Shown: positions 1 to 64,000 of the stretch, in pieces | Position numbering within the stretch: the first letter of the stretch is position 1 | Layout: every line of letters starts with the position of its first letter | DNA from: Armatimonadota bacterium | Lineage (GTDB): Bacteria > Armatimonadota > Fimbriimonadia > Fimbriimonadales > Fimbriimonadaceae | Length of the DNA stretch: 64,000 nucleotides | Assembly: GCA_025360125.1 (NCBI GenBank) | Contig: JANYCU010000035.1 | Coordinates: forward strand, 1-64,000 | Reading direction: 5' to 3' | Translations under genes and position numbers: made by a program | Notes under the pieces: model-generated | Told to the model about the DNA's origin: nothing | Databases searched by the model: none | What the model saw: the letters and a program-made list of their open reading frames with translations, nothing else

Positions 1-156
1 GAAGGAACGATCGGCAGTGATCCACCATTGGCAAGCATCGATTCCATGGATGCCTTTTTGGGCATCGGAACCTGGAGCCGTGTAAAGGTCGAAGTCGAGA
101 ATTGCGTAAAGAAGGGTGCCTTGCACGAACTCGATTCTACACCCAATGTCGAATGA
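1..156 (+). CDS. C-terminal end of an unknown protein (partial)
   Basis: Frame 1 is open from the first base to a TGA at 154-156 and gives 51 residues ending in the residues STPNVE. The start lies outside the window. I recognise no family; a Trp-Ser-Arg followed by alternating hydrophobic residues suggests a beta-strand but no more. Nothing downstream continues the frame. It may be chance, but an open frame from the edge with balanced codon use makes a real 3' end more likely. The next 285 bases up to the following gene hold no convincing gene, only a small 5-bp hairpin near 350. Confidence 0.4.
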   Translation, partial: EGTIGSDPPLASIDSMDAFLGIGTWSRVKVEVENCVKKGALHELDSTPNVE

Positions 157-441
157 ATTGACGCGAACTTACCGAGGGTATTGCGGATGATGAATAGAAG
201 GCTTTCCCTAGCCTCCACAGCATGGGATTGGATATCTTGGAACAAGAATTGAAGCTACTAGCTTGTTCAAGGGCGGGCTGCGGAGGCAGCGGTTTTGGTC
301 AATTTCTGTCCATGCAACATCCTCCCAGATACCGAGCTAATTTGAACGAGCCCTTCAGGCTCAAAGAGTGAAGAGCCTGTTGGACTTTTCGGCGACGAAC
401 TCGGTTGGAACGAAATTGTATCTGTCCGTGTTACATGTTCA

Positions 442-807
442 ATGAAAAGGCGATCTATTATCTTCATTGCCGCTGGTTTTGTGATCGCCCTCAGTTGTTC
501 TTGGTTTGCCAAGCCAAGGTCGATCATGCAGGAACTCAGTTTGGCGGGAATTAAGCTGGATCGGGATGAAGTTATTGAGCGGGGATTCCTGACTCACTTC
601 TATGTGGCACCCTTTGCGAAAGACTCAGTCATCACCAATATTTTCAAGCAAGCCGGATTTGACGAAATGAGGAATCCATCTAAGGGCATACGCAAAGTCA
701 AGTATTTTGAAAAAGTGAATCGGGTTCTATTTTGGAAAGGTCATGAATATTTGACCATTGAGAAAAAGGCTGACCACCTTGAGATTGTAGTAGCCGAAAG
801 ACGTTAA
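442..807 (+). CDS. small membrane-anchored protein, W-x-AKP family, member 1
   Basis: A 121-residue protein of no family I recognise. Residues 5-20 form one hydrophobic segment, likely a signal anchor, followed directly by WFAKP and then a soluble domain of about 95 residues, presumably outside the cytoplasm. The segment, the aromatic-x-AKP motif and the overall length recur in two minus-strand genes nearby (859-1233 and 1896-2264), so the three look like a local paralogous family. Conservation is strong around the motif and weak in the C-terminal half, which fits divergence after duplication. The ATG at 442 places the membrane segment at the N terminus as in the paralogs. Confidence 0.6.
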   Translation: MKRRSIIFIAAGFVIALSCSWFAKPRSIMQELSLAGIKLDRDEVIERGFLTHFYVAPFAKDSVITNIFKQAGFDEMRNPSKGIRKVKYFEKVNRVLFWKGHEYLTIEKKADHLEIVVAERR

Positions 808-858
808 GCTCTATTGGTCATTGGCTACCCAATCTTTCCCACTCTCGCAGTTGGCGAA

Positions 859-1233
859 TTAAATTGGCGGCTCGATTTTGCAGATTGGGACTATGTTGCC
901 GTTATATCGGAAACAATTGACTTCGTGGTGGTGATGAAAGAAGATCATGAATGGTTCTTCTTTGGTAAACGTCCAGTAGTGATCGTCGATGCCTTGAACT
1001 TCTCGTACGGCGTAGCCTTGGTCTTTGAGCAGGGAGAGAAATTTGTCGAACTGTTGTGGTTCAAACGAGTAGTTTGCTGTCCCTGGGGGTTGCGATTCGA
1101 CATTGGGCTCGCGGACCAAGGTGATGTTCGCTTTCTTGAGTTTTTGGGCGAGCGTGGGAGGTTTGGCCAACCACACGCAGATGAAGGCGGTGAGAAACGG
1201 AACGACAAGAAGAAGGGTTGCGCGGCGCCTCAC
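859..1233 (-). CDS. small membrane-anchored protein, W-x-AKP family, member 2
   Basis: A 124-residue protein with a basic N terminus, a hydrophobic segment at about residues 6-20 and the motif WLAKP right after it, as in the genes at 442 and 1896. The rest is soluble and includes a run of four His near residue 100 that could bind metal but may be chance. It lies downstream of the PEP-CTERM gene (stop at 1230) on the same strand and overlaps its end by 4 bases, so the two are probably translated from one message. Function unknown. Confidence 0.6.
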   Translation of the reverse strand: MRRRATLLLVVPFLTAFICVWLAKPPTLAQKLKKANITLVREPNVESQPPGTANYSFEPQQFDKFLSLLKDQGYAVREVQGIDDHYWTFTKEEPFMIFFHHHHEVNCFRYNGNIVPICKIEPPI

Positions 1234-1856
1234 CGTTTTAGGATAACACGATTAAGTTTTCTTCGCCGTATCAGCGCCAATGCACCCAGCCCGAGGGTGA
1301 AGATGCTAGCGGGTTCAGGGACGGCGGTTGCGCTAATGCGGACAGCGGCGGAGCCATCGAACTGGACCCACGTGGCTCCGTCGTCGTGCGACATCAACAT
1401 CGGATAGGTGGTGAAATCGCTATTGGTGTACCAATAGCCGTCGGTTCGGACATCGACGGGTTCGCAGGATTGTCCCGCGTGCATGACGGGGTGGCTGACC
1501 GAATCAAAGGTGTAATCGATCTCATCGCGCTGCTCGAAGCCAGTAGTGTTGGTGAGGAGGAACGACTCTAAAAGATCGCCGGGGAGCCCGCCAATGTCGG
1601 TTCGAAGGCGGATAAACATTTGGTCGTTCAGGTCCTGGATGCTGAGGGGCAGTTCGATCGATGACAGGGCGAATTCACCCGGCGAAATGAACGGTAACGC
1701 AGGGGTCGATCCCCAGGCATGTCGGTTCTGGTACACCCCGTACTCGGCGGTGTTATTGATGCCGTTGCCCCACTGTCCGTAGGTATCGAGAATGATGTCG
1801 GCGTGTGCGGCGGTCGTAAGGCCGAGACAGATAACTAGAAAGTAAAAACGCCGCAT
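1230..1856 (-). CDS. PEP-CTERM sorting domain protein
   Basis: A 208-residue exported protein. It has an N-terminal signal peptide (residues 1-19, ending in AHA before ADI) and a C-terminal PEP-CTERM tail: the motif VPEPAS, a hydrophobic helix of about 13 residues, then a basic cluster LIRRRK. Such tails are processed by an exosortase/archaeosortase-type enzyme during export to the surface or matrix. The tail continues some 9 residues past the RRRK cluster, a little longer than usual. The middle is Gly/Asp/Thr-rich and probably a beta-sandwich; I recognise no catalytic motif. No exosortase gene lies in this window. A 4-base overlap links it to the downstream gene at 859-1233. Confidence 0.8.
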   Translation of the reverse strand: MRRFYFLVICLGLTTAAHADIILDTYGQWGNGINNTAEYGVYQNRHAWGSTPALPFISPGEFALSSIELPLSIQDLNDQMFIRLRTDIGGLPGDLLESFLLTNTTGFEQRDEIDYTFDSVSHPVMHAGQSCEPVDVRTDGYWYTNSDFTTYPMLMSHDDGATWVQFDGSAAVRISATAVPEPASIFTLGLGALALIRRRKLNRVILKR

Positions 1857-1895
1857 GGAATTCCTATGTTATCACGTTATTGGGCACGATTGTGA

Positions 1896-2264
1896 CTATC
1901 TCAGGTCAGGTAAGAACACGACCTCGGAGGCTTTCTCGGGAGAAAAGAATACTTGCTGGTGCGACTGGGGCGGGAAGAATCGATAAGGTCGTTCGTACCA
2001 GAGTAGGTTTGAATCGGGGATTTTTTCGAACTTCAGTTCTTGTAATCGCGTGATGAGTTGGGCTCGTTCCTTGGCCGAAACGAGATAGTAGCCAGCGGTT
2101 GAATCAAGAGGCAACGAATCGTCGATCTTGACGGTCGATTTGAAGTGGAATCCTTCGCCGGCCAATTGGCTGCCGAGAGGCTTCGGTTTGGCGATCCAGG
2201 CGCCAACGACGAGCGCAATGAAGACGACAAAAACCACCCGAAACCATTTATTGGCCAGCACCAA
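1896..2264 (-). CDS. small membrane-anchored protein, W-x-AKP family, member 3
   Basis: A 122-residue protein with a transmembrane segment at about residues 8-24, followed by WIAKPKPL and a soluble domain. It matches the genes at 442 and 859 in length, topology and the aromatic-x-AKP motif. After the motif all three share a short amphipathic stretch ending in Leu, then diverge. It is separated from the PEP-CTERM gene by 39 bases and reads in the same direction, so it may head the minus-strand group 2264 to 859. Role unknown. Confidence 0.6.
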   Translation of the reverse strand: MVLANKWFRVVFVVFIALVVGAWIAKPKPLGSQLAGEGFHFKSTVKIDDSLPLDSTAGYYLVSAKERAQLITRLQELKFEKIPDSNLLWYERPYRFFPPQSHQQVFFSPEKASEVVFLPDLR

Positions 2265-2390
2265 TTGTCAGAATAACACGAACGGGCTTGGAAATAGAAT
2301 TCGAAGTTCAATTGAGATTTTTCGCAATTGTCTCGTTGGTGAAACCCAAACTGCTCGATGACGTGTATCACTATCAAAGAGCAATTATCC

Positions 2391-2984
2391 ATGACTCCTT
2401 TGCCGTTCGTTTGGCCATACGCGCTCATCTTTTGGGTGATTTTCATTTACTTCTACTCGACCGAGTCGAAGATCGTCAATCGGGCTAAAGTTGCGGTTAA
2501 GAAAGCGGGATCACTCGATGGTGGCTCGTTGCAAGTCATCATGATTGGAGGCGGAGTTGGCAGCCTCATCGGTTTCTGGATCGCTTGGTTCGCGCCATTG
2601 AGGTTCCCTGCGGCGACTGCGGTGTTGTGCTTCGTGGTTGGAACCGTCGTCCTGGTGGCGGGCTGTCTGCTTCGACGTCATTGCTTTCGGGTTTTGGGGA
2701 GTTCTTTCACGGGCGACGTCCGCGTACCCGAACAACGCAAGGTCATAGCCGAGGGAGCGTATCAGGTTTTGCGGCATCCGTCTTACACGGGCGGAATCCT
2801 CATGAACCTCGGGATCGGGCTTGCGCTGGGAAGTTGGGGAAGCGTCCTCGTGCTCACACTCTCCGCTTTTGCCGCCTATTGCTACCGGATCAAGGTCGAG
2901 GAGCGGGTCTTGGCCGAGGGCCTCGGCGAGCCATATCGAGAGTTTATGAGGACGCGGAAGCGGTTGATTCCGTTTGTTTTTTGA
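2391..2984 (+). CDS. isoprenylcysteine carboxyl methyltransferase (ICMT) family membrane protein
   Basis: A 197-residue multi-pass membrane protein of the ICMT/PEMT-like methyltransferase family, which transfers a methyl group from S-adenosylmethionine at the membrane. The family signature lies in the C-terminal half: YQVLRHPSYTG (SAM-binding RHPxYxG), then a membrane pair, then EERVLAEGLGEPYREF and a basic end. Four or five hydrophobic segments precede and interrupt this. The open frame reaches 11 codons further upstream, but the ATG at 2391 puts a membrane helix directly at the N terminus and is preferred. The substrate cannot be told; in bacteria many such proteins are of unknown specificity. 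Confidence 0.75.
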   Translation: MTPLPFVWPYALIFWVIFIYFYSTESKIVNRAKVAVKKAGSLDGGSLQVIMIGGGVGSLIGFWIAWFAPLRFPAATAVLCFVVGTVVLVAGCLLRRHCFRVLGSSFTGDVRVPEQRKVIAEGAYQVLRHPSYTGGILMNLGIGLALGSWGSVLVLTLSAFAAYCYRIKVEERVLAEGLGEPYREFMRTRKRLIPFVF

Positions 2985-3030
2985 GGGGTTTACTTCGGTC
3001 CTTCAGACCTATTGAATGGTGCTGGACCGA

Positions 3031-3074
3031 CCCAGCCCGTTGGGCTGGGCTGACATACTTCCTGCCCTTCGGGC
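3031..3074. terminator. two GC-rich hairpins downstream of the ICMT gene
   Basis: An 8-bp perfect inverted repeat (3031-3038 with 3042-3049, loop 3 bases) is followed by a 4-bp GC hairpin at 3064-3074 ending in TTTA. The position 47 bases after the methyltransferase stop fits a terminator region, though the T-run is short. Confidence 0.4.
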
Positions 3075-3124
3075 TTTAGTTTGAACGTTGCTAATACCAA
3101 CGAAGGGCGTAGTATGAAAAAGTG

Positions 3125-3362
3125 ATGACTAAGATTTCGGCATCAGACAAGGCGTATGGTCGGGCTGTAGGTTACGGCTTCCTAATGACGCTAGCGTTCT
3201 TTGTTCCCCCCTTGTTTCGCGCCATCCGTACCGATCACTTTTATTTCCGATAGTGTCAGTTTCATCGCCGCGTATACCATGGTCGGCTGCCTGGGCATGA
3301 ATGCGCAATACGCCAAGGTGATTCGCGAGGATCGGAGCGACAACACCATCCCGAATATCTAG
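3125..3362 (+). pseudogene. frameshifted two-helix membrane protein
   Basis: From ATG 3125 one frame encodes 42 residues with a hydrophobic segment and stops at 3251-3253. The frame shifted by one base continues with a second hydrophobic segment and a charged tail ending at TAG 3360-3362. Joined, they give about 78 residues with two membrane helices. The switch falls around 3240-3250. This could be a real frameshift mutation or a sequencing error. The tail overlaps the 3' end of the convergent gene at 3359. No family recognised. Confidence 0.4.
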
Positions 3363-3826
3363 GATTCGACTGTCTTCAATTTGCGTCGATAATGCTGCAT
3401 TTGTGCAAGTGCGATCATTGGGCTAACTGAAAAAATCATGGCCAATGCAGGAAACACATTCGTGTCCCGAAGGATCGACGGATTGACAGGAATTGTCCAC
3501 ATGTACCACAGAAACAGGCTGACAATCGCGGTATCACCATGGACGCGGAACCCGGTTTGGAGAAGGCTCTTTCGGATCGAAACAATGCACCAAGCAAGAA
3601 TCGCTGTGTCGAAAACGCAGCCAACAATCACATAGAGTGACGGTACATGGTGAAGGACAAGCTGTCTTATACTCAGAAGCGCAAAGATCAGAGGCTGAAC
3701 GAGCATGAAAGCCGCGAATCCCTTCTGCCAGCGAGTCCTGGCTAGTTGTGGATCTGGGTGCATCAGGTCGCGAAACGACTCGGGCTTTTCGGTCAATGGG
3801 GATTGATCCATGTGGCTCTCGTTCAT
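3359..3826 (-). CDS. four-helix membrane protein of unknown function
   Basis: The protein has a hydrophilic N-terminal stretch with a tandem of acidic and Pro residues, then four transmembrane segments (about residues 40-58, 63-85, 98-116 and 127-145 from this start) and a basic tail. The open frame extends 27 codons upstream to 3907, but that part is Arg-rich and unlike the rest; I take ATG 3826. An in-frame ATG at 3812, with a GAGAG stretch ahead of it, is another possibility. No family recognised. Confidence 0.5.
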   Translation of the reverse strand: MNESHMDQSPLTEKPESFRDLMHPDPQLARTRWQKGFAAFMLVQPLIFALLSIRQLVLHHVPSLYVIVGCVFDTAILAWCIVSIRKSLLQTGFRVHGDTAIVSLFLWYMWTIPVNPSILRDTNVFPALAMIFSVSPMIALAQMQHYRRKLKTVES

Positions 3827-3935
3827 TGTAGCGGAAATCGACTCCCGTGTGGCGACTAACGAGAGATGGCTACGTGCCCTTCTTTGAGGCTCCGTATCAT
3901 CTCCCAAAGAACAGGCGGGAAGGGGCTAATCGCTC

Positions 3936-4523
3936 CTATAAATTTTTCAGCGGGTGGCCTTTGGGCTTTCCACAGCACTTGGTGTACTGTTTCGCGCTTC
4001 CGCATGGGCAGCGCTCCCAATTAGCGACGTCGCGAGTCATGATTCGCTGGCAAGCGAGGTCCATTTTCTTTTGTTCTGCTTCGGGAACTGCGTCGTCGGA
4101 GCCGTACTGCTTGCGCAGACGGTCTCGCCATTCGCCCGCTCGGAAGACGGCTCGAGCTACGGATGTGTCTGAGAGGCATTGGCGCTTGTTTGCGACGGGG
4201 CCTCCGTCCTTCCAAATTCCGGCGTCCTCGAGGAACATAACTTGGGGATATTTGTCTTCGCGCGGAGTGATGTCGATGAGTTCGCCTTTGGGCGACTTCC
4301 AGACGGCGCAGGCTTCGCCTTCGACGAGCACTCCGTCTTGGTACCAGATGGCCCAGCCTTCGAGGCATTCGCCACCGTCTTTTTTGACTTTCGCGTCGAC
4401 ATTCGCCTTCCACGTGTAGAGCTCCGCGCCTTCGTCGGGAATGAGGTCAATAATCACGGCCTCGGTGTTCGGATTCAATCGGCGGCAGAAATCTTTGACG
4501 ATTTCTTCTTGGATTTTGCTCAT
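3936..4523 (-). CDS. SEC-C motif protein
   Basis: A 195-residue cytoplasmic protein ending in a SEC-C zinc-binding motif, CPCGSAKQYTKCCGK, followed by a basic tail. The motif (CxCxS...CC/H) is found at the C terminus of SecA, where it binds zinc, and in many stand-alone proteins of unknown role. The first 150 residues are acidic and rich in Trp, Asp and Glu, with no catalytic signature I recognise. The start MSKIQEEIV is unambiguous in this frame. It is transcribed alone, divergent from the small gene at 4639. Confidence 0.7.
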   Translation of the reverse strand: MSKIQEEIVKDFCRRLNPNTEAVIIDLIPDEGAELYTWKANVDAKVKKDGGECLEGWAIWYQDGVLVEGEACAVWKSPKGELIDITPREDKYPQVMFLEDAGIWKDGGPVANKRQCLSDTSVARAVFRAGEWRDRLRKQYGSDDAVPEAEQKKMDLACQRIMTRDVANWERCPCGSAKQYTKCCGKPKGHPLKNL

Positions 4524-4638
4524 GCGACCTATGATGACAGATCAAAGAAGTTTGCAGTTTGCAGTTGACCGTTTGCAGAAAAGTCAATTGAGAAATTGGC
4601 CCTTTTTTCGGTAACCGGTACACTAGGGTAAGGAACCC

Positions 4639-4797
4639 ATGCAAAAGAACGATAAAGCGAGCATTAAGAAGCGACTAGAGGCATTAAAGGGCCCGAAGCT
4701 TTACATCGAAAAGGGCCCAGTCTCGGGTGGAAAGAAACAAGCCGCCAAGCTGATGGACGGCGCCTGTTGCGGCGTCGGTTTTAAGCAGTCTAACTAG
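4639..4797 (+). CDS. small basic protein, 52 residues
   Basis: An ATG at 4639 with an AAGGA ribosome-binding site 5 bases upstream opens 52 codons to TAG 4795. The product is Lys-rich with a Cys-Cys pair near the C terminus (DGACCGVG). It is followed after 18 bases by another small gene on the same strand. No homologous family recognised; the clear ribosome-binding site is the main support. Confidence 0.5.
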   Translation: MQKNDKASIKKRLEALKGPKLYIEKGPVSGGKKQAAKLMDGACCGVGFKQSN

Positions 4798-4815
4798 GCT
4801 CTTTTTTCATACGAG

Positions 4816-5070
4816 ATGTCGCGATCTAGTCGAACCACTGCCCTTGGCTGTCTCGGAGCTTTCCTACTCGTCTTAGGAGTGTGTTCGATCTGTGGTGGAG
4901 GGATTCAGGGGTTTGGGGATCGGATGCCCAATCCGCCACCAAAAATCCAAGCTCAATTTGAGGAAACCAATCGCCGCATCGATTTGATGTTTCTCGGAGG
5001 CATGGCTTTTGCCTTTAGCGGAGCAATTTGTGTTGCGATCGCGGTGACTCGAAGTCAAAAGCGAGACTAA
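4816..5070 (+). CDS. small two-helix membrane protein
   Basis: An 84-residue protein with hydrophobic segments at about residues 8-30 and 57-76 and a short Pro-rich, Gln-rich loop between them. The hairpin topology and small size suggest an inner-membrane protein. It follows the 52-residue gene by 18 bases and converges on the Fe-S gene at 5067, overlapping its stop by 4 bases. Function unknown. Confidence 0.5.
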   Translation: MSRSSRTTALGCLGAFLLVLGVCSICGGGIQGFGDRMPNPPPKIQAQFEETNRRIDLMFLGGMAFAFSGAICVAIAVTRSQKRD

Positions 5071-5288
5071 TTTTTTCGAGTTGTGGTCAGTGCTCCGGAG
5101 GGGCATTTTGCCACCTGCGCTTCGATCTCGTCGGCGGTTGCTCCATTAACGTTTATCCACGGGTGCTGGTTCAGGTTGAACACTCCAGGCAAACCTAAGA
5201 CGCAAATCCCGCTATGGGCACATTTTGAATTGTCCCAATGTACGATTATCTCGTCCGATTCATAGTCTCGTTTGACATTGCGATCCAT
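5067..5288 (-). CDS. small iron-sulfur protein, YjdI-like divergent 4Fe-4S domain
   Basis: A 73-residue protein matching the divergent mono-cluster domain seen in E. coli YjdI: KCAHSGIC near residue 22, GLPGVFN, a PWI segment and CPSGAL near residue 61. Only three Cys are visible, so the fourth cluster ligand would be another residue (the His in CAHSG is a candidate). Such proteins are thought to bind an Fe-S cluster in the cytoplasm; their partner is not known. It stands alone on its strand. Confidence 0.75.
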   Translation of the reverse strand: MDRNVKRDYESDEIIVHWDNSKCAHSGICVLGLPGVFNLNQHPWINVNGATADEIEAQVAKCPSGALTTTRKN

Positions 5289-5354
5289 ATCTCATTGTAA
5301 CATTTCGTATCCGAGGCTCCAAATCAGCGCCGGAAAACGTACAATACTGTATCC

Positions 5355-6374
5355 ATGCATGACCTCGACCCGCGAAAGCAGCGCCTTTTGCGAGCCATCG
5401 TAATCGAATATGTGACTGGCATGGAGCCAGTTGCGTCGGACATGCTTGTTCAAAAATACGACCTCGGGGTCAAATCAGCCACCGTTCGCAACGAACTCGC
5501 CGAGATGTCTGAGTTGGGTTACCTGGAACAGCCGCACACTTCGGCGGGGCGAATCCCCAGCGACTCGGGTTACCGATTTTACGTTGACAAACTGATTGTT
5601 GAGAAGGCGATTAACCTCGGTCAACAAAAGGCCCTTAAAGACGCGAGCGAAGACACCGAAGCATTGCAGGACCTCCTGCGGGACACCATTAAAGTGCTCA
5701 GCCGAGCCACGAACCAACTCGGAGTAGCAACTACTACGAAGGATTCGAGTATCACCGTGCGCACCGCCTTGGTTTCGGCGATGAGTCCGACTCAGGCACT
5801 CTTGGTTGTTGCCCTGAGTAACGGGCACATCGAGAATCGGCTGATCGAATGCCCCAAGAACCTCACCCTCGAAGATCTCGGCGCAACCAACGAATCCCTA
5901 CGCCTGCACGTGGTCGGTAAAGACCTTAAATCTCTTACCAAGTCAAAGCCAGTTGCGGCCGAGAACCCCGTGCGCGACAAGCTTTTGGCCCTCGTGTGGG
6001 TTCAATTACGAACTATCGCCAAGCTCTTAACCCGCGGCAAGCTCATCACCGAAGGTGAAGAATTTTTGTTCTCAAAACCCGAGTTTCAGCGCGACGCCGG
6101 AGCCCTGGCTGAGCTTTTTCGACAACTCGACGAGACGGATGTTCTGTACGACGCAGTGTCGCCGAAGGCCGAGGTTGTCACTATCGGCAAAGAAAACCGA
6201 TCCGAGCAATTGCACCGCTTTAGCGTTGTTCGCAAGGGCTATTACATCGGCGGTCAAGAAGTTGGCGTCGTCGCCATCGTCGGCCCTACCCGAATGGACT
6301 ACGACGGCAGCATCCCCCTGGTGAACTTCACCGCGGATGCGCTCAGTCGTAGTCTCACTCGGTTCTTTGGTTAG
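5355..6374 (+). CDS. hrcA: heat-inducible transcription repressor HrcA
   Basis: A 339-residue protein, the usual HrcA length. The N terminus is the winged-helix DNA-binding domain with the family signatures VKSATVRNELAEM and GYLEQPHTSAGRIPSDSGYRFYV. The rest is the GAF-like dimerisation and regulatory region ending in SLTRFFG. HrcA binds CIRCE operators in front of groESL and dnaK operons and is stabilised by GroEL. No CIRCE inverted repeat is visible directly upstream, and none of the usual neighbours (grpE, dnaK, dnaJ) follow, so here the regulator stands apart. A TACAAT -10-like box sits about 10 bases ahead of the ATG. Confidence 0.93.
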   Translation: MHDLDPRKQRLLRAIVIEYVTGMEPVASDMLVQKYDLGVKSATVRNELAEMSELGYLEQPHTSAGRIPSDSGYRFYVDKLIVEKAINLGQQKALKDASEDTEALQDLLRDTIKVLSRATNQLGVATTTKDSSITVRTALVSAMSPTQALLVVALSNGHIENRLIECPKNLTLEDLGATNESLRLHVVGKDLKSLTKSKPVAAENPVRDKLLALVWVQLRTIAKLLTRGKLITEGEEFLFSKPEFQRDAGALAELFRQLDETDVLYDAVSPKAEVVTIGKENRSEQLHRFSVVRKGYYIGGQEVGVVAIVGPTRMDYDGSIPLVNFTADALSRSLTRFFG

Positions 6375-9256
6375 TAAACGATTCGGCCGTTGCCCGCGCC
6401 CATTTGGATTGAGCTGAGGATGCTGCGGATTGGTTCCATGGTAGCGATCTTCGAACCGGGGCTTGATAGGCCAGCCATCTCAATACCACCGTCCCATCCA
6501 CTGTATCGACTATATCGACCGTTGCCGCCCTCGCTCGACTTCTTCGAGCCGGAGAGTTCATAAAGGGTTCCACCGGGCGGAACCGAGCTGTACACGTTCG
6601 CTAGCGCGTCGTAGATTTTGGCAAAATCTTTCAATTGGACCGAGCTAATTGAGAGGGAGCCATGCTTTTCTTGCGGATCTAGCCTTAGCAGATTCAAAAC
6701 GATCCGTTCGTTTTCAGCAATTGAAAGTGTGCCAGTATCTGCTGCTCCCAAAAGTTCTTTCCAAGCGTTCAGATAATCCGGATCAAGTTCGACCGCCCGA
6801 CGGAAATATTGAGCGGCTTCGACTTCGCGGCCCTGCTCGCGTCGCAAATAGCCGAGGAGGTATTGCGATTGGGGTTTGTTTGGATTCTTCTTCGCCGCGT
6901 CTTGCAACACGGTTTCGGCAATTCCTTCTGCGGGCCCCGTCGTGAAGACGCCTTCACAGCCAAAGCAGTGGGTTTCGACTCGGCCAAAGCTGCTCGGCAT
7001 GAGTTCAAATGCGTGCTTGAAGTGTTCAATCGCTTCGGCGGTCTTCCCTTCGTTGGCAAGGTTTACCGCGATACGCGACTGGATGCAGTAGGCATCGGCA
7101 AAGATCTTCAGCGAGTCGCCGTACATGGTGATCGCCTGGCGAACAAGGCCCGCCTGCATAAAGTCATCGGCGTTTTCACTAAGACGGATCGCATCTACCA
7201 CGGACATGAAGAATTTGCTGTCCTTTTCGTTACCCTTCGTCGCGAGGATTTGGGACAGGACTTTGTAGCCCAGCATTCGCTTGTTCTTGCCCATGTCGCC
7301 GTCGGATGGGTCCACCGCGATAGCGTGGCGAACGACGGCTTCGGCTTCATCGAGCTTGCCCAATCGTTGCAAAACGATCGCCTTCCAGATGAGCGGTCGT
7401 TCTTCGAACTGGTCGTGCAGGAACATATCATCGAACTTGGCGATGGCGACATCCGGAGATACAGTTTGGACAAACAAGTCATATGTATCATCGTCCTTCG
7501 TGTCTTTGGCCAATGCCTCGACGAGAATTTTGAGACCGAGGTCCTGCTTTCCAGTCTTCAGGAATGCCCGAGCCGCTTCCAATAGAATATTTGTATCTTC
7601 AGTGGTGACATGGACCGAACCGTAATTTCGCGGAGCGAGATCCTTGAGGTCGGTGACGCCCCAATCTTGACTGAAGTCGAGCAGGTCGATGACGTCTTGG
7701 TATCGACCAAGTTTCGAATAGATTTTGAACAAGGTTTGGGGGGCAGTGCCAGCATAGTTGACTGACATACCTGCGATTGCGGTTTCAGCTTCGGCGTATC
7801 GACCTAAACCAACCAAGAGTTCGACGTAGGAGTATTCTCCGCCTTCTTGCTTCTTGGCAAATTCGAGTCCCTTGGTGATGAGCTCTGGCCGATAGAGAAC
7901 TTTGCCCAATTTAACCGCGGTTTCGGGATTACCGTTCTTAGCCGCGATGTTCTTCAGCACCTGGTCGACAACTTGGTCGGGGGTTCCGTTGACGGCAATC
8001 GCGCGAACCAAAAGCTCTGCTATGATTGATTTTTGGTCATCGCCGCCGCCGCCTCGATATCGACCGGACGATTCTGTGGCTGGAGTGGCAGGCGGAACCG
8101 CCAAGCCGAGGCGATAAATGGGAATTGATTGATCGACTTTTCCGGCGGCAAAAGCGGCCGCGCCGTAGAGGTCCCAGATTTTCAACTTGGGATTGGCTTT
8201 AACTGCGGCTTCGAGGAAACCGTACGAGGCTTTTGCAATTTCGGGGTTCTCGAGTTTGGTCGCAAAGGTGCCCGATCGGGTGTAGCTCATGGTTTCCAGA
8301 AACTCGAGAATCTTGGCTTCTTTTGCAAATGGCTCACCTTTGCCTTTGATGACATTGGAGAAAATATAGACGGCGCGAGCATTGACCTTGAACTGGCCCG
8401 TGCTCTTGGGGAACCACTTATTGAACAGAGGATACAGGTCAGCGGATTCTACGGTGGTCACCAGTTCGCAGTGGTGGATCGGGAAGGTCGCACCTTGTTG
8501 TCGGCAAAGGTCAAGGGCAATTGTTCGGCCGAGGTCCCCGGAAAACGTAAGTGGCAATTTCGACGATTTGAGTATTTTGAGGATAAGGGCCTTCGATTTC
8601 TCTTTCCCCAGGGCCACTGTAAACTCGGGAATATTCATCGTGTAACGGTCGCCTTGACCTTCCTGCTTTGACTCAACGATGCTCAGTGCGATCAGCTTGT
8701 CGACGGCTTTATCGGCGAGGGCGTAATCTTGTTTCATTGCTGCGAGCGACAAGATCAACTTCCAAGATTCGAATGAGGTCGCGGTGGAAGCCATCATCAA
8801 CTTGAGATATTGGGCCTGCTTGGCTTGATTCCCCGCGAGGACCGAACCGAGCATTTTCAGTTCGACCTTTGGGGCCTTTTGTTCGAGGGTTGTGGCGATG
8901 AAGGGCCACGATGCAGGCACGGGAAGCACTGCCATGATGGACATGATTCCGCCATTCATCATTTCTTCCATGCTACTGTCAATGGTGCTATTTCCTTCGC
9001 CTGGCTTGGCCACCGAGTCGATGGCAAGTTTGGCCCATCGTTCTCCGGCTTGTTGCGGCGTGAGTTTAGCGACTTCGTTCTTGAAAGCTTCGAGTTGAAC
9101 GTTCGGCTTTCCAAGTTTCGCCTTCATGGCGTTTTGACGTCGGATGACTTCTCGTGCGCCGAGCAGTTCTTGGGCGGATGCGACCGCAGTTGCGGATAAG
9201 AGAATGAAAAGGGCGAGGGTTTTTGTGCTTCGCGAAAAAATGCGATTGAGTTTCAT
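6371..9256 (-). CDS. large exported TPR-repeat protein
   Basis: A 961-residue protein with a signal peptide (residues 1-28, cleavage after ASA) and many helix-turn-helix repeats of the TPR type, for example LGRYAEAETAIAG and REVEAAQYFRRAVELDPDY. The last quarter has the clearest TPRs. The tail is Gly/Ser/Tyr-rich with GRYSRYSGW. Such proteins usually act as periplasmic or surface scaffolds; no enzyme domain is visible. It converges on hrcA with a 4-base overlap and appears monocistronic. Confidence 0.75.
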   Translation of the reverse strand: MKLNRIFSRSTKTLALFILLSATAVASAQELLGAREVIRRQNAMKAKLGKPNVQLEAFKNEVAKLTPQQAGERWAKLAIDSVAKPGEGNSTIDSSMEEMMNGGIMSIMAVLPVPASWPFIATTLEQKAPKVELKMLGSVLAGNQAKQAQYLKLMMASTATSFESWKLILSLAAMKQDYALADKAVDKLIALSIVESKQEGQGDRYTMNIPEFTVALGKEKSKALILKILKSSKLPLTFSGDLGRTIALDLCRQQGATFPIHHCELVTTVESADLYPLFNKWFPKSTGQFKVNARAVYIFSNVIKGKGEPFAKEAKILEFLETMSYTRSGTFATKLENPEIAKASYGFLEAAVKANPKLKIWDLYGAAAFAAGKVDQSIPIYRLGLAVPPATPATESSGRYRGGGGDDQKSIIAELLVRAIAVNGTPDQVVDQVLKNIAAKNGNPETAVKLGKVLYRPELITKGLEFAKKQEGGEYSYVELLVGLGRYAEAETAIAGMSVNYAGTAPQTLFKIYSKLGRYQDVIDLLDFSQDWGVTDLKDLAPRNYGSVHVTTEDTNILLEAARAFLKTGKQDLGLKILVEALAKDTKDDDTYDLFVQTVSPDVAIAKFDDMFLHDQFEERPLIWKAIVLQRLGKLDEAEAVVRHAIAVDPSDGDMGKNKRMLGYKVLSQILATKGNEKDSKFFMSVVDAIRLSENADDFMQAGLVRQAITMYGDSLKIFADAYCIQSRIAVNLANEGKTAEAIEHFKHAFELMPSSFGRVETHCFGCEGVFTTGPAEGIAETVLQDAAKKNPNKPQSQYLLGYLRREQGREVEAAQYFRRAVELDPDYLNAWKELLGAADTGTLSIAENERIVLNLLRLDPQEKHGSLSISSVQLKDFAKIYDALANVYSSVPPGGTLYELSGSKKSSEGGNGRYSRYSGWDGGIEMAGLSSPGSKIATMEPIRSILSSIQMGAGNGRIVY

Positions 9257-9358
9257 AGATTCCCCAAAAACTCAGTATAGATGCAAATGGGGGATTTTCA
9301 ATTAGAAATGCGGGGCTGGGCGATGACTGGCAACGCCCAATTGGGTGAAAACCCCTAC

Positions 9359-9988
9359 CTAGCCCGCTTCGAATTCCCGAAGTTCGTCAAGATAGGCTCT
9401 TGCCTTTTTCATGTTGCTTCCCGAAATCTCGTCGGCTAACTTTGCCTTGAATTTAGGGCTAAATTTGCTTGCAATCCAAAGGCCAAAGGGAACGAAAATG
9501 ATGCCAAAGAGAACATTTCCGAGCATGTACGGAACGCCAAGTAACTTGAGCATGTCGACGTGTACTCCCATGGGAAGGACCAGCAACAATAACCCCCAAA
9601 GTAGCGGCGAAATGAGCAATATCCACTTTGTCTGGAATATCGTCAGGCTTCGAACTTCCGTCAGCTTCCGTTGATTTTCCACGATTGGGGTTGTGAGGTC
9701 AATCGACGACATTAGCGTCAATTTTCGAATATTTAACGCCAGCAAGGCGATGTTCGTCACCACCAGCAACATCCCGGACACTAAGTAAATTGGACTGGCC
9801 AAGTTTTCGTAGCAGAAATTGCCCAGCCACAGTGCGGCAATCGCGACCATTACGATTTCGAAGATCGGTCCAAACTTCATCGTCGAGACGGCAGATTCAG
9901 ATTTCGCTGCCTTGGCGCTGTAAAAATAGGCGGTCCGACTCGGGGTTTCGGAGGCTTGCCATGCGGTTTTCAGTTCATCTAGTTCCAT
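9359..9988 (-). CDS. membrane partner of the adjacent ECF sigma factor
   Basis: A 209-residue protein beginning MELDELKTAWQ, a start typical of membrane proteins encoded after ECF sigma genes in several phyla. It has a cytoplasmic N-terminal stretch of about 35 residues, two helices around 40-80, a linker, two helices around 125-175 and a charged C terminus. Its start codon overlaps the end of the sigma gene by 10 bases, so translation is coupled. That arrangement suggests an anti-sigma or sensing role, but no zinc-type anti-sigma motif (HxxxCxxC) is present. Confidence 0.6.
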   Translation of the reverse strand: MELDELKTAWQASETPSRTAYFYSAKAAKSESAVSTMKFGPIFEIVMVAIAALWLGNFCYENLASPIYLVSGMLLVVTNIALLALNIRKLTLMSSIDLTTPIVENQRKLTEVRSLTIFQTKWILLISPLLWGLLLLVLPMGVHVDMLKLLGVPYMLGNVLFGIIFVPFGLWIASKFSPKFKAKLADEISGSNMKKARAYLDELREFEAG

Positions 9989-10503
9989 GTTTCGTTATCC
10001 TGTTGGTTCACTTGCTTCTTCAATCGCTCTTTCAGTCGGCTGATCTTCGTCGCCACATTGGTCTCCGTTATTCCCATAATCTCACCAATTTCCGCGTATG
10101 ATTTCTCCTCCAAATAGAGGAGAAGAACGGCCCGGTTCAACTCGTCAAGCGAGTCGATAAGTTGATAGAGGATCGTCGTCCGGTCGTCGGAGGGATTGCC
10201 ACTCGAGTTCGGAATGGACTCAACTTCAGTCACATCGAATTCAGTCGAGTTCCCTCGTCGTAGCGAGAGTTTTCGAGCAAACGAGATGGCAACGTTGAGG
10301 GCAATCCGATACATCCACGTTGAGAAGGTCTTTGACCGATCAAAGGTCTTAAACGATCGCCATAACTGGATGGTGATTTCTTGGGCGAGATCATTGCGGT
10401 CGTCCGCCGTCCGGGCGTATGAATTGCTGACTTTCGCCACGATCTTCCAGTGAGCTTCAAGAAGCTCCTGGAATTCGGTCTGAAAGTCGGCTTGTTTGCG
10501 CAT
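9979..10503 (-). CDS. ECF-type RNA polymerase sigma factor
   Basis: About 174 residues with region 2 (DRNDLAQEITIQLWRSF and the -10 recognition helix TFSTWMYRIALNVA) and region 4 (SYAEIGEIMGITETNVATKISRLKERLKK, a helix-turn-helix for the -35 element). The linker is the short acidic one typical of ECF factors. The open frame begins with TTG at 10509; the ATG two codons later is the likelier start. It is the first gene of a pair with the overlapping membrane protein at 9359, its probable regulator. Confidence 0.88.
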   Translation of the reverse strand: MRKQADFQTEFQELLEAHWKIVAKVSNSYARTADDRNDLAQEITIQLWRSFKTFDRSKTFSTWMYRIALNVAISFARKLSLRRGNSTEFDVTEVESIPNSSGNPSDDRTTILYQLIDSLDELNRAVLLLYLEEKSYAEIGEIMGITETNVATKISRLKERLKKQVNQQDNETWN

Positions 10504-10604
10504 GAACAAGGGGTTATTCGCATAAGCCTACGCGAAAATCACAGTTAATAGCTTTTAGCGAAGAAGCAGTTAGCGGTTAGCACCCTTTTTGATTGCTTCA
10601 TTTG

Positions 10605-11582
10605 CTACCCAAGCGTCTCGCGGATGAAGGTCATATCAGCTTCACTAAGTTCGCGCCCGACCGCCGACAGGTTGCAGGAGACTTGGCGCTCGTTGCGGAA
10701 GCCGGGGATGGTGCAGGCCACATTGGGCATGTTCAAGATATACCGCTGAGCGATGGCGCTGAGATCCTCGATGCTGTCGCCGAAGCGGGCCTTGAGGGCA
10801 GCCATTTTGGGTTTCAGGGCTAGCAGCTTTTCGGTGCCGAATGATGCCTTTCCTCGACGGTGATCGCCTTCGTCGAACTGGGGTGGATTTTGCGGGTCAA
10901 ACTTGTCGAGCAGCAGCCCTTGAGCTAAGGGGCTAAACGCCACAAATGTGATGTCGTTGGCGAGCATGAGATTGCTGACCCGAGATCCAGGTCGGACGAA
11001 TTGATCGTCCATAGCGTGCGCCCAGCTCTGAAAAACGGAGGGTTGGACCTTGGGGGTTACTCGCTCGAAATCGTCGGCGCTGTACGCAGATTGGCCTTTG
11101 ATTCGCACCTTACCTTCGGCGACCAATTGGTTCATCATTGCGGCGGCATCATCGAGGTACATGTCCGATTCGCCAAAGCTTCCGTGGTGGAAGTAGTACA
11201 CATCGATATGGTCCCGCTTGAGATTGATGAGGGATTGTTCGCACTGGTGACGGATGTGAGTGGCCTCGTAGGCGTGGGCGGCGGTTCCGGGAAAGTGTCC
11301 AACTTTGGTGGCAATGACGAAATCGTTCGTGTTAACACCAAGACGAGAAAGCACTCGGGCGAGCATCTGCTCGGCTTTGCCGTTGCCATAAACGTCGGCG
11401 TTGTCAAAATGGTTGACGCCTGCATCGATTCCCTTCTTGATCGCAGCCGTGACCTCGTTTTCGTCGACGTTGGCCCATCCGTTGGGGTTTCCATTGACCC
11501 AGTTAAGGCCACCCATGGTCCAACAGCCCAGACTCACTTCCGATACTTTGACGCCCGTCTTGCCCAGCTCACGATATTGCAT
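10605..11582 (-). CDS. aldo/keto reductase
   Basis: A 325-residue NAD(P)H-dependent oxidoreductase of the aldo/keto reductase superfamily. The family start MQYRELGKTGVKVSEVSLG is present and the catalytic tetrad is complete: Asp and Tyr in DNADVYG, Lys in VIATKVG, His in YYFHHGS. The C-terminal cofactor region reads NVACTIPGFRN. The substrate is unknown. A second, distinct member lies at 32106 and a degenerate one at 40046. Monocistronic. Confidence 0.88.
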   Translation of the reverse strand: MQYRELGKTGVKVSEVSLGCWTMGGLNWVNGNPNGWANVDENEVTAAIKKGIDAGVNHFDNADVYGNGKAEQMLARVLSRLGVNTNDFVIATKVGHFPGTAAHAYEATHIRHQCEQSLINLKRDHIDVYYFHHGSFGESDMYLDDAAAMMNQLVAEGKVRIKGQSAYSADDFERVTPKVQPSVFQSWAHAMDDQFVRPGSRVSNLMLANDITFVAFSPLAQGLLLDKFDPQNPPQFDEGDHRRGKASFGTEKLLALKPKMAALKARFGDSIEDLSAIAQRYILNMPNVACTIPGFRNERQVSCNLSAVGRELSEADMTFIRETLG

Positions 11583-11627
11583 GGGCGTGAGTTTACTGAA
11601 ACATTGGCAACTTATCTTCGCCCTGGG

Positions 11628-12236
11628 ATGTCTACTTTCGTAATGCTCGGATCTTTTCTTCCCATGATTGCTCCAAATGATCCCAATATTCGCTTACAGC
11701 GAATACCCTTCAAGAATCATGATGATCCTCCCGCATTCCGAATCATTCTCAATGGAAAGAAAACTCCAGTTATCCTCGAGCACGCCTTCATGAGTGAGCG
11801 TGCCTGGGCCAAGAAAACCAGCACAGGATTGACCTATGGCGAGGCTTTGGCAGACTTTTCTGGAGCGTATTCTGGAACGTGGACTATTTGCTTTGCAAAG
11901 TATCGTGGCAAATTCTACGCGAAGAAGTATTACGAGACGAAGTTTGCGCGAGGCAACTCGGTCATCTTCTCGCCATTTCTTCAGCCCGTGTTCAAAGAAA
12001 CGCACGAAGCATTTCTATTTAGCTCAGGAAAGTTCTATAGCCTTGGCCAGGTCTTTGATATAACTGGCTGGACGGAGCGAGGTATCGAAGGCTACATTTA
12101 TGTCTATGACAGTGGACTGCCTTTTTCTGGGCCACATAATTTTGACGTCCCTTTTCGAGTCTACAAACAAGATTTCATGATCCGCTTGGGAAAGCGCACC
12201 TTGCTGAAGAAGACGCTCGTGTATGACGGGGCCTAG
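11628..12236 (+). CDS. hypothetical exported protein
   Basis: A 202-residue protein from ATG 11628; the longer open frame upstream only shadows the aldo/keto reductase on the other strand. The first 15 residues are mildly hydrophobic (MLGSFLPMIAP), which may be an export signal if ATG 11643 is used. The rest is rich in Tyr, Phe and Lys and probably beta-rich. No family recognised. Its stop overlaps that of the convergent rhomboid gene. Confidence 0.5.
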   Translation: MSTFVMLGSFLPMIAPNDPNIRLQRIPFKNHDDPPAFRIILNGKKTPVILEHAFMSERAWAKKTSTGLTYGEALADFSGAYSGTWTICFAKYRGKFYAKKYYETKFARGNSVIFSPFLQPVFKETHEAFLFSSGKFYSLGQVFDITGWTERGIEGYIYVYDSGLPFSGPHNFDVPFRVYKQDFMIRLGKRTLLKKTLVYDGA

Positions 12237-13429
12237 GGCCTCGACGCCAAAAACTGCAGGCGGGCCTTAACCTGGGTCACAATCGGGCTCATCGGGAAGG
12301 TATTGAGGATGTACTCGTACCACTGCTTTGCTTGACCAAAGTCTTGAAAGGCACTCTCGAAGAGCATCGCGATTCGAAAGGCCGAGCCTTCTACGTCGGT
12401 TTTGGTTGACCGGGGATCGTGAACGATGCGACGGTGAAGATCGAGTGCGGTAGGAAAAAGCCCTTCTCGGTCGGCTCGCGCGGCGACCCGTCCCAACTGG
12501 GCGACGGTCAAGGCGTTGGGGTCAGCCATCATCAGCCCCGACACGGTTTGGCAGACGATTTGGATCGGCTCGCTAGTCACGATGGCGTTGAATTGATCCT
12601 GAAACGCCTGAACCGCTTCCTTCATATAGGGGCTGTTTGCGATGAATACGACCTTGTTGAGCAGCATTAAAGCGACATCGCTCCGGGTCGGATTGATGTG
12701 GTGCAAGTCTCGCAAATCACGAATTGAAAGCAGAGAAACGTCTTTCGTCATGTAAATGGTCGACTTTGCTTCAGACACGTTTTCGGCGTCGCGGCGAATA
12801 CCCATACAGGCGGGAACGATGAACCCCGACACGACTCCGCCAAGGTGGGCCAAGTTGGCGACTCCACCGCTCATTTTCGATGCCGCAGTGATCAGGGCGT
12901 CAAGAATATCAAGCCCGACATAGAGGGCTCCTACCCACCACAGCTTCCATTCCGCCGACCCAGCCCGAAAATACAATAGCCAAAAAACATCGACGGGCGA
13001 ATAGGGGAACATGTACATGGCCCCACCCATCACTCCCATGATCGCGCCCGATGCTCCGATTGCAGGAATCTTTGGGTGCATCGGTCCGACTAATAGTAGG
13101 TGGGCGACGTCTCCAACGATTCCCGCGAGGAAGTAGAGAATGAGGAATTTTGGCGCGCGCATTCGCCCTTCAACGGCAAAGCCAAAGAGGTACAGGAACC
13201 ACATGTTGCCGATGAGGTGGAGCGGGTCTCCGTGCAAGAACATCGAAGTCAGGACTTGGTACCAATGGAAATTCCCCAGGCTGGTTCCAAAGTTTATGGC
13301 TACATCATCTCGAATCTCGAATCCCATTTTCGAAGTGAAAATGTAGACAACGACGTTGAGGACGATGAGGCTTATCGTGGCGTACGGAAACGACTCCGGC
13401 GGGTTTTGGTTTCGGTACGGAAGTAACAT
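12233..13429 (-). CDS. rhomboid family intramembrane serine protease
   Basis: A 398-residue protein. The N-terminal half is the six-helix rhomboid domain with HLIGNMWFLYLFG (oxyanion Asn), GASGAIMGVMGG (catalytic Ser) and NLAHLGGVVSGF (catalytic His), so the Ser-His dyad is intact. It should cleave transmembrane substrates within the inner membrane. The extra C-terminal 180 residues are soluble and helical and resemble a TPR-like domain (LDLHRRIVHDP, WYEYILNTFP), possibly for substrate recruitment. The gene is monocistronic and ends against the convergent gene at 11628. Confidence 0.88.
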   Translation of the reverse strand: MLLPYRNQNPPESFPYATISLIVLNVVVYIFTSKMGFEIRDDVAINFGTSLGNFHWYQVLTSMFLHGDPLHLIGNMWFLYLFGFAVEGRMRAPKFLILYFLAGIVGDVAHLLLVGPMHPKIPAIGASGAIMGVMGGAMYMFPYSPVDVFWLLYFRAGSAEWKLWWVGALYVGLDILDALITAASKMSGGVANLAHLGGVVSGFIVPACMGIRRDAENVSEAKSTIYMTKDVSLLSIRDLRDLHHINPTRSDVALMLLNKVVFIANSPYMKEAVQAFQDQFNAIVTSEPIQIVCQTVSGLMMADPNALTVAQLGRVAARADREGLFPTALDLHRRIVHDPRSTKTDVEGSAFRIAMLFESAFQDFGQAKQWYEYILNTFPMSPIVTQVKARLQFLASRP

Positions 13430-13611
13430 GTCCCCACAGAGTTAAAGGTGATTGTAACCAGTTATTCCGGTTCGGAACCAGTTTTTTGGTTCGAATCTCT
13501 CGGGTCGTTCGTATTTTCTTTGTGGCGAAACGGAAGCGAAAAAGGAAGTCCCCAACCCGAACCACTCCGGCAAGAAAATCGACTCCGTTTATTGGCGATC
13601 ACATTCTCGCG

Positions 13612-14010
13612 ATGTACCAAATGCTGGTTTGTTGTGCGCTAAACGCGGGCGTAGCGTTTCTTGCGTCGCTTGCAGTTGGCTTCGAACTGACCAATGGCTA
13701 CAAAAAAGAGCTCGCCAAGAAGTTTTCGAACAAGGATATTATTCAGCAAATCAATAGCCTAAACGAGACTCATGGCTACATCCTGTTTGGGCTCGTCGCG
13801 GTCGCAATTATCTTCTCGATTTTCTTCGTAATCGGAACCTGGCGTGGTCGGAAATGGGCCCTCATCACCCATCTGATTCTTCATTTGCCCAGTGCGGCGA
13901 TCACCATCGTGGTTGGTACAGCCGACGGACGATATGGCTCGATTCCGTCCCTCATCATCGCCTTTTATTGTTTGCTTCGCTTGCTTGGCTCGATTGGCCC
14001 CAAAACTTAA
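13612..14010 (+). CDS. small membrane protein with three hydrophobic segments
   Basis: From ATG 13612 the product has 132 residues with helices near 5-25, 60-80 and 88-125 and a polar, Lys-rich loop at 27-55. The open frame continues 42 codons upstream to 13486, but that part is strongly basic and unlike the remainder, so I prefer the internal ATG. No family recognised. The next gene begins 28 bases after its stop on the same strand. Confidence 0.5.
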   Translation: MYQMLVCCALNAGVAFLASLAVGFELTNGYKKELAKKFSNKDIIQQINSLNETHGYILFGLVAVAIIFSIFFVIGTWRGRKWALITHLILHLPSAAITIVVGTADGRYGSIPSLIIAFYCLLRLLGSIGPKT

Positions 14011-14038
14011 TCGCCCAAGTTAGTCGCTCTATAATGAT

Positions 14039-14917
14039 ATGGTTGTGAGAATTCTTACCCTAGCTGTCATAGGATCACTTGCGGTCGTCGCGAAGGCCCA
14101 GGCTCCTGACGTCAAAATTAAGGGCGATGTAAGCCTTGGACTGATCTCGTCGAAGGATTTCTCGCTGGGAGCGAAGTCGTATACCTCCCTCGGCCGCTAC
14201 TCTACGTTGTCCCTCCAGGCCGTTTTGCCCATCGGGCTAAAGGTCTTTCTCTCCGAGCGAACCGAAATAATTACCAACGATCCCGACAAAGAGTCGTTTG
14301 ACGAATATTACGTTGAGGATCCGGGACTTTGGCGCGTCGGCAAGCAGGTCTTGCCGTTTGGCGGCGGAGGATTTTTTCGTCAGTCGGTACTTGCGGCCAG
14401 GGTCGATTCGAAGCTCTTGCTAGAGGGGTTGCCGCTAGCAATGGCATTTGTCGATGGTGGTAAGGGTTATCAATACGGCTTTACGGGACGCATTGGCGGG
14501 CGTGGTCTTGGAATCAGCTTCGCGTTTGGTCGACATTGGGGCATCAATAGCACCGCTCTTGCCCTCACACAGTCGATTCAGGCACCCGAAGGACTCAATA
14601 ACGGATGGAAACAAGCCGTCGAATTTGACCTGAGTCGCCGGACGGGTAAGTGTTCTTACCGAGGCGAGTTGCTCTTGCTCAGCAACGCCGAGGGGACGTC
14701 ACAAGACAAGGAAGTGAGCGATTTCCAATTTGGCTATGACCTCGGGCACCGCCATTCCGCCCTACTTGGAGTATCGAAGGAACTTGGGCGCACCGACTTG
14801 CTTTACCGCGTCGGGGGAACCTACAACGTGGCCAAGGGGATGCAAATTGAGAGTTTGTACCGGTTGACCAACGGGAACTTTCGCGACTTTGCCATCTTCC
14901 TGAGGGTTCGCTTCTAG
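14039..14917 (+). CDS. exported beta-strand-rich protein, possible outer-membrane barrel
   Basis: A 292-residue protein with a signal peptide (residues 1-21, cleavage near AKAQA). The rest is alternating hydrophobic and polar residues with many Gly and Tyr, and ends in FRDFAIFLRVRF, an aromatic-terminated strand as in outer-membrane barrels. That makes a porin-like role plausible but unproven. It overlaps the next gene by one base (TAG/GTG) and appears to be the first gene of a three-gene operon (14039-15993) with two coiled-coil proteins. Confidence 0.55.
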   Translation: MVVRILTLAVIGSLAVVAKAQAPDVKIKGDVSLGLISSKDFSLGAKSYTSLGRYSTLSLQAVLPIGLKVFLSERTEIITNDPDKESFDEYYVEDPGLWRVGKQVLPFGGGGFFRQSVLAARVDSKLLLEGLPLAMAFVDGGKGYQYGFTGRIGGRGLGISFAFGRHWGINSTALALTQSIQAPEGLNNGWKQAVEFDLSRRTGKCSYRGELLLLSNAEGTSQDKEVSDFQFGYDLGHRHSALLGVSKELGRTDLLYRVGGTYNVAKGMQIESLYRLTNGNFRDFAIFLRVRF

Positions 14918-15561
14918 TGCTCACCATTTTCCTTTTGATTGCGGTTGTCGTGGTCGTAGGGCTCGGACTCGCTTTTGTTGGGCACCTTCGAAAGACGAAT
15001 GCAAGTCCGGTATCGAGCGGCTCTGACGAGTTTCCGTCCCTTTCATTCGACTCTCAAACCCTTTATCGACCCATTCGGTCAGTGATCCGTGCCATTCGAA
15101 CCACCATCGAAACATCGAGCGATCCAGCGGTTATGGCCATGGCTGATTCGGTACGGCAAGAGACTGATTCGGCCCACGACCGAATTGTTCGGGTTTTGCA
15201 GACTCGCGATGAACTGAGGAAAGCAACGGAGGGTCAACCTGCAGCGGTTGCCGACGCAAGCCGACTTCAAAAACTGCGCGAATCGGCGGAATCCGATGAC
15301 GAAAAGCTTAGCATGGCGACGGCTTATGATTCGAAACTCAGCGAACTCGCTGAGTACGAAAAGGCAAAGGTCGTTATTCGAAAGATTGAAAGTGAAGTTC
15401 AGTTAACTGTCTCTTCGTTGAACGAACTCAAAGCGAAACTGTCAGTAAAGCAAGCCGGAACCTCAGCCTCGGACCAGACCGATGACCTGCGCGCATCGCT
15501 CGGCAATTTGGAAACAATTCAATCGAGTATTGATGAAGCCCAGGCAATGTTGCATCCGTAA
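14917..15561 (+). CDS. membrane-anchored coiled-coil protein
   Basis: A 214-residue protein starting with GTG at 14917, which shares its G with the preceding stop codon. Residues 1-22 form a single membrane anchor. The remaining part is highly charged and helical, with heptad-like spacing from about residue 90 to 210. It is the second gene of the operon 14039-15993. A structural or tethering role at the inner membrane is possible; no known family. Confidence 0.55.
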   Translation: MLTIFLLIAVVVVVGLGLAFVGHLRKTNASPVSSGSDEFPSLSFDSQTLYRPIRSVIRAIRTTIETSSDPAVMAMADSVRQETDSAHDRIVRVLQTRDELRKATEGQPAAVADASRLQKLRESAESDDEKLSMATAYDSKLSELAEYEKAKVVIRKIESEVQLTVSSLNELKAKLSVKQAGTSASDQTDDLRASLGNLETIQSSIDEAQAMLHP

Positions 15562-15579
15562 GGTAATTTAGAGTTATTC

Positions 15580-15993
15580 ATGTCCGAATTCGATCGAGTC
15601 TTTAATTTAGGGAGAGCATACGTTGGGAAGGCCCAAGATGAACTGTTCGGAAAAGGCTCACCTGAGTCAAAGGCAGTATCGGAGCTTAATCATGCCCTTG
15701 AGCAAGGGGTCGCGATGAAAAGGACCGAGCAGCAAGAATTCAAGAGTCAAATTTCAGCGATGAGCGACGAAGAGGCGGAGATCATTCTCGGGGTGCCGAC
15801 CAAGGCACCATTTAGCCTTCTAAAGTCTCAGCATGAATTGCTACTAGGTCATCTTGCGGAATTCGAAAAGAAGCAACCTGACAAGAAGCAGATCGCGGCC
15901 CGAGAAAAGTTCCGCATCGAGAAAGCGTTTGCGGTTTTATCGGCCAAGGTCGATTCGACCGAAAAGCGCTTCGGCTCGCTCGAGATCGAGTAA
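15580..15993 (+). CDS. helical cytoplasmic protein, third gene of the envelope operon
   Basis: A 137-residue soluble protein, almost entirely helical and charged (FEKKQPDKKQIAAREKF), with no signal or membrane segment. It begins 18 bases after the membrane-anchored coiled-coil gene and may be its cytoplasmic partner. Some resemblance in style to phage-shock PspA-like helical proteins, but too short and without the signature; function unknown. Confidence 0.5.
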   Translation: MSEFDRVFNLGRAYVGKAQDELFGKGSPESKAVSELNHALEQGVAMKRTEQQEFKSQISAMSDEEAEIILGVPTKAPFSLLKSQHELLLGHLAEFEKKQPDKKQIAAREKFRIEKAFAVLSAKVDSTEKRFGSLEIE

Positions 15994-15994
15994 C

Positions 15995-16147
15995 TTAGGG
16001 TTTTGATCCTCGCCATTTGGTCGATATAAGCTTAACCGGAATCAACTTCTGCGGTTGACTCATATGCTTCGGCATTGCATCAATGATCCCATAGAGGACG
16101 GTCATCGCAAAAACCACCGCCAATAGCTTGAGTTTGTTGTTCTTCAT
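15995..16147 (-). CDS. 50-residue single-helix membrane peptide, coupled to the LmeA-like gene
   Basis: ATG at 16147 overlaps the TGA of the upstream gene (16144-16146) as ATGA, a classic coupling arrangement. The 50 residues have a basic start, one hydrophobic segment (LLAVVFAMTVLYGII) and a basic Pro-rich tail. It converges on the operon ending at 15993. The coupling is the main reason to believe it. Confidence 0.5.
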   Translation of the reverse strand: MKNNKLKLLAVVFAMTVLYGIIDAMPKHMSQPQKLIPVKLISTKWRGSKP

Positions 16148-16944
16148 TCGGGCACATCCGGAATTTTGACTCTACCTTTCACTTTGATTGTATCCCCGAA
16201 TATCTGCACCAACTTCGCGTCAACTGCGTCATAAAGATCCAAGTCTTTTGCAAAATCAATCACGGGATTCAATGTATTGATAAGACTTTGTTGGCTGTCG
16301 GCGTCGGTTACTTTGTTGTCGATTCGCACGATGCAATCAGTAAGTAGCAATTGAGAACCGTTGGTTGTAATCTTCGCTTTGACATCAAATTCGGCGGTGA
16401 GAACCAAGAACTGACCAAACCCTTTCACCCGGATCCAATTGCCGTCCGACGTGACTTCGACCGATTTGATCTCGCCATATTTCTTCAAGATATACGGAGC
16501 AAGGTCCTTGATTTTGAGCTCAACGGTGCCAACACCAATGCCACTTCGACTTAGGCGGATTCGCTTTTTTGAAGCCGCTAACGCAAAGTCAAAACGACAG
16601 TCGGGGATGTCGGCGATAAAGCTTTCGCATCGCAAGTCGCGCAAGAAGAAGTCGGTTAGGTTTAACTTGAGGTGATCAATCGTGCCCTTTTTGCTTCGCT
16701 TGGGTTCGGTAAACAGCGGCAGTCCGTCGCATCGGAAATGCGACGCGTTAATCGTAGCGGTTCCGACTTCGCCGATGGCGGGACTGAGGACTCCAGGGTA
16801 GCTCACCGAAATTGAAACTTGTTTGTGATCGCCAATCAACTTACTCGCAATCTCGTTTGCCGCGGCGTGTTCAAAGTTCTTGACCGTCGCGGCTCCGAAC
16901 CCAAACAGGGCCGCAAGTCCCCCCAGAAGCCATGGATTCGTCAA
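16144..16944 (-). CDS. DUF2993/LmeA-like protein
   Basis: A 266-residue protein with an N-terminal hydrophobic signal or anchor (residues 4-20) followed by a beta-rich domain resembling DUF2993, the family of the mycobacterial phospholipid-binding protein LmeA: ASKLIGDHKQVSISVSYPG, a central LTDFFLRDLRCESF segment and a C-terminal region describing an extended lipid-holding sheet. It would act in the periplasm on lipids. It is translationally coupled to the 50-residue membrane peptide at 15995. The family call rests on overall pattern and is moderate. Confidence 0.5.
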   Translation of the reverse strand: MTNPWLLGGLAALFGFGAATVKNFEHAAANEIASKLIGDHKQVSISVSYPGVLSPAIGEVGTATINASHFRCDGLPLFTEPKRSKKGTIDHLKLNLTDFFLRDLRCESFIADIPDCRFDFALAASKKRIRLSRSGIGVGTVELKIKDLAPYILKKYGEIKSVEVTSDGNWIRVKGFGQFLVLTAEFDVKAKITTNGSQLLLTDCIVRIDNKVTDADSQQSLINTLNPVIDFAKDLDLYDAVDAKLVQIFGDTIKVKGRVKIPDVPE

Positions 16945-16987
16945 GCTTGCTCCATCGGGGCCATCTCAAACGTAGAAAGTTCTAAGC

Positions 16988-17785
16988 ATGGACCAAACAT
17001 TCTCGGAGTATAAGCTTCTGAACGAGCAAGGTGGAGCATTTTCATTAGAAGATTATGCGGTCATCGAGTTTACTGGCGACGAATGGAAGGAATGGCTTCA
17101 GGGCCAAATCACGAATGACATTCGATTGCTTTCGGATGACAATCCGCTTCATTTTTGCCTTTGTAAGCCCACTGGTCAGATTTTGGCTCCCGGCACCCTT
17201 CATTTAGTGAACGGAAAAGGATGGATGATCGTTCCACTTTCCTGCGCGCCCCAAGTCCTGCTCAGGGTCGAACAGATGGTCATCCTCGAAGAGTGCTTCG
17301 CCGATATTTTGGAGACTCAGTTGACCCACGTCATACCCGGGACAACTGGCTTTGACGCCATTCGCACTCGGTGGCCGGGCAAAGACGCCGTCGAACCGTA
17401 CGACGGAGAGCTTTTTTCTAATCAGACTTTTCTTCTCGCTTCGATGGAAGCCAAAATTCCGCTTTGGGGGTTTGATATCTCCGAATCCAATTTCCCTGCC
17501 GAAATGGGACCCGAGTTTGAAGCTGCGAACATGAGCTACACCAAGGGCTGCTACACGGGCCAAGAAGTTAACCATCGCCTACATAGCCGTGGACATACCA
17601 ACAAAACGTGGGACGTCTTCATCTCGCCGCATCACATTGCCGATGGGCACGAATTGCACGACGGCGAAGGCAACAAGGTCGGCACTGTTACGCGATCGGT
17701 TGGGCATCCAGAATACGGCTGGCTCGTGGCGGGGTTTGTTAAAAATGGAACCGAACCAGTTCTTGAGCGATACTCAATCGCCTGA
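16988..17785 (+). CDS. ygfZ: YgfZ/GcvT-like folate-binding protein
   Basis: A 265-residue protein with the YgfZ signature KGCYTGQE near residue 185 and an N-terminal GcvT-like fold (WLQGQITNDI). YgfZ binds folate and supports the repair or function of certain Fe-S enzymes, including the tRNA methylthiolase MiaB. The conserved Cys of the signature is present. It is divergent from the LmeA-like gene with a 43-base gap and is followed by the first repeat patch. Confidence 0.85.
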   Translation: MDQTFSEYKLLNEQGGAFSLEDYAVIEFTGDEWKEWLQGQITNDIRLLSDDNPLHFCLCKPTGQILAPGTLHLVNGKGWMIVPLSCAPQVLLRVEQMVILEECFADILETQLTHVIPGTTGFDAIRTRWPGKDAVEPYDGELFSNQTFLLASMEAKIPLWGFDISESNFPAEMGPEFEAANMSYTKGCYTGQEVNHRLHSRGHTNKTWDVFISPHHIADGHELHDGEGNKVGTVTRSVGHPEYGWLVAGFVKNGTEPVLERYSIA

Positions 17786-17887
17786 ATCAGCGCGGCGAGC
17801 CACTTCATGTCGTATGGTTAGCCGACGGAGAGTTGCGAATGAGCCATAGAACGTAGCGAATCGGAAGACAGGGCAACAATTCTAAGT

Positions 17888-18080
17888 AAGGGGTGGCCTG
17901 TTTAAGCGACCATCTGCGCCAGCTGCGAGCTTGACCAGTGCTCCCGACCGCCCACAGATCATTCCTCAGGCCCGAAGGGTCGAAAGTAATTTAGCCTAGG
18001 TCGCAGGATGTTTTGGCTTTCGAAGAAAGCACCAAAACATCCGAAGGCCTAGGTAGGAGATCGAAACAGTCCCTTCCACG
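17888..18080 (+). repeat. inverted-repeat block A, copy 1
   Basis: These 193 bases are repeated in reverse complement at 47531-47723 with only a handful of differences. The first part is a hairpin element of the W type: GGTGGC, then a stem, then the conserved loop with GCGACC and CTGCGC. The middle (about 18007-18050) is a strong palindrome in which TGTTTTGG pairs with CCAAAACA. No gene is convincing here; an open frame on the minus strand runs through repeat sequence only. The 100 bases before it, after ygfZ, hold nothing I recognise. Confidence 0.8.
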
Positions 18081-18517
18081 ACTAGTCACTACGTGAGCGA
18101 GGTAGTTTTGAAGAATCAAACCGGGTGGCACTGAGAGACGCGAGGCGGCCAAACGACGTCTGCGCAGCTGGGAGTTACCTGTGTTCATGTGCCTGTGCAA
18201 TATAGGTAAAACCAGACAATTGTGAGCCAAGCCAGGGAACTCAAAACCCGCAAATTCATCAATGAGGCTGACCACGCCCATTATCTAACCTTTTCCACCT
18301 ACCACTGCTAGCCCTATCTCAATAACAATCGAATCTGCTAGTTGAAGGAGATATCAAATGCCAATACACGGCTGAATTGGTGTTAGAATAAGCAAAGTGC
18401 TCCGCACTTTCGAAGGCTTTTCACGGTTAACTCTCAGCTTTGCAGGGGTCGCTAACCGTGCCACCCGGGATAGGCTTTCATCAAGCAGAAGTACCCCGCC
18501 CACGCAGTGGCTCGCCG
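18081..18517 (+). repeat. inverted-repeat block B-C, copy 1
   Basis: This 437-base block is repeated in reverse complement at 46261-46682. It consists of a hairpin element (18081-18183), about 235 bases of conserved single-copy sequence, and a second hairpin element in opposite orientation (18422-18517, stem CACGGTTA/TAACCGTG), so each copy looks like a miniature mobile unit with inverted ends. A short minus-strand frame starting at 18281 (MGVVSLIDEFAGFEFPG) is preserved in both copies. Copy 1 carries an extra stretch of about 15 bases inside its first hairpin. Confidence 0.8.
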
Positions 18518-18578
18518 TTGGCAAACTCACAACTTATATTTGGGACCAAAGAGAATATCTTATGGAGAAAACAACCTA

Positions 18579-19460
18579 ATGGCAGCCTCTACTACCACCT
18601 ACACAACCTTTAACGGACTGCTCATGAGCGAAGACCGAGACGGTGTGGAAACTTTCTATACTCCTGATCCAATTGGGAATCTTGCTGAAGGTAGGAATTC
18701 CTCGGGGACGAAAACATTTGAAGCGCAGTACTGGCCGTACGGCGAAATGCAGACATCGACAGGGACGAATCCGAGCCCCTGGGGATTTGTTGGCCTACTT
18801 GGGTACCTAAGTGATTTATCATCTACGATCTATGTAAGAGCGCGATTCTTAATGACAAAAACTTCTAAGTGGCTAACAGTTGACCTATTGTGGCCCGATG
18901 AAGCCGCATATCAGTATGTTGATTGCGCGCCAAGCACCGTCGTAGATCCAGACGGGCTTAAATCCTTTGTTGAGTGTCCGGCATGTTGGTGGATCGATTG
19001 GAGACATAAACATTTCGATGGCGAAGACACAACTGATCCTAACGGTAATCCGGTGAGAATTGGAGGCTGGCCAGCTACTTTTAATCGCCACAATAACGGG
19101 TTAACGATCCAAGGCACTGTGCATTTCACTGACTGGGATACATATCATAAGTATGAAGATGACCAGCGTTGGCAAGATCATGAGGAAGGACATATAGCAG
19201 ACGGTATGAATATGCTCCGTCTTCCTGAATACGGCCTCTGCGCGCTGATTGGATTGGTTAGTCGGAAGCCTGGCGACCCTTCGGGACATGATACCAATCC
19301 AATGGAAATGGAAGCCAACAAATACGCGGACAGGATGAAAGTGTTACGCGAGCCTGGCGTAATGCCTCCAAGGCCAAGGCCTATCGTACCTTCAGGCGCA
19401 CCAATATTTGATTCTGGATACCATGGAGGAGCAAGTAGCCCGAATTATCGGGTCCCTTGA
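18579..19460 (+). CDS. orphan Rhs C-terminal module with HExxH metallopeptidase-like tip
   Basis: About 294 residues from ATG 18579. Residues 1-125 are the end of an Rhs/YD-repeat protein: TPDPIGNLAEGRN, then YVRARFL and the border VDPDGL of the Rhs core. The variable tip contains DHEEGHIADGMN, an HExxH zinc motif, and 50-60 residues later NPMEMEANKYAD, which could supply the third ligand. This is the pattern of a polymorphic toxin with a metallopeptidase-like domain. The thousands of residues of Rhs shell and export signals are missing: coding starts about 60 bases after the repeat block ends, so this is an orphan or displaced tip. A GGAG lies 12-16 bases ahead of the ATG. The open frame extends to 18507 but only through repeat sequence. 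Confidence 0.7.
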   Translation: MAASTTTYTTFNGLLMSEDRDGVETFYTPDPIGNLAEGRNSSGTKTFEAQYWPYGEMQTSTGTNPSPWGFVGLLGYLSDLSSTIYVRARFLMTKTSKWLTVDLLWPDEAAYQYVDCAPSTVVDPDGLKSFVECPACWWIDWRHKHFDGEDTTDPNGNPVRIGGWPATFNRHNNGLTIQGTVHFTDWDTYHKYEDDQRWQDHEEGHIADGMNMLRLPEYGLCALIGLVSRKPGDPSGHDTNPMEMEANKYADRMKVLREPGVMPPRPRPIVPSGAPIFDSGYHGGASSPNYRVP

Positions 19461-19465
19461 TTCCA

Positions 19466-19861
19466 ATGAACGGTCAGAGAATGCAAAATAAAGAAATGAG
19501 TGCCGTTGCAATTGGCGCGGCAATTGGACTAATAATCATGACAGCTGTAGGCGTGATCTTCATGACTATGGATACTCCTCTCGACAACATTAACGTGAAG
19601 AACTCGACTCAGCAAGTTATTTATTGTTCAAATATTTCGAGTCCAAGTTATGGTGAAGATACAATGCTGACTCCTGGTGCGGTCGTAGCTAAGTATCACG
19701 GTAATAAGCCTATGGAACAAAGATTTAAGATCCACTGGAAGGGAGACAACGAACACGCAATAACCATTGGAGTTCCTGAAAAGTCCATTTTAGGCCGAGG
19801 CGATATTGCGTACGAGCTTGTAGTAACAGAAGAGATGTTGAGGAGGCGACCTGGAATTTGA
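19466..19861 (+). CDS. putative immunity protein of the Rhs tip
   Basis: About 131 residues from ATG 19466, 5 bases after the Rhs stop (a TTG at 19457 in the same frame would overlap it). It has a single membrane segment at about residues 12-32 and a soluble domain predicted outside the cytoplasm. Position directly behind a toxin tip is how immunity genes are arranged, and a membrane-anchored form would fit a toxin acting in the periplasm. No family recognised, so the role is inferred from position only. Confidence 0.5.
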   Translation: MNGQRMQNKEMSAVAIGAAIGLIIMTAVGVIFMTMDTPLDNINVKNSTQQVIYCSNISSPSYGEDTMLTPGAVVAKYHGNKPMEQRFKIHWKGDNEHAITIGVPEKSILGRGDIAYELVVTEEMLRRRPGI

Positions 19862-19871
19862 AGTATCTTTC

Positions 19872-19989
19872 GGCGAGCCGCCGCGTCGACAAGTCACTGT
19901 GTGAGAAGGGTAGTTTTCGGTTTTGACCGGGTGGCACTAGCGACGCGAAGCAGCCAGGGTGACCACTGCGTAGCTGAGAGTTGCCTGTG
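19872..19989 (+). repeat. two-hairpin repeat element
   Basis: Member of the hairpin family in this window: GGCGAGCC opening, GTCACTGTGTGAG, then GGGTGGCACT and the loop pattern with CTGCGTAGCTGAGAG. It is one of the more diverged copies and carries an insertion in the second hairpin. Confidence 0.6.
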
Positions 19990-20039
19990 AAATATCCAGT
20001 GTAGACTATTCTATTAGTTGAGCTCAGGGAGCAAGTGAA

Positions 20040-20318
20040 ATGAAGGCAACGGCCAACTTAAGATGCCAAAAAGCGGTATTTTTCAGCCAGTTTGAGACTC
20101 CGATGCAATGTCCTGACCCCCGTAGTTTCGGGTTCGACGGTTCGAACCCATACTATAATCTCCTCTACGCCGTCGCAAAGGCACTTCAGCCACAACTCGT
20201 GGTTGACCTCGGCACCTGCACCGGAGGAAGCGCTTCCCATCTTGCTGCAGGAACGAATGGCAAAGTTATCTCAATCGACATCGAAATCCGCGCCGACGCA
20301 CGACAAGTCACTGTGTGA
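20040..20318 (+). pseudogene. truncated class I SAM methyltransferase
   Basis: The 92-residue frame has the SAM-binding motif LVVDLGTCTGGSASHLAAG and the following acidic strand end (VISIDIE), the start of a Rossmann methyltransferase, but ends within the next hairpin element. The last 8 residues are encoded by repeat sequence. At least 120 residues of a normal enzyme are missing. It appears to be a gene fragment cut by repeat insertion or recombination. Confidence 0.65.
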
Positions 20319-20389
20319 GATGGGTAGTTTTGGAAAACGAAAACCGGGTGGCACTGGTAGCGACGTCTGCGCAGCTGGGAGTTACCTGT
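20301..20389 (+). repeat. two-hairpin repeat element interrupting the methyltransferase
   Basis: Opening CGACAAGTCACTGTGTGAG, then GGGTGGCACTGGTAGCGAC, loop CTGCGCAGCTGGGAG and closing TTACCTGTG. The second stem is CACTGGTA against TACCTGTG with one T-T mismatch. The same opening occurs inverted at 46683-46720. Confidence 0.65.
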
Positions 20390-20411
20390 GTTCAGGTGCA
20401 GGTGTAATAAT

Positions 20412-20766
20412 GGCGAGCCACTGGCGTGGGCGGGGCTATTTTGTGGCACTTGCTCCGACCCCTGCGTCGAATGGAGAGACGTCGCGAGGAACGAGTATAG
20501 ACGGAAACGGAGTGACGCTGGGAGAAGCCAGTGTAAATGAGGATCAGTCCATAAACTGAGATTTTGACGAAATGCTCCAAGAGTAGAACAATGTCTACTA
20601 TTGTGTCGTCTAAATAAGTATGCCTCGGCAAAAAGCCCAAAACCAATCTCAGGCTCGACTTGGTCAGTTCGGGGGGTTTAGGAAGCTTTTTCTTTACGGC
20701 CGTTCAATCGCTCGCACTCCGGACTCTGCGCTATGCACGTCCTCAAAACTTAGGGTACTTTTTTTC
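20412..20766 (+). repeat. inverted-repeat block D, copy 1
   Basis: Repeated in reverse complement at 45635-45965. It begins with a full hairpin element (20412-20533; GGCGAGCCACTGG opening and AGCCAGTG closing), followed by a strongly conserved core at about 20563-20660 and a GTACTTTTTTTC end. A frame starting MPRQKAQNQS (20620) is partly preserved in the other copy (MPWQKAQNQS), but the two diverge soon after and I do not call a gene. The interval 20767-20857 holds only the leader of the next gene. Confidence 0.75.
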
Positions 20767-20857
20767 ATCACCCCCGCTTTTTTGAACCTGACCTACTCCA
20801 AACTCCCAACTCCTTCCCCGCCGTCCTTTGCCCCACAGTCCCATAAATAAAGCCATA

Positions 20858-21646
20858 ATGAAGCCAGTGGATCCGGCAATCAAACAGCGATTTTCAAGAG
20901 TTAAGGCGGTTTACTTTGATCTTGACGACACCCTCTGCGGATATTGGCTTGCCAGCAAAGCAGGACTACGAGCCACCTTTGAGCAACATCCCGTTCCTGC
21001 GTATACCACCAACGAAATGATCGCAGCCTGGGGTAAGACTTTTCGCGACTTTAGCCCCGAACTGAAAGAAAAGACTCAGCTCTTTCACGAGTATCTGACA
21101 TCAGGAACCGTGACCCGCACCCACCAAATGGCGCTAACCCTGCTGTCCCTCGGCATTGACGACAATGAGCTAGCCAAACGCCTCAGCCAGTCGTACATGG
21201 TTGAGCGTGATCGAAACCTTAAACTCTTTCCCGATGCGGTTGAAGTGCTTGAAAAGCTTCATGGGAAGTATCCCTTGGGGCTCATTACGAATGGCCCGGC
21301 CGACATCCAAAATCAGGAAGTTGATACCCTGCGCCTTCGAAATCTGATGGACAACATCTTTATCGAGGGAGAGATGAGGATTGGAAAGCCCCACCAAATC
21401 GTGTTTGACCAAGCGGCTGAAGCGGTGAAATGCATGGCCGACCAAATATTGATGGTTGGCAACTCGTACGGCCATGACATCAAGCCGGCCATCGAGTATG
21501 GGTGGGTCACGGCATGGATTCGCCGGGATACCGATGTGCCGATCAGTTCAAATTCGGGCAAGCCCGAAGAGAAGCCAGCGGGTGAACCCGAACCGGACAT
21601 TACGATCAGCGATTTAACCGAACTGTTGCCGCTGCTAGGAGTTTAA
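20858..21646 (+). CDS. HAD superfamily hydrolase
   Basis: About 262 residues from ATG 20858 (the open frame begins with a TTG ten codons earlier). Haloacid dehalogenase motifs are in order: DLDDTL (nucleophile Asp, motif I), LITNG (motif II), GKPHQIVFDQA (Lys, motif III) and VGNSYGHDIKPA (motif IV). An alpha-helical cap lies between motifs I and II. It should be a cytoplasmic phosphatase of small phosphorylated metabolites, substrate unknown. A 2-base gap separates it from the PAP2 gene, so they are cotranscribed. Confidence 0.85.
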   Translation: MKPVDPAIKQRFSRVKAVYFDLDDTLCGYWLASKAGLRATFEQHPVPAYTTNEMIAAWGKTFRDFSPELKEKTQLFHEYLTSGTVTRTHQMALTLLSLGIDDNELAKRLSQSYMVERDRNLKLFPDAVEVLEKLHGKYPLGLITNGPADIQNQEVDTLRLRNLMDNIFIEGEMRIGKPHQIVFDQAAEAVKCMADQILMVGNSYGHDIKPAIEYGWVTAWIRRDTDVPISSNSGKPEEKPAGEPEPDITISDLTELLPLLGV

Positions 21647-21648
21647 GA

Positions 21649-22194
21649 ATGGACGTCGAGATTTTTCGCTTTATCAACCTTGGTTGGCGAAACCCATTTT
21701 TCGACGTCTTTTTCGCTCTACTTAGCTATTCGGCGTTGGGTCAGGTTGTCGCCCTGGTCGCCATTCCCCTCTTCATTAATAAGAATCGGAGAGCGATCGG
21801 GTTTGCGGTCGGCATTGGGGCGATCATTGGCGGGACGATCCTGGGTCAGTCGTTCAAAACTTGGATTCCGCGCGACCGACCAAGTAATCAGACCTACGCT
21901 GTCGTTCAGGAACCACACAAGATTTCTTCGTTCCCCTCTTCCCATACGTCGTGTGCGTTTGGAGTGGCGGTAGCGGGGGGAATCCTTGCCGCTCGGCGTC
22001 GAAAATGGGGCGTGGTCGCAGGCCTATACTTCTGGGCAACTCTCGTGGGCATCAGTCGAATCTACCGGGGCGTTCATTGGCCCACCGATGTCCTGGGCGG
22101 AGCGATGATCGGCATCGTTGGTGGATGCGTAGCAGTACTCTTGGCTGACCTTTTGTTCAAGGTCGCCAACGACGAAAGCGCGGCGCAGGTCTAA
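21649..22194 (+). CDS. PAP2 family membrane phosphatase
   Basis: A 181-residue membrane protein with the three phosphatase motifs of the PAP2 superfamily: KTWIPRDRP, FPSSHTS (catalytic His) and SRIYRGVHWPTD. Five or six hydrophobic segments surround them. Such enzymes dephosphorylate lipid phosphates such as undecaprenyl pyrophosphate or phosphatidate at the outer face of the inner membrane. It follows the HAD gene by 2 bases. Confidence 0.88.
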   Translation: MDVEIFRFINLGWRNPFFDVFFALLSYSALGQVVALVAIPLFINKNRRAIGFAVGIGAIIGGTILGQSFKTWIPRDRPSNQTYAVVQEPHKISSFPSSHTSCAFGVAVAGGILAARRRKWGVVAGLYFWATLVGISRIYRGVHWPTDVLGGAMIGIVGGCVAVLLADLLFKVANDESAAQV

Positions 22195-22986
22195 CTATTT
22201 GCGTTTTCGTCGTAACAGGGCGAGTGCACCCAAGCTGAGAATCGCAATCGATGAAGGCTCAGGAACCACGGCAACTCCGTTGTTGCGCAAGAACATTTGG
22301 TTGTCAGATAGTGAGATTGCGCCAGAGGCAAAGAAGTCGGTGTTGCTGGAGCTAAACGCGTAGGTGCCACCAGTACCCCAGGTGCCAATAAAGGCACTCG
22401 TCCCGACCAACATTCCATTGCGGAACCAACCGCCACCAGAGTCTCCCCCCACAAGAGCAGCCTGGCCGTTGGTTCGCAACGGAGATATGAGCGATAGTCC
22501 GGCCAAGTAGTTGCTCGGAACGTCCTGGACAAACTCGGTAAATTCGTAAATGCCGTTAGCCTTTCGGCGGGTGCCTGCGGCGATGTTAATGTCATAACCA
22601 GTGTTGATGATGTTAAGCGACCCAGAACCACCAAAGCCCACCATCGTAACGGTGTCGCCAAAATGCATCGCGCTAACATCAATTGTGACGTATGGCAAAA
22701 TGGCCGCACCTACGTTGATGTGAAACAATGTGAGGTCGCTGTTTGGATCGCTGACGGCCGAGCCAGCAACCATGTTGAATGAACCGTAGCCTGGCATGGT
22801 AAAGGTGCCACCCCCGACGTGCTTTGCGGTGAGAACCATATCGGCGCCAACCAGAACGCCAGAAGCTCCGTTAAGGCTGCCAACAAAATTGAAGTCAGGG
22901 GTGTTGGTGTCGGTCGTAGCACCGGGCGCAACGGCTAATGCCGAAAGGGAAAGGCTAAGGCCACCCAGCAAAAAAATCAAACGCAT
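22195..22986 (-). CDS. PEP-CTERM trypsin-like serine protease
   Basis: A 263-residue exported protein with a signal peptide (residues 1-19) and a chymotrypsin-fold domain: LTAKHVGGG carries the catalytic His, SDLTLFHI the Asp and GGDSGGGWF the Ser. It ends in a PEP-CTERM tail: VPEPSS, a hydrophobic stretch and RRKRK. It is thus a protease predicted to be sorted by an exosortase to the surface or matrix. It converges on the PAP2 gene with no gap, and no terminator is visible between them. Confidence 0.85.
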   Translation of the reverse strand: MRLIFLLGGLSLSLSALAVAPGATTDTNTPDFNFVGSLNGASGVLVGADMVLTAKHVGGGTFTMPGYGSFNMVAGSAVSDPNSDLTLFHINVGAAILPYVTIDVSAMHFGDTVTMVGFGGSGSLNIINTGYDINIAAGTRRKANGIYEFTEFVQDVPSNYLAGLSLISPLRTNGQAALVGGDSGGGWFRNGMLVGTSAFIGTWGTGGTYAFSSSNTDFFASGAISLSDNQMFLRNNGVAVVPEPSSIAILSLGALALLRRKRK

Positions 22987-23091
22987 ACAGGCATTATATA
23001 TCGGGTTTGGCGAAAATGAAACCTAGCAAACCACTCCAGCTTTTTTTAGCTGTCTCAGTTTTGTACATGCCGCCAAAGTATCCTGTAGGGA

Positions 23092-24114
23092 GTGTTTTCC
23101 GTTGGCGAAATTAAGATTGATCCCCCGCTGATTTTGGCGCCAATGGAAGACGTGACTTCACTTCCGATGCGACTAATCGCCAAGCGAATAGGGAATCCTG
23201 GGTTGGTCTTTACGGAATTCGTCAGTGCGATGGCGATTCATCATGGGGCGTTGAAGACGCTCAAGAAGATGCAGATTCACCCCGAGGAGCGCCCACTGGG
23301 AATTCAGATCTTTGGTGCAGATGCCGAAGTCATGGCCGAAACGGCCCGAACGGCTGAAGCGATGGGGGCCGACATCGTGGATATTAACATGGGCTGTTGG
23401 GTGCCAAAAGTATGCAAAACGGGTTCAGGGGCAGCTCTGCTGAAGGACCCCGTTGCGGCCGAGAAGATTGTTGCCGCGGTGGTGAATGCGGTCAAGGTAC
23501 CGGTGACAGTCAAGGTTCGGGCAGGGTGGGATTATTCGCTTTTCGCTGCGCCCGAGCTTGCAAAAAGATTTGAAGGAGCCGGGATCAAAATGCTCACCCT
23601 TCACGCCCGGTTTGCCAAGCAGGGATTTGAAGGCGAGGCGGACTGGGACCTAATCAAGCGACTTCGCGATTCGGTCAGCGTTCCACTGATCGGCAATGGC
23701 GACGTGAAAACCGCCGACGACGCCCTCAAGATGATGCGGGAAACTGGCTGTGACGGCGTGATGGTTGGCCGAGCCGCGATTTCCAATCCATGGATTCTGG
23801 GCAAGATTTCGGCGGCAATGCGAGGCTTACCGGAACCTGCCGAACCAACTTTGGCGGAGCGAATCGACATTGCCATTCTGCATGCCAAACTGCAAGTAGC
23901 TTACGAATGTGAAGTTTCGTCATACGAGGAAGCCTTGTCGCATCCTGATGTCGCATTCAACGAAGGGCGGGCGATTCGCTCACTCCGGGGCCAGATGCCG
24001 ATGTACATTAAGGGCATTCCTGGTGCCGCTCAGATTCGGTCCGAGCTTTACCAGGCTAATTCAGTTTCTGACGTCGAACGGATCCTTGATTCGCTGTGTG
24101 GCCAAGTTCTATGA
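23092..24114 (+). CDS. dus: tRNA-dihydrouridine synthase
   Basis: A 340-residue flavoenzyme that reduces uridine in the tRNA D-loop using FMN and NADPH. Signatures: LAPMEDVTSLPMR at the N terminus, INMGCWVPKVCKTGSG (active-site Cys after the substrate loop), VTVKVRAGWD, HARFAKQGFEGEADW, PLIGNGDV and DGVMVGRAAISNPW for FMN phosphate. The start is GTG 23092, since no ATG fits before the first conserved strand. Its stop overlaps the next gene as ATGA, so dus, a glycosyltransferase and proline dehydrogenase form an operon. Confidence 0.9.
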   Translation: MFSVGEIKIDPPLILAPMEDVTSLPMRLIAKRIGNPGLVFTEFVSAMAIHHGALKTLKKMQIHPEERPLGIQIFGADAEVMAETARTAEAMGADIVDINMGCWVPKVCKTGSGAALLKDPVAAEKIVAAVVNAVKVPVTVKVRAGWDYSLFAAPELAKRFEGAGIKMLTLHARFAKQGFEGEADWDLIKRLRDSVSVPLIGNGDVKTADDALKMMRETGCDGVMVGRAAISNPWILGKISAAMRGLPEPAEPTLAERIDIAILHAKLQVAYECEVSSYEEALSHPDVAFNEGRAIRSLRGQMPMYIKGIPGAAQIRSELYQANSVSDVERILDSLCGQVL

Positions 24115-25097
24115 ACTTGGCAGAACGAGGACATCATGTCCTCGTTGGTCATGGTGATCACCCAATTCCCACCGAAGGTTGGGGTGCAGTCGAGAATATC
24201 ATCTGGCAACTTTCGAGCCGGCTTCGAAAACGTGGTATCCAGGTAACAATAGTGAATCGTCGTCGCTATCGAGCAACACTGGAAGTCTTACTGCTGAGTC
24301 TGCGTGGACAGGTCGACTTCGTCTACTGCCATTCTGAAAAACCGATACCGATGCTCGCGGTTATCGCGAAGTGGCGTAATTTTAGACTCATCTCCACGAG
24401 TCATAGTCCACTTGCTCCCAGTCGACTCACCACAAGCGAATTAAAAGCACTCCGCCGGTGTAAGTGCGCCGCCTATCACCTCGTCCTTCGCGAAGATATA
24501 AAGGACATGATCACGTCGCGAAATCCCTTGGCTAAGTGCGCGGTCCAGTTCAATGCCACCGAGACTAGTGAATTCCGAACGAATGAGAGAGGAAACGGGC
24601 GCGCACTCTGCATCGGGCGAATCCAGGCTCGAAAACGCCAAAACGAAACGGCTCTACTCTTTGAAGAATCGGGGATTGAATGCGATTTCGTGGGACCGAT
24701 CATGGATGATCTTGTGATCAACGAATCCCTGCAAAAGCGACATATCGGAACTTGGGACCGTGAAACCGTTCACAACAAGCTTTGTGACTATAGTTGCCTG
24801 GTTTTGCTCAGCGAATCTGAGGGCCAGCCTTTAGTCGTCATCGAAGCTCTCGCAGCGGGGATTCCGGTTGTGGTTTCTCGTGACGCAGCGTGGAATCTTG
24901 ACCTTGACAAGCCGTATACAACAGTTACGAAATGCGATGAGGACGTCATCGAGGCGGTCAGAATCGCCATTGCCAACCGAGATCGATACACCAAAGAAAT
25001 CCGACAATACGCTCTGAATACCTTCGACTATGAACGACTTGTGGACAATTATCTGGACCAGTTGAATCAGTGGGTGTTGGCCGAGACAGTACACTAG
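24111..25097 (+). CDS. GT4-like glycosyltransferase
   Basis: About 328 residues from ATG 24111, which overlaps the dus stop by 4 bases. The N terminus has the nucleotide-sugar transferase pattern GWGAVENIIWQLSSRLRKRG; the C-terminal half has ALCIGRIQARK and SESEGQPLVVIEALAAG, the E-x7-E motif of GT-B fold, family 4 retaining enzymes. It likely transfers a sugar from a nucleotide donor to a surface glycan or lipid; acceptor unknown. Base composition is a little more AT-rich than dus. Confidence 0.78.
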   Translation: MNLAERGHHVLVGHGDHPIPTEGWGAVENIIWQLSSRLRKRGIQVTIVNRRRYRATLEVLLLSLRGQVDFVYCHSEKPIPMLAVIAKWRNFRLISTSHSPLAPSRLTTSELKALRRCKCAAYHLVLREDIKDMITSRNPLAKCAVQFNATETSEFRTNERGNGRALCIGRIQARKRQNETALLFEESGIECDFVGPIMDDLVINESLQKRHIGTWDRETVHNKLCDYSCLVLLSESEGQPLVVIEALAAGIPVVVSRDAAWNLDLDKPYTTVTKCDEDVIEAVRIAIANRDRYTKEIRQYALNTFDYERLVDNYLDQLNQWVLAETVH

Positions 25098-25106
25098 GAG
25101 GAAGCA

Positions 25107-26060
25107 ATGTCGCTTGCACGCAACCTCGTTCTGAAAACCTCCGGTCTTAAACCAGTCGAGGCACTCGTTCGGAAGTCATTCCTCTTCCGTCCGCTGGTCA
25201 CCCGGTTCATTGCGGGAGACACCGTCGAGGAAGCGCTCAAGGAGAGCGAATCCATTTTGGGCAATGGTCCAAGAATTACCCTCGACTACTTGGGCGAGAA
25301 TTCTCATACCGAAGCTGAGGCCCTGGCCTCATGCGCAACTTATGCCACCATGCTCGACAAGATTGATGCAGTTTCGGCCGTAACCGCATGGAAAGGCGAT
25401 CAAAAAGGAACGGAGCCGCTCAATATTTCGATCAAGCTCACCCAGTGCGGACTTGACCAAGGTTCAGAATTTGCAGAAGCAAACTATCGAAAGGTCGTCC
25501 AAAAAGCGGCAGAGCTCAACAATTTCATCCGCATCGATATGGAGTCTTCGGCGTACACGGCTCGAACCGTCGAAATTGTTACTCGGGTTCACAAAGAGTT
25601 TCCTAACACGGGCACGGTTCTGCAAAGCTATATGCATCGCAATGATGACGATGTACAGCACGTCATCGACAACAAAATGCGTACCCGCCTGGTGAAAGGG
25701 GCTTACCTCGAGCCCTCCGCGGTCGCCTACCAAGAGAAGTCAAAGGTTGATGAGAAGTACGTGGAGCAGTCGAAGAAGCTGCTTGAATTTGGCACCTATC
25801 CGGCTATCGCGACTCAAGATGAGAAGATAATTTTGGAACTGAAGAAGTTTGTTGAAGAAAAAGGCATTGACAAGAGTGGATTCGAATTTCAGATGCTGCT
25901 CGGTATTCGCCGCGACCTTCAGTCGTCGCTCGTTCAAGAAGGATACAACGTCCGCATTTATGTGCCTTACGGAGACCAATGGTATCCGTATTTCACGCGA
26001 AGGCTTGCCGAGCGACCAGCCAACGCGCTGTTCATGCTCAAGAACATGTTCAAGAAGTAA
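25107..26060 (+). CDS. proline dehydrogenase
   Basis: A 317-residue stand-alone FAD enzyme oxidising proline to pyrroline-5-carboxylate at the inner membrane. Family features: LDYLGENSHTEAEA near the N terminus, RLVKGAYLEPS, FEFQMLLGIR, RIYVPYGDQWYPYFTRRLAERP. A strong ribosome-binding site (AGGAGG) lies 5 bases before the ATG. It is the third gene of the operon with dus and the glycosyltransferase; the second enzyme of proline breakdown is not in the window. Confidence 0.88.
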   Translation: MSLARNLVLKTSGLKPVEALVRKSFLFRPLVTRFIAGDTVEEALKESESILGNGPRITLDYLGENSHTEAEALASCATYATMLDKIDAVSAVTAWKGDQKGTEPLNISIKLTQCGLDQGSEFAEANYRKVVQKAAELNNFIRIDMESSAYTARTVEIVTRVHKEFPNTGTVLQSYMHRNDDDVQHVIDNKMRTRLVKGAYLEPSAVAYQEKSKVDEKYVEQSKKLLEFGTYPAIATQDEKIILELKKFVEEKGIDKSGFEFQMLLGIRRDLQSSLVQEGYNVRIYVPYGDQWYPYFTRRLAERPANALFMLKNMFKK

Positions 26061-26066
26061 GTTTGC

Positions 26067-26477
26067 TTAACTAGTTGGCCGAGATAGGTCGCAAGTCTTG
26101 ATGAATTTGCGATTGAGATAGTGAAATCCGACGAGGCAAATTCCGCCGATTACCGAGAATAATTCGGTAAGTCCCGAAGGTCCTTGTCCTGGTCTTGATG
26201 GTGAAACGAGATGCGACCCTCCGAGTAAAACGATACCAAGGGTGAAAATTGCAAGTAGCGCCCAACTTCGGTGAATTGCGTATCCTCGCACCGCAGCCCA
26301 GCCGCCAAACAGGAGAGCAAAGCCCAAGAACCCCCATTCCAAAATTGGAGACTGCAACGCACTAAAGCCGATCACCGAAAGGACGCTCACGGCAATACCC
26401 GTGATGGCACAATGGATTGCGCAAATGGTACTGGCGATGGTCCCGAGCCGATCTGGATCGAGTGAAATTGACTTCAC
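26067..26477 (-). CDS. MerC-domain membrane protein
   Basis: About 136 residues from GTG 26477. The N terminus has the MerC-like signature CAIHCAITG, whose two Cys bind mercury in MerC; four transmembrane segments follow. Stand-alone MerC-domain proteins may handle other metals. The open frame runs upstream through the tRNA gene and cannot be real there. A perfect 12-bp palindrome containing promoter-like TATAAT sequence ends 4 bases before the start region, which suggests control by a metal sensor and a very short or absent leader. Confidence 0.7.
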   Translation of the reverse strand: MKSISLDPDRLGTIASTICAIHCAITGIAVSVLSVIGFSALQSPILEWGFLGFALLFGGWAAVRGYAIHRSWALLAIFTLGIVLLGGSHLVSPSRPGQGPSGLTELFSVIGGICLVGFHYLNRKFIKTCDLSRPTS

Positions 26478-26482
26478 AGGAT

Positions 26483-26511
26483 TATAATATACCCCTACTG
26501 GGTATATTATA
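26483..26511 (-). promoter_or_regulatory. candidate metal-sensor operator ahead of the MerC-domain gene
   Basis: TATAATATACCC (26483-26494) is followed after 5 bases by its exact complement GGGTATATTATA (26500-26511). The centre, ATACCC-N5-GGGTAT, resembles operators of CsoR-type sensors, but other repressors are possible. It overlaps a -10-like TATAAT for the minus-strand gene. Confidence 0.5.
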
Positions 26512-26523
26512 TCTAAAAATAAA

Positions 26524-26599
26524 TGGCGCGCCCGAGAGGACTCGAACCTCCGGCCCCCAGCTCCGCAAGCTGATGCTCTATCCACTGAGCTACGAGCGC
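26524..26599 (-). tRNA. tRNA-Arg (anticodon GCG)
   Basis: The minus strand folds into a full cloverleaf: acceptor stem GCGCTCG with CGGGCGC (one G-U pair), D-arm with AGCTCAGTGGATAGAGC, anticodon loop TTGCGGA giving GCG (reads CGC, Arg), T-loop GGTTCGAGTCC, discriminator G and an encoded CCA at 26524-26526. It stands alone between the MerC-domain gene and a divergent hypothetical gene. Confidence 0.93.
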
Positions 26600-26651
26600 G
26601 TGAAGCAAGATTATACCGGATGCGGGCCCTGTAGCCCATAATAGAGGCACC

Positions 26652-27284
26652 ATGATTTCAGCCGCCCTCGCACTTGCCTTACACTTTAATACCGTTGACG
26701 ACTTTTCGTTCAAGCGAAAATATGTGGCGAAAGCTGAGTCAAGTTATACGGTTACGATGGCCTTTCCCGGGGGTGGCGGAGCGGTCAAAGCAAACATTGT
26801 CACGACAGTGCAATCGGTAGAAGCCGACGGTGCGACGGTCCATCTCAAGGCGACGAGTATCGACCTGCCTGGTTTCCCTGCGACTGATGCGTTGCCCGAC
26901 CTTGTCACAAAAGTCGGCGTATTGGGGCTGCCAAATAAGGCGACGATAAAGAGCGGACAAGAGTTCATTGTGTTCCTCGGCATGGCTAGCATGACCACGG
27001 GCACTGTGGTCAAATTGGGCGATTCGGTCAAGGCTCATTGGCAGAACGACCAAAAGGATTGCACGCTTGACGGAACCGGAAAGATCGCGAAGTTTGATCC
27101 AGATACCAAGACATTGACGGTCGATTGGAAAGTCGACATGAAGCCCAGCTATACCGAAGGAGGAACTTTTGTACTCCACAGCGCTTACTCAACAACCGAC
27201 TTCAGCCTCAACAAATCGGAAGGCACGTTTGAAATTGGTGGTTCCTCGATGAAACTGCAGTTTGAACGAAAAGCAAAGAGCTAA
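26652..27284 (+). CDS. hypothetical exported protein
   Basis: A 210-residue protein with a short hydrophobic N terminus (MISAALALALHF) that may be a signal peptide. The body is beta-rich with repeated Thr/Val/Lys strands; the region KIAKFDPDTKTLTVDWKVDMKP and the final GTFEIGGSSMKLQF suggest a lipid-carrier or beta-sandwich fold. No family assigned. Its stop overlaps that of the convergent EAL gene by 4 bases. Confidence 0.5.
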   Translation: MISAALALALHFNTVDDFSFKRKYVAKAESSYTVTMAFPGGGGAVKANIVTTVQSVEADGATVHLKATSIDLPGFPATDALPDLVTKVGVLGLPNKATIKSGQEFIVFLGMASMTTGTVVKLGDSVKAHWQNDQKDCTLDGTGKIAKFDPDTKTLTVDWKVDMKPSYTEGGTFVLHSAYSTTDFSLNKSEGTFEIGGSSMKLQFERKAKS

Positions 27285-29809
27285 GCCGCCTTTGGTGTGT
27301 CGGTGTTGCCGCGTTTCACGAACTCTTCAAAAGAAAGCGGCTTGGCGAAGTAGTATCCCTGGCTAAATTCGACTCCATGGTCGGCCAAGAATTGATATTG
27401 CGACTCTTGTTCGATTCCTTCGGCAACGATCTGAAGGTTCAGGGCCCGAGCCAAACGCACAATGGTTTCCAAAACGTTTTCTTGTTTGGGGTCAACTCCG
27501 ATGCCGTCAACAAATCGCTTGTCGATCTTGAGGCAGTCAAACGGCAGGTTGGCCAATGTCGCAAGTGATGAGTAGCCCGTTCCAAAATCGTCAATCGCCA
27601 ACGAGAACCCGGCTTCTTTGAGCTTGTTGAGCATGTCGAGACAGATACCCGAGTCGCCCATGATGGATGATTCTGTGACTTCAACCATCAAGTTCTTGTG
27701 GGTGATTCGATACTTCTCAAGGGTGTGCTCCAAGAACGTCAAGGTCGACTGATTTCTCAGCTGCAGTTGCGAGATATTGAAGCTCACCATGATGTCTTCT
27801 TGTTTGGTTTGAGCGATGTAGTCGCGAACGGCTTTCGCGGCTTCTTCGATGACGAATCGTCCGAGGTCGTTAATAAAGTCAGTTTCCTCGGCAATTGGAA
27901 TAAACGTGCCCGGCGAAATTGGGCCAAACCGACTTGAATTCCAGCGAAGAAGAGCCTCGGCCTTCACCAGCTTCTTCGTCTTGTTGCAATAGATCGGTTG
28001 GAACATCAAGTAGAATTCGTGATCGGTCAGCGCCTGTCGCATGGCGGTTTCTAACTCGACTCGCATCTTCGATTTGAAGCTCATTTCTGGTTTATAACAG
28101 ACTGGAGTATTGTCTGCTCCCTTTCGGGCATATTCTAATGCTAGTCCGACTTTTCGATGAATGGAAATTGCGGTTTCGTTTTCTGTGGCGGTGACGTAAC
28201 CAAGCCGACAATCTTTCGGAATCTCGACCCCGTTCACCACCGTTTGCTTCTGGCAAACATTGGCGATGACGTCAATTAACGAAAGCAATGAGTATTGATC
28301 TGGAACGATGATCGTAAAATCATCTCCACCGGGTCGGCCAACGATTCCGTTCGACCCAACGACTTCGACCAGTTGGGAACCAAACTCATGCAGCAGTTTG
28401 TCAGCAAGATCGGCTCCCCACGATTCGTTGATGTTCTTAAAGTTACCGATTTCGATGCCTACCACGCTGATGGTTGGATTAGTCAACAACAATTCGTTGA
28501 TGACTTCATGGATTCGCGCCCGATTAATGAGCCCAGTTACGGTGTCGTAATACGCCAGTTTTCGAATTTCATCGTTTCGTTTCTTAGCCTCGGTCACGTC
28601 ACGGACGAATCCGTGAATTGACACACTTCCGTCTGGTTCATATTCAAAATCAAGCTTCTCTTCAAACCAAAGCTCATGGACGTCGGTTACATTGATGCGA
28701 TATTCGGTCGTGACGGTTGGCAGCTTTTGGCTAAACGCAAAACCGAGTAGCTTTTCCCACACGTTCTGATCGTCGTGGTTTCGGCGTTCGCTCCAAGCTT
28801 CGGCGAACTTTTGGCCCTTATTCATATCAGCAACAAGCCAATCAAATGACGGCGTAAATTCGAGATTTCCTTCCCAATCTAAGCGGCCCGGAGATCGAAA
28901 AGCTCTGCCGTCCCAGACAATACAGTCTGCTCGGCCGAGAGTACGAATGAGGGAGTTGGTTGCTTCTTCGCTGAGGCTCAATGCTTGACTCATCTCTTCG
29001 CGAGTTGAATCTAGTTTTTTGCGTTGCTGCATTACTTCGGCTTGTAAATTGCCATGTTCGCGCCGCGAGAACCACAAGAATAGATATGCGATGAGAGAGA
29101 TGATCAACGATACGAGCCCCGTTGCACAGAGTCCGTAGTAAAAAGAACCTAGGAGGGCGGAGGAATCTTCCTCATAGCCGTCAAACCGCATGTCCACACC
29201 CAGGACGGCCAAAACCTTTCCAGATTTAGCCTTGATCGGATAGTATGCGGTGACAAAACTGCCCAGTTCGCTTGAGCGAGGCGTACGTTCAACAACTGGC
29301 TTGCCTCGATAAAACGTCCGCATCAGTTCTACTGAAGGTCCGTTCACTGGTTGATTGACTGACGCCGAGTGGTGCGGATCGCCCGTCCTAGCGCGCTTTC
29401 CACCGTCAACCACATAGAGCGGGCGACCATTCTTAAGGTTTAGCGTGTAAACCCGATAAGCATCGGGATAGTTCTTCAAGAAATGTTGAAGAACTTTTTT
29501 GGTTGCGGCATAGGCTTTGGTGGTGTTCGCCGGATTTGCGGCAATGGAACGTTGTGACTCGGGGTTGATGGACCGACTGAGGTAGCCCGTCGCTTCTCGA
29601 ACATGTTGAACTCGGGTCTCGAAAAGTTGGTTTTCGGATCGGCTATAAACAATTAGACAAGAAATACTGCCACCAAGGAAGGCGACCAAGAACACGAAAA
29701 ACGCGACCCGAACCTCAAAGCGTCCAACAAGTTGGCGTCGCCATAGGCTGGCACTTTTCGCTTCTTTAAAAGCAAACCCCTGACTTACTGGACTCGTTTG
29801 TCGTTTCAT
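27281..29809 (-). CDS. membrane sensor with degenerate GGDEF and intact EAL domain
   Basis: An 842-residue c-di-GMP signalling protein. Order: membrane helix about 28-50, periplasmic sensing domain about 55-215, second helix about 222-246, coiled and PAS-like region about 250-410, GGDEF-like domain about 415-560 with GGDDF in place of GGDEF, and EAL domain about 590-830. The EAL domain keeps EALLRW, NISQLQL, VEVTESS, IDDFGTGYSS and KIDKRFVDG, so phosphodiesterase activity breaking down c-di-GMP is likely. The GGDDF site may only bind GTP or be weakly active. It is divergent from flhA, with 186 bases between. Confidence 0.88.
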   Translation of the reverse strand: MKRQTSPVSQGFAFKEAKSASLWRRQLVGRFEVRVAFFVFLVAFLGGSISCLIVYSRSENQLFETRVQHVREATGYLSRSINPESQRSIAANPANTTKAYAATKKVLQHFLKNYPDAYRVYTLNLKNGRPLYVVDGGKRARTGDPHHSASVNQPVNGPSVELMRTFYRGKPVVERTPRSSELGSFVTAYYPIKAKSGKVLAVLGVDMRFDGYEEDSSALLGSFYYGLCATGLVSLIISLIAYLFLWFSRREHGNLQAEVMQQRKKLDSTREEMSQALSLSEEATNSLIRTLGRADCIVWDGRAFRSPGRLDWEGNLEFTPSFDWLVADMNKGQKFAEAWSERRNHDDQNVWEKLLGFAFSQKLPTVTTEYRINVTDVHELWFEEKLDFEYEPDGSVSIHGFVRDVTEAKKRNDEIRKLAYYDTVTGLINRARIHEVINELLLTNPTISVVGIEIGNFKNINESWGADLADKLLHEFGSQLVEVVGSNGIVGRPGGDDFTIIVPDQYSLLSLIDVIANVCQKQTVVNGVEIPKDCRLGYVTATENETAISIHRKVGLALEYARKGADNTPVCYKPEMSFKSKMRVELETAMRQALTDHEFYLMFQPIYCNKTKKLVKAEALLRWNSSRFGPISPGTFIPIAEETDFINDLGRFVIEEAAKAVRDYIAQTKQEDIMVSFNISQLQLRNQSTLTFLEHTLEKYRITHKNLMVEVTESSIMGDSGICLDMLNKLKEAGFSLAIDDFGTGYSSLATLANLPFDCLKIDKRFVDGIGVDPKQENVLETIVRLARALNLQIVAEGIEQESQYQFLADHGVEFSQGYYFAKPLSFEEFVKRGNTDTPKAA

Positions 29810-29972
29810 GTCCTTCGGAAACTAAAACCCGCGATAAATAGTTTCCAGGATGGTTGTTCCACACCTCGTTGAAATACCACAGCGTTTTTCGATTTTTTTG
29901 CCATTTTCGAATCTAAATTGAAAGCAGAACCTAGCCCTATGGAAATTGAGGTTTCGCTCCGAAGATTCCAAT

Positions 29973-29989
29973 AGACGCGCAATGCGTCT
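29973..29989 (+). promoter_or_regulatory. hairpin immediately upstream of flhA
   Basis: AGACGC (29973-29978) pairs with GCGTCT (29984-29989) across a 5-base loop, ending 6 bases before the flhA ATG. It would cover the ribosome-binding region, where no good Shine-Dalgarno is seen. Translational control is possible; the stem is short. Confidence 0.3.
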
Positions 29990-29995
29990 CGGGTT

Positions 29996-32059
29996 ATGCA
30001 AGGTTTCGCAAAGATTTTAAAACACACCGACATCATGATGGGTGTTGGACTGCTTTTGGTGGTCTCCATGCTGATCCTTCCACTGCCCCACTGGGCGGTT
30101 GACCTTGGATTGGTATTTGCGATCGGATCGTCGATCATGATCCTGTTAACATCGGTTAATGTCTCTGATCCCCTTCAGTTTTCCGTCTTCCCTTCGCTCC
30201 TTGTTGTCACGACCCTCTTCCGGCTCGCTTTAAGTATTGCCGCGACGAAACTGATCCTGGGAACCGGACAAGCAGGACACGTTATTGAGACGTTCGGAAC
30301 CTTTGTCATGGGCGGCAACTTTGTCGTCGGAATAGTCTCGTTCATTATTCTCGTCATCGTTCAGTTCGTCGTCATCACCAATGGTGCTGGACGAGTTTCG
30401 GAAGTCGTCGCTCGGTTTACGTTGGACGCAATGCCCGGTAAGCAAATGGCGATTGACGCTGACCTTGCCGCCGGACTCATTGATGAAGACATGGCGAAAG
30501 AACGGAGAAAGCACATCCGAAAGGAAGCGGACTTTTATGGTGCGATGGATGGTGCATCTAAGTTCGTAAAGGGCGACGCCATTGCTTCGATCCTCATCAT
30601 CATTGTCAACATCATCGGCGGATTTGCGGTCGGCTTTTTCAAGGGTCAAAGCGACCCAATTACCATCTTAAAGACATACGCTTTGCTTAGCGTTGGTGAG
30701 GGGCTTACCGCACAGCTCCCAGCTTTGCTCATTAGCTCGGCCAGTGGCCTTTTGGTCACTCGTGCGGGGCAAGACCGAACAATGGCGGGTGAAGTCGCAA
30801 CCCAATTCTTCGGGCAGCCGAAAGCTATTTTGGTTGGTTCAGTTTCGATTGCCGCTTTTGGACTTGTTCCGGGCTTCCCTGCGACCATCTTTATGGGTGC
30901 AGGTGCGGCAATGTACTTCCTGTATAACTTTGCCAAAAAGAATCCCCAAGTCGCCACGATGTTTGATACGGTGGTTAAAGAGAAGCCAGCTCCGGCACCT
31001 CCTCCGGCTCCGACTGGCCCAGAAGCGGTATTGCCTCTTCTCCAAGTTGATCCAATTGAAGTCGAGATTGGCTATGGGTTGACGAAACTGGCTGACCCGA
31101 AAGTTGGCGGTGACCTGAGCGACCGTATCGCGGCCACCCGTCGACAAATTGCGACCGAACTTGGTTTGGTTATGCCAACCGTCCGAATTCGGGACTCGGT
31201 TCAACTTTCCAATTTCACCTACGTCATTAAGATCCGCGGCGAAGAGGTGGCTACTGCTGACCTCATGCCTCACCGTTTGTTAGCCGTCAACAGTGGTGAT
31301 GCCCTCGAATCGATTCAGGGTGTTCCAACCATCGACCCAGTCTTTAAAATGGATTCGTTGTGGATCGACCCCGAACAACGTGAAATTGCCGAGCGTGCAG
31401 GTTATACGGTAATCGAGCCAAGTGCGGTCATTTCAACTCATCTCAGCGAGCTAGTCAAGAACCATGCTCCAGGGCTTTTGAGCCGTCAAGATGTTCAAGT
31501 CTTAATTGATGAAGCGAAGAAATCGAACGCAGCAGCAGTCTCAGAAGTCATTCCCGACATCATCTCGATCTCTGATGTTCAAAAGGTCCTTCAGCACCTC
31601 TTGCGCGAGCGGATTCCGATTCGTGACATGGTCACGATTATCGAAACACTGGCCGATTTTGCGGGTCGGACTAAGGATGTCGAGCAACTAGGTGAAGTCG
31701 TTCGTTCGGCGATTGCCCGAACGGTTACCCGCCAGTATGTCGACTTCGAGGACAAGCTTAAATGTATCACTTTGGATCCTCCGCTTGAGCGGGAACTAGC
31801 CGACCTGGTCAGCTTAACATCAGGAGGAACCGCCCTTGTTTTGCCGCCAGATATGCAGTCTCGATTGGTTCAACACCTGAAGACTGAGTACGACCGATTG
31901 ACGATGCAAGGCTTCCAGCCAGTGTTGTTGTGCGGTGCCCAGCTTCGATTGGCGATGAGACGATTCTTGGATCGTCATATTCCGAATCTCCCGGTCTTGG
32001 CTTACAGTGAAATCTCGGCGAAAGCCGAGGTTGAATTCGTCGGTCAAGTCGCGGCTTAA
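29996..32059 (+). CDS. flhA: flagellar type III export gate protein FlhA
   Basis: A 687-residue protein, the normal FlhA length. The N-terminal half has eight membrane segments and the FHIPEP-family signatures FPSLLVVTTLFRLALSIA, GRVSEVVARFTLDAMPGKQM and ADFYGAMDGASKFVKGDA; the C-terminal half is the cytoplasmic nonamer-forming domain (PVLLCGAQLRLAMRRFLD). FlhA uses the proton gradient to drive flagellar protein export and docks chaperone-substrate complexes. No other export genes adjoin it, so the flagellar set is scattered; a flgM-like gene is at 59196. Confidence 0.93.
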   Translation: MQGFAKILKHTDIMMGVGLLLVVSMLILPLPHWAVDLGLVFAIGSSIMILLTSVNVSDPLQFSVFPSLLVVTTLFRLALSIAATKLILGTGQAGHVIETFGTFVMGGNFVVGIVSFIILVIVQFVVITNGAGRVSEVVARFTLDAMPGKQMAIDADLAAGLIDEDMAKERRKHIRKEADFYGAMDGASKFVKGDAIASILIIIVNIIGGFAVGFFKGQSDPITILKTYALLSVGEGLTAQLPALLISSASGLLVTRAGQDRTMAGEVATQFFGQPKAILVGSVSIAAFGLVPGFPATIFMGAGAAMYFLYNFAKKNPQVATMFDTVVKEKPAPAPPPAPTGPEAVLPLLQVDPIEVEIGYGLTKLADPKVGGDLSDRIAATRRQIATELGLVMPTVRIRDSVQLSNFTYVIKIRGEEVATADLMPHRLLAVNSGDALESIQGVPTIDPVFKMDSLWIDPEQREIAERAGYTVIEPSAVISTHLSELVKNHAPGLLSRQDVQVLIDEAKKSNAAAVSEVIPDIISISDVQKVLQHLLRERIPIRDMVTIIETLADFAGRTKDVEQLGEVVRSAIARTVTRQYVDFEDKLKCITLDPPLERELADLVSLTSGGTALVLPPDMQSRLVQHLKTEYDRLTMQGFQPVLLCGAQLRLAMRRFLDRHIPNLPVLAYSEISAKAEVEFVGQVAA

Positions 32060-32105
32060 CGCGATTTTTCCAATCAAGATGTCGTAGAACGGGTAGAACA
32101 AACCC

Positions 32106-33089
32106 ATGAAATACACTTCATTAGGCCGGACGGGCCTTCAAGTATCACGACTTTGCCTTGGCACGATGAACTTTGGTCCGCAAACGACCAAGGAAGACAG
32201 CTTTAAGGTCATGGATCGTGCTCTCGAGCACCGAATTAATTTCTTCGACACTGCCGACGTATATGGTTGGCAACGAGGCGAAGGCGTCACGGAACAGATT
32301 ATTGGTGATTGGTTTGCACAGGGCGGCAACCGACGCGAACGGGTCGTCATTGCAACCAAACTATACGGCGACATGGGCAAGGATGAACTCCTCGATTGGC
32401 CAAACACTAGCCGAGTCACGGCCCTCCATATTCGCCGGGCCTGTGAAGGTTCGCTCAAGCGACTCAAGACCGACTATATTGATCTTTACCAAATGCACCA
32501 TATTTTTCGCGCTGCGCCGTGGGAAGAGGTTTGGGAAGCGTACGACATTCTGAAGGCACAGGGCAAAATCCTTTATGCTGGATCTTCAAACTTTGCTGGA
32601 TGGCACTTGGTTCAGGCCAACGAAGCCGCGGCTAAACGACATTCAGTTGGATTGGTTTCCGAGCAATCGAAATTCTCCCTTCTCCAGCGTGAGATTGAAA
32701 TGGAAGTTGGACCCGCCGCCGAAGCCTATGGCATTGGTGTCATTCCTTGGTCACCCCTTGCTGGCGGAATCCTTGGTGGCGTCATCAAGACGACCGAAGG
32801 AATGCGACGGCACAATGATCAGGCCAAGGCCACGATTGAGAAGCACAAGGCAGCCTTGACTCTTTGGGAAGATCTTTGCGAATCGATTGGTGAAAAACCT
32901 GCTGACGTTGCTTTGGCTTGGACCCTTTCAAAGTCGTTCGTCACGGCTCCGATCATCGGCCCACGAACGATTGAGCAGTTAGATGGTTCCCTTCGGGCAC
33001 TTGAGATTGAGATCACAACGGAGATCAGCACCAAGCTTGACGAAATCTTCCCGGCGTTCAAGACCTCACCTGAGCACTACGCTTGGTAA
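32106..33089 (+). CDS. aldo/keto reductase
   Basis: A 327-residue NADPH-dependent oxidoreductase. It starts MKYTSLGRTGLQVSRLCLG and has the catalytic residues Asp and Tyr in DTADVYGW, Lys in VIATKLYG and His in LYQMHHIF; the tail ITTEISTKLDEIFPAF is typical of the YajO/AKR11-13 type groups. The substrate is unknown. It lies 46 bases after flhA on the same strand without an obvious terminator, but the functions are unrelated. Confidence 0.87.
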   Translation: MKYTSLGRTGLQVSRLCLGTMNFGPQTTKEDSFKVMDRALEHRINFFDTADVYGWQRGEGVTEQIIGDWFAQGGNRRERVVIATKLYGDMGKDELLDWPNTSRVTALHIRRACEGSLKRLKTDYIDLYQMHHIFRAAPWEEVWEAYDILKAQGKILYAGSSNFAGWHLVQANEAAAKRHSVGLVSEQSKFSLLQREIEMEVGPAAEAYGIGVIPWSPLAGGILGGVIKTTEGMRRHNDQAKATIEKHKAALTLWEDLCESIGEKPADVALAWTLSKSFVTAPIIGPRTIEQLDGSLRALEIEITTEISTKLDEIFPAFKTSPEHYAW

Positions 33090-33126
33090 GAGAAGGGTAA
33101 ATGATGCCTTTAGCTATTAGCATCGA

Positions 33127-33891
33127 CTAACTAGCTAGAGGCTTTTGTGATTCCTCGCCTCGCTCTTTCCACGTCCAAATGATCACGAAGGCGACCATCA
33201 CCATGATCGACCAACTCAAGATCTTTGATGAATCGACTGGTTGCCAGCCATTGATTTGGTGGGGATATACCCATGCGCCCAGATAGGTACAGATATTCTC
33301 ACCCACCCAAACGAAAAATCCAATGAGCGCAAATGCAATCGGCATCGGCATTTTGAGCCGTTTCGAATTGCAGGTGAAATTCGATTGTCCCGGAGCGAAC
33401 ATTGCCACCAGCGCAAGGCTCAGCCAGATTCGGTTGTCGCCGATCCAATGAGCGGTGAAGAAGTTGAAGTAAATCAACGCAACTCCGACGATGGCCAACC
33501 ATTTCTTGGGCATGCGTGTGAATTCCAAGTCGAACACTCGGTACGCCTGGAAAATGTAGCTCGCAACTCCGGCGTACATGAATCCCGAATAGAATGGGAC
33601 GCCAGCGAATTTGGCGTAAGCGTGCTCGGGATACGCCCAAGAACCATGGCGAACCTTATACAATTCGAGCACGAGGCCTACAAGATGGAAAGCGCAAATG
33701 GCGACAAGTTCCTTCTTCGTTTCGAGCCCTCGGAACCACATGAATGCTTGCATTCCCAGGCAGGTGACGAGCATGAAATCGTAGCGTGGCAGGAAATGTT
33801 GCCAATGCGACACGAGCAGCATCGCGAAGATGAAGAGGGCGAAAACCGATGCTCGAGCTTGCTTGACAAAGAACGCCCAAAACTCCCTCAT
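33127..33891 (-). CDS. DUF817 family membrane protein
   Basis: A 254-residue membrane protein with seven to eight hydrophobic segments. The patterns ELYKVRHGSWAYPEHAY, GVPFYSGFMYAGVASYI and ENICTYLGAWVYPHQ match what I know of DUF817. The family has no established biochemical role. The gene is followed on its 5' side by the SIR2-HerA pair but lacks their AT-rich composition. Confidence 0.65.
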   Translation of the reverse strand: MREFWAFFVKQARASVFALFIFAMLLVSHWQHFLPRYDFMLVTCLGMQAFMWFRGLETKKELVAICAFHLVGLVLELYKVRHGSWAYPEHAYAKFAGVPFYSGFMYAGVASYIFQAYRVFDLEFTRMPKKWLAIVGVALIYFNFFTAHWIGDNRIWLSLALVAMFAPGQSNFTCNSKRLKMPMPIAFALIGFFVWVGENICTYLGAWVYPHQINGWQPVDSSKILSWSIMVMVAFVIIWTWKERGEESQKPLAS

Positions 33892-33964
33892 TGTTCATGT
33901 GAACCACAAAGCGAAGATTTAGGTTCCAGCCATATATTTGAGGAACAATGTCATGATCGGATTT

Positions 33965-35722
33965 TCATACACCTCTTGTTTGACTGCGAAGGCACTCTAC
34001 AGCATTACTGATAGCATCTACATTTGGCGATTGAGAACCCCAATCTTTCCAAAACTCTCTTGTTGAACTGCTGGGAACGATCGTCGGAAGATCCAATTTA
34101 ATCCGTGATGGTAGCAAAACGGAATCCCCTAATACTAGTGCCTCGCCAGTATCAAGCAGAGGAAGAATACTAGTGAGGCCGGCTAACGAATCTGGCATTA
34201 AACGACGAATAACAGCCTGATCCGTCTCATTCGTCAATCTTAAAGACATAAAGTTATTGCACTGACTTAGAATTGTTCGGCTGACGTCAGAAGGTCTTTG
34301 ACTTACAACCACGATCGAGAACCCGTATTTTCGACCTTCCTTCGCAATTCTCTCAAAAGAACCCAATGCTTGCTTTTGAACTGCATCGGCATCATCCCTG
34401 ACAGGCAGATATAAATGCGCCTCGTCACAAAGTAACGTCACTGGAGTCCTCTTGTCCGGATTCATCCAGAATTGAATATCATATAAGAACCTAGCTAGGG
34501 TCCCGGTGACAATTGGCAATACATCAGCCGGAACCTCGGAAAAATCAATAATCTTGATTCCACAACCGGACTCACAGGCTAGTAGATTTCGAGCCTGCTT
34601 GGCCAGCCAATCATAATTGCTTGCTTGGGCAGGAGGCTTAAACATAAATCCATATCTTCTGTCTTCAATCTTAGAGTCCAGTCTCGATATGAATCTCGTT
34701 AACTTATCTTCCCATTCTCCTTTGACCTCCTTGCCTCCCACGCCGACGCCTTTGGCCGTATTGTCTTTCTTTAGACACTCCATCAAGTCGGACAGTTCAT
34801 AGGGGATCGGAGAATCAACCGTAAAGGTTTTTGCAATTTCAACCTTTTTTTCACGATCAAGGGTCTGCTGCTTGAGCTTTCTGACATGCCGCGTAAATCT
34901 TGATGCCTGATTCGGCGCATTTTGATCACTGCGATCCAAAATCATAGCCAACATTTCGTCACGATTCAGCAACCAGTAAGGTAAGAACAAGACGTCGTCT
35001 GCGGGTGCTTCTAGATCGCCTGGACCTGCTATACGAAATCTCGTGGCAAATCCACCTCCTTTCTTGTTTGCAAGGGGCTCATATTCTCCATGCATATCGA
35101 AGACAAGAATGTTTGGGAACTTTAATTTCGAGGCTCTCTCAAGAATTAATGCAACAGCATAACTTTTGCCGGAACCCGTACTGCCAAGAATTGCTGCATG
35201 TCTCTGAAAGAACTTATCTCCGCTAATAATTGCATCTGCAGTCCGGTCTGCCACGAATTTCCCCAATTTCAATCGCTCATTTTCGGGAAAATCGGCCCCG
35301 AGGATTCCCATAAACCTTTGAAGATTCGCACCTGCAATAACAAAGCATTGCCGATCAATCTGAGGAAAGCTATCGGCTCCTCTTTTGAAAGTGTTCGTTT
35401 TGGAACCATCTACCGTCCTAAATGTGCCGATCATCACACATTGAACTACATCTGTGGGTACCGAACTTAATGCAATCAACTCGTCACCTTGCGGTAAATC
35501 ATCCGGCAATTCATCTCTAAGGCTACGGGTAACTCGTTCAGCAATTCCTACCAAATATTCGTGTTCCGTTGTGCCCTTTATACCGATCAATGCTCCGACA
35601 CCAATCCTGGTAAGTAGAGTCGAATTAGAGACATCAATTGCTACTCTGCTTGTGTCAACGGATGCTACTTTGCCAAGCAAGTCTTGGTCTGAGAAATTTA
35701 ATGTTTGATGTTCATTGCTCAT
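33965..35722 (-). CDS. herA: HerA-type ATPase of a SIR2-HerA antiphage pair
   Basis: A 585-residue FtsK/HerA-family ATPase. An N-terminal HAS-barrel region is followed by Walker A GSTGSGKS at residues 180-187, Walker B TLLCDEAHLY and the HerA signature VSQRPSDVSRTILSQCNNF with RLTNETDQ. HerA hexamers translocate DNA; with SIR2 partners they form supramolecular complexes that deplete NAD+ or act on nucleic acids on phage infection. Its start overlaps the SIR2 stop by 4 bases. No NurA nuclease is nearby, which supports the defence role over repair. The pair is visibly more AT-rich than its neighbours, a sign of transfer. Confidence 0.85.
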   Translation of the reverse strand: MSNEHQTLNFSDQDLLGKVASVDTSRVAIDVSNSTLLTRIGVGALIGIKGTTEHEYLVGIAERVTRSLRDELPDDLPQGDELIALSSVPTDVVQCVMIGTFRTVDGSKTNTFKRGADSFPQIDRQCFVIAGANLQRFMGILGADFPENERLKLGKFVADRTADAIISGDKFFQRHAAILGSTGSGKSYAVALILERASKLKFPNILVFDMHGEYEPLANKKGGGFATRFRIAGPGDLEAPADDVLFLPYWLLNRDEMLAMILDRSDQNAPNQASRFTRHVRKLKQQTLDREKKVEIAKTFTVDSPIPYELSDLMECLKKDNTAKGVGVGGKEVKGEWEDKLTRFISRLDSKIEDRRYGFMFKPPAQASNYDWLAKQARNLLACESGCGIKIIDFSEVPADVLPIVTGTLARFLYDIQFWMNPDKRTPVTLLCDEAHLYLPVRDDADAVQKQALGSFERIAKEGRKYGFSIVVVSQRPSDVSRTILSQCNNFMSLRLTNETDQAVIRRLMPDSLAGLTSILPLLDTGEALVLGDSVLLPSRIKLDLPTIVPSSSTREFWKDWGSQSPNVDAISNAVECLRSQTRGV

Positions 35723-36756
35723 GTGTGGAATACCTCATGTAAAAAACTATTAATGTCCCACAAGTTAACTGCAGGAAACTCGTAAATTGTCTGATCGACG
35801 ATGACGTTAGTATTGGCCGCCTCGGATGTATGTTGTTCGAGAGCCATAACATTTGGGTAGTTTATTGCCCACTCCTTGGCTTTTTTGGAGAGGGATTTAG
35901 TTATTAACATGGTGGGCTTTCCACTTTTGATCGCAGGTGAGAGATGAGTCTCGAGGTGGTCATCATTAAATCCATACCCTATAATGAGAAATCTTGTTGC
36001 GCGGTCAATTTCGTCATTGGCCTTTCCTCTGTGATGATCAAACGGGCTAGAATATCCATTTCTGAACTTGTTGTTGCCTGGAGTAATAATTAGGCGTGTC
36101 GCATCTGGTAAATCATACATGCAGTTAACTGGCAGATCATTTTGAAGATACCAGTCTAAACTTCCATGAGGCTTGTAAACGGCAGCCCGAGGAGCCCATT
36201 GGTAAGAAACCTGGTTATGTCGAAGACTTACTTTACGGCAAAAACTCATTCGAGTTTCCCGATCATTTAGCTGTCCTGAAAACCGGCCGTGAAACATTGT
36301 GTCGGCTCCCAAACCAGCTTGTTCAACTGCAATTTCAATTAGACGATCATAGTTCGTCGTTACGATTGGCAAACCAGTAGAAGGCTTTAGAAGTTGATTG
36401 ACGAGGCGAGTCATCCGCAAAATCCTGCTCCCGTTAAAGACCTCCGAAATTACTTTCTTCTCTCGGGCTACAATTAGAGATGACACCTCCTTAGAGATAA
36501 ATTCCTCCAATCTAGGAGACGGTGCTTGATCGAGCAGAGCCTGTTCCAGGCCATTCAATCTAATCTTTGACTCGAGCAAAGTCCACTCTTGGCATACTGT
36601 GGAATCGTGCAGCGTGTCAATGGCCTCACTCAGATGATCGGCCAATTCGGACATACTCGGTAGACCTTCTGCGCATGACAATCCAGATCCAACTATTGTT
36701 AGCAGACCATCCGTAAAGTGGGTTTGACATCGGCCCTTAATTTCATCTAAGTGCAT
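35719..36756 (-). CDS. SIR2-family NADase of a SIR2-HerA antiphage pair
   Basis: A 345-residue protein with a SIR2-like NAD-binding core: TIVGSGLSCAEGLPS near residue 20, VTTNYDRLIE in the middle, YKPHGSLDW with the catalytic His, and LIIGYGFNDDHLETHL, typical of defence-associated SIR2 domains. Expected reaction: NAD+ hydrolysis triggered by infection, leading to abortive infection. It is first in the pair; HerA follows with a 4-base overlap. The SIR2-then-HerA order is that of the known two-gene system also called Nezha. The N-terminal Gly pattern is GSGLS rather than GAGIS, which is common in such NADases. Confidence 0.85.
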   Translation of the reverse strand: MHLDEIKGRCQTHFTDGLLTIVGSGLSCAEGLPSMSELADHLSEAIDTLHDSTVCQEWTLLESKIRLNGLEQALLDQAPSPRLEEFISKEVSSLIVAREKKVISEVFNGSRILRMTRLVNQLLKPSTGLPIVTTNYDRLIEIAVEQAGLGADTMFHGRFSGQLNDRETRMSFCRKVSLRHNQVSYQWAPRAAVYKPHGSLDWYLQNDLPVNCMYDLPDATRLIITPGNNKFRNGYSSPFDHHRGKANDEIDRATRFLIIGYGFNDDHLETHLSPAIKSGKPTMLITKSLSKKAKEWAINYPNVMALEQHTSEAANTNVIVDQTIYEFPAVNLWDINSFLHEVFHT

Positions 36757-36774
36757 GGAATGGCTCTAAATTGA

Positions 36775-36802
36775 ATTGTCCCAACCTAACATGCTTAGTC
36801 AA
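36775..36802 (-). promoter_or_regulatory. candidate promoter of the SIR2-HerA pair
   Basis: On the minus strand TTGACT (36797-36802) is followed after 16 bases by ACAATT (36775-36780), 19 bases ahead of the SIR2 start. The -35 box is good and the -10 box poor. The rest of 36757-37010 shows no gene and lies after the amidohydrolase stop. Confidence 0.35.
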
Positions 36803-37010
36803 AAACACGATATATTGGTCACAATTCGATTTTAGTCCATGGCATCAATTTTTATCTAGGGCCTTCCATTGCATTTCAAACTCTAGGACATACAAATGGT
36901 TTCCCAGATGAAAATGCCGTTGTTTCTTGGCGGTTAGATCTGCCAGCGAGAGACGATCATTGTTAGGCGGCTCTTGGTGACTTGAAAATCGCGAAGATAC
37001 CCCATAACGC

Positions 37011-38546
37011 CTAGAGTCCGAGAATTTCGGGTTCAACCAGTTGATAGTCCGCCAATTCGCCTCGTTGGAGCGAGCCCAACTTCCCAGCGTCTCCGTTCAC
37101 TTCTGCTCCTCGTATCGTGTAGCTTGCAACCGCTTCTGCGAGGGTGATGTTTTCTTCTTGCACAAAGCCTTCGGGGCGATGAACCGCGGTCCGGATGCCG
37201 TCAATTGGAGCGCCGGGGACAATTGGGCGGTCGGAGCTTAGGCTGACCTTCAGTCCGGCATCGATGGCTGACCGAGCTCGATTCAATTTCGATGCAACCG
37301 CGTCACCAAGTTGACGCCGATAGACGTGACCAAACCGCATTAAGAATTCCGGCTGGAACGTCACGAAGCAGTCCAATTTCTGAAGTCGTTCAATCTGAGC
37401 ATCGCTCAAGATCATTGCGTGTTCGAGTCGATGCCGAGCGGGTTCGCCTGTCGCTTCGAACGCATTCATGACCAGATCAACTGCGTAATCGCCAATGGCG
37501 TGGATGGCAACTTGGTACCCCGCATCGCTGGCGGTTTTGGTCATCATCGTTAACTTTTCGGGAGCGTAGATCAGTTGTCCGCTTGTTCCGATTTCCTTGG
37601 TATCTTGACCATTTTTCGAAATGACCGGGCCAGGAGCGGGATGCCCTGAGTAGGCGCCATAGATCGCAGCCGTCGCTGAACCGATCGCGCCATCGGCAAA
37701 TAGCTTGATTCCGGCAATTCGGGTTCGGTCGGGATCGGTGAACGTCTGCTCATATTGGCGTAGGGCTTCGAGTCCAATCCCTTTTGGCCCAAAGACTTCC
37801 TTCCATTGAATATAAAGCCGAGTGCGAACCCGGCAGCCTCGAGCGGCAGCGATTTGGTAGGCTTGGAATTCCTGCAGCAAATCAAATCGACCCGTCATCA
37901 TGTCTGAAGCGCATGTGATTCCAAGGTCGGCCATTTTCTCTCCTGCGGCCATGATCGAATCGACCATCTGGTCGAGCGTAGGCGTTGGAGTTGCGCGCCA
38001 AATCATCTCGTGGGCATCTTCAAAGACGACGCCAGACAGCCTTCCAATTGCATCGCGGCCAAACTCGCCACCGCCGGGGTTTGGAGTCGCTTCGGTGACT
38101 CCCGCCATTTGCAAGGCCACCGAGTTCGCCACACTGCAGTGACCGTTGTAGTGGCGGAGCAATATCGGTCGGGTCGCAGAAATCGCATCGAGGTCGTGAA
38201 GCGTGAGGTGAACGCCGTCGGCAAACTTGTTGTGGTCATATTGCACCGCCAACAGCCATCCGTCGGGATGGGTGGCGTGGCGTGCGCGGACCATATCGAG
38301 AATGTGCTCTCGCGTTGAACACTCGGTGAGGTTCAATTTCAGCAGATCCATGCCAGTTGGTAGCACGTGACAATGCGAGTCGATGTATCCGGGGATCAGA
38401 ATCTTGCCGCCGCATTCGATTTCTGTTTCGCCCATCAAATCCACTTTGGCCGGAATTGGGTCGGAGGCAAAGACTCCGTCCTCGACGAACATCTCGTGGT
38501 AGCCATCGTGGCCGATCAGCCGGAAATTATTTAGTTTCGTTAACAT
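37011..38546 (-). CDS. YtcJ-like amidohydrolase
   Basis: A 511-residue metal-dependent hydrolase of the amidohydrolase superfamily, YtcJ-like group. It has the metal motif GYIDSHCHVLPTG (HxH), GWLLAVQYDHNKF, KLFADGAIGS, a downstream HAIGDYAVD and RLEHAM, and the Asp motif SLSSDRPIVPGAP. It should hydrolyse an exocyclic or cyclic amide; substrate unknown. Its start overlaps the amine oxidase gene by 7 bases, making it the last of five overlapping genes from ubiA. Confidence 0.82.
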   Translation of the reverse strand: MLTKLNNFRLIGHDGYHEMFVEDGVFASDPIPAKVDLMGETEIECGGKILIPGYIDSHCHVLPTGMDLLKLNLTECSTREHILDMVRARHATHPDGWLLAVQYDHNKFADGVHLTLHDLDAISATRPILLRHYNGHCSVANSVALQMAGVTEATPNPGGGEFGRDAIGRLSGVVFEDAHEMIWRATPTPTLDQMVDSIMAAGEKMADLGITCASDMMTGRFDLLQEFQAYQIAAARGCRVRTRLYIQWKEVFGPKGIGLEALRQYEQTFTDPDRTRIAGIKLFADGAIGSATAAIYGAYSGHPAPGPVISKNGQDTKEIGTSGQLIYAPEKLTMMTKTASDAGYQVAIHAIGDYAVDLVMNAFEATGEPARHRLEHAMILSDAQIERLQKLDCFVTFQPEFLMRFGHVYRRQLGDAVASKLNRARSAIDAGLKVSLSSDRPIVPGAPIDGIRTAVHRPEGFVQEENITLAEAVASYTIRGAEVNGDAGKLGSLQRGELADYQLVEPEILGL

Positions 38547-39835
38547 GCTAAGACCTCGTTTGTGACTCGGTGGGCACTCTCAAGGGCACCCTCAATAAAC
38601 CCGACCCAGTTCGCAGTATGCTCGCCAGCAAAATGAATTCGTCCGTGGGGGGCGACCATGTTTTTGGCGTGTCCCAGAGTGTAACCCGGTGCATAGTGCG
38701 AGAATGCTCCTAGCGAGTAAGGATCGTTGATCCAATCGAAAATCTGGCCTTTGACGAACAATTCCTTTGCCTCCGGGAAGTATTTGGTTAGTTCGTAGAC
38801 TCCAGCATTGACCGGGTCGCCCAGGTTGGTCCATTCCACCGCTCGATCGCCGCAGATGTAGGCAGTTAGTATTGGCTTGCTACCTCGGGTGCCCTCCCAC
38901 AGTTGTTGTAACGCGCTATCGACGTGCAGACGGCCACAAAACCCTCGATCCTTCCACCAAGGCTTCGTGAACTCCCAGACGATTTTGATTGCCCGGCTCA
39001 TTCCGCACGCCTCAATGGCACACCGCTTCGGCGTATCGAGGGCAGGCTCGAATACCAGTCTTTCAAGGCAGCGAGGGGGAAGGGTCAGGACCACCGCGTC
39101 GAAGGACTCAGTTTTGTATTCAAAATGCAGGGTTACTCCAGTGGCGGTATGTTGGACTCGTTGCAAGGGTGCATCGAAAACAACCTCACCTTTGAGGTCG
39201 GCTCGCAAGCTTTCGAGCAGATTTGAAAAACCCATCGGCGCCCGATATGCGCTCATCTCGCTCTCGCCCCGGTTCAAGTTTTCGCGATCCACATAGTGAA
39301 TGTATCCCGTTAGCCAACCGAGTAGGCCAATGTTACTCAGGTCGTCGCCTTCGTCACTGCGCAGGTTCGCGGTCATCCACCAATATCCTCGGTCGCTTTG
39401 GCAGTGCTGGCGGATGAAGGTCGCCAAAGTGAGGGTGTCGTACTTGGCAAATTTTGTGTTCGTCCAAGCGGGCATCGTCAGTTCTCGAGCCATCGAGCGG
39501 GCCATGAGCTCGACCGTTTCTTCGTCGGCCAATAGGTCGGGCCAAAGGTCGTCCGTTCGTCGGATTTCGCCATTAAAGATGGCGAGGGCTGGCTCTCGGA
39601 CCGCTTCTTCCAAGTTGCCTTGATACTTGTTGACTAAGGCATGAACCAGCGGTTGATCTGAGTCGAGCCATTCACCGCCAGCTTCAAACGATGGTCCGTC
39701 ATCATCGCTAACGGTAAGGAGTCGACCGCCAATGCGGTCACGAGCTTCGAAGACGGTGACTTGGCACCCTTGAGCTTCGAGAAGCAAGGCAGTTTGCAGG
39801 CCGGATATTCCAGCACCGACCACGGCGACCCTCAA
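38540..39835 (-). CDS. FAD-dependent amine oxidase
   Basis: A 431-residue flavoprotein of the monoamine oxidase family: dinucleotide fold VAVVGAGISGLQTALLLE, then ARDRIGGRL, the substrate region, and the C-terminal FAD motif FAGEHTANWVGFIEGALESA. It would oxidise an amine or a related compound with oxygen as acceptor; some members are desaturases. It is the fourth of five overlapping genes (ubiA, AKR-like, small membrane protein, this, amidohydrolase). Start ATG 39835 overlaps the small gene stop by 4 bases. Confidence 0.83.
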   Translation of the reverse strand: MRVAVVGAGISGLQTALLLEAQGCQVTVFEARDRIGGRLLTVSDDDGPSFEAGGEWLDSDQPLVHALVNKYQGNLEEAVREPALAIFNGEIRRTDDLWPDLLADEETVELMARSMARELTMPAWTNTKFAKYDTLTLATFIRQHCQSDRGYWWMTANLRSDEGDDLSNIGLLGWLTGYIHYVDRENLNRGESEMSAYRAPMGFSNLLESLRADLKGEVVFDAPLQRVQHTATGVTLHFEYKTESFDAVVLTLPPRCLERLVFEPALDTPKRCAIEACGMSRAIKIVWEFTKPWWKDRGFCGRLHVDSALQQLWEGTRGSKPILTAYICGDRAVEWTNLGDPVNAGVYELTKYFPEAKELFVKGQIFDWINDPYSLGAFSHYAPGYTLGHAKNMVAPHGRIHFAGEHTANWVGFIEGALESAHRVTNEVLAC

Positions 39836-40056
39836 CGCTTACCTCTAACGGCGTAAATTCCGAAAAAGGAGAAGATGACCCCAAGCGCACCGAAGACCCT
39901 CAAAAACCCTCCGGTAAAACCCATTATTAACAACGAAACCGCAAGGGAGGCAATCAGCACAACCGCCTTGACATTGAACGGCTTGTGCAGCGCGACAAAC
40001 CCGCCGCCGAAGCAAACAATGAGAATCAAAGGAATGAGCATCGCCTTAAACAGCAT
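39832..40056 (-). CDS. small membrane protein in the ubiA run
   Basis: A 74-residue protein made almost wholly of hydrophobic segments (about 4-22, 28-47, 50-68) with a basic end GKR. It overlaps the gene before it by 11 bases and the amine oxidase after it by 4. Function unknown, but tight packing indicates that it is translated with its neighbours. Confidence 0.55.
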   Translation of the reverse strand: MLFKAMLIPLILIVCFGGGFVALHKPFNVKAVVLIASLAVSLLIMGFTGGFLRVFGALGVIFSFFGIYAVRGKR

Positions 40057-40693
40057 GCATTAACGCTCCCAATTGGTTGACTTGAGCAACGGAATTCACC
40101 GTCACCAGGTAGGTCTTCTGTGATTCAAAATTGTCGAATTCGTTTGGGACCGCCGAGACGACTCCCACTCTCCGCTCGGCCGCCATACTTGCTAGAGGTT
40201 GATCTTCTGGCCGCAAAAGCACCGCTTCGAACGCATCGTGAAACTGCCAAACACTTTGGACCGCCATGGTTGGCCCTTCAGCCGCAAGGGCGATGTGTTT
40301 CACATGTCCTTCTTGCTTAGCGAATTCAAGCGCGGCGAGGGCACCGTTGATTTGGAACTCCTCGACGACCCTTCTCACCCGCAGAAAGTAGAACTCGACC
40401 ATCGGGCGACCGAGCGAGGAAAGCACCTCGATCAGGTGAGCTTGCATCAGATCAGTAGCGTGGTCCTGGCTCGTCGCTCTTTCGTAGTGGGTCGAGCTTT
40501 TGACGCTCAGAACTTCGCTTCCACCCCGCAAGAACCCGCCCCACAAGCCGGGCTGAGATGTGATGTCTATTGGGATTTTGAGTTCCTGGACTGCTTCTAC
40601 TAACTCTTCGGGAGTGCTGTCGGCTGATACTGTAAGGGCGGCCCAAAGTTTAGGATACTGCTCGTTGGTTCGCCCAAAGACTTGATTGCTCAT
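40046..40693 (-). CDS. degenerate aldo/keto reductase-like protein
   Basis: A 215-residue protein with the barrel pattern of aldo/keto reductases but shortened by about 100 residues: IEVLSSLGRPMVEFYFLR stands where LGxxYIDLYxxH is expected, and FAKQEGHVKHIALA where GKIRxIGxS is expected. The catalytic His is replaced, and the Asp/Tyr/Lys of the tetrad are not visible. Probably non-catalytic or of altered function. Start overlaps the ubiA stop by 4 bases. Confidence 0.55.
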   Translation of the reverse strand: MSNQVFGRTNEQYPKLWAALTVSADSTPEELVEAVQELKIPIDITSQPGLWGGFLRGGSEVLSVKSSTHYERATSQDHATDLMQAHLIEVLSSLGRPMVEFYFLRVRRVVEEFQINGALAALEFAKQEGHVKHIALAAEGPTMAVQSVWQFHDAFEAVLLRPEDQPLASMAAERRVGVVSAVPNEFDNFESQKTYLVTVNSVAQVNQLGALMHAV

Positions 40694-41583
40694 CGTCGCA
40701 CCAATCTGTCGGCCAGTACGAACAGGAAGACGCCTATCGAAATACAGCCGTTGAGCGTAAAGAACGCAAAATTGACCTTGCTGAGGTCGTTGGGCTTCAC
40801 CAACGACTGCTCGTATGTCAGCATTCCTGACGCAAATACAATTCCACAGATTCCAACTATTCCAACTTTTGCCAATACAAATGCCCCGGTTAGAAAAATG
40901 ATGGCTAATGCGTGACTTAGCTGACTAACAGCCAAAGCCCGTTGCTTTCCAAATTTTGCCGGAATCGAATGCAATGCATTTGCATTGTCAAATTCCTCAT
41001 CTTGCATCGCATAGATGATGTCGAACCCAGCGGTCCAAAACAGCACCGCCAACGACAGGAAAATCGGTGCCAAAGCTAAGCTTCCCTTCACCGCGATCCA
41101 CGCCGCACTTGGCGCAATGGCGAGCGACGCCCCGAGCCAAAAGTGGCAAAGCCATGTGAAGCGTTTGGTTCGAGAGTAGAAAATCGTGACGAACAGAGCG
41201 ACTGGAGAAAGGGCTAGTGTCACCCAATTGAGGCTTGCGGCGGCCACTATGAACAAGATGATTGACGCATATAAGTATAAGTTTGTTGTTCGAAGGCTTA
41301 ACAACCCAGCTGGAATTGCGCGCATCTCGGTTCGATCATTTTTTGCATCAATATCCCGATCAGCAATTCGATTATAGGTCATCGCCGCGGTTCGGCAACT
41401 AACCATCGCGAGCAAAACCAGCAGGAATATACGCCAGCCTGGCCAGCCAGTTGGAGATGCCCACATCATGCCAATCATCGCGTAGGGCAACGCGAAAATG
41501 GAGTGCTCAAATTTGATCATCTCGAGGAACACTCGAAATGCCTTCCAGCCGGAAGCTTGTTCTGAAACTTGAGCCATCTCCAT
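40690..41583 (-). CDS. UbiA-family polyprenyltransferase
   Basis: A 297-residue membrane enzyme with both Asp-rich motifs of the UbiA family: YNRIADRDIDAKNDRT for the prenyl pyrophosphate and DIIYAMQDEEFD. Nine hydrophobic segments. In organisms using the futalosine route the homolog (MqnP) prenylates dihydroxynaphthoate-type precursors of menaquinone; in others UbiA acts on 4-hydroxybenzoate. Which applies here cannot be told; no other mqn or men genes are in the window. First of five overlapping minus-strand genes. Confidence 0.83.
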   Translation of the reverse strand: MEMAQVSEQASGWKAFRVFLEMIKFEHSIFALPYAMIGMMWASPTGWPGWRIFLLVLLAMVSCRTAAMTYNRIADRDIDAKNDRTEMRAIPAGLLSLRTTNLYLYASIILFIVAAASLNWVTLALSPVALFVTIFYSRTKRFTWLCHFWLGASLAIAPSAAWIAVKGSLALAPIFLSLAVLFWTAGFDIIYAMQDEEFDNANALHSIPAKFGKQRALAVSQLSHALAIIFLTGAFVLAKVGIVGICGIVFASGMLTYEQSLVKPNDLSKVNFAFFTLNGCISIGVFLFVLADRLVRR

Positions 41584-41641
41584 TTATTCTACGCGTTAAC
41601 GATCATCAACGACCTAGACTCTTGATCCCAATGAGTGGGGA

Positions 41642-43120
41642 TCAATCTCCGTCATTGCTGGAGAACGGCGACGAGTAGTTGGGTGGCTCTTTGGTGATCT
41701 GAACGTCGTGTGGATGGCTCTCGCGAAGGCCAGCACCGGTAATTTTCATAAACTCGGCAACGTCGTGGAGTTCGGCCAGGGAACCTGCGCCGACGTATCC
41801 GAAGCCAGATCGCATTCCGCCGACCAACTGAGCGACCGTATCTTTCAGCGCGCCTTTAAACGGAACTCTTCCCTCAACTCCCTCAGGAACAATCACCGCG
41901 CCGGAATCTTTGATCTGCATATATCGGTCGCTTGAACCGGACTTCATCGCGCCAACTGACCCCATTCCGCGATACACCTTATAGGCTCGGTTTCGATAAA
42001 TTTCGATTTCGCCAGGGCTCTCTTCGCAGCCCGCAAACATGTTTCCCATCATGACCGCGTTGGCACCTGCCGCCAAACATTTGACTACGTCGCCTGATGA
42101 TCGAATACCTCCGTCGGCAATCGTCGGAATGCCGAGGTCTCGTGCGGCTTCAGCGCAATCTCTTACCGCCGTAAACTGAGGAACGCCGACTCCGGCGACG
42201 ATTCGGGTGGTACAAATTGAACCAGCACCGATTCCGATTCGAAGGCCATCGGCTCCGAGTTCATGGAGCGCTTTCACTCCTGCAGCGGTTGCGACGTTAC
42301 CCGCGATGACCTTCAGGTCGGGAAGTTTGTCCTTGAGCATTTTGAGACAGTTCATCACTCCCTTCGAATGGCCGTGGGCCGCATCGATTACGACAAAATC
42401 GACTCCGCCGTCGTGCAATGCCTTTGCCCGTTCATACGGCTCTCGAAGGGCGCCAATTGCCGCGCCGACTACCAGCCGACCTTTCGAGTCTTTGGTGGAG
42501 TAGGGATGCTGCTGGACCTTCAGGATGTCTTTGATTGTGATGAGGCCTTTTAGGAATCCATGGTTATCGACAATCGGGAGCTTTTCAATTCGGTTTTGTG
42601 CGAGGATTTCTTGGGCTTGCTTGAGGGTCGTTCCTTCGGCGGCAGTGACTAGATTATTCGAAGTCATCCGAGTGTGGATGAGCTGGGTGTAGTCAGATTC
42701 AAAACGGATATCGCGGTTGGTGAGAATACCGACTAATTTTCCTTCGGCGTCAACAATCGGGACGCCGGAGATGTGATATCGCTCCATCAGGTGGACCGCA
42801 TCTTGCAGGGTCTGGCCTGCTTCGAGTTTGAATGGTTTGGTGATGACGCCCGATTCGGAGCGTTTAACTCGGTCGACTGCGGCGGCTTGCTCGTCGATTG
42901 ACATTGTTCGGTGAAGGACGCCAACGCCGCCTTCTCGCGCCATGGCAATCGCCAATCGGGCGTCGGTGACGGTGTCCATCGGGGCGGAGATAATCGGAAC
43001 TTGGAGTCGAATTCCGGGGAGTAGTTGCGATCCGAGATCGACCTCGCTAGGGAGCACTTCTGTCTTGGCGGGAATTAAGAGTACATCGTCAAAACTGAGT
43101 CCTTCGCGGTAAGTAGCCAT
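41642..43120 (-). CDS. guaB: inosine-5'-monophosphate dehydrogenase
   Basis: A 492-residue enzyme oxidising IMP to XMP with NAD+, the committed step to GMP. It starts at ATG 43120 ([15 protein letters not shown]), the family start; the open frame goes 28 codons further but that part is unlike any IMPDH. Two CBS domains (about 95-215) interrupt the barrel. The catalytic loop [18 protein letters not shown] carries the active Cys, followed by [11 protein letters not shown] and the flap [13 protein letters not shown]. The tail [12 protein letters not shown]-like end is variable. It lies 58 bases upstream of ubiA. Confidence 0.94.
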
Positions 43121-43232
43121 GTAAGAGTATGACACAAATCGGTACTCCAGTTCCCCTCCCGGCGGGGAGTTAAGGGCAGGGGATGGAGCGGAAAAGTATG
43201 ACAAATTGACGATTGCTGATCGACTTTTTTAT

Positions 43233-45230
43233 TTAGTACTCATAAGCGGCGGGCCCATATTCGATTCGCCCACTTTTCGGATTATTCTTGTCTCCCGCTT
43301 CGATGTAGAAGAGGTGGTCCCACTGAAGCCTGCCCGTTGGTGTTCCGGATTCGGACGGAAGGTTCACAAAAGGAATCACCACTGCCCGCCACCCGTTTCG
43401 ATCGGTGTCACCATTCAGCACGCCAAGATTCACTTGGAAGATCCCTCCGGCTTCATCGGTAAAGCGCGCATATAAATTGTTCATCGAGCCGTCTGGCTTG
43501 ATCCAAATCACGAATCGCTTCGCCCCTTCGGGAATTTGGACAGGTGATGCGGGCGATAGGCCGATCTTGAGAATCCCTGCGGATAAATTGTAGGCGATTG
43601 ATCCGCCCATTTGGGTCTTCGTCATCGTTTCGCCACCAGCTCCGCCTTTCAAAACCCACATTGCGGGGTCGAGCTCGACTCGCTTGATGGTGCTATTGCC
43701 GATAGGCTTCCCACCCACCATGGCAATCATCACGGAGTCTGAATCATTGTTTGCCAGCGGCTCGATCAGTCGGTCAGATTTGACATTTGTAAAGCACGAG
43801 ACATCCGCACCTGTATCTTTTCGGTTGTATTGAAACTCAACCTTCGTATTAGCCATAGAGCTTGGTTTTTCGATGACTGCGCACCACCCTTCGGAATCAA
43901 TTGGTGGGGCATATGCAATGGTCAGGTTTGTCTTGACCAAGGCACCTGGATTCTTGGTGATTAGTGGTGGATCTTTTTTCGGCGGATCGATCTTCGGTGG
44001 ATCTTTTTTCGGTGGGTCGACTGGTTTTGCTGGCGCGGCGTTTGCCTCGGCAACAAGTTTGTTATAGAGGCGACGATTTGAGCGATCCTTCATGTCGTAC
44101 GCTTCAAACTTGGGCAAACCACCGAGCTTTTGGTACCACGACGCTCGCACCATCTTCCCTTCTCCGACTCCGATGATGATCCAATCCAGAGGATCGCTTT
44201 TCACCATTCGCTTGTAGAACGTGCATCCTTTGAAAGCCTTGGTGCAGAGACGGGCTGCGTCATAGGATGGCTTAAGTTTGAGGTTTTGACGCACGATTCC
44301 AAATCGGTGGTCGATGTTGTTTCCGTTGCTGCCGTCGTCTTTCCAATCGTAGTAGATCGTGACCGGACTACCCGCGGCCGCGCTCAACAGCCAGAGCTTG
44401 TCGAGGTACATAGCCTGGCGATCTTCGTTTACGCCCGTCGATGGAGCGGTGCTATATCCCCACTCAGAGCAGACAACCGGGATGGATTCTCGACCCGCCG
44501 GGGCCTTGGCGGTGATGATATCTTTGACTCGGTAAATATCCTTCATCACGGTCTCGGGCCCGCCAGCGCGATATGGGTGGACGGACACGCCATCGATGAG
44601 TCCAAGTAGCTCTTTACTGAGGACTTTCTTCAGAAAATCGTCGTCGATTCGAGACGTCCCCGGAGCAATAATTCGACAATTGGGGTCAGCGGCCCGCATG
44701 GCCATTGCGGCTTTGAGGGCGAGCGAGGCGTATGAGCTGGCGTCGGCCTTTGGTCGCCAGAAATGGTCGGTGTTTGGTTCGTTCCAAAGCTCCCAGACAA
44801 TCTCTTCGCCTCGGAAATGGGTGATGACCGCTTCCGTCCAATGGGCGTATGCGTCTTGGGCTTTAGCCGAGCGGGGCGCTCCATTGTCGTACAGTTTGTT
44901 GCCGTAATCCAGGACGAAAAGCGGACGAATGTGGGCGGATTTGAGGTGGCCCACCAGTTTGTCGTACGTTGAGAAATCGTACTTACCCACGGCCTTTTCG
45001 GTCAGTTCCCACGTGAAATCGGTGCGCACGTAGTCAACGCCCGACGCTTTGAGAAGCTCAATCTCACCGGGAGCGGGTTCCGTAAAATGGATGTTAACTC
45101 CAAACCCTTGCCAAATCTTCTGAGGAGCGTTTGCTTGTTGGGCAAACGAGAGTCCGCAGAGTGCCGCCGTGACGAAACCCATTCCAACGAGTATAAGCGA
45201 ATTCGGCAGGGATTTCAACGTTTTGGGCAT
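43233..45230 (-). CDS. exported glycoside hydrolase (clan GH-A) with C-terminal beta domains
   Basis: About 665 residues from ATG 45230, with a signal peptide ending in LSFAQ. The catalytic (beta/alpha)8 domain spans about 30-380, with VWELWNEPNTD (acid/base Glu) and VVCSEWGYS (nucleophile Glu), the pattern of clan GH-A families such as GH5, GH39 and GH51. A Pro/Lys linker with repeated DPPKKDPP follows, then about 250 residues of beta-sandwich, likely carbohydrate-binding. It should degrade a polysaccharide outside the cell; family and substrate are undecided. The upstream 30 codons of open frame are leader. Confidence 0.8.
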   Translation of the reverse strand: MPKTLKSLPNSLILVGMGFVTAALCGLSFAQQANAPQKIWQGFGVNIHFTEPAPGEIELLKASGVDYVRTDFTWELTEKAVGKYDFSTYDKLVGHLKSAHIRPLFVLDYGNKLYDNGAPRSAKAQDAYAHWTEAVITHFRGEEIVWELWNEPNTDHFWRPKADASSYASLALKAAMAMRAADPNCRIIAPGTSRIDDDFLKKVLSKELLGLIDGVSVHPYRAGGPETVMKDIYRVKDIITAKAPAGRESIPVVCSEWGYSTAPSTGVNEDRQAMYLDKLWLLSAAAGSPVTIYYDWKDDGSNGNNIDHRFGIVRQNLKLKPSYDAARLCTKAFKGCTFYKRMVKSDPLDWIIIGVGEGKMVRASWYQKLGGLPKFEAYDMKDRSNRRLYNKLVAEANAAPAKPVDPPKKDPPKIDPPKKDPPLITKNPGALVKTNLTIAYAPPIDSEGWCAVIEKPSSMANTKVEFQYNRKDTGADVSCFTNVKSDRLIEPLANNDSDSVMIAMVGGKPIGNSTIKRVELDPAMWVLKGGAGGETMTKTQMGGSIAYNLSAGILKIGLSPASPVQIPEGAKRFVIWIKPDGSMNNLYARFTDEAGGIFQVNLGVLNGDTDRNGWRAVVIPFVNLPSESGTPTGRLQWDHLFYIEAGDKNNPKSGRIEYGPAAYEY

Positions 45231-45634
45231 GAAGAGAAAGCTAGGCGTGGAACGTTCGACGAAAATGGTGGATGAAAAAAAGTACCCAACGAATTTGAGG
45301 GCGAGGGCAAGGGCAAGCATGAAAATGACTGAAGTCTTGAAGATTCAGCCCCCTCGTCAGGCGAATCGAGACTTTGTCGAAGAATTGTTGAACGATTTGC
45401 CTGACACTCCCCCTTTCAAGGTGGAGAGCTTGGTTGGCTGGTGGTAGGAAGTTGAAACTTGGCATTTCAGGGGCGACTAGTTTGGAGGAGGTCAGGTTCC
45501 TTGAGCGGGGGTGTCTAGGGAGAAACGTCAATCGATACTTTCGACTCCCACGGTTCATCAAACAATTTCTTTTCATTATAAGGATTTGATTCACCGTTTG
45601 GCCGCTCCGCGTCGTCTCTCGCCAGAGGGATATC
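45231..45634. other. intergenic stretch, no convincing gene
   Basis: About 400 bases between the glycoside hydrolase and block D'. A GAAAAAAAGTACCCAA motif with a following GAGGGC-type run occurs at about 45275-45315 and again at 45635-45670, so the end of block D is partly duplicated here. A Pro-rich plus-strand frame at 45310-45447 looks like decayed sequence, not a gene. Confidence 0.5.
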
Positions 45635-45965
45635 GAAAAAAAGTACCCAAAGTTTTCGAGGGCAAGGGCGACCAGTTAACGTTTCTGAACGGCCGTGAAA
45701 AAAAACATTCCTAAAATCACCGAGCAACCCAATTCGAGGCAGAGATTGGTTTTGGGCTTTTTGCCAAGGCATACTTATTTAGACACCCAAATAGTAGACA
45801 TTGTTCTACATTTTGAACATTTCGTCAATCTCATCCGAGGGATTTCATTTACACTGGCTTCTCCCAGCGTCATTCCGTTCCTGCTCGTCCTTCGCGACGG
45901 CACTCCATTCGACGCAGGGGTCGGAGCCAGTGCCACGTATAGCCCCGCCCACACGGTGGCTTGCC
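45635..45965 (-). repeat. inverted-repeat block D, copy 2
   Basis: Reverse complement of 20412-20766, with lower identity outside the core. Its hairpin element at 45852-45965 has a perfect 8-bp stem, CACTGGCT/AGCCAGTG, and an opening GGCAAGCCACC-GTGTGGGCGGGG. The interval 45966-46260 that follows holds no gene I can support. Confidence 0.75.
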
Positions 45966-46260
45966 ATCAACAAACATTGCCCCCAAATATCCAGATGAGA
46001 GTGCGAACGGGAATGCTAGCCAATATGGGCCACCATAATCAACCACAAGGCTAAGAGCTGCTAAAATGGTGGCACAAACCAGGCAAAAAAAACTTTTCAT
46101 CATCAAAACATAGACCATTTTGGAGGATTGAATTTATATGCAAATGATTTTTTATGACGCCATTTAACGCATTCAGTGTATTCGAGCCAGACTTTAGTAA
46201 GCCACGTGATGACCATCCCGACAAAACATTTCTTTATGTCAAAACCACAGACACTCATTT

Positions 46261-46682
46261 CGGCGAGCCACTGCGTGGGCGGGGCACTTCTGCTTGATGA
46301 AAGCCTTACCCGGGTGGCACGGTTAGCGACCCCTGCAAAGCTGAGAGTTAACCGTGAGAAACCTGAGAGGGTGCCGACCACTTTGCTTATTCTAACACCA
46401 ATTCAGCCGTGTATTGGCATTTGATATCTCCCTCAACTAGCAGATTCGATTTTTATTGAGATAGGGCTGGCAGTGGTAGGTGGAAAAGGTTAGATAATGG
46501 GAGTGGTCAGCCTCATTGATGAATTTGCGGGTTTTGAGTTCCCTGGCTTGGCTCACAATTGTTTGGTTTTACCTATATTGCACAGGCACATAAACACAGG
46601 TAACTCCCAGCTGCGCAGACGTCGCTATCAGTGCCACCCGGTTTGATTCTTCAAAACTACCTCGCTCACGTAGTGACTCGTC
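46261..46682 (-). repeat. inverted-repeat block B-C, copy 2
   Basis: Reverse complement of 18081-18517 at high identity. The plus-strand hairpin element at 46261-46356 (stem CACGGTTA/TAACCGTG, perfect) and the minus-strand element at 46595-46720 enclose about 235 conserved bases, including a short frame at 46498. The element at 46595-46720 has two tandem opening modules (46661-46682 and 46683-46720); copy 1 has one. Confidence 0.8.
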
Positions 46683-46778
46683 GTTTTCCAAAACTACCCA
46701 TCTCACACAGTGACTTGTCGCAAAGGTTCGACAAAATTTGCAAAAATTGAGAGTGTCACACTCAGTAAGTAGTTGACA

Positions 46779-47207
46779 CTACTGGTTATCTGGTTTGTAA
46801 ACAGGCATATGATCAGGGAACTCGTCCGCACCACTTAAAAATAAGAGTGTGCCACCCAATTCAATATCGTAATGTAAGTAGCCACTTAATCCTCTAATAT
46901 TACGAATACCAAATCGATTGACTTCTCGAGTACCATCGAATAGTTTATTTACAACAACGATACTATTGACTCTTTCCCAACGACCCTTTAAGTTCCCTTT
47001 CCTAAATTCTCCATTGTGCAAAAATTCGAGTCTTCTTTGCAATCCAGGATAACTCTTACCACTTATAGCTTCATCAATAACAAAATTACCTCCTTTAAAT
47101 GACTGCGAACTCGGAGCAGACGAATGACCAGCAGTAAATGCGACTGCAAATATGGCGACTACAAGCATTGTATACAATGCGGCCTTAATTTTGTTTTGTT
47201 TATTCAC
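46779..47207 (-). CDS. single-pass membrane protein in the repeat patch
   Basis: About 142 residues from GTG 47207, chosen because it puts the basic stretch NKQNKIKAALYT directly before the membrane segment (residues about 10-26). The rest, about 110 residues, would be outside the cytoplasm and is beta-rich, ending HMPVYKPDNQ. The gene is AT-rich and sits between inverted-repeat blocks B-C and A exactly where copy 1 at 18080 has nothing, so it is an insertion or its absence there a deletion. No family recognised; an immunity-like role is possible from context. Confidence 0.5.
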   Translation of the reverse strand: MNKQNKIKAALYTMLVVAIFAVAFTAGHSSAPSSQSFKGGNFVIDEAISGKSYPGLQRRLEFLHNGEFRKGNLKGRWERVNSIVVVNKLFDGTREVNRFGIRNIRGLSGYLHYDIELGGTLLFLSGADEFPDHMPVYKPDNQ

Positions 47208-47277
47208 CGGGGCCTTTAAAGTTATTGAAATTCTTAAGAACAACTATATTAAGCATTGACTTCCATCGGCTAGCCAC

Positions 47278-47390
47278 TTTGTGGGCAGGGTTAAATCTAT
47301 CATAAAAGAGTGAGCTTGGTGTGGCACTGGCTCCGACCTCTGCCTTGAACGAAGTGGAGATGCGAAGCATCCAAATGGGAGAAGCCAGTG
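47278..47390 (+). repeat. two-hairpin repeat element
   Basis: Opening GGCTAGCCACTTTGTGGGC, then GTGGCACTGGCTCCGACC and closing GGGAGAAGCCAGTG. The second stem CACTGGCT/AGCCAGTG is perfect. The stretch up to block A' at 47531 holds only a plus-strand frame read from repeat sequence. Confidence 0.65.
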
Positions 47391-47530
47391 GAAAGGAGAC
47401 TGCGTTCATCTTGACCTATCTGCATTCTAACACCAAAACACCTGGATGTCATGATATTCCAAGTTTTCTGGCCGATGAATCGGCAGGGTCGCTCACCAAG
47501 GTTGATGTTGGCAAAGTTCCTTAAAGCGAC

Positions 47531-47723
47531 CGTGGAAGAGACAGTTTCGATCTCCTACCTAGGCCTTCGGATGTTTTGGTGCTTTCTTCGAAAGCCAAAA
47601 CATCCTGCGACCTAGGCTAAATTACTTTCGACCCTTCGGGCCTGAGGAATGATCTGTGGGCGGTCGGGAGTACTGGTCAAGCTCGCAGCTGGCGCAGATG
47701 GTCGATTAAACAGGCCACCCCTT
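47531..47723 (-). repeat. inverted-repeat block A, copy 2
   Basis: Reverse complement of 17888-18080 with only a few changes, including the long palindrome about 47561-47604 and the W-type hairpin at 47672-47721. The near identity shows recent duplication or ongoing gene conversion between the two patches. Confidence 0.8.
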
Positions 47724-47740
47724 CCTTTGAAGTTTTACCC

Positions 47741-47851
47741 AGCCCACGCAGTGGCCTGCCGTTTATACTCGCTCCTCCCAACGTCACTCCACTCGACGCA
47801 GGGGTCGGAGCAAGTGCCACAAAATAGCCGCGCCCACGTCAGTGGCTCGCC
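47741..47851 (-). repeat. hairpin openings and a further two-hairpin element
   Basis: On the minus strand an opening module (47741-47760, belonging to the W hairpin of block A') is followed by a complete element at 47764-47851 with GGCGAGCCACTGACGTGGGCG, GTGGCACTTGCTCCGACC and CTGCGTCGAGTGGAG. The second stem tolerates one mismatch and one wobble. Confidence 0.6.
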
Positions 47852-47870
47852 TTCAGTAATTCAGACTCAA

Positions 47871-48461
47871 TTACTCTAATGCGTCAAATGACATTTTCTT
47901 TGAGTTGAGCCATGCCTCAATGACCACTCTTGGCTTACTCATTTCATCCTGAAATGAATATGCATGGATGGATGGTGCTGGACCACTCATGGCAGTTTGG
48001 ATTCGAAGTTCTTTTGGTAACTCTTTGATATTAAAGTCGACATAGTATTTTTTTGCATTTTTAGATTTCAGATTGTAAAGAACCAACAAGCTCTCTTGGT
48101 CTGGTTCAAAAATTGCCTTCTTACCGATGCTGAGCAGAATAACGTCAATCTTCGATATGTCAATCGAGTTTGATGCGGCTAAGGTTGACGTAGCTTCCTT
48201 AGGCGCACAGGCAGCAAGCTTTACATATTGCTTATGCTTTGACTTAATTGAGAGCCACCACCTCTTCAAAACCTTCCTTCTTTCTTGAAGTGTTAGCGCT
48301 GCAAACCTGTCTAAGATGATCGAGGTCTTCTTAAGCGCAGGTAGATATTCGTCAAATCGACTCCTCATTGCTATGTTATGCAACATAGGTGGAGACGGCA
48401 GTTCCGTCAAGTTTAGCGGTGTATTTCCAGCGAGCATGCAAGAGAATAGAATCATAGTCAT
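47871..48461 (-). CDS. exported protein, paralog of 48867; candidate Rhs immunity protein
   Basis: About 196 residues from ATG 48461. It has a short hydrophobic N terminus with Cys (MILFSCMLAG), so it may be exported or lipidated. Shared with the gene at 48867: LPSPxxLH near the start, a basic helical stretch, SKIDVILLS, LxVxYN, KELP and a C-terminal SFQ...WxxxxxxxDA. Its ATG overlaps the TGA of the Rhs remnant as ATGA, the arrangement expected for an immunity gene coupled to a toxin tip. Family unknown; AT-rich. Confidence 0.6.
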   Translation of the reverse strand: MTMILFSCMLAGNTPLNLTELPSPPMLHNIAMRSRFDEYLPALKKTSIILDRFAALTLQERRKVLKRWWLSIKSKHKQYVKLAACAPKEATSTLAASNSIDISKIDVILLSIGKKAIFEPDQESLLVLYNLKSKNAKKYYVDFNIKELPKELRIQTAMSGPAPSIHAYSFQDEMSKPRVVIEAWLNSKKMSFDALE

Positions 48462-48807
48462 TGAGTGTAACTCTCCGGTTCCTTTTGGGCAAAGCATTTA
48501 CCAATGTCAGTGCATAGCTTACATTCCTGTATATCGCATTTAGCATTGATATAGCAACAAGACCATTCGGTAACAGACGAGTGAGATCCTCCGTTGACAG
48601 TGATATAGGTGGTTGAAAGTCTCACTATGTTACGTCTCCTACATAATTGCTGCCACCCCAGACCAGAGTTGTTATCAAGGCGCCACTCTGCTCGTTTCGC
48701 TTCAAGCTGTCATAAGCGAAAGCATACGCAATGACTTGGGCTGCATCCCGGCGAACGGTCATTCGGTTCTCCTTGTCGTAGCCCATTGCAACAAAGTTTT
48801 CACTGGT
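48458..48807 (-). pseudogene. frameshifted Rhs/YD-repeat remnant with Cys-rich tip
   Basis: The minus strand reads GYDKENRMTVRRDAAQV and AYDSLKR, then LVWGGSNYV, a clear YD-repeat of an Rhs protein, until a stop at 48625-48627. In another frame a stretch of about 55 codons follows (48625 to 48458), Cys-rich (EWSCCYINAKCDIQECKLC), ending in TGA that overlaps the start of the gene at 47871. So the repeat part and a possible toxin tip are out of frame, and most of the Rhs protein is missing. Together they look like a decayed toxin gene with its immunity gene still attached. Confidence 0.6.
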
Positions 48808-48866
48808 TTAAGTGAACAAATGAAATTTAACAGTATTATTTCAAAACCCTTAACCAAACCCATATT

Positions 48867-49478
48867 CTACTCCTTGTCTATAATTAATGAACGCCATGTT
48901 GGTCGTTCTGCGTCCAACATGGGAGTCTTAATCCACTCTTGCAATCGGATACTTTGAGCATTTAGTTCAGGTTGAAACGAGAATACGTCCATATAGGCCA
49001 TCCAGGTCGGACTAATATTAAACGAACTGAGTTCTTTCGGCCAATTCTTAATTTCGCTCACGATTTTCAACTGATTATCACTATCAGTATGAAAATTGTA
49101 GAAAACCTTCAAGTAAAGTTCAGTTGGATGAAAAACCAACGTTTGACGCCCGCTTAACAAAATGACGTCAATTTTTGAAAGATCAAATTCACCCAATTTA
49201 TTTATGTTATAACCATCGGAAACACTTTCAGACTGGAAGGCCTTGCTAAAGGCCTTGTGGCAATCCTGAATGTTAGCTAACCAGTCTCTTAAGAGCTGTT
49301 TCTTCTTTATTGGCTCTAGTGCTGCATAGTGTTCCAATGTTATCCGGGAATCGACCAGCAGTTTCTTGTACAGAATGAAATCGTTGCGATAAAATGCAGC
49401 ATGAAGTTGACGTGGTGAGGGTAGTTGCCTTAAATCCAACTCTCCACTGTGGGCCGTGAGCAAAAAATAGATCATCAT
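48867..49478 (-). CDS. exported protein, paralog of 47871; candidate orphan immunity protein
   Basis: About 203 residues from ATG 49478 (the frame opens at a TTG 6 codons earlier). N-terminal signal-like segment MMIYFLLTAHS, then LPSPRQLH, SKIDVILLSG, FYNFH, WPKELS and LQEWIKTPMLDAERP, all aligned with the gene at 47871. The pair flank the Rhs remnant, as tandem immunity genes do after tip exchange. No toxin remains in front of this copy; a hairpin element lies there. Confidence 0.6.
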   Translation of the reverse strand: MMIYFLLTAHSGELDLRQLPSPRQLHAAFYRNDFILYKKLLVDSRITLEHYAALEPIKKKQLLRDWLANIQDCHKAFSKAFQSESVSDGYNINKLGEFDLSKIDVILLSGRQTLVFHPTELYLKVFYNFHTDSDNQLKIVSEIKNWPKELSSFNISPTWMAYMDVFSFQPELNAQSIRLQEWIKTPMLDAERPTWRSLIIDKE

Positions 49479-49502
49479 AATAGTAATAGTTGGCAATTAA
49501 GG

Positions 49503-49590
49503 CGGCGAGCAACGGCGTGGGCGTGGTAATTTCCGAACTTCCGATGTTTAAGCGACCACCTGCCCAGCTTCGAACTTATGCAGGGACAGA
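49503..49590 (+). repeat. W-type hairpin element, left of the RAYT remnant
   Basis: Opening GGCGAGCAACGGCGTGGGCG followed by GTTTAAGCGACC and a pairing ACTTATGCAGGGAC end. It faces the element at 49841-49894, with the transposase remnant between them. Confidence 0.6.
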
Positions 49591-49619
49591 CGACGGGCCG
49601 ATCGCACACTTGCATTGTA

Positions 49620-49842
49620 ACACGACTTAATCCAGACTGGAATAGAATCGGCATTTTATGGGCCCCTGCTCGCCCGGTGAGATACAAGTTTGCCGATGAC
49701 CAGAGGTATTCGACTGAGGATTCCGCAAGGTTCTTGACCACTGCATTTTGATGGATGTAATTTATAGCGTTCATTCTGGCATTTGGGGTGAAGATGCTTC
49801 GATCGCACTCTTTGGCCCAGTCCTTAGTGATTGTTAGTTTGT
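49620..49842 (-). pseudogene. REP-associated tyrosine transposase (RAYT) remnant
   Basis: The minus strand encodes TITKDWAKE, then NAINYIHQNAVVKNLAES and EYLWSSANLYLTG. This is the C-terminal signature of Y1-type REP-associated transposases (YIHxNPVxxGL...WSSAxxY). The N-terminal two thirds, with the HUH motif and catalytic Tyr, are missing. It lies between two inverted hairpin elements, the usual setting of a RAYT and the REP sequences it mobilises. Confidence 0.7.
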
Positions 49843-49894
49843 CCCTGCTTAAGCTCGCAGGTGCGCAGATGGTCGCTTAAACAGGCCACCCCCC
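49841..49894 (-). repeat. W-type hairpin element, right of the RAYT remnant
   Basis: On the minus strand GGTGGC, then an 11-bp stem CCTGTTTAAGC/GCTTAAGCAGG (one G-T pair) around the loop with GACCATCTGCGCACCTGCGA. It is the best-paired element of the family. Confidence 0.65.
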
Positions 49895-50029
49895 AATTAG
49901 AGATTGGTTACCTTGTTCATAAGGGGCGTTGTCAGCGCCACGAATCAACTATGCCATTCGCACGAAAGTACGTTAATCAGAGACATCTACCAGGTTCGTC
50001 AATCTTTGACTGCGGAACCTGAAAGCCAG

Positions 50030-51994
50030 ATGAAACGATCCAAACTGTGCCAATTCGGCTTATTTGTGCTCCTTCTCCTGTCCCTTTTTGGGTGTGGCGG
50101 AGCGGGTGGCAGCCTAGCCGGAGTATTTAACCTCTTCATCACCGATGACGCATCCGCGACCTACCAAGGCGTTTGGGTCAAGCTCTATAAGGCCGAGCTT
50201 CAGGGTGACGGCGGAAAGTCGGTTGTCCTTTTCGACAGCCCCGAAGGCGTCACCGTCAACCTTCGACAGCTCAACGACGGCGCCAGCAAGTTCCTCTTGC
50301 TCGCACCGGGAACCGTTCCTGACGGAACCTACAACAAAGTTCAATTTGAAATTAACAAGACGGTTAACTTGGTTGCCGCCGGTAGCGGAATTGCCTCAAC
50401 GGCTCAATTCCCGGCAGCGCTCGACAATCCGGCGGGCAACTCCCTGTTGACGGCAAATCTCTCGCCAAACATCGTCATGCCAGGAGCCAACAAGGTCGTT
50501 ATCGACTTTGACCTCAAGCATTGGGATGTTGTGAACGGGATTATTACTCCAGTTCTGAAGCACCACGACGGCACCGGACTCGAAGACGGATCACGCCATG
50601 AGCGCTTCGAATATAACGGAACGATCGGACCGATCAGCGGAACCGCTCCGACCCTTTCCTTCGACTTTGCGCTTAAAACAGGTGGCAACATTCACGTGAC
50701 CACCGACGAGACCACCGACATCGTGGGTCAAGGCGACAACGCTGGCCCCACCGCCGGACGACCAGCCGAAATCCTCGGCATCTTCGACCCAATCACCAAC
50801 TCGGTAAAAGCGAATATCATCCACTACATTTCGGCTGGTGAAGCGAGCGACCTTGCTAAGGCCGCTGGAAAACCTTCAAATATTAACAGCGAAGCAGGTT
50901 CGTTTGACCTCGCTCCGAAGTACACCAAGGGCTTTGCACCAAAAGGCGACAAGGTTTCGATCACTACTGATTCGAATACGGTGTTCAAAGGTAAGCACGG
51001 CGTTACTCTGAGCCAAGGTGATTTCTTCGCTGCTCTCAGCGCTGCTGGAGATCATGCAAGCATCGACCTCGACGGAACTTATAACGACGGTAGCAACACG
51101 CTGGCGGCGAAAGACGTTCACATCGAAAACGACGCCGAGTTTGCCGACGCAAAAGCGTATGGTCAGACTTCGAATCCAACCACCGACGGCTTTACGTTCG
51201 ATCTCGCCATCGCTCATTCCGATGGATTGACAGGTGCAGGATCATCGATCAAGATTCAGCTCACACCAGACGCTGATATCAAAGGTCCTCACGGAGTTGT
51301 AACGACCAAAGAACAGTTCTTCTCGCTTTTGGCTGAGAAGGCTCGAACGGTAGGAATCCGGGGTTCATTCAACGCCGATACTCAGACTCTCCTCGCAGCT
51401 CATATCGAATACGTGGTTGACCAAACCGTGAACATCACGGCCAAAGGTTCGACTTCGAATCCTAATAACCAAACCGGAGAGTTCGACTTCTTGGTAACCC
51501 AAGCGTCGGGAATCGATTTGAGTCACTCAACTCCAATCCATCTCACTGTGAACGCCAATGCGACGTTTACTGGTCCTAACGGCGAAGCGTTGAACTACGA
51601 CACGTTCTTCAACCTGCTTATTGCTGGTTCGCAAAAGCTCAATATCACCGGAGCGGTGACGTTGCCAGGCGGCGCAATCAGTATCACTGGCATCACGGTT
51701 CAAGCTTCGGACGTGATCCAGCCGGATGCTCGGGGTGCGACTAGCACACCTAACTCTGATGCGGGATCGTTTGTCCTGACCTTGTCAGAGCATCACGGGT
51801 TTAACCCGGCAGAGGGGCCGATGAATGTGCTTCTCGCCGAGGGTGCGGTTCTCAAGGGTCCCCAAGGGATTTCGATCAATCGAGGACAACTGTTCTCGTA
51901 CTTGACCGAGCACTCGCGAACAGCAAAGGTAACCGGAAGTTATTCGGACGGCATCTTTACTGCGACCAAGGTCGAACTGATCTTTAACCAGTAG
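50030..51994 (+). CDS. DUF4382 lipoprotein with four tandem repeats
   Basis: About 654 residues from ATG 50030, with a lipoprotein signal ending LLLSLFGCGG. Residues about 27-200 form a DUF4382 domain (NLFITDDASATYQGVWVKLYKAEL, PDGTYNKVQFEI). A DUF5666-like unit follows, then four repeats of about 90 residues, each with GxTSNP-like start, a (G)F(D/T)L strand, VTTDxNTVFKG, FFxxL and a closing GxYxxGxxTAxxV strand. It is a surface or periplasmic beta-protein of unknown role. A paralog with two such repeats follows at 52173. A terminator separates them. Confidence 0.78.
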   Translation: MKRSKLCQFGLFVLLLLSLFGCGGAGGSLAGVFNLFITDDASATYQGVWVKLYKAELQGDGGKSVVLFDSPEGVTVNLRQLNDGASKFLLLAPGTVPDGTYNKVQFEINKTVNLVAAGSGIASTAQFPAALDNPAGNSLLTANLSPNIVMPGANKVVIDFDLKHWDVVNGIITPVLKHHDGTGLEDGSRHERFEYNGTIGPISGTAPTLSFDFALKTGGNIHVTTDETTDIVGQGDNAGPTAGRPAEILGIFDPITNSVKANIIHYISAGEASDLAKAAGKPSNINSEAGSFDLAPKYTKGFAPKGDKVSITTDSNTVFKGKHGVTLSQGDFFAALSAAGDHASIDLDGTYNDGSNTLAAKDVHIENDAEFADAKAYGQTSNPTTDGFTFDLAIAHSDGLTGAGSSIKIQLTPDADIKGPHGVVTTKEQFFSLLAEKARTVGIRGSFNADTQTLLAAHIEYVVDQTVNITAKGSTSNPNNQTGEFDFLVTQASGIDLSHSTPIHLTVNANATFTGPNGEALNYDTFFNLLIAGSQKLNITGAVTLPGGAISITGITVQASDVIQPDARGATSTPNSDAGSFVLTLSEHHGFNPAEGPMNVLLAEGAVLKGPQGISINRGQLFSYLTEHSRTAKVTGSYSDGIFTATKVELIFNQ

Positions 51995-52010
51995 ATTCAC
52001 TTGATAACCC

Positions 52011-52053
52011 AAAAAGGGGGAAATGGACACGAGGTGTTCGTTTCCTCCTTTTT
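52011..52053 (+). terminator. rho-independent terminator after the first DUF4382 gene
   Basis: AAAAAGGGGGAAA (52011-52023) pairs with TTTCCTCCTTTTT (52041-52053) with one bulge, followed by CTTTT. It lies 17 bases after the stop codon. Confidence 0.75.
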
Positions 52054-52172
52054 CTTTTGTCATGTATCAAGCGATCGGCCCCGGCCCTCTTGAGTGAGTG
52101 ACGTACATGGAAAGGACGACACATTTTTTAAAAAAATCTGGCGTAGGATTCTTTTGTACGGGAGTACAGCTT

Positions 52173-53570
52173 ATGAAAAATCAGTTAAACCGAATTAGGA
52201 TTGTGACCTTGCTCATGATGGCCACACTATTCGCCATGTTTGGGTGCGGAGGTTCCGGAGGAGGAGGCTCAAGCGCATTCAATCTCTTCGCAACCGACGA
52301 CTTGCACCCGGGTTACTCTGGCGTCTGGGTTAAGATTTACAAAGCCGATCTCAAAGACACGACTGGCGCTACCGTAAACGTCTTCTCAAGTACTACTGGC
52401 TTGACGGTGAACCTGCGAGCACTCAACGACGGGGCTGCAAAGTTCTTGCTCTTGGCCCCTGGTCAGGTCCCGAACGGAACCTATAACAAAATCGTTTTTG
52501 AACTCGACAAATCCGTCACCCTCGTTGCCAACCCTTCGGGCGCGGTTACAACTGTTTCGTTCCCTAACGCTCTCGACGACCTCACGACGGCGGGTCACTC
52601 CGACTTGTCGCTAACGTTCGCTCCACCGCTAACGGTGCCAGGAACACCAAAGGTTTGCATCGATTTTGACCTGAAAGATTGGACAGTCGCGGGTGGCATC
52701 GTTACTCCGGTATTGACCAAACATGACGGAGCTGATCTTGATGATCCTTCTCGCCACGAGAAGTTCGAATTCCGGGGTCTCGTCAGCGGCTTAGCCGGAA
52801 CCGCACCGTTCCAAACGTTTACATTAACGCTTAAGAGCGGCGGAACCACTACCGTAACAACCGACGATACGACGCAAATCGTTTCGGATGGCGCATCTGC
52901 GACCCTGGCTAACGGCATGAAAGTTGAAGTGTACGGAGCCTTTGATCCACTCTTGAATTCAATCATGGCTAAGGTCGTGAGGTCTGAATCTGAGTTCGAA
53001 AATGACCAAAAAGCGATCGGAGTCGTTTCGAATCCGAACCTACTCGCCGAAACATTTACGTTGACTCCATCTTGCACTCATGGTTTCGCTCCTCAGGGCA
53101 CGTCCATAACGGTTAAGACCGACAACACGACTCACTATCGAGGTGGTCACGGGGCCAACTTGACCGAAGCTCAATTCTATACGGCGCTTGCCGCGGCAGG
53201 AGCGAATGCGACTGCCGAAGTAGAAGGAACCTACGATTCAGGAAGCAACACATTGACCGCCAAGAGCGTTCATTTCGAAAGCGAAACCGATATGGGCGAC
53301 GCAGAAGCGAAAGGAACGACGACTGCGGTTGCAGACGCAATTGCTGGAACATTCGACCTGACTGCATCGGAGACGGACGGATTTAGCAATCCAGGTAATC
53401 CACTCCACGTTGCGGTGACCGCAACCGCCGAGTATCGAGATAAGCATGGTCTAACGATGACGCAAAGTGATTTCTTCACTGCGATCATTGCGGCTCCCCA
53501 TCAAATCGAGATCAAGGGGTCATTCGCTAGCAGCATCTTCACCGCATCCAGATTGCGATTGAAGAACTAG
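52173..53570 (+). CDS. DUF4382 lipoprotein with two tandem repeats
   Basis: About 465 residues from ATG 52173, with a lipoprotein signal ending LFAMFGCGGSGGGG. DUF4382 domain (NLFATDDLHPGYSGVWVKIYKADL, PNGTYNKIVFEL), a DUF5666-like unit, then two of the 90-residue repeats seen four times in the gene before. The two lipoproteins align along their whole shared length, so they arose by tandem duplication followed by gain or loss of repeats. A terminator stands on each side. Confidence 0.78.
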   Translation: MKNQLNRIRIVTLLMMATLFAMFGCGGSGGGGSSAFNLFATDDLHPGYSGVWVKIYKADLKDTTGATVNVFSSTTGLTVNLRALNDGAAKFLLLAPGQVPNGTYNKIVFELDKSVTLVANPSGAVTTVSFPNALDDLTTAGHSDLSLTFAPPLTVPGTPKVCIDFDLKDWTVAGGIVTPVLTKHDGADLDDPSRHEKFEFRGLVSGLAGTAPFQTFTLTLKSGGTTTVTTDDTTQIVSDGASATLANGMKVEVYGAFDPLLNSIMAKVVRSESEFENDQKAIGVVSNPNLLAETFTLTPSCTHGFAPQGTSITVKTDNTTHYRGGHGANLTEAQFYTALAAAGANATAEVEGTYDSGSNTLTAKSVHFESETDMGDAEAKGTTTAVADAIAGTFDLTASETDGFSNPGNPLHVAVTATAEYRDKHGLTMTQSDFFTAIIAAPHQIEIKGSFASSIFTASRLRLKN

Positions 53571-53593
53571 GTTCATTTGAATGAGTGAAAGAA

Positions 53594-53626
53594 AGGCAAG
53601 TGGAAGTTCCACCTGCCTTTTTTTTT
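53594..53626 (+). terminator. rho-independent terminator after the second DUF4382 gene
   Basis: AGGCAAGTGGAA pairs with TTCCACCTGCCT with one mismatch and is followed by eight or more T. It starts 24 bases after the stop. Confidence 0.85.
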
Positions 53627-53664
53627 CGGGCACTTTTCGAGGCGTTTTGCGTTTGATTCTTTAG

Positions 53665-54339
53665 ATGCTGCTTGCTTCGATCTGGGTTACCTTGCTTCCG
53701 CTACCTTGGATACCCAAACATGAAGGGGGAGAAGTCATCCTGGTGGAATCCCCAAACAGCGTCGAAGCCAAGATAGTCGGCGCATTGAACGATCGGGAGC
53801 GAGCAGTAAGGACACTGTCGGTTACTTCGAAAACATACGTTGACGGGAAGTATGGTGGAACGCAAACTTACCAGTTCAAACAACCAAATCTTGAACGCGT
53901 ACGATCCACTTACGCTCATCGTTGGTCTTCCACTATTGTCGTTGACGGAAAACGGGTTTACTACGTGGGTCGTAACGGCGAATCTACTTCCTATGCATTG
54001 GGAGGTTTGGGCTTCGGTCGACCATTCGCGTTTGAGTTCTTGGCAAGTGTGTTTCCGTATAAAAACAATGTCTGGCGTACCTTTATGGGGTCCCTCAATG
54101 GCAAGCCAATGCACGTTTTAGAGCGGCTATCCGTTTCATCTCACCTCTTTCGCAACTACATCTTTGTCGACCCAGAAACTGGGTGGCCCGTCGCGATGAA
54201 GCAGACACCTGCAGGGTTGAACCCCAAGGAACTCGTTTTGTGGGAATACTATTCAATCCTGAAAGTCAACCAGCCAATTGCCGACCCGACGTTTCGGCGT
54301 CCTCGACGTATTCGTGATCGATATATTGATGAAAGGTAG
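53665..54339 (+). CDS. exported LolA/DUF2092-like protein
   Basis: A 224-residue protein with a short hydrophobic N terminus. The order of strands (YQFKQPNLERVRSTY, TIVVDGKRVYYVG, HVLERLS, IFVDPETGWPVAMKQ) is that of outer-membrane lipoprotein-carrier-like folds, in which an eleven-strand half-barrel holds lipid. It ends in a basic stretch. The family call is by pattern only. It follows the terminator and has its own ATG with no clear ribosome-binding site. Confidence 0.5.
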   Translation: MLLASIWVTLLPLPWIPKHEGGEVILVESPNSVEAKIVGALNDRERAVRTLSVTSKTYVDGKYGGTQTYQFKQPNLERVRSTYAHRWSSTIVVDGKRVYYVGRNGESTSYALGGLGFGRPFAFEFLASVFPYKNNVWRTFMGSLNGKPMHVLERLSVSSHLFRNYIFVDPETGWPVAMKQTPAGLNPKELVLWEYYSILKVNQPIADPTFRRPRRIRDRYIDER

Positions 54340-54432
54340 GTTAAGGAAATTCTTCTCTAACTTTTATCCAATTACTAAACTATAAAAACATTAATGGTGT
54401 AGTATGTCCAGATGTTGGTGAATTATTGCGGA

Positions 54433-55998
54433 ATGCCGCGACAATCATGGAGAATTTTTCTTGGGATTGCTCTATCCCTTATTGCCTCAATCTCCTTTGC
54501 AGGACATTTTGAGCGTCAGATAGATACTTCAGCCCTGATTATGACGCCAAACCCAGAGTATGGATTCGGGCCAGGAGATATTAATGGGACCTGTAGTGCC
54601 ATCACCGGGCTTGCGACTATTTCAGGTGCATTGAAATATGTTTATACATGGAAGAAAGATGTTGCATTTGGCGTTGAGCTTATAGGCGATGAGGCTCCCA
54701 TTAGCGTTGTCGCTATTGAGTCCTGCAATATGTCAGCATCGGGGGAGTCGCACTTCGGGGCCGGATATGCTGATCCAACTAGCTCTTGCAGCAATGGCAT
54801 GGGGCCAACTTGGTCTTCGCAGACTAATAGTGGCCTATTAGACATTTCTGGTGGCACAAAAATAATAACAACTTCAAATGGTACGAGAGCCAGTGTCATC
54901 ACAGGTTTCGTGAATGCTTCCGGTGAACACACTTATACAATCAATGCATCACCATCGGCTGATTCCAGTTCAGGTAACGGGTTTTCGAACGCTGGCTTCT
55001 CATATTCAGTCGCAATTTATCCGGTTACAGTTTCAGTTTCCGGGACACTGGCTTTGCCCGATAAATCCCTTGAAATTTTGCCAGGTCAACTTGCCACCGG
55101 GTCACTTTCGGTTGGGGCTCCCGGTGTTAGTTGGCTTAATACGACGACCAACCTGGATTGGTCTGTTACTGGAGAGACATTCAGATCATATTTGGCCAAT
55201 GCATCGGCGGCAACCTTACTCCCGACAGGTTCAAGGGAATGGAAGACTAAATCACCATCATGGAGGTGGGTCTCTGGTGGACTAAACGCCGTAGCAACCT
55301 GTACCAGAAGACTTTACTATCAACCAAGTGGTTACCCGAGTGCTACTATTGGGGTGAGCGTGGGATCACAAAATATCAATGTGATTGAACCAACAAGTGA
55401 TTTTAGTATCTCAATAGGCGGCGACGGACACGGTCAACTCCTTCAAACCCCACTTCTCCTGACTTCCAAGCCAATTGCCCCACCCAATGCTGTAACGGTA
55501 TTTTATCAGGTAGATACTCCATCCGAGTTCGTTGGCGCCCAAGGATACGGATTGTTTGGGTACGTTCAGCTACTGGATAATACTCAGTACAAGGCCGACA
55601 GCCAAGTCTTGTTCACTTCAAACATTACCTCCAGCCCGCCGAACTACCTCGACTCAGTTGCACTCGATACCGCTTTTCCCTATACGCCATTTCAGTTTGC
55701 GAACTCTACGCAATATACTTCGGTTGATTCTCCATTTTTTGGGATCAGCGATGCTAATGTTGCCGCCGGCATTTCATCCCTAAGTACGAATTTAAAAGGG
55801 AAAGGCTATACAATGTTTCTTGCACCTGGTAGTTCCAGCCAATTGGTTCCGATCCAAACGCTTCAGTGGACTTGGGCTGCCGAAGCTACAAAAGACGTAA
55901 ATGGAGTCTGGTCTCAATCAGCCAATACGACGGCGGTATTAGCTCCAGCTGGTACGGCTTTCATACATCCAGAGTGGACTCATCGATGGATACAATAA
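54433..55998 (+). CDS. large exported protein of unknown function
   Basis: About 521 residues from ATG 54433, with a signal peptide ending SISFAG (an ATG at 54412 would add seven residues). The body is Ser/Thr/Gly-rich and beta-stranded, with several Cys and no PEP-CTERM tail or lipid Cys. No domain recognised. It is followed after 17 bases by a TPR-like gene. Both are more AT-rich than flanking core genes, a possible sign of transfer. Confidence 0.55.
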   Translation: MPRQSWRIFLGIALSLIASISFAGHFERQIDTSALIMTPNPEYGFGPGDINGTCSAITGLATISGALKYVYTWKKDVAFGVELIGDEAPISVVAIESCNMSASGESHFGAGYADPTSSCSNGMGPTWSSQTNSGLLDISGGTKIITTSNGTRASVITGFVNASGEHTYTINASPSADSSSGNGFSNAGFSYSVAIYPVTVSVSGTLALPDKSLEILPGQLATGSLSVGAPGVSWLNTTTNLDWSVTGETFRSYLANASAATLLPTGSREWKTKSPSWRWVSGGLNAVATCTRRLYYQPSGYPSATIGVSVGSQNINVIEPTSDFSISIGGDGHGQLLQTPLLLTSKPIAPPNAVTVFYQVDTPSEFVGAQGYGLFGYVQLLDNTQYKADSQVLFTSNITSSPPNYLDSVALDTAFPYTPFQFANSTQYTSVDSPFFGISDANVAAGISSLSTNLKGKGYTMFLAPGSSSQLVPIQTLQWTWAAEATKDVNGVWSQSANTTAVLAPAGTAFIHPEWTHRWIQ

Positions 55999-56015
55999 AG
56001 TTGAAGGAAAATAAA

Positions 56016-56750
56016 ATGAAAAAACAAATTAGAATCGTGCAATGCTTGCTCGTTGTCGTTATGCCGACCGTATACTTCGCCCAAGCCTCACAGGAGCAGC
56101 CGGTTGGTCAAGAAGACGCAAAACGACAGAGGACTCGCTTCAACACTCTCGCAAAAGTTGGAAAATTTGATGAAGCTGAAAATTCCCTGAGGCTCTTAGA
56201 GACATATACGCCAAGCCCTGAAATCGACAGGTATCGTGCCAATCTTTCGTTATGGAGACAGGATTATTCTTCGGCAAAAAAACAGTTAACTATTTTCTTT
56301 GAGGGCGGCCCTGGCACAGCATCTCGATCTGTCGGAGGATGTGAACCCGTTCGAGCTTGGTATTGGTTCTTACTCGTTCAGAATGATGAGACAAAGAAGG
56401 CAGACAAGGTTTTGGAGGATTTGTTGCGGAGTCCAGTTCGTGTGGCTAGAGGAGCTGAATTGCTAAATCCGAAGGATTTGACGAGCGTCAAATTGGCTCA
56501 AGTCTATATGTACATGGGGATATGGTATTTCCATAAAGTAAATTATCTTCGGGCAGAACGATACTTTGACTTAGCTAAGATTGCCGATCCCAAGGTGATA
56601 ATTGATCCTTTATTCATATCGAAGAGCAAAGGAAGCAAAGGAAGCAATATGAAGTCATTCCGTGATGCCAAGGAAGCTGAGGAGAGTTACCCAATATTAG
56701 ATCACACAGTGTTCCAAATGAAGTTGGGCAGACCTGTACGCATCTACTAG
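56016..56750 (+). CDS. exported TPR-like protein
   Basis: About 244 residues from ATG 56016, with GAAGGAAA 5 bases ahead, and a signal peptide (MKKQIRIVQCLLVVVMPTVYFAQA). Helical repeats with spacing of about 34 residues (FNTLAKVGKFDEAENSLRLL, YFHKVNYLRAERYFDLAK) mark it as TPR-like. An ATG 10 codons upstream is possible. Cotranscribed with the large exported protein at 54433 and perhaps a partner of it. Confidence 0.6.
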   Translation: MKKQIRIVQCLLVVVMPTVYFAQASQEQPVGQEDAKRQRTRFNTLAKVGKFDEAENSLRLLETYTPSPEIDRYRANLSLWRQDYSSAKKQLTIFFEGGPGTASRSVGGCEPVRAWYWFLLVQNDETKKADKVLEDLLRSPVRVARGAELLNPKDLTSVKLAQVYMYMGIWYFHKVNYLRAERYFDLAKIADPKVIIDPLFISKSKGSKGSNMKSFRDAKEAEESYPILDHTVFQMKLGRPVRIY

Positions 56751-56828
56751 CAAGAGCCTTCTATACGCAGTCCTTTCTGGCTAAAAGGGCTGCGAGTCCT
56801 TGACTATATCCTTCGGTCCAGCCATCGT

Positions 56829-56900
56829 GTGGTCAGCTTGAATGGGCGATGGGTTTCGACCATAACCGCAAGTTCCTCGGTCTTCTTGGAACTAGTCGCC
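56829..56900 (-). pseudogene. fragment of a second homogentisate dioxygenase
   Basis: The minus strand encodes TEELAVMVETHRPFKLT, almost identical to residues near the C terminus of hmgA at 61190 (TEELAVMVDTHRPFKLT). Only about 25 codons remain. It lies in the gap between the TPR-like gene and leuB; the rest of 56751-56987 holds no gene. Confidence 0.55.
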
Positions 56901-56987
56901 ACCACGACTTTTCGTCGCCCCTGCCGCCTGTAGGTTCATATTAGCCCTAGGCAATGGGGGACACTTTTCATTCATAATCTACACACA

Positions 56988-58058
56988 ATGGCATACAAAA
57001 TTGCGGTGCTTCCAGGCGACGGAATCGGCCCAGAAGTCATCACCGAGGCGGTCAAAGTCGTCCGCGCAGCTTCCAATGATTATGATTTTGAAGAAGCTCT
57101 GATTGGCGGAATCGCATACGATCAAACTGGTCATCCGCTTCCTCCGGCTACCCTCGAACTGTGCCGAAATGCCGATGCGATCCTCATGGGTGCCGTTGGT
57201 GGCCCTCAGTGGGAGAATATTCAGCCAGCATCCCACCGACCTGAAATTGGTGCCCTTCTTGCCATTCGGTCTGAGCTCAATCTTTATGCCAACGTTCGTC
57301 CCGCTAAGACCCTCAAGGCACTCTTAAATGCTTCGCCCCTCAAGGGTGACCACGGCATGATCGACGTCATTGTGGTTCGTGAATTGACGGGCGGCATCTA
57401 TTTTGGCCAGCCACGCGAGAGACGCGACAATGGCAACACTGCGGTCGACACTTGCGTGTACACCAGAGAAGAAGTCCGACGCATTTCCGAGCAGGCCTTT
57501 GCGATTGCCCGGACCCGGCGCCACGAAATTGTCAGCGTTGACAAAGCCAACGTGCTTGAAACCTCACGATTGTGGCGAGAAGTCGTCACTGAAATGGCGA
57601 ATGCAAATCCGGATGTCAAAGTCACTCATATGCTGGTCGATAATTGCGCCATGCAACTTGTTCGGAATCCGGGCCAATTTGACGTGATTCTCACTGAGAA
57701 CATGTTTGGCGACATCTTGAGCGACGAAGCGTCGATGATCACCGGGTCACTCGGCTTGCTCCCTTCTGCTTCTCTGGGACCATCCAAGAATGGTCGGGCA
57801 TTTGGACTCTACGAGCCAGTTCATGGTAGTGCGCCAGACATTGCGGGGCAGGGTCGGGCCAATCCGATTGCCGCTATTTTGAGCGCAGCGATGATGCTTC
57901 AGTACACATTTGGCGACCTTGAGGGTGCCCAGCGAATCGAAGCGGCTTGTGAGAAGGTGCTTGACGCTGGCTTGCGAACCGCCGACATCTTTGAAAAGGA
58001 TTGTCAGCTGGTTTCGACCTCGAAATTGGGTGAAGCGATTGCGGCGGCCGTTTCGTAA
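56988..58058 (+). CDS. leuB: 3-isopropylmalate dehydrogenase
   Basis: A 356-residue enzyme of leucine synthesis, oxidising and decarboxylating 3-isopropylmalate with NAD+. Family signatures: [38 protein letters not shown], the metal-binding region [24 protein letters not shown] and [19 protein letters not shown]. Length is normal. No other leu genes are adjacent. The next gene starts 8 bases after its stop, so it may be read with the hydrolase. Confidence 0.93.
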
Positions 58059-58066
58059 TTGAGTTC

Positions 58067-59140
58067 ATGAATGCCATGATTAGTTCGGTTTGCCTGCTGC
58101 TCGCTTTGGCCGGATGTAATTCATCGCCAACTAGCAACAGTGCTGCGGTCATTAATGGGGCGGTGGTGGCTCCGCCCAAGCAAGGCAACAGCCGTGAAGT
58201 CTCGTTTGATTCGGGCGGATTGATGCTTCAAGGAACGCTTGAGTTGCCTAAGGGTGCTACTGGCAAGGTTCCGGCGATGCTGCTTATTCCCGGAAGTGGT
58301 CCGACGGATCGCAACGGTAACTCTGGACTCGGCCTCACTACTGACCTACTGAAGCAGATCGCTGAGGAGCTAGCGAAGAACGGCATTGCCAGCCTGCGAT
58401 TCGATAAGCGGGCGATTAAGATTTACGCGGCAAAATGGCCCAAGGACCTCAAGGAGATGAACAAGTTCTTTGCTTGGCAACATTTTGTTGACGACGCGAA
58501 GGCGGCTTATGATTTCATGGCGAAGCAACCTGAGGTTGATATGGCGAAGACCGGAATACTTGGTCATAGCGAGGGTGCCTTGCTTTCGCTACAGATTGGA
58601 GCCGACCGGACCGGAACACCTTCTGCTCCAAAGGCAACGATCCTTATGGGAAGCACGGGTCGGCCAATGGGAATAATTCTTCACGAGCAGATCGCTCGTC
58701 AATTGAAACTTGGTAAAGCCACGCCCGAAGTGACCAAACAGTATTTGGATTATGTCGACGCCGCCTGCAGGGCCGTGGCAGATAGGAAGGAACTTCCGCC
58801 GAACATGCCACCGAACCTTGGCGCATTATTCAATGCGACGACGATGGATATTATGGGAGCCTATTGCCGTATCGACCCTAGTGAAAACGCAAAAAAGATG
58901 AGCGGTCCGGTGCTGGTCATGAACGGTGCTTTGGACGGTCAAGTTTCGGCGGAGCGCGATACGCCGCGCTTGCTGGCTGCCCTCAAAATGCGAACATCCG
59001 GCACGGTGGAATCGTTCATTGTGCCTAATTGCAGTCATAACTTTAAGCCGACGAAGCCGGATAATGTCGACACATTTGAGGGTCCGATGATTCCGGAGCC
59101 GCTTGCATTGATCATCAAATTCGCGAAAGCGAATTTATGA
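58067..59140 (+). CDS. alpha/beta hydrolase lipoprotein
   Basis: A 357-residue protein with a lipoprotein signal (LLLALAGCNSS). Alpha/beta-hydrolase features: LLIPGSGPTDRNGNS, the oxyanion region; GILGHSEGALLSLQ, nucleophile Ser elbow; VLVMNGALDGQV with the acid Asp; and the C-terminal His in PNCSHNF. It resembles YfhR/DltE-like esterases of unknown substrate. Eight bases separate it from leuB. A bidirectional hairpin follows. Confidence 0.8.
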   Translation: MNAMISSVCLLLALAGCNSSPTSNSAAVINGAVVAPPKQGNSREVSFDSGGLMLQGTLELPKGATGKVPAMLLIPGSGPTDRNGNSGLGLTTDLLKQIAEELAKNGIASLRFDKRAIKIYAAKWPKDLKEMNKFFAWQHFVDDAKAAYDFMAKQPEVDMAKTGILGHSEGALLSLQIGADRTGTPSAPKATILMGSTGRPMGIILHEQIARQLKLGKATPEVTKQYLDYVDAACRAVADRKELPPNMPPNLGALFNATTMDIMGAYCRIDPSENAKKMSGPVLVMNGALDGQVSAERDTPRLLAALKMRTSGTVESFIVPNCSHNFKPTKPDNVDTFEGPMIPEPLALIIKFAKANL

Positions 59141-59175
59141 AAACGTCCTTCTCAAGGAACTTGAGGAGGACGTTT
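59141..59175. terminator. bidirectional hairpin between convergent genes
   Basis: A 15-bp near-perfect stem (59141-59155 with 59161-59175, one mismatch) starts right after the hydrolase stop and 20 bases from the flgM-like stop. It can serve both. Confidence 0.7.
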
Positions 59176-59195
59176 CAACACGGAAGCTAAGGTGC

Positions 59196-59489
59196 TTACC
59201 GCATTCGATCGGCAATTGCTCGCCGGATCATCGTGTCCACGATGTCGTGGGAGGACGGGTTATATTCACCAGCTTCGATCTTTGCCTTGAGAGAAGCAAC
59301 CATCTCTTCTCGGTCGGGCATATCGAGGACTTGTTTGGTGAGATCTTTGACGAGTTGCGCGTCGCGTTCAGATGCATCCTCATCGGTCTCGACTCCGAGA
59401 ACGACTTTGAGGTTCTCATCTTGAACATCAACTTCTGGAGCGGTAAAGCCGCTCAATGCCTTTTTTACTTCCGTATCTGAAATCCGCAT
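59196..59489 (-). CDS. flgM: FlgM-like anti-sigma-28 factor
   Basis: A 97-residue acidic protein with the FlgM layout: an MRIS start, a disordered middle and a C-terminal helical region REEMVASLKAKIEAGEYNPSSHDIVDTMI, matching the sigma-28-binding pattern (LKxxIxxGxY...IAxxI). FlgM holds sigma-28 inactive until the hook is complete and is then exported. The upstream region supports this: a sigma-28-type promoter (59634-59661) and a GEMM-I riboswitch (59511-59612), with AAGGAAA ahead of the ATG. Confidence 0.78.
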   Translation of the reverse strand: MRISDTEVKKALSGFTAPEVDVQDENLKVVLGVETDEDASERDAQLVKDLTKQVLDMPDREEMVASLKAKIEAGEYNPSSHDIVDTMIRRAIADRMR

Positions 59490-59510
59490 TTTATTTTCCT
59501 TGCTCGATTC

Positions 59511-59612
59511 CAGACAGGCAACCCGGCTTTCTTATTTTCGGTTCGTGAGAACCAAAAACAGACCCTTAGGCTTTGCGTGATCGAGGTCACCCTCGTCGTG
59601 CCATTTTCTGTC
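59511..59612 (-). promoter_or_regulatory. c-di-GMP-I (GEMM-I) riboswitch ahead of the flgM-like gene
   Basis: On the minus strand, in order: GGCACGA, a stem CGAGG-GTGA-CCTCG with a GNRA loop, CACGCAAAGCC, GGGTCT, a stem TTTTGGTTC/GAACCGAAAA and AAAGCCGGGTTGCC. The GGCA and TGCC ends pair. The GNRA stem, the CGCAAAGCC core and the GCCGGGTTGCC strand are the GEMM-I hallmarks. The ribosome-binding site lies 22 bases after the closing stem and no terminator is seen, so control of translation is more likely than of termination. GEMM-Ib variants sense cGAMP; I cannot decide the ligand. Confidence 0.82.
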
Positions 59613-59633
59613 AGAGACTTTCGTCTATAAATC

Positions 59634-59661
59634 TTATCGGTACCGTCTTCTTGAAACTTTA
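59634..59661 (-). promoter_or_regulatory. sigma-28-type promoter of the flgM-like gene
   Basis: Minus strand TAAAGTTT (59654-59661), 12 bases, then ACCGATAA (59634-59641), against the FliA consensus TAAAGTTT-N11-GCCGATAA. Transcription would begin about 15 bases before the riboswitch. Confidence 0.7.
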
Positions 59662-59700
59662 GAGCAAACCTAACAAATTTCTTTAGTTTTTTTCTCTCAA

Positions 59701-59746
59701 AACCTAAAGTGACTTGAAAACCTGGCACTTAACCCGGGTTTAGGTT
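59701..59746. other. hairpin in the region between flgM-like and FxLYD genes
   Basis: AACCTAAA (59701-59708) and TTTAGGTT (59739-59746) form an 8-bp stem with a 30-base loop. It may be part of the leader of the gene at 59805 or an operator. Apart from this, the riboswitch and the promoter, the interval 59490-59804 holds no gene. Confidence 0.35.
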
Positions 59747-59804
59747 CAACTTATGATAGCGGATTTCTTTTCCTAAATGTGCAAACACTCTGTAAAATGA
59801 TTTC

Positions 59805-60467
59805 ATGACGTTTGCAGACTGGCTCATCATGGTTGAGCGATCCGGAGTTCCAGTCAGTGGCGTCGATCCGAATTGGCTGCAACACCAGTTTCAAATGCAG
59901 CAACAGCCCGCCCTGGTGGCCCATATGATTCAGACCGGGCAGGCTCCTCGGATGATGACGAGCGGGATGGGCATGGGATACGGCGTACCGAAGCGATCGG
60001 GCTGTTCCAGTCCGTTGATCCAGGTTCTCGTCGGAATCTTAGGGTTTGTCGGGCTAGTGGTTGGGATTTTGTATGGCATCAAATACTTCGCCGACAACAA
60101 GCTGGGCGGACTCAAAACCAATACCGCGGTTGCTCCGCCCAACGATACACCCCAAGCCACCAAAGAAGTTCTCATCGCCAAGGGCCTCAAGCCGGATGCT
60201 TACTACCCCTATTGGCCCCTAGTCTACGACCAGCAGGGCATGGCGGCGACCAAGGAGGCGATCACCGGGAAGATCAAGAACTATGGGGATAAGGAGGTGA
60301 CGAGCGTTACCGTTCAATTTGGCCTTTTTTCGAAGGCGGAAGAAAAGATTGGCACCGCCAAGGACGAAATTGCCAACCTTGGTCCGGGCGAGATTTGGGA
60401 TTATAAGGCCTCGGTTCAGGGTGTCAACTTTGATCAATGCCGGATCGAGAGTATTACGTTTAAGTGA
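59805..60467 (+). CDS. membrane-anchored FxLYD-domain protein
   Basis: A 220-residue protein. An N-terminal cytoplasmic part of about 65 residues, rich in Gln and Met, is followed by one membrane helix (about 68-88) and an outer domain (about 120-220) with the FxLYD pattern: AITGKIKNYGDKEVTSVTVQF, KIGTAKDEIANLGPGEIWDYKA. FxLYD domains are extracytoplasmic beta-sandwiches without known activity. Monocistronic. Confidence 0.65.
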   Translation: MTFADWLIMVERSGVPVSGVDPNWLQHQFQMQQQPALVAHMIQTGQAPRMMTSGMGMGYGVPKRSGCSSPLIQVLVGILGFVGLVVGILYGIKYFADNKLGGLKTNTAVAPPNDTPQATKEVLIAKGLKPDAYYPYWPLVYDQQGMAATKEAITGKIKNYGDKEVTSVTVQFGLFSKAEEKIGTAKDEIANLGPGEIWDYKASVQGVNFDQCRIESITFK

Positions 60468-60486
60468 GTTTTGGTTTATAATTAAT

Positions 60487-60511
60487 ATGACTGGTCATAA
60501 TATCCGGTCAT
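60487..60511 (+). promoter_or_regulatory. candidate autoregulatory operator of the Phd/VapC pair
   Basis: ATGAC-TG-GTCAT (60487-60498) is an inverted repeat and its GGTCAT half recurs at 60506-60511. It lies 10 bases before the antitoxin start, where Phd-type antitoxins usually bind. Confidence 0.45.
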
Positions 60512-60520
60512 AACAATTTT

Positions 60521-60781
60521 ATGATTATTACTGCAACTGAATTTAAGGCCAAGTGTCTCGAGTTGATGGATACGGTCAATCGAACCGGAGAGGTATTGCA
60601 AATCACGAAGCGTGGCAAGGTCGTGGCCGAATTACACGCGCCCGATGAAAAGAAAATATATGGCCCAGGATTTGCTAAGGGAGAATTTACAATCATTGGG
60701 GACATCATGGCCCCGTACGATGTCGAGTGGGAAGCAATGAGAGATGACGCCACTGTGGAGCCGAGAAAAATTGGTGATTGA
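60521..60781 (+). CDS. Phd/YefM-family antitoxin
   Basis: An 86-residue protein with the Phd/YefM N-terminal DNA-binding fold: ITATEFKAKCLELMDTVNRTGEVLQITKRGK-type pattern, in which FKAKCLELMD and EVLQITKRGKVVAEL are characteristic. The C-terminal part, which would wrap the toxin, is variable. It overlaps the PIN toxin gene. Expected to repress its own operon and neutralise the toxin. Confidence 0.8.
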   Translation: MIITATEFKAKCLELMDTVNRTGEVLQITKRGKVVAELHAPDEKKIYGPGFAKGEFTIIGDIMAPYDVEWEAMRDDATVEPRKIGD

Positions 60782-61157
60782 TACCCATGTTTTGATCTGG
60801 TATGCGGAGAATAATCCCCTCCTCAACCCAGACACCCGGGACAGATTGAACGAACACCAGAAAAATGTCGTCGTTTCTTCAGTTTTGCTTTGGGAACTCA
60901 TGCTACTTGTTGAAAAAGGGCGCATCGACGCAAATGGAAAAACGCCAGAAGAGTACGCGAGAGGACTCTTTGAGCGATCAGGATTTCGCGAAGAACCCTT
61001 AAACGCAAGCATGGCGATTCTAAGCCGCGCTTTGCCCTTTCGACATGAAGACCCGGCGGACCGATTTATTGCTGCAACGGCAATCTTCTTAAACCTTCCT
61101 CTTGTCACATATGATCAAAAGCTGATCGAACTACCTTGGCTTAAGACGGTTTCCTAG
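60774..61157 (+). CDS. PIN-domain (VapC-type) toxin
   Basis: About 127 residues from GTG 60774, overlapping the antitoxin by 8 bases; ATG 60744 would add ten unlike residues. PIN motifs: VIDTHVLIWY (first Asp), SSVLLWELMLL (Glu), HEDPADRFIAATA (Asp pair) and LVTYDQKL. All acidic residues of the RNase site are present. It would cleave RNA when free of antitoxin. Pairing of PIN toxins with Phd antitoxins is well known. Confidence 0.82.
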   Translation: MIDTHVLIWYAENNPLLNPDTRDRLNEHQKNVVVSSVLLWELMLLVEKGRIDANGKTPEEYARGLFERSGFREEPLNASMAILSRALPFRHEDPADRFIAATAIFLNLPLVTYDQKLIELPWLKTVS

Positions 61158-61163
61158 TACAAT
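61136..61163 (+). promoter_or_regulatory. candidate promoter of hmgA
   Basis: TTGGCT (61136-61141), 16 bases, TACAAT (61158-61163), 26 bases before the hmgA ATG. Confidence 0.4.
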
Positions 61164-61189
61164 TCAGTCATAACTCGACGGAGATAACG

Positions 61190-62347
61190 ATGCGATACGT
61201 AGCCCTCGGTGACCTTCCTAAAAAGCACCACATTCAGTTTCGAAAACCCGACGGTGGACTCTACACCGAACAGCTTTTCAGCACCGCTGGTTTCAGCGGT
61301 CCGATGTCCACTCTCTACCATATCAACTTGCCGACCGAGGTTAGCTCGTTCGAGGACATGGGTTCCTGCGCTCCGGAGTATTTGCCTGACGAACCTCTGC
61401 GAAACCGCCACTTGAAGACACGACGATTCAAGCCAGAAGGCGACGCGATCAGCGGACGAAAGTGCCTGATGGGCAATAGCGACCTTGAGTGGAACCAGGT
61501 TACCGTTGCCGAGCAGATGCAAACCTACTTCAAGAATACTGACGGCGATGAATGTCTTTTCATTCACGACGGTAGCGGAGTGATGGAGTCAATGTTTGGT
61601 TCTGTGGTGTTTAAGCCAGGGGATTATCTTGTTGTTCCCCGAGGAACCATCTACAAGCTTGTATTTGACTCTCTGCCTGTCCAAATGCTTTGTGTGGTCT
61701 CTTACGGGCCAATTACCACTCCGAAGCGTTATCGCAACGAATATGGCCAGTTAATGGAACACGCTCCGTTTAAAGAGCGAGATTTCCGACCGCCGTCTTC
61801 CCTTCCGGTTCACGATGACCGATCCGACCATAAAGTCTTGATCCGAAGTCGCCATCGACTCACAATGTACACCCATCCGTATCACCCACTCGATGTGGTT
61901 GGGTGGGACGGCTACGTTTTCCCTTATGCGTTCAGCATCCACGACTTCCAGCCGATCACGGGCAAGCTCCACATGCCGCCGCCTATTCACCAGACGTTCA
62001 TCGGTAACGGCTTTGTGGTGTGCTCCTTCTGCCCCCGAATGCTCGATTACCATCCCGAGGCGATTGTGGTTCCGTACGTGCATAGCAACGTTGATAGCGA
62101 TGAAGTCTTGTACTATTGCAACGACAAATTTGGCTCTCGCAAAGGCATTGAAGAAGGTTCGATCACGATTCACCCGCTCGGCGTTCCCCATGGACCGCAG
62201 CCCGGTGCGGTCGAGGCTTCGATTGGTGCGACGAGGACAGAAGAACTTGCGGTTATGGTCGATACCCATCGTCCGTTTAAGCTGACCAAGTACGCGATGG
62301 AAATCGAAGAGCCTGAGTACTGGAAGAGTTGGCAAACGGGTAAGTAA
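61190..62347 (+). CDS. hmgA: homogentisate 1,2-dioxygenase
   Basis: A 385-residue iron enzyme that opens the homogentisate ring to maleylacetoacetate in tyrosine breakdown. It has the family N terminus HHIQFRKPDGGLYTEQLF and, in the cupin core, PPPIHQTF, YVHSNVDSDEVLYY and HPLGVPHGPQPG, which supply the His/Glu/His iron ligands. A GGAG ribosome-binding site lies 8 bases ahead. It is shorter than the eukaryotic enzyme, as are many bacterial ones. No other genes of the pathway adjoin, but a C-terminal fragment of a relative lies at 56829. Confidence 0.9.
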   Translation: MRYVALGDLPKKHHIQFRKPDGGLYTEQLFSTAGFSGPMSTLYHINLPTEVSSFEDMGSCAPEYLPDEPLRNRHLKTRRFKPEGDAISGRKCLMGNSDLEWNQVTVAEQMQTYFKNTDGDECLFIHDGSGVMESMFGSVVFKPGDYLVVPRGTIYKLVFDSLPVQMLCVVSYGPITTPKRYRNEYGQLMEHAPFKERDFRPPSSLPVHDDRSDHKVLIRSRHRLTMYTHPYHPLDVVGWDGYVFPYAFSIHDFQPITGKLHMPPPIHQTFIGNGFVVCSFCPRMLDYHPEAIVVPYVHSNVDSDEVLYYCNDKFGSRKGIEEGSITIHPLGVPHGPQPGAVEASIGATRTEELAVMVDTHRPFKLTKYAMEIEEPEYWKSWQTGK

Positions 62348-62405
62348 ATCGATGTCTTGCTTCTTCCTTGAACTTTAACGATGGCAAAGTTCCAAAGCTG
62401 GCGAA

Positions 62406-62425
62406 ACACTCCTAGTCGGGAGTGT
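62406..62425 (+). terminator. hairpin after hmgA
   Basis: ACACTCC (62406-62412) pairs with GGAGTGT (62419-62425); only a weak T-run follows. It is 58 bases after the stop. Confidence 0.5.
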
Positions 62426-62474
62426 CTTCGTTAATTGCTGAGAAGTTGGATAAATCGCCTTCGAAATGGTTTTG

Positions 62475-64000
62475 TGAGTAACCATTTGCTATACAATAGT
62501 GCCAGTGAAGAGGGTTTCGGTTTGGATTATTGGAATAGGATTAGTCGCGTTAATTACGCTTTTTTTTCGATCTTTCCGGCACCAATTAACAGTTGGTAGC
62601 GCCTTTGGGTTACATGTCTCTCGGATAGCGTTAGTTGACACCACTGCTCAAAAGGCGTTTGATGATCAGGGTAATTCGATTTCAATGGAAGACCCATACG
62701 TTTCGGACTATAAAAGCCCAAATCGAAAGGACCGAATTTTTAGCCGAAAGATGATCTTTTCTCTTCAGGGCGCGAGAACTGTGCGAGTCAGCTTCAAAGG
62801 ATTCTCCAATTCATGGACCAACATAAATGATGGTAGATGTGAAGTTGGATTCCCGATTGAAGATAGTCAGGCTTCAATTCCCTATCAGATTCAAGCAACC
62901 ACAGACGACTGGCAAGAAGTAGCTTCGTGGACTCCCAATAATCCTTCCAAGAACTTCAGCCTTGAAGAACAGAAGAATGCGTTCCCCGTCAATGACCAGG
63001 CGAAATCGACGATCTCGATTTCGGCAACAAATTTTCCGTCAAACGATCCAGAAGATCTCGGCGAAGATTTCAAGATTGTCTGCGAACCGAGTGACGATCG
63101 CAGTTCGGGCTGGTCAACACTCCACAAAAAAGATAATCATTTCATCTTTGATTCATACCTAGGAAAGTTGGCTGACCTAAAGAAAGTCTCCGTACAGCGG
63201 AGGACTTATCATAATGTCAATTCTGGCATTCTGGCATTTGGAGCAAAGGGGGATGAGCATAACATTGTCCAACCAAACCACCAAGTAAGACTTGTATCCG
63301 TGCGTCAACCTACTGGTTACCCTAAAGATTCGGGAGAGCAATGGACACCGGAAGGGAAAAAGGAGCCCTTTCAATACTACAACGGGGGATATATCGATAT
63401 GGGTTCAAAGGTCCCAGGGGTACCGATGGAAGGATTTCGTTTCCTCGTTCTTGGACTTTTAGTCGGTGAATTCGAACCTGAGGCAACATTGCGAACAAAG
63501 CCACCATTTGCCCATTCTGGAATTTCGTTCGGCTATACCGGACAAATAGTGAATGGAATGAAGGAAGCGTTCCTTGGCATTGGGTCCGTCAACCCGCCTG
63601 ACTTGTGCAACTTCGATGTTTCCCTTGGAGTCGGTGTATTTACTGAAATCGCCCGATCATTCACACCGACTTATCTTTCTCCCGGGAACGAACCGGAGGG
63701 CACCTATGTCGTTCAAGACTATGTCTCCAAATATCACAACGAACAAACGATATCTCGATCCTGCTTTATTCGTATTCCTAAGGGCCATGAAGATTCAGAA
63801 TTCAGAGTCTCCTGGATTGATTCTCAGGGAACTGAACATTCGGAGGGAATGATGACCGATTCAAAAACGCACGCGGGCGTTCAAGTCAATGCAAAGATAA
63901 TGAATAAATTGGGCCTTGCAGGAATCGTCCTTAGAGCAAGGAAACTTAAGCGCTTTCAATTTAATGATGTTCACTTGCGTCCTCTCACTTTTTCTTTGCC
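62475..64000 (+). CDS. large membrane-anchored exported protein (partial)
   Basis: One frame is open from 62454 to the window edge (over 500 codons). I take GTG 62475 as start, though a TTG at 62487 is possible; no good ribosome-binding site is seen. Residues about 16-33 (VWIIGIGLVALITLFF) form a membrane anchor; the rest is soluble, with acidic and Pro-rich beta segments such as GYPKDSGEQWTPEGKK. No family recognised. The end lies outside the window. Confidence 0.6.

Follow-up and report, generated by a model that had tools for sequence, protein, structure and literature searches.

The flgM locus in the window

The minus strand of the window, the whole stretch of 64,000 nt that was analysed, carries between 59661 and 59196 a sigma-28-type promoter, a c-di-GMP-I (GEMM-I) aptamer, the sequence AAGGAAA and a gene for a FlgM-domain protein, in that order. 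All of the parts named in the initial annotation were found in place on this strand. The promoter (TAAAG-N15-ACCGATAA; 59634-59661, minus) agrees with the consensus at 12 of 13 positions and is the same site as the one annotated earlier as TAAAGTTT-N12-ACCGATAA; it is of the TAAA..GCCGATAA type looked for in a sigma-28-dependent gene, and transcription would be expected to start near 59627 on the minus strand. The Shine-Dalgarno sequence AAGGAAA, already recognized ahead of the FlgM-like start, is located at 59495-59501 (minus), within the sequestering hairpin described below. The flgM-like gene (59196-59489, minus) forms a single-gene unit, its downstream neighbour converging on it and its upstream neighbour diverging from it. 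Further upstream, at 60521-61157 on the plus strand, a Phd/YefM-like antitoxin gene scoring just below the Pfam cut-off is followed by a PIN-domain gene, probably as a type II toxin-antitoxin pair.

The 97-residue product, which had been described as FlgM-like, matched the Pfam FlgM family PF04316 with 38.3 bits (cut-off 25) and fell short of the NCBIfam FlgM equivalog TIGR03824 (23.3 bits against a cut-off of 40.75), with an E-value of 8.4e-5 that points to a divergent FlgM-domain protein. On the basis of the Pfam match, the product would be an anti-sigma-28 factor. The source genome (4.13 Mb) encodes a FliA ortholog (TIGR02479, 231 bits, cut-off 189.6), flhA, four flagellin-type genes and nine GGDEF domains. 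The EAL phosphodiesterase candidate and the flhA gene that had been noted in the window are both present, but at a distance of about 27-30 kb from flgM. The EAL protein also carries one of the GGDEF domains; this 842-residue GGDEF-EAL protein (27281-29809, minus) adjoins the flagellar gene flhA (29996-32059) and may act as a c-di-GMP enzyme. At five of five loci, with and without flagella (L201, L194, L195, L202 and L198), fliA was followed by a small secreted gene with the look of a peptidyl-prolyl isomerase (VNGE..I motif).

A c-di-GMP-I aptamer in the flgM leader

The GEMM-I RNA proposed for the leader was matched by the covariance model RF01051 at 59514-59612 (minus), where it barely reached the gathering score (35.9 versus 35 bits), with E-values of 0.0024 in the 64-kb window and 3.6e-5 in a search of the whole 4.13-Mb genome, in which it was the sole match. 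Relatives score as high as 72 bits within the order and 91 bits within the phylum. The minus-strand RNA comprises the P1 5' strand GACAG (59608-59612), the sequence GGCA, the first G of which is position 20 (59599-59602), a P1b hairpin of a local variant with a GUGA (GNRA) tetraloop and a bulged A (59579-59597), the core ACGCAAAGCC that is conserved in the aligned sequences (59569-59578), the second stem-loop, P2 (59530-59564), and CTGTCTGGAATC (59506-59517), in which the P1 3' strand (CTGTC) overlaps the 5' arm of the sequestering hairpin. The GEMM-I core features GGCA, CGCAAAGC and a GNRA-capped P1b are all present in the window, and CGCAAAGC was invariant in 40 aligned sequences. The bulged A in P1b is carried by the Fimbriimonadaceae aptamers and is probably part of the reason for the low Rfam score. 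RNAalifold predicted only three pairs on an automatic alignment of the aptamers, all with changes on both sides, and claims of covariation are therefore based on the start hairpin.

A predicted hairpin at the flgM start

From the P1 3' strand onward the leader reads TGTCTGGAATC (59506-59516, minus), which is complementary to GATTTCAGATA in codons 2-6 of flgM (59474-59484, minus). The hairpin predicted from these two arms encloses the Shine-Dalgarno sequence and the ATG, and its full coexistence with P1 is impossible. Among 27 genomes with the start hairpin, the sequences of which were picked for forming it, so that both of the following counts are biased, the arms kept one fixed register, with 90% of cells paired compared with 28-48% when slid by 1-3 positions, and double compensatory changes were seen at four of the 11 hairpin pairs, a count found in 5 of 1000 shuffles. 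Codon use provides evidence for the hairpin that is independent of how the 27 were selected. At codon 4, 25 of the 27 genes spell serine as TCA, a codon used for 9 of the 103 serines at other positions of these genes; at codon 3, 23 of the 27 use ATT for isoleucine, compared with 57 of 191 at other positions. At codon 4, G011 has TCC and G036 has TCG instead, and both exceptions are compensated by changes in the leader (TGTCGGAAAT and TGTTCGGAG).

When 45 leaders were folded without ligand, 35 showed predicted pairing between the P1 3' strand and the start region with a probability above 0.5 (the value for the window is 0.81). Forcing P1 in the window came at a cost of 5.5 kcal/mol, a gap that ligand binding could fill. 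When P1 was forced to form, predicted accessibility of the start increased in 40 of the 45 leaders, from a mean of 0.45 to 0.52, with a gain of more than 0.1 in nine, and part of the start hairpin could survive in the predicted folds. The fold change, and even its direction, are uncertain given this surviving part and the modest gain in accessibility.

The hairpin is absent from one subgroup of the family (G020, G023, G026, G029, G034 and G035). In other families the partner of the P1 strand is the Shine-Dalgarno sequence or its flanks, for example as TGCCTCC/GGAGGCA or CTGTCC/GGACAG. At four loci of distant families (L217, L218, L220 and L223), a TTTGCCTTTTT-like stretch 3' of the aptamer is predicted to pair with the aptamer's own AAAAAGGCAAA and may represent a different, anti-aptamer platform. 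Transcription termination was also considered as the platform in the window and was ruled out, since no terminator-like site was found on the minus strand in the leader.

Conservation in the order and the phylum

The initial annotation had suggested that the same leader be sought ahead of flgM in relatives, and the arrangement proved to be common throughout the phylum. A sample of 61 genomes, drawn at the levels of genus, family and order (Fimbriimonadales), gave RF01051 matches in 52, in every case just upstream of flgM or of a divergent flgM; the Rfam gathering score was exceeded in 42 of the 61 genomes, and a few of the 52 matches fall under it. Conversely, 45 of the 46 Pfam-positive flgM genes in this sample were preceded by a match, the exception being G022. 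The genus g23 had appeared to carry the aptamer without a FlgM match, but this exception was ruled out, as all seven of its genomes have a downstream FlgM that is too divergent for Pfam.

A second sample consisted of 251 genomes spread over the Armatimonadota. Outside the order, at least 49 further adjacent aptamer-flgM pairs were present among the matches listed, from 49 genomes and at least 10 families, with a spacing of 166-263 nt. Nine named Armatimonadota loci, including members of the Chthonomonadaceae and Capsulimonadaceae, have a match above the cut-off before flgM. Despite the marginal Rfam score in the window, the arrangement is thus more than chance, with 52 of 52 matches in the order and at least 49 more pairs in the phylum. 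GEMM-I is not specific to flgM in the phylum, since many other genomes carry several matches. In other phyla, RF01051 gave no match before flgM at the four loci checked, and the viral contigs searched contained no relative. Among the matches listed, five genomes of the same family (G228, G232, G245, G263 and G022) have flgM without an RF01051 match, either because the aptamer has been lost or because it falls below what the search filter lets through. One contig (L138) filed as a Methanoregulaceae archaeon has a flgM gene of the Fimbriimonadaceae type and is probably mislabelled or from a mixed bin.

The promoter is also widespread. Most flgM leaders of the order have a sigma-28-like site with at least 11 of 13 consensus positions, a level reached by 8 of 234 control stretches, and in most relatives the similar sites lie mostly 150-190 nt upstream of flgM. 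A sigma-28-like site was also present upstream of most of 20 distant aptamer-flgM pairs. A strict genome-wide promoter pattern gave matches at chance level only and missed the flgM promoter itself, because it required G or C before CCGATA, and so yielded no sigma-28 regulon. Upstream regions of the flagellin genes contained mostly weak sites, with 8 to 11 of the 13 positions. The promoter ahead of flgM would fit a feedback in which sigma-28 transcribes its own inhibitor and c-di-GMP decides on its translation.

The unit in relatives without flagella

Neither FlhA nor flagellin was detected in 12 of the 61 genomes of the order sample. Six of these (G003, G004, G007, G012, G019 and G032) have GGDEF domains, and all six keep both flgM and its aptamer; the remaining six (G006, G010, G013, G014, G052 and G054) have no GGDEF domain, and all six are without the aptamer and flgM (Fisher 0.002, kinship ignored). 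Completeness of the latter genomes is below 90% for G006, G052 and G054 and at least 98% for G010, G013 and G014, which together form one very long branch of the FliA tree. The flagella-less carriers of the switch are placed on at least two branches of the same tree (G007, and G003/G004/G012/G019). In both groups of six, then, it is c-di-GMP synthesis and not flagella that the unit follows.

The promoter consensus was unrecognizable at its usual place in G003, G004 and G019, and in G019 (locus L197) fliA is frameshifted, possibly through an assembly error, while the aptamer and flgM are intact. The lost consensus and the frameshift may indicate decay in part of the G003/G004/G012/G019 clade. 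A cultured relative, Fimbriimonas ginsengisoli Gsoil 348, has a 5.23-Mb chromosome with one fliA and many pilus genes and shows no motility (PMC4072686).

Proposed mechanism and alternative explanations

The suggestion of the initial annotation that c-di-GMP sets synthesis of the anti-sigma factor is supported by the covariance-model match and by conservation of the arrangement beside a single gene across the phylum; the expression platform, the predicted ON direction, the persistence of the unit without flagella and its absence where GGDEF proteins are missing go beyond that annotation. Taken together, the leader probably contains a c-di-GMP-I riboswitch through which FlgM translation is switched on, so that high c-di-GMP would shut the sigma-28 regulon. 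FliA (sigma-28) would transcribe flgM from the sigma-28-type promoter of that gene. Without c-di-GMP, the P1 3' strand and the next nucleotides would pair with flgM codons 3-6, and the resulting hairpin would hold the Shine-Dalgarno sequence and the ATG. Binding of c-di-GMP would close P1 and deprive the hairpin of part of its 5' arm, FlgM would be made, and FlgM would keep FliA inactive. We infer the ON direction, for which the argument is good; FlgM would also have to bind FliA and affect the regulon, and c-di-GMP would in this way be linked through FlgM to sigma-28.

The identity of the ligand depends on the first G of GGCA, position 20, where G specifies c-di-GMP and A specifies 3',3'-cGAMP. 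The window has G there, as do 20 of 20 distant aptamers checked and, with the sole exception of G004, the other sequences listed, which points to c-di-GMP as the ligand of the window aptamer. It is very improbable that the RNA instead responds to 3',3'-cGAMP or to both dinucleotides, as GEMM-Ib riboswitches with A20 do; the A at position 20 in G004 speaks for this, but aptamer presence also follows GGDEF genes, with the proviso that hybrid cGAMP synthases are GGDEF proteins too. The aptamer of the flagella-less G004 (L057:1477-1555), the sole one of the set with A20, may itself have changed its ligand towards cGAMP. A switch working in the opposite direction, in which c-di-GMP reduces FlgM and so releases sigma-28, perhaps for a sigma-28 regulon needed on surfaces, is also improbable, if less so. 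Riboswitches of this class can be OFF switches, as is Cd1 before the flgB operon of Clostridioides difficile (PMC5386303), and the small gain in start accessibility upon P1 formation leaves room for this; however, one strand is common to P1 and the start hairpin, so that closing P1 can only weaken the hairpin, and the use of the same P1 strand against the Shine-Dalgarno sequence in other families and the lack of a terminator-like site on the minus strand of the leader also speak against an OFF switch. An OFF switch would moreover raise motility with c-di-GMP, contrary to the usual logic.

A separate question, compatible with the ON-switch mechanism, concerns the regulon. The circuit could be a flagellar-timing device only, the flagella-less cases being relics of recent flagellar loss, as the missing promoter consensus in three of these genomes and the broken fliA of G019 would suggest. 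This is rather unlikely: every one of the five genus members that lack flagella has an intact aptamer, start hairpin and FlgM frame, these genomes stem from two or more separate branches in the FliA tree, and it is from the flagella-less genomes without GGDEF that the unit is missing. We tentatively put forward, as an idea that may well prove wrong, that FlgM-FliA in the Armatimonadota is primarily a switch read by c-di-GMP and not an assembly checkpoint, serving another regulon of surface life where there are no flagella. That regulon might then be type IV pili, in parallel to RsiG-WhiG.

Significance and relationship to known systems

No paper on a c-di-GMP riboswitch with flgM, or on riboswitches in Armatimonadota, was found in the open-access literature searched, and an earlier listing in a supplement is possible. 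Throughout the phylum, a known class of riboswitch is put to a real and apparently undescribed use on the gene for the anti-sigma-28 factor, the new elements being the target of the aptamer class, the regulatory logic and, in the Fimbriimonadaceae, an unusual platform that pairs with the start codons. Conservation across the phylum, and retention after flagellar loss in some members, make it appear that the messenger is wired into a master gene switch; the unit appears old and seems to outlive the flagellum. If the proposed mechanism holds, c-di-GMP would reach a whole sigma-factor regulon in one step, through an amount of anti-sigma factor set by RNA, and the leader would be a clear case of a riboswitch expression platform constraining early codons. 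Fimbriimonas ginsengisoli, which is cultured and non-motile, probably offers a way to test the role of a flagella-free sigma-28/FlgM pair.

The closest riboswitch is Cd1, which precedes the C. difficile flgB operon, with sigD. It belongs to the same class, and there too a leader RNA lets c-di-GMP act on the regulon of a sigma-28 family factor (PMC5386303). Cd1, however, is an OFF switch that terminates transcription of the early flagellar operon encoding sigD, whereas here the aptamer lies between a sigma-28-type promoter and a lone anti-sigma gene and is predicted to activate translation. The flgM gene of C. difficile is an ordinary sigma-D-dependent late gene, unlike the riboswitch-led flgM described here. 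Vc2 of Vibrio cholerae has been described as an ON switch (PMC12564702). The aptamer shares the family RF01051 with Vc2 and the other c-di-GMP-I riboswitches, and differs in the bulged A of the Fimbriimonadaceae P1b, in the pairing between the P1 3' strand and the first codons and in the target gene.

In the RsiG-WhiG system, c-di-GMP controls a FliA-family sigma factor via an anti-sigma factor, and in Rubrobacter such control reaches type IV pili, outside flagellar motility (PMC8325347). The likeness is that c-di-GMP governs a FliA-family sigma factor through its anti-sigma factor; the difference is that there the protein complex itself binds c-di-GMP, while RNA control of FlgM synthesis is predicted here. 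RsiG is also not known to be related to FlgM. With the checkpoint of the classic enteric system, in which the flagellum exports FlgM, the locus shares the FlgM domain and the position of flgM behind a sigma-28-type promoter; here, by comparison, synthesis is predicted to be gated by RNA, and some relatives are without the export gene flhA. Were the pair primarily a switch read by c-di-GMP, the riboswitch would give FlgM-FliA the input that flagellar export gives elsewhere.
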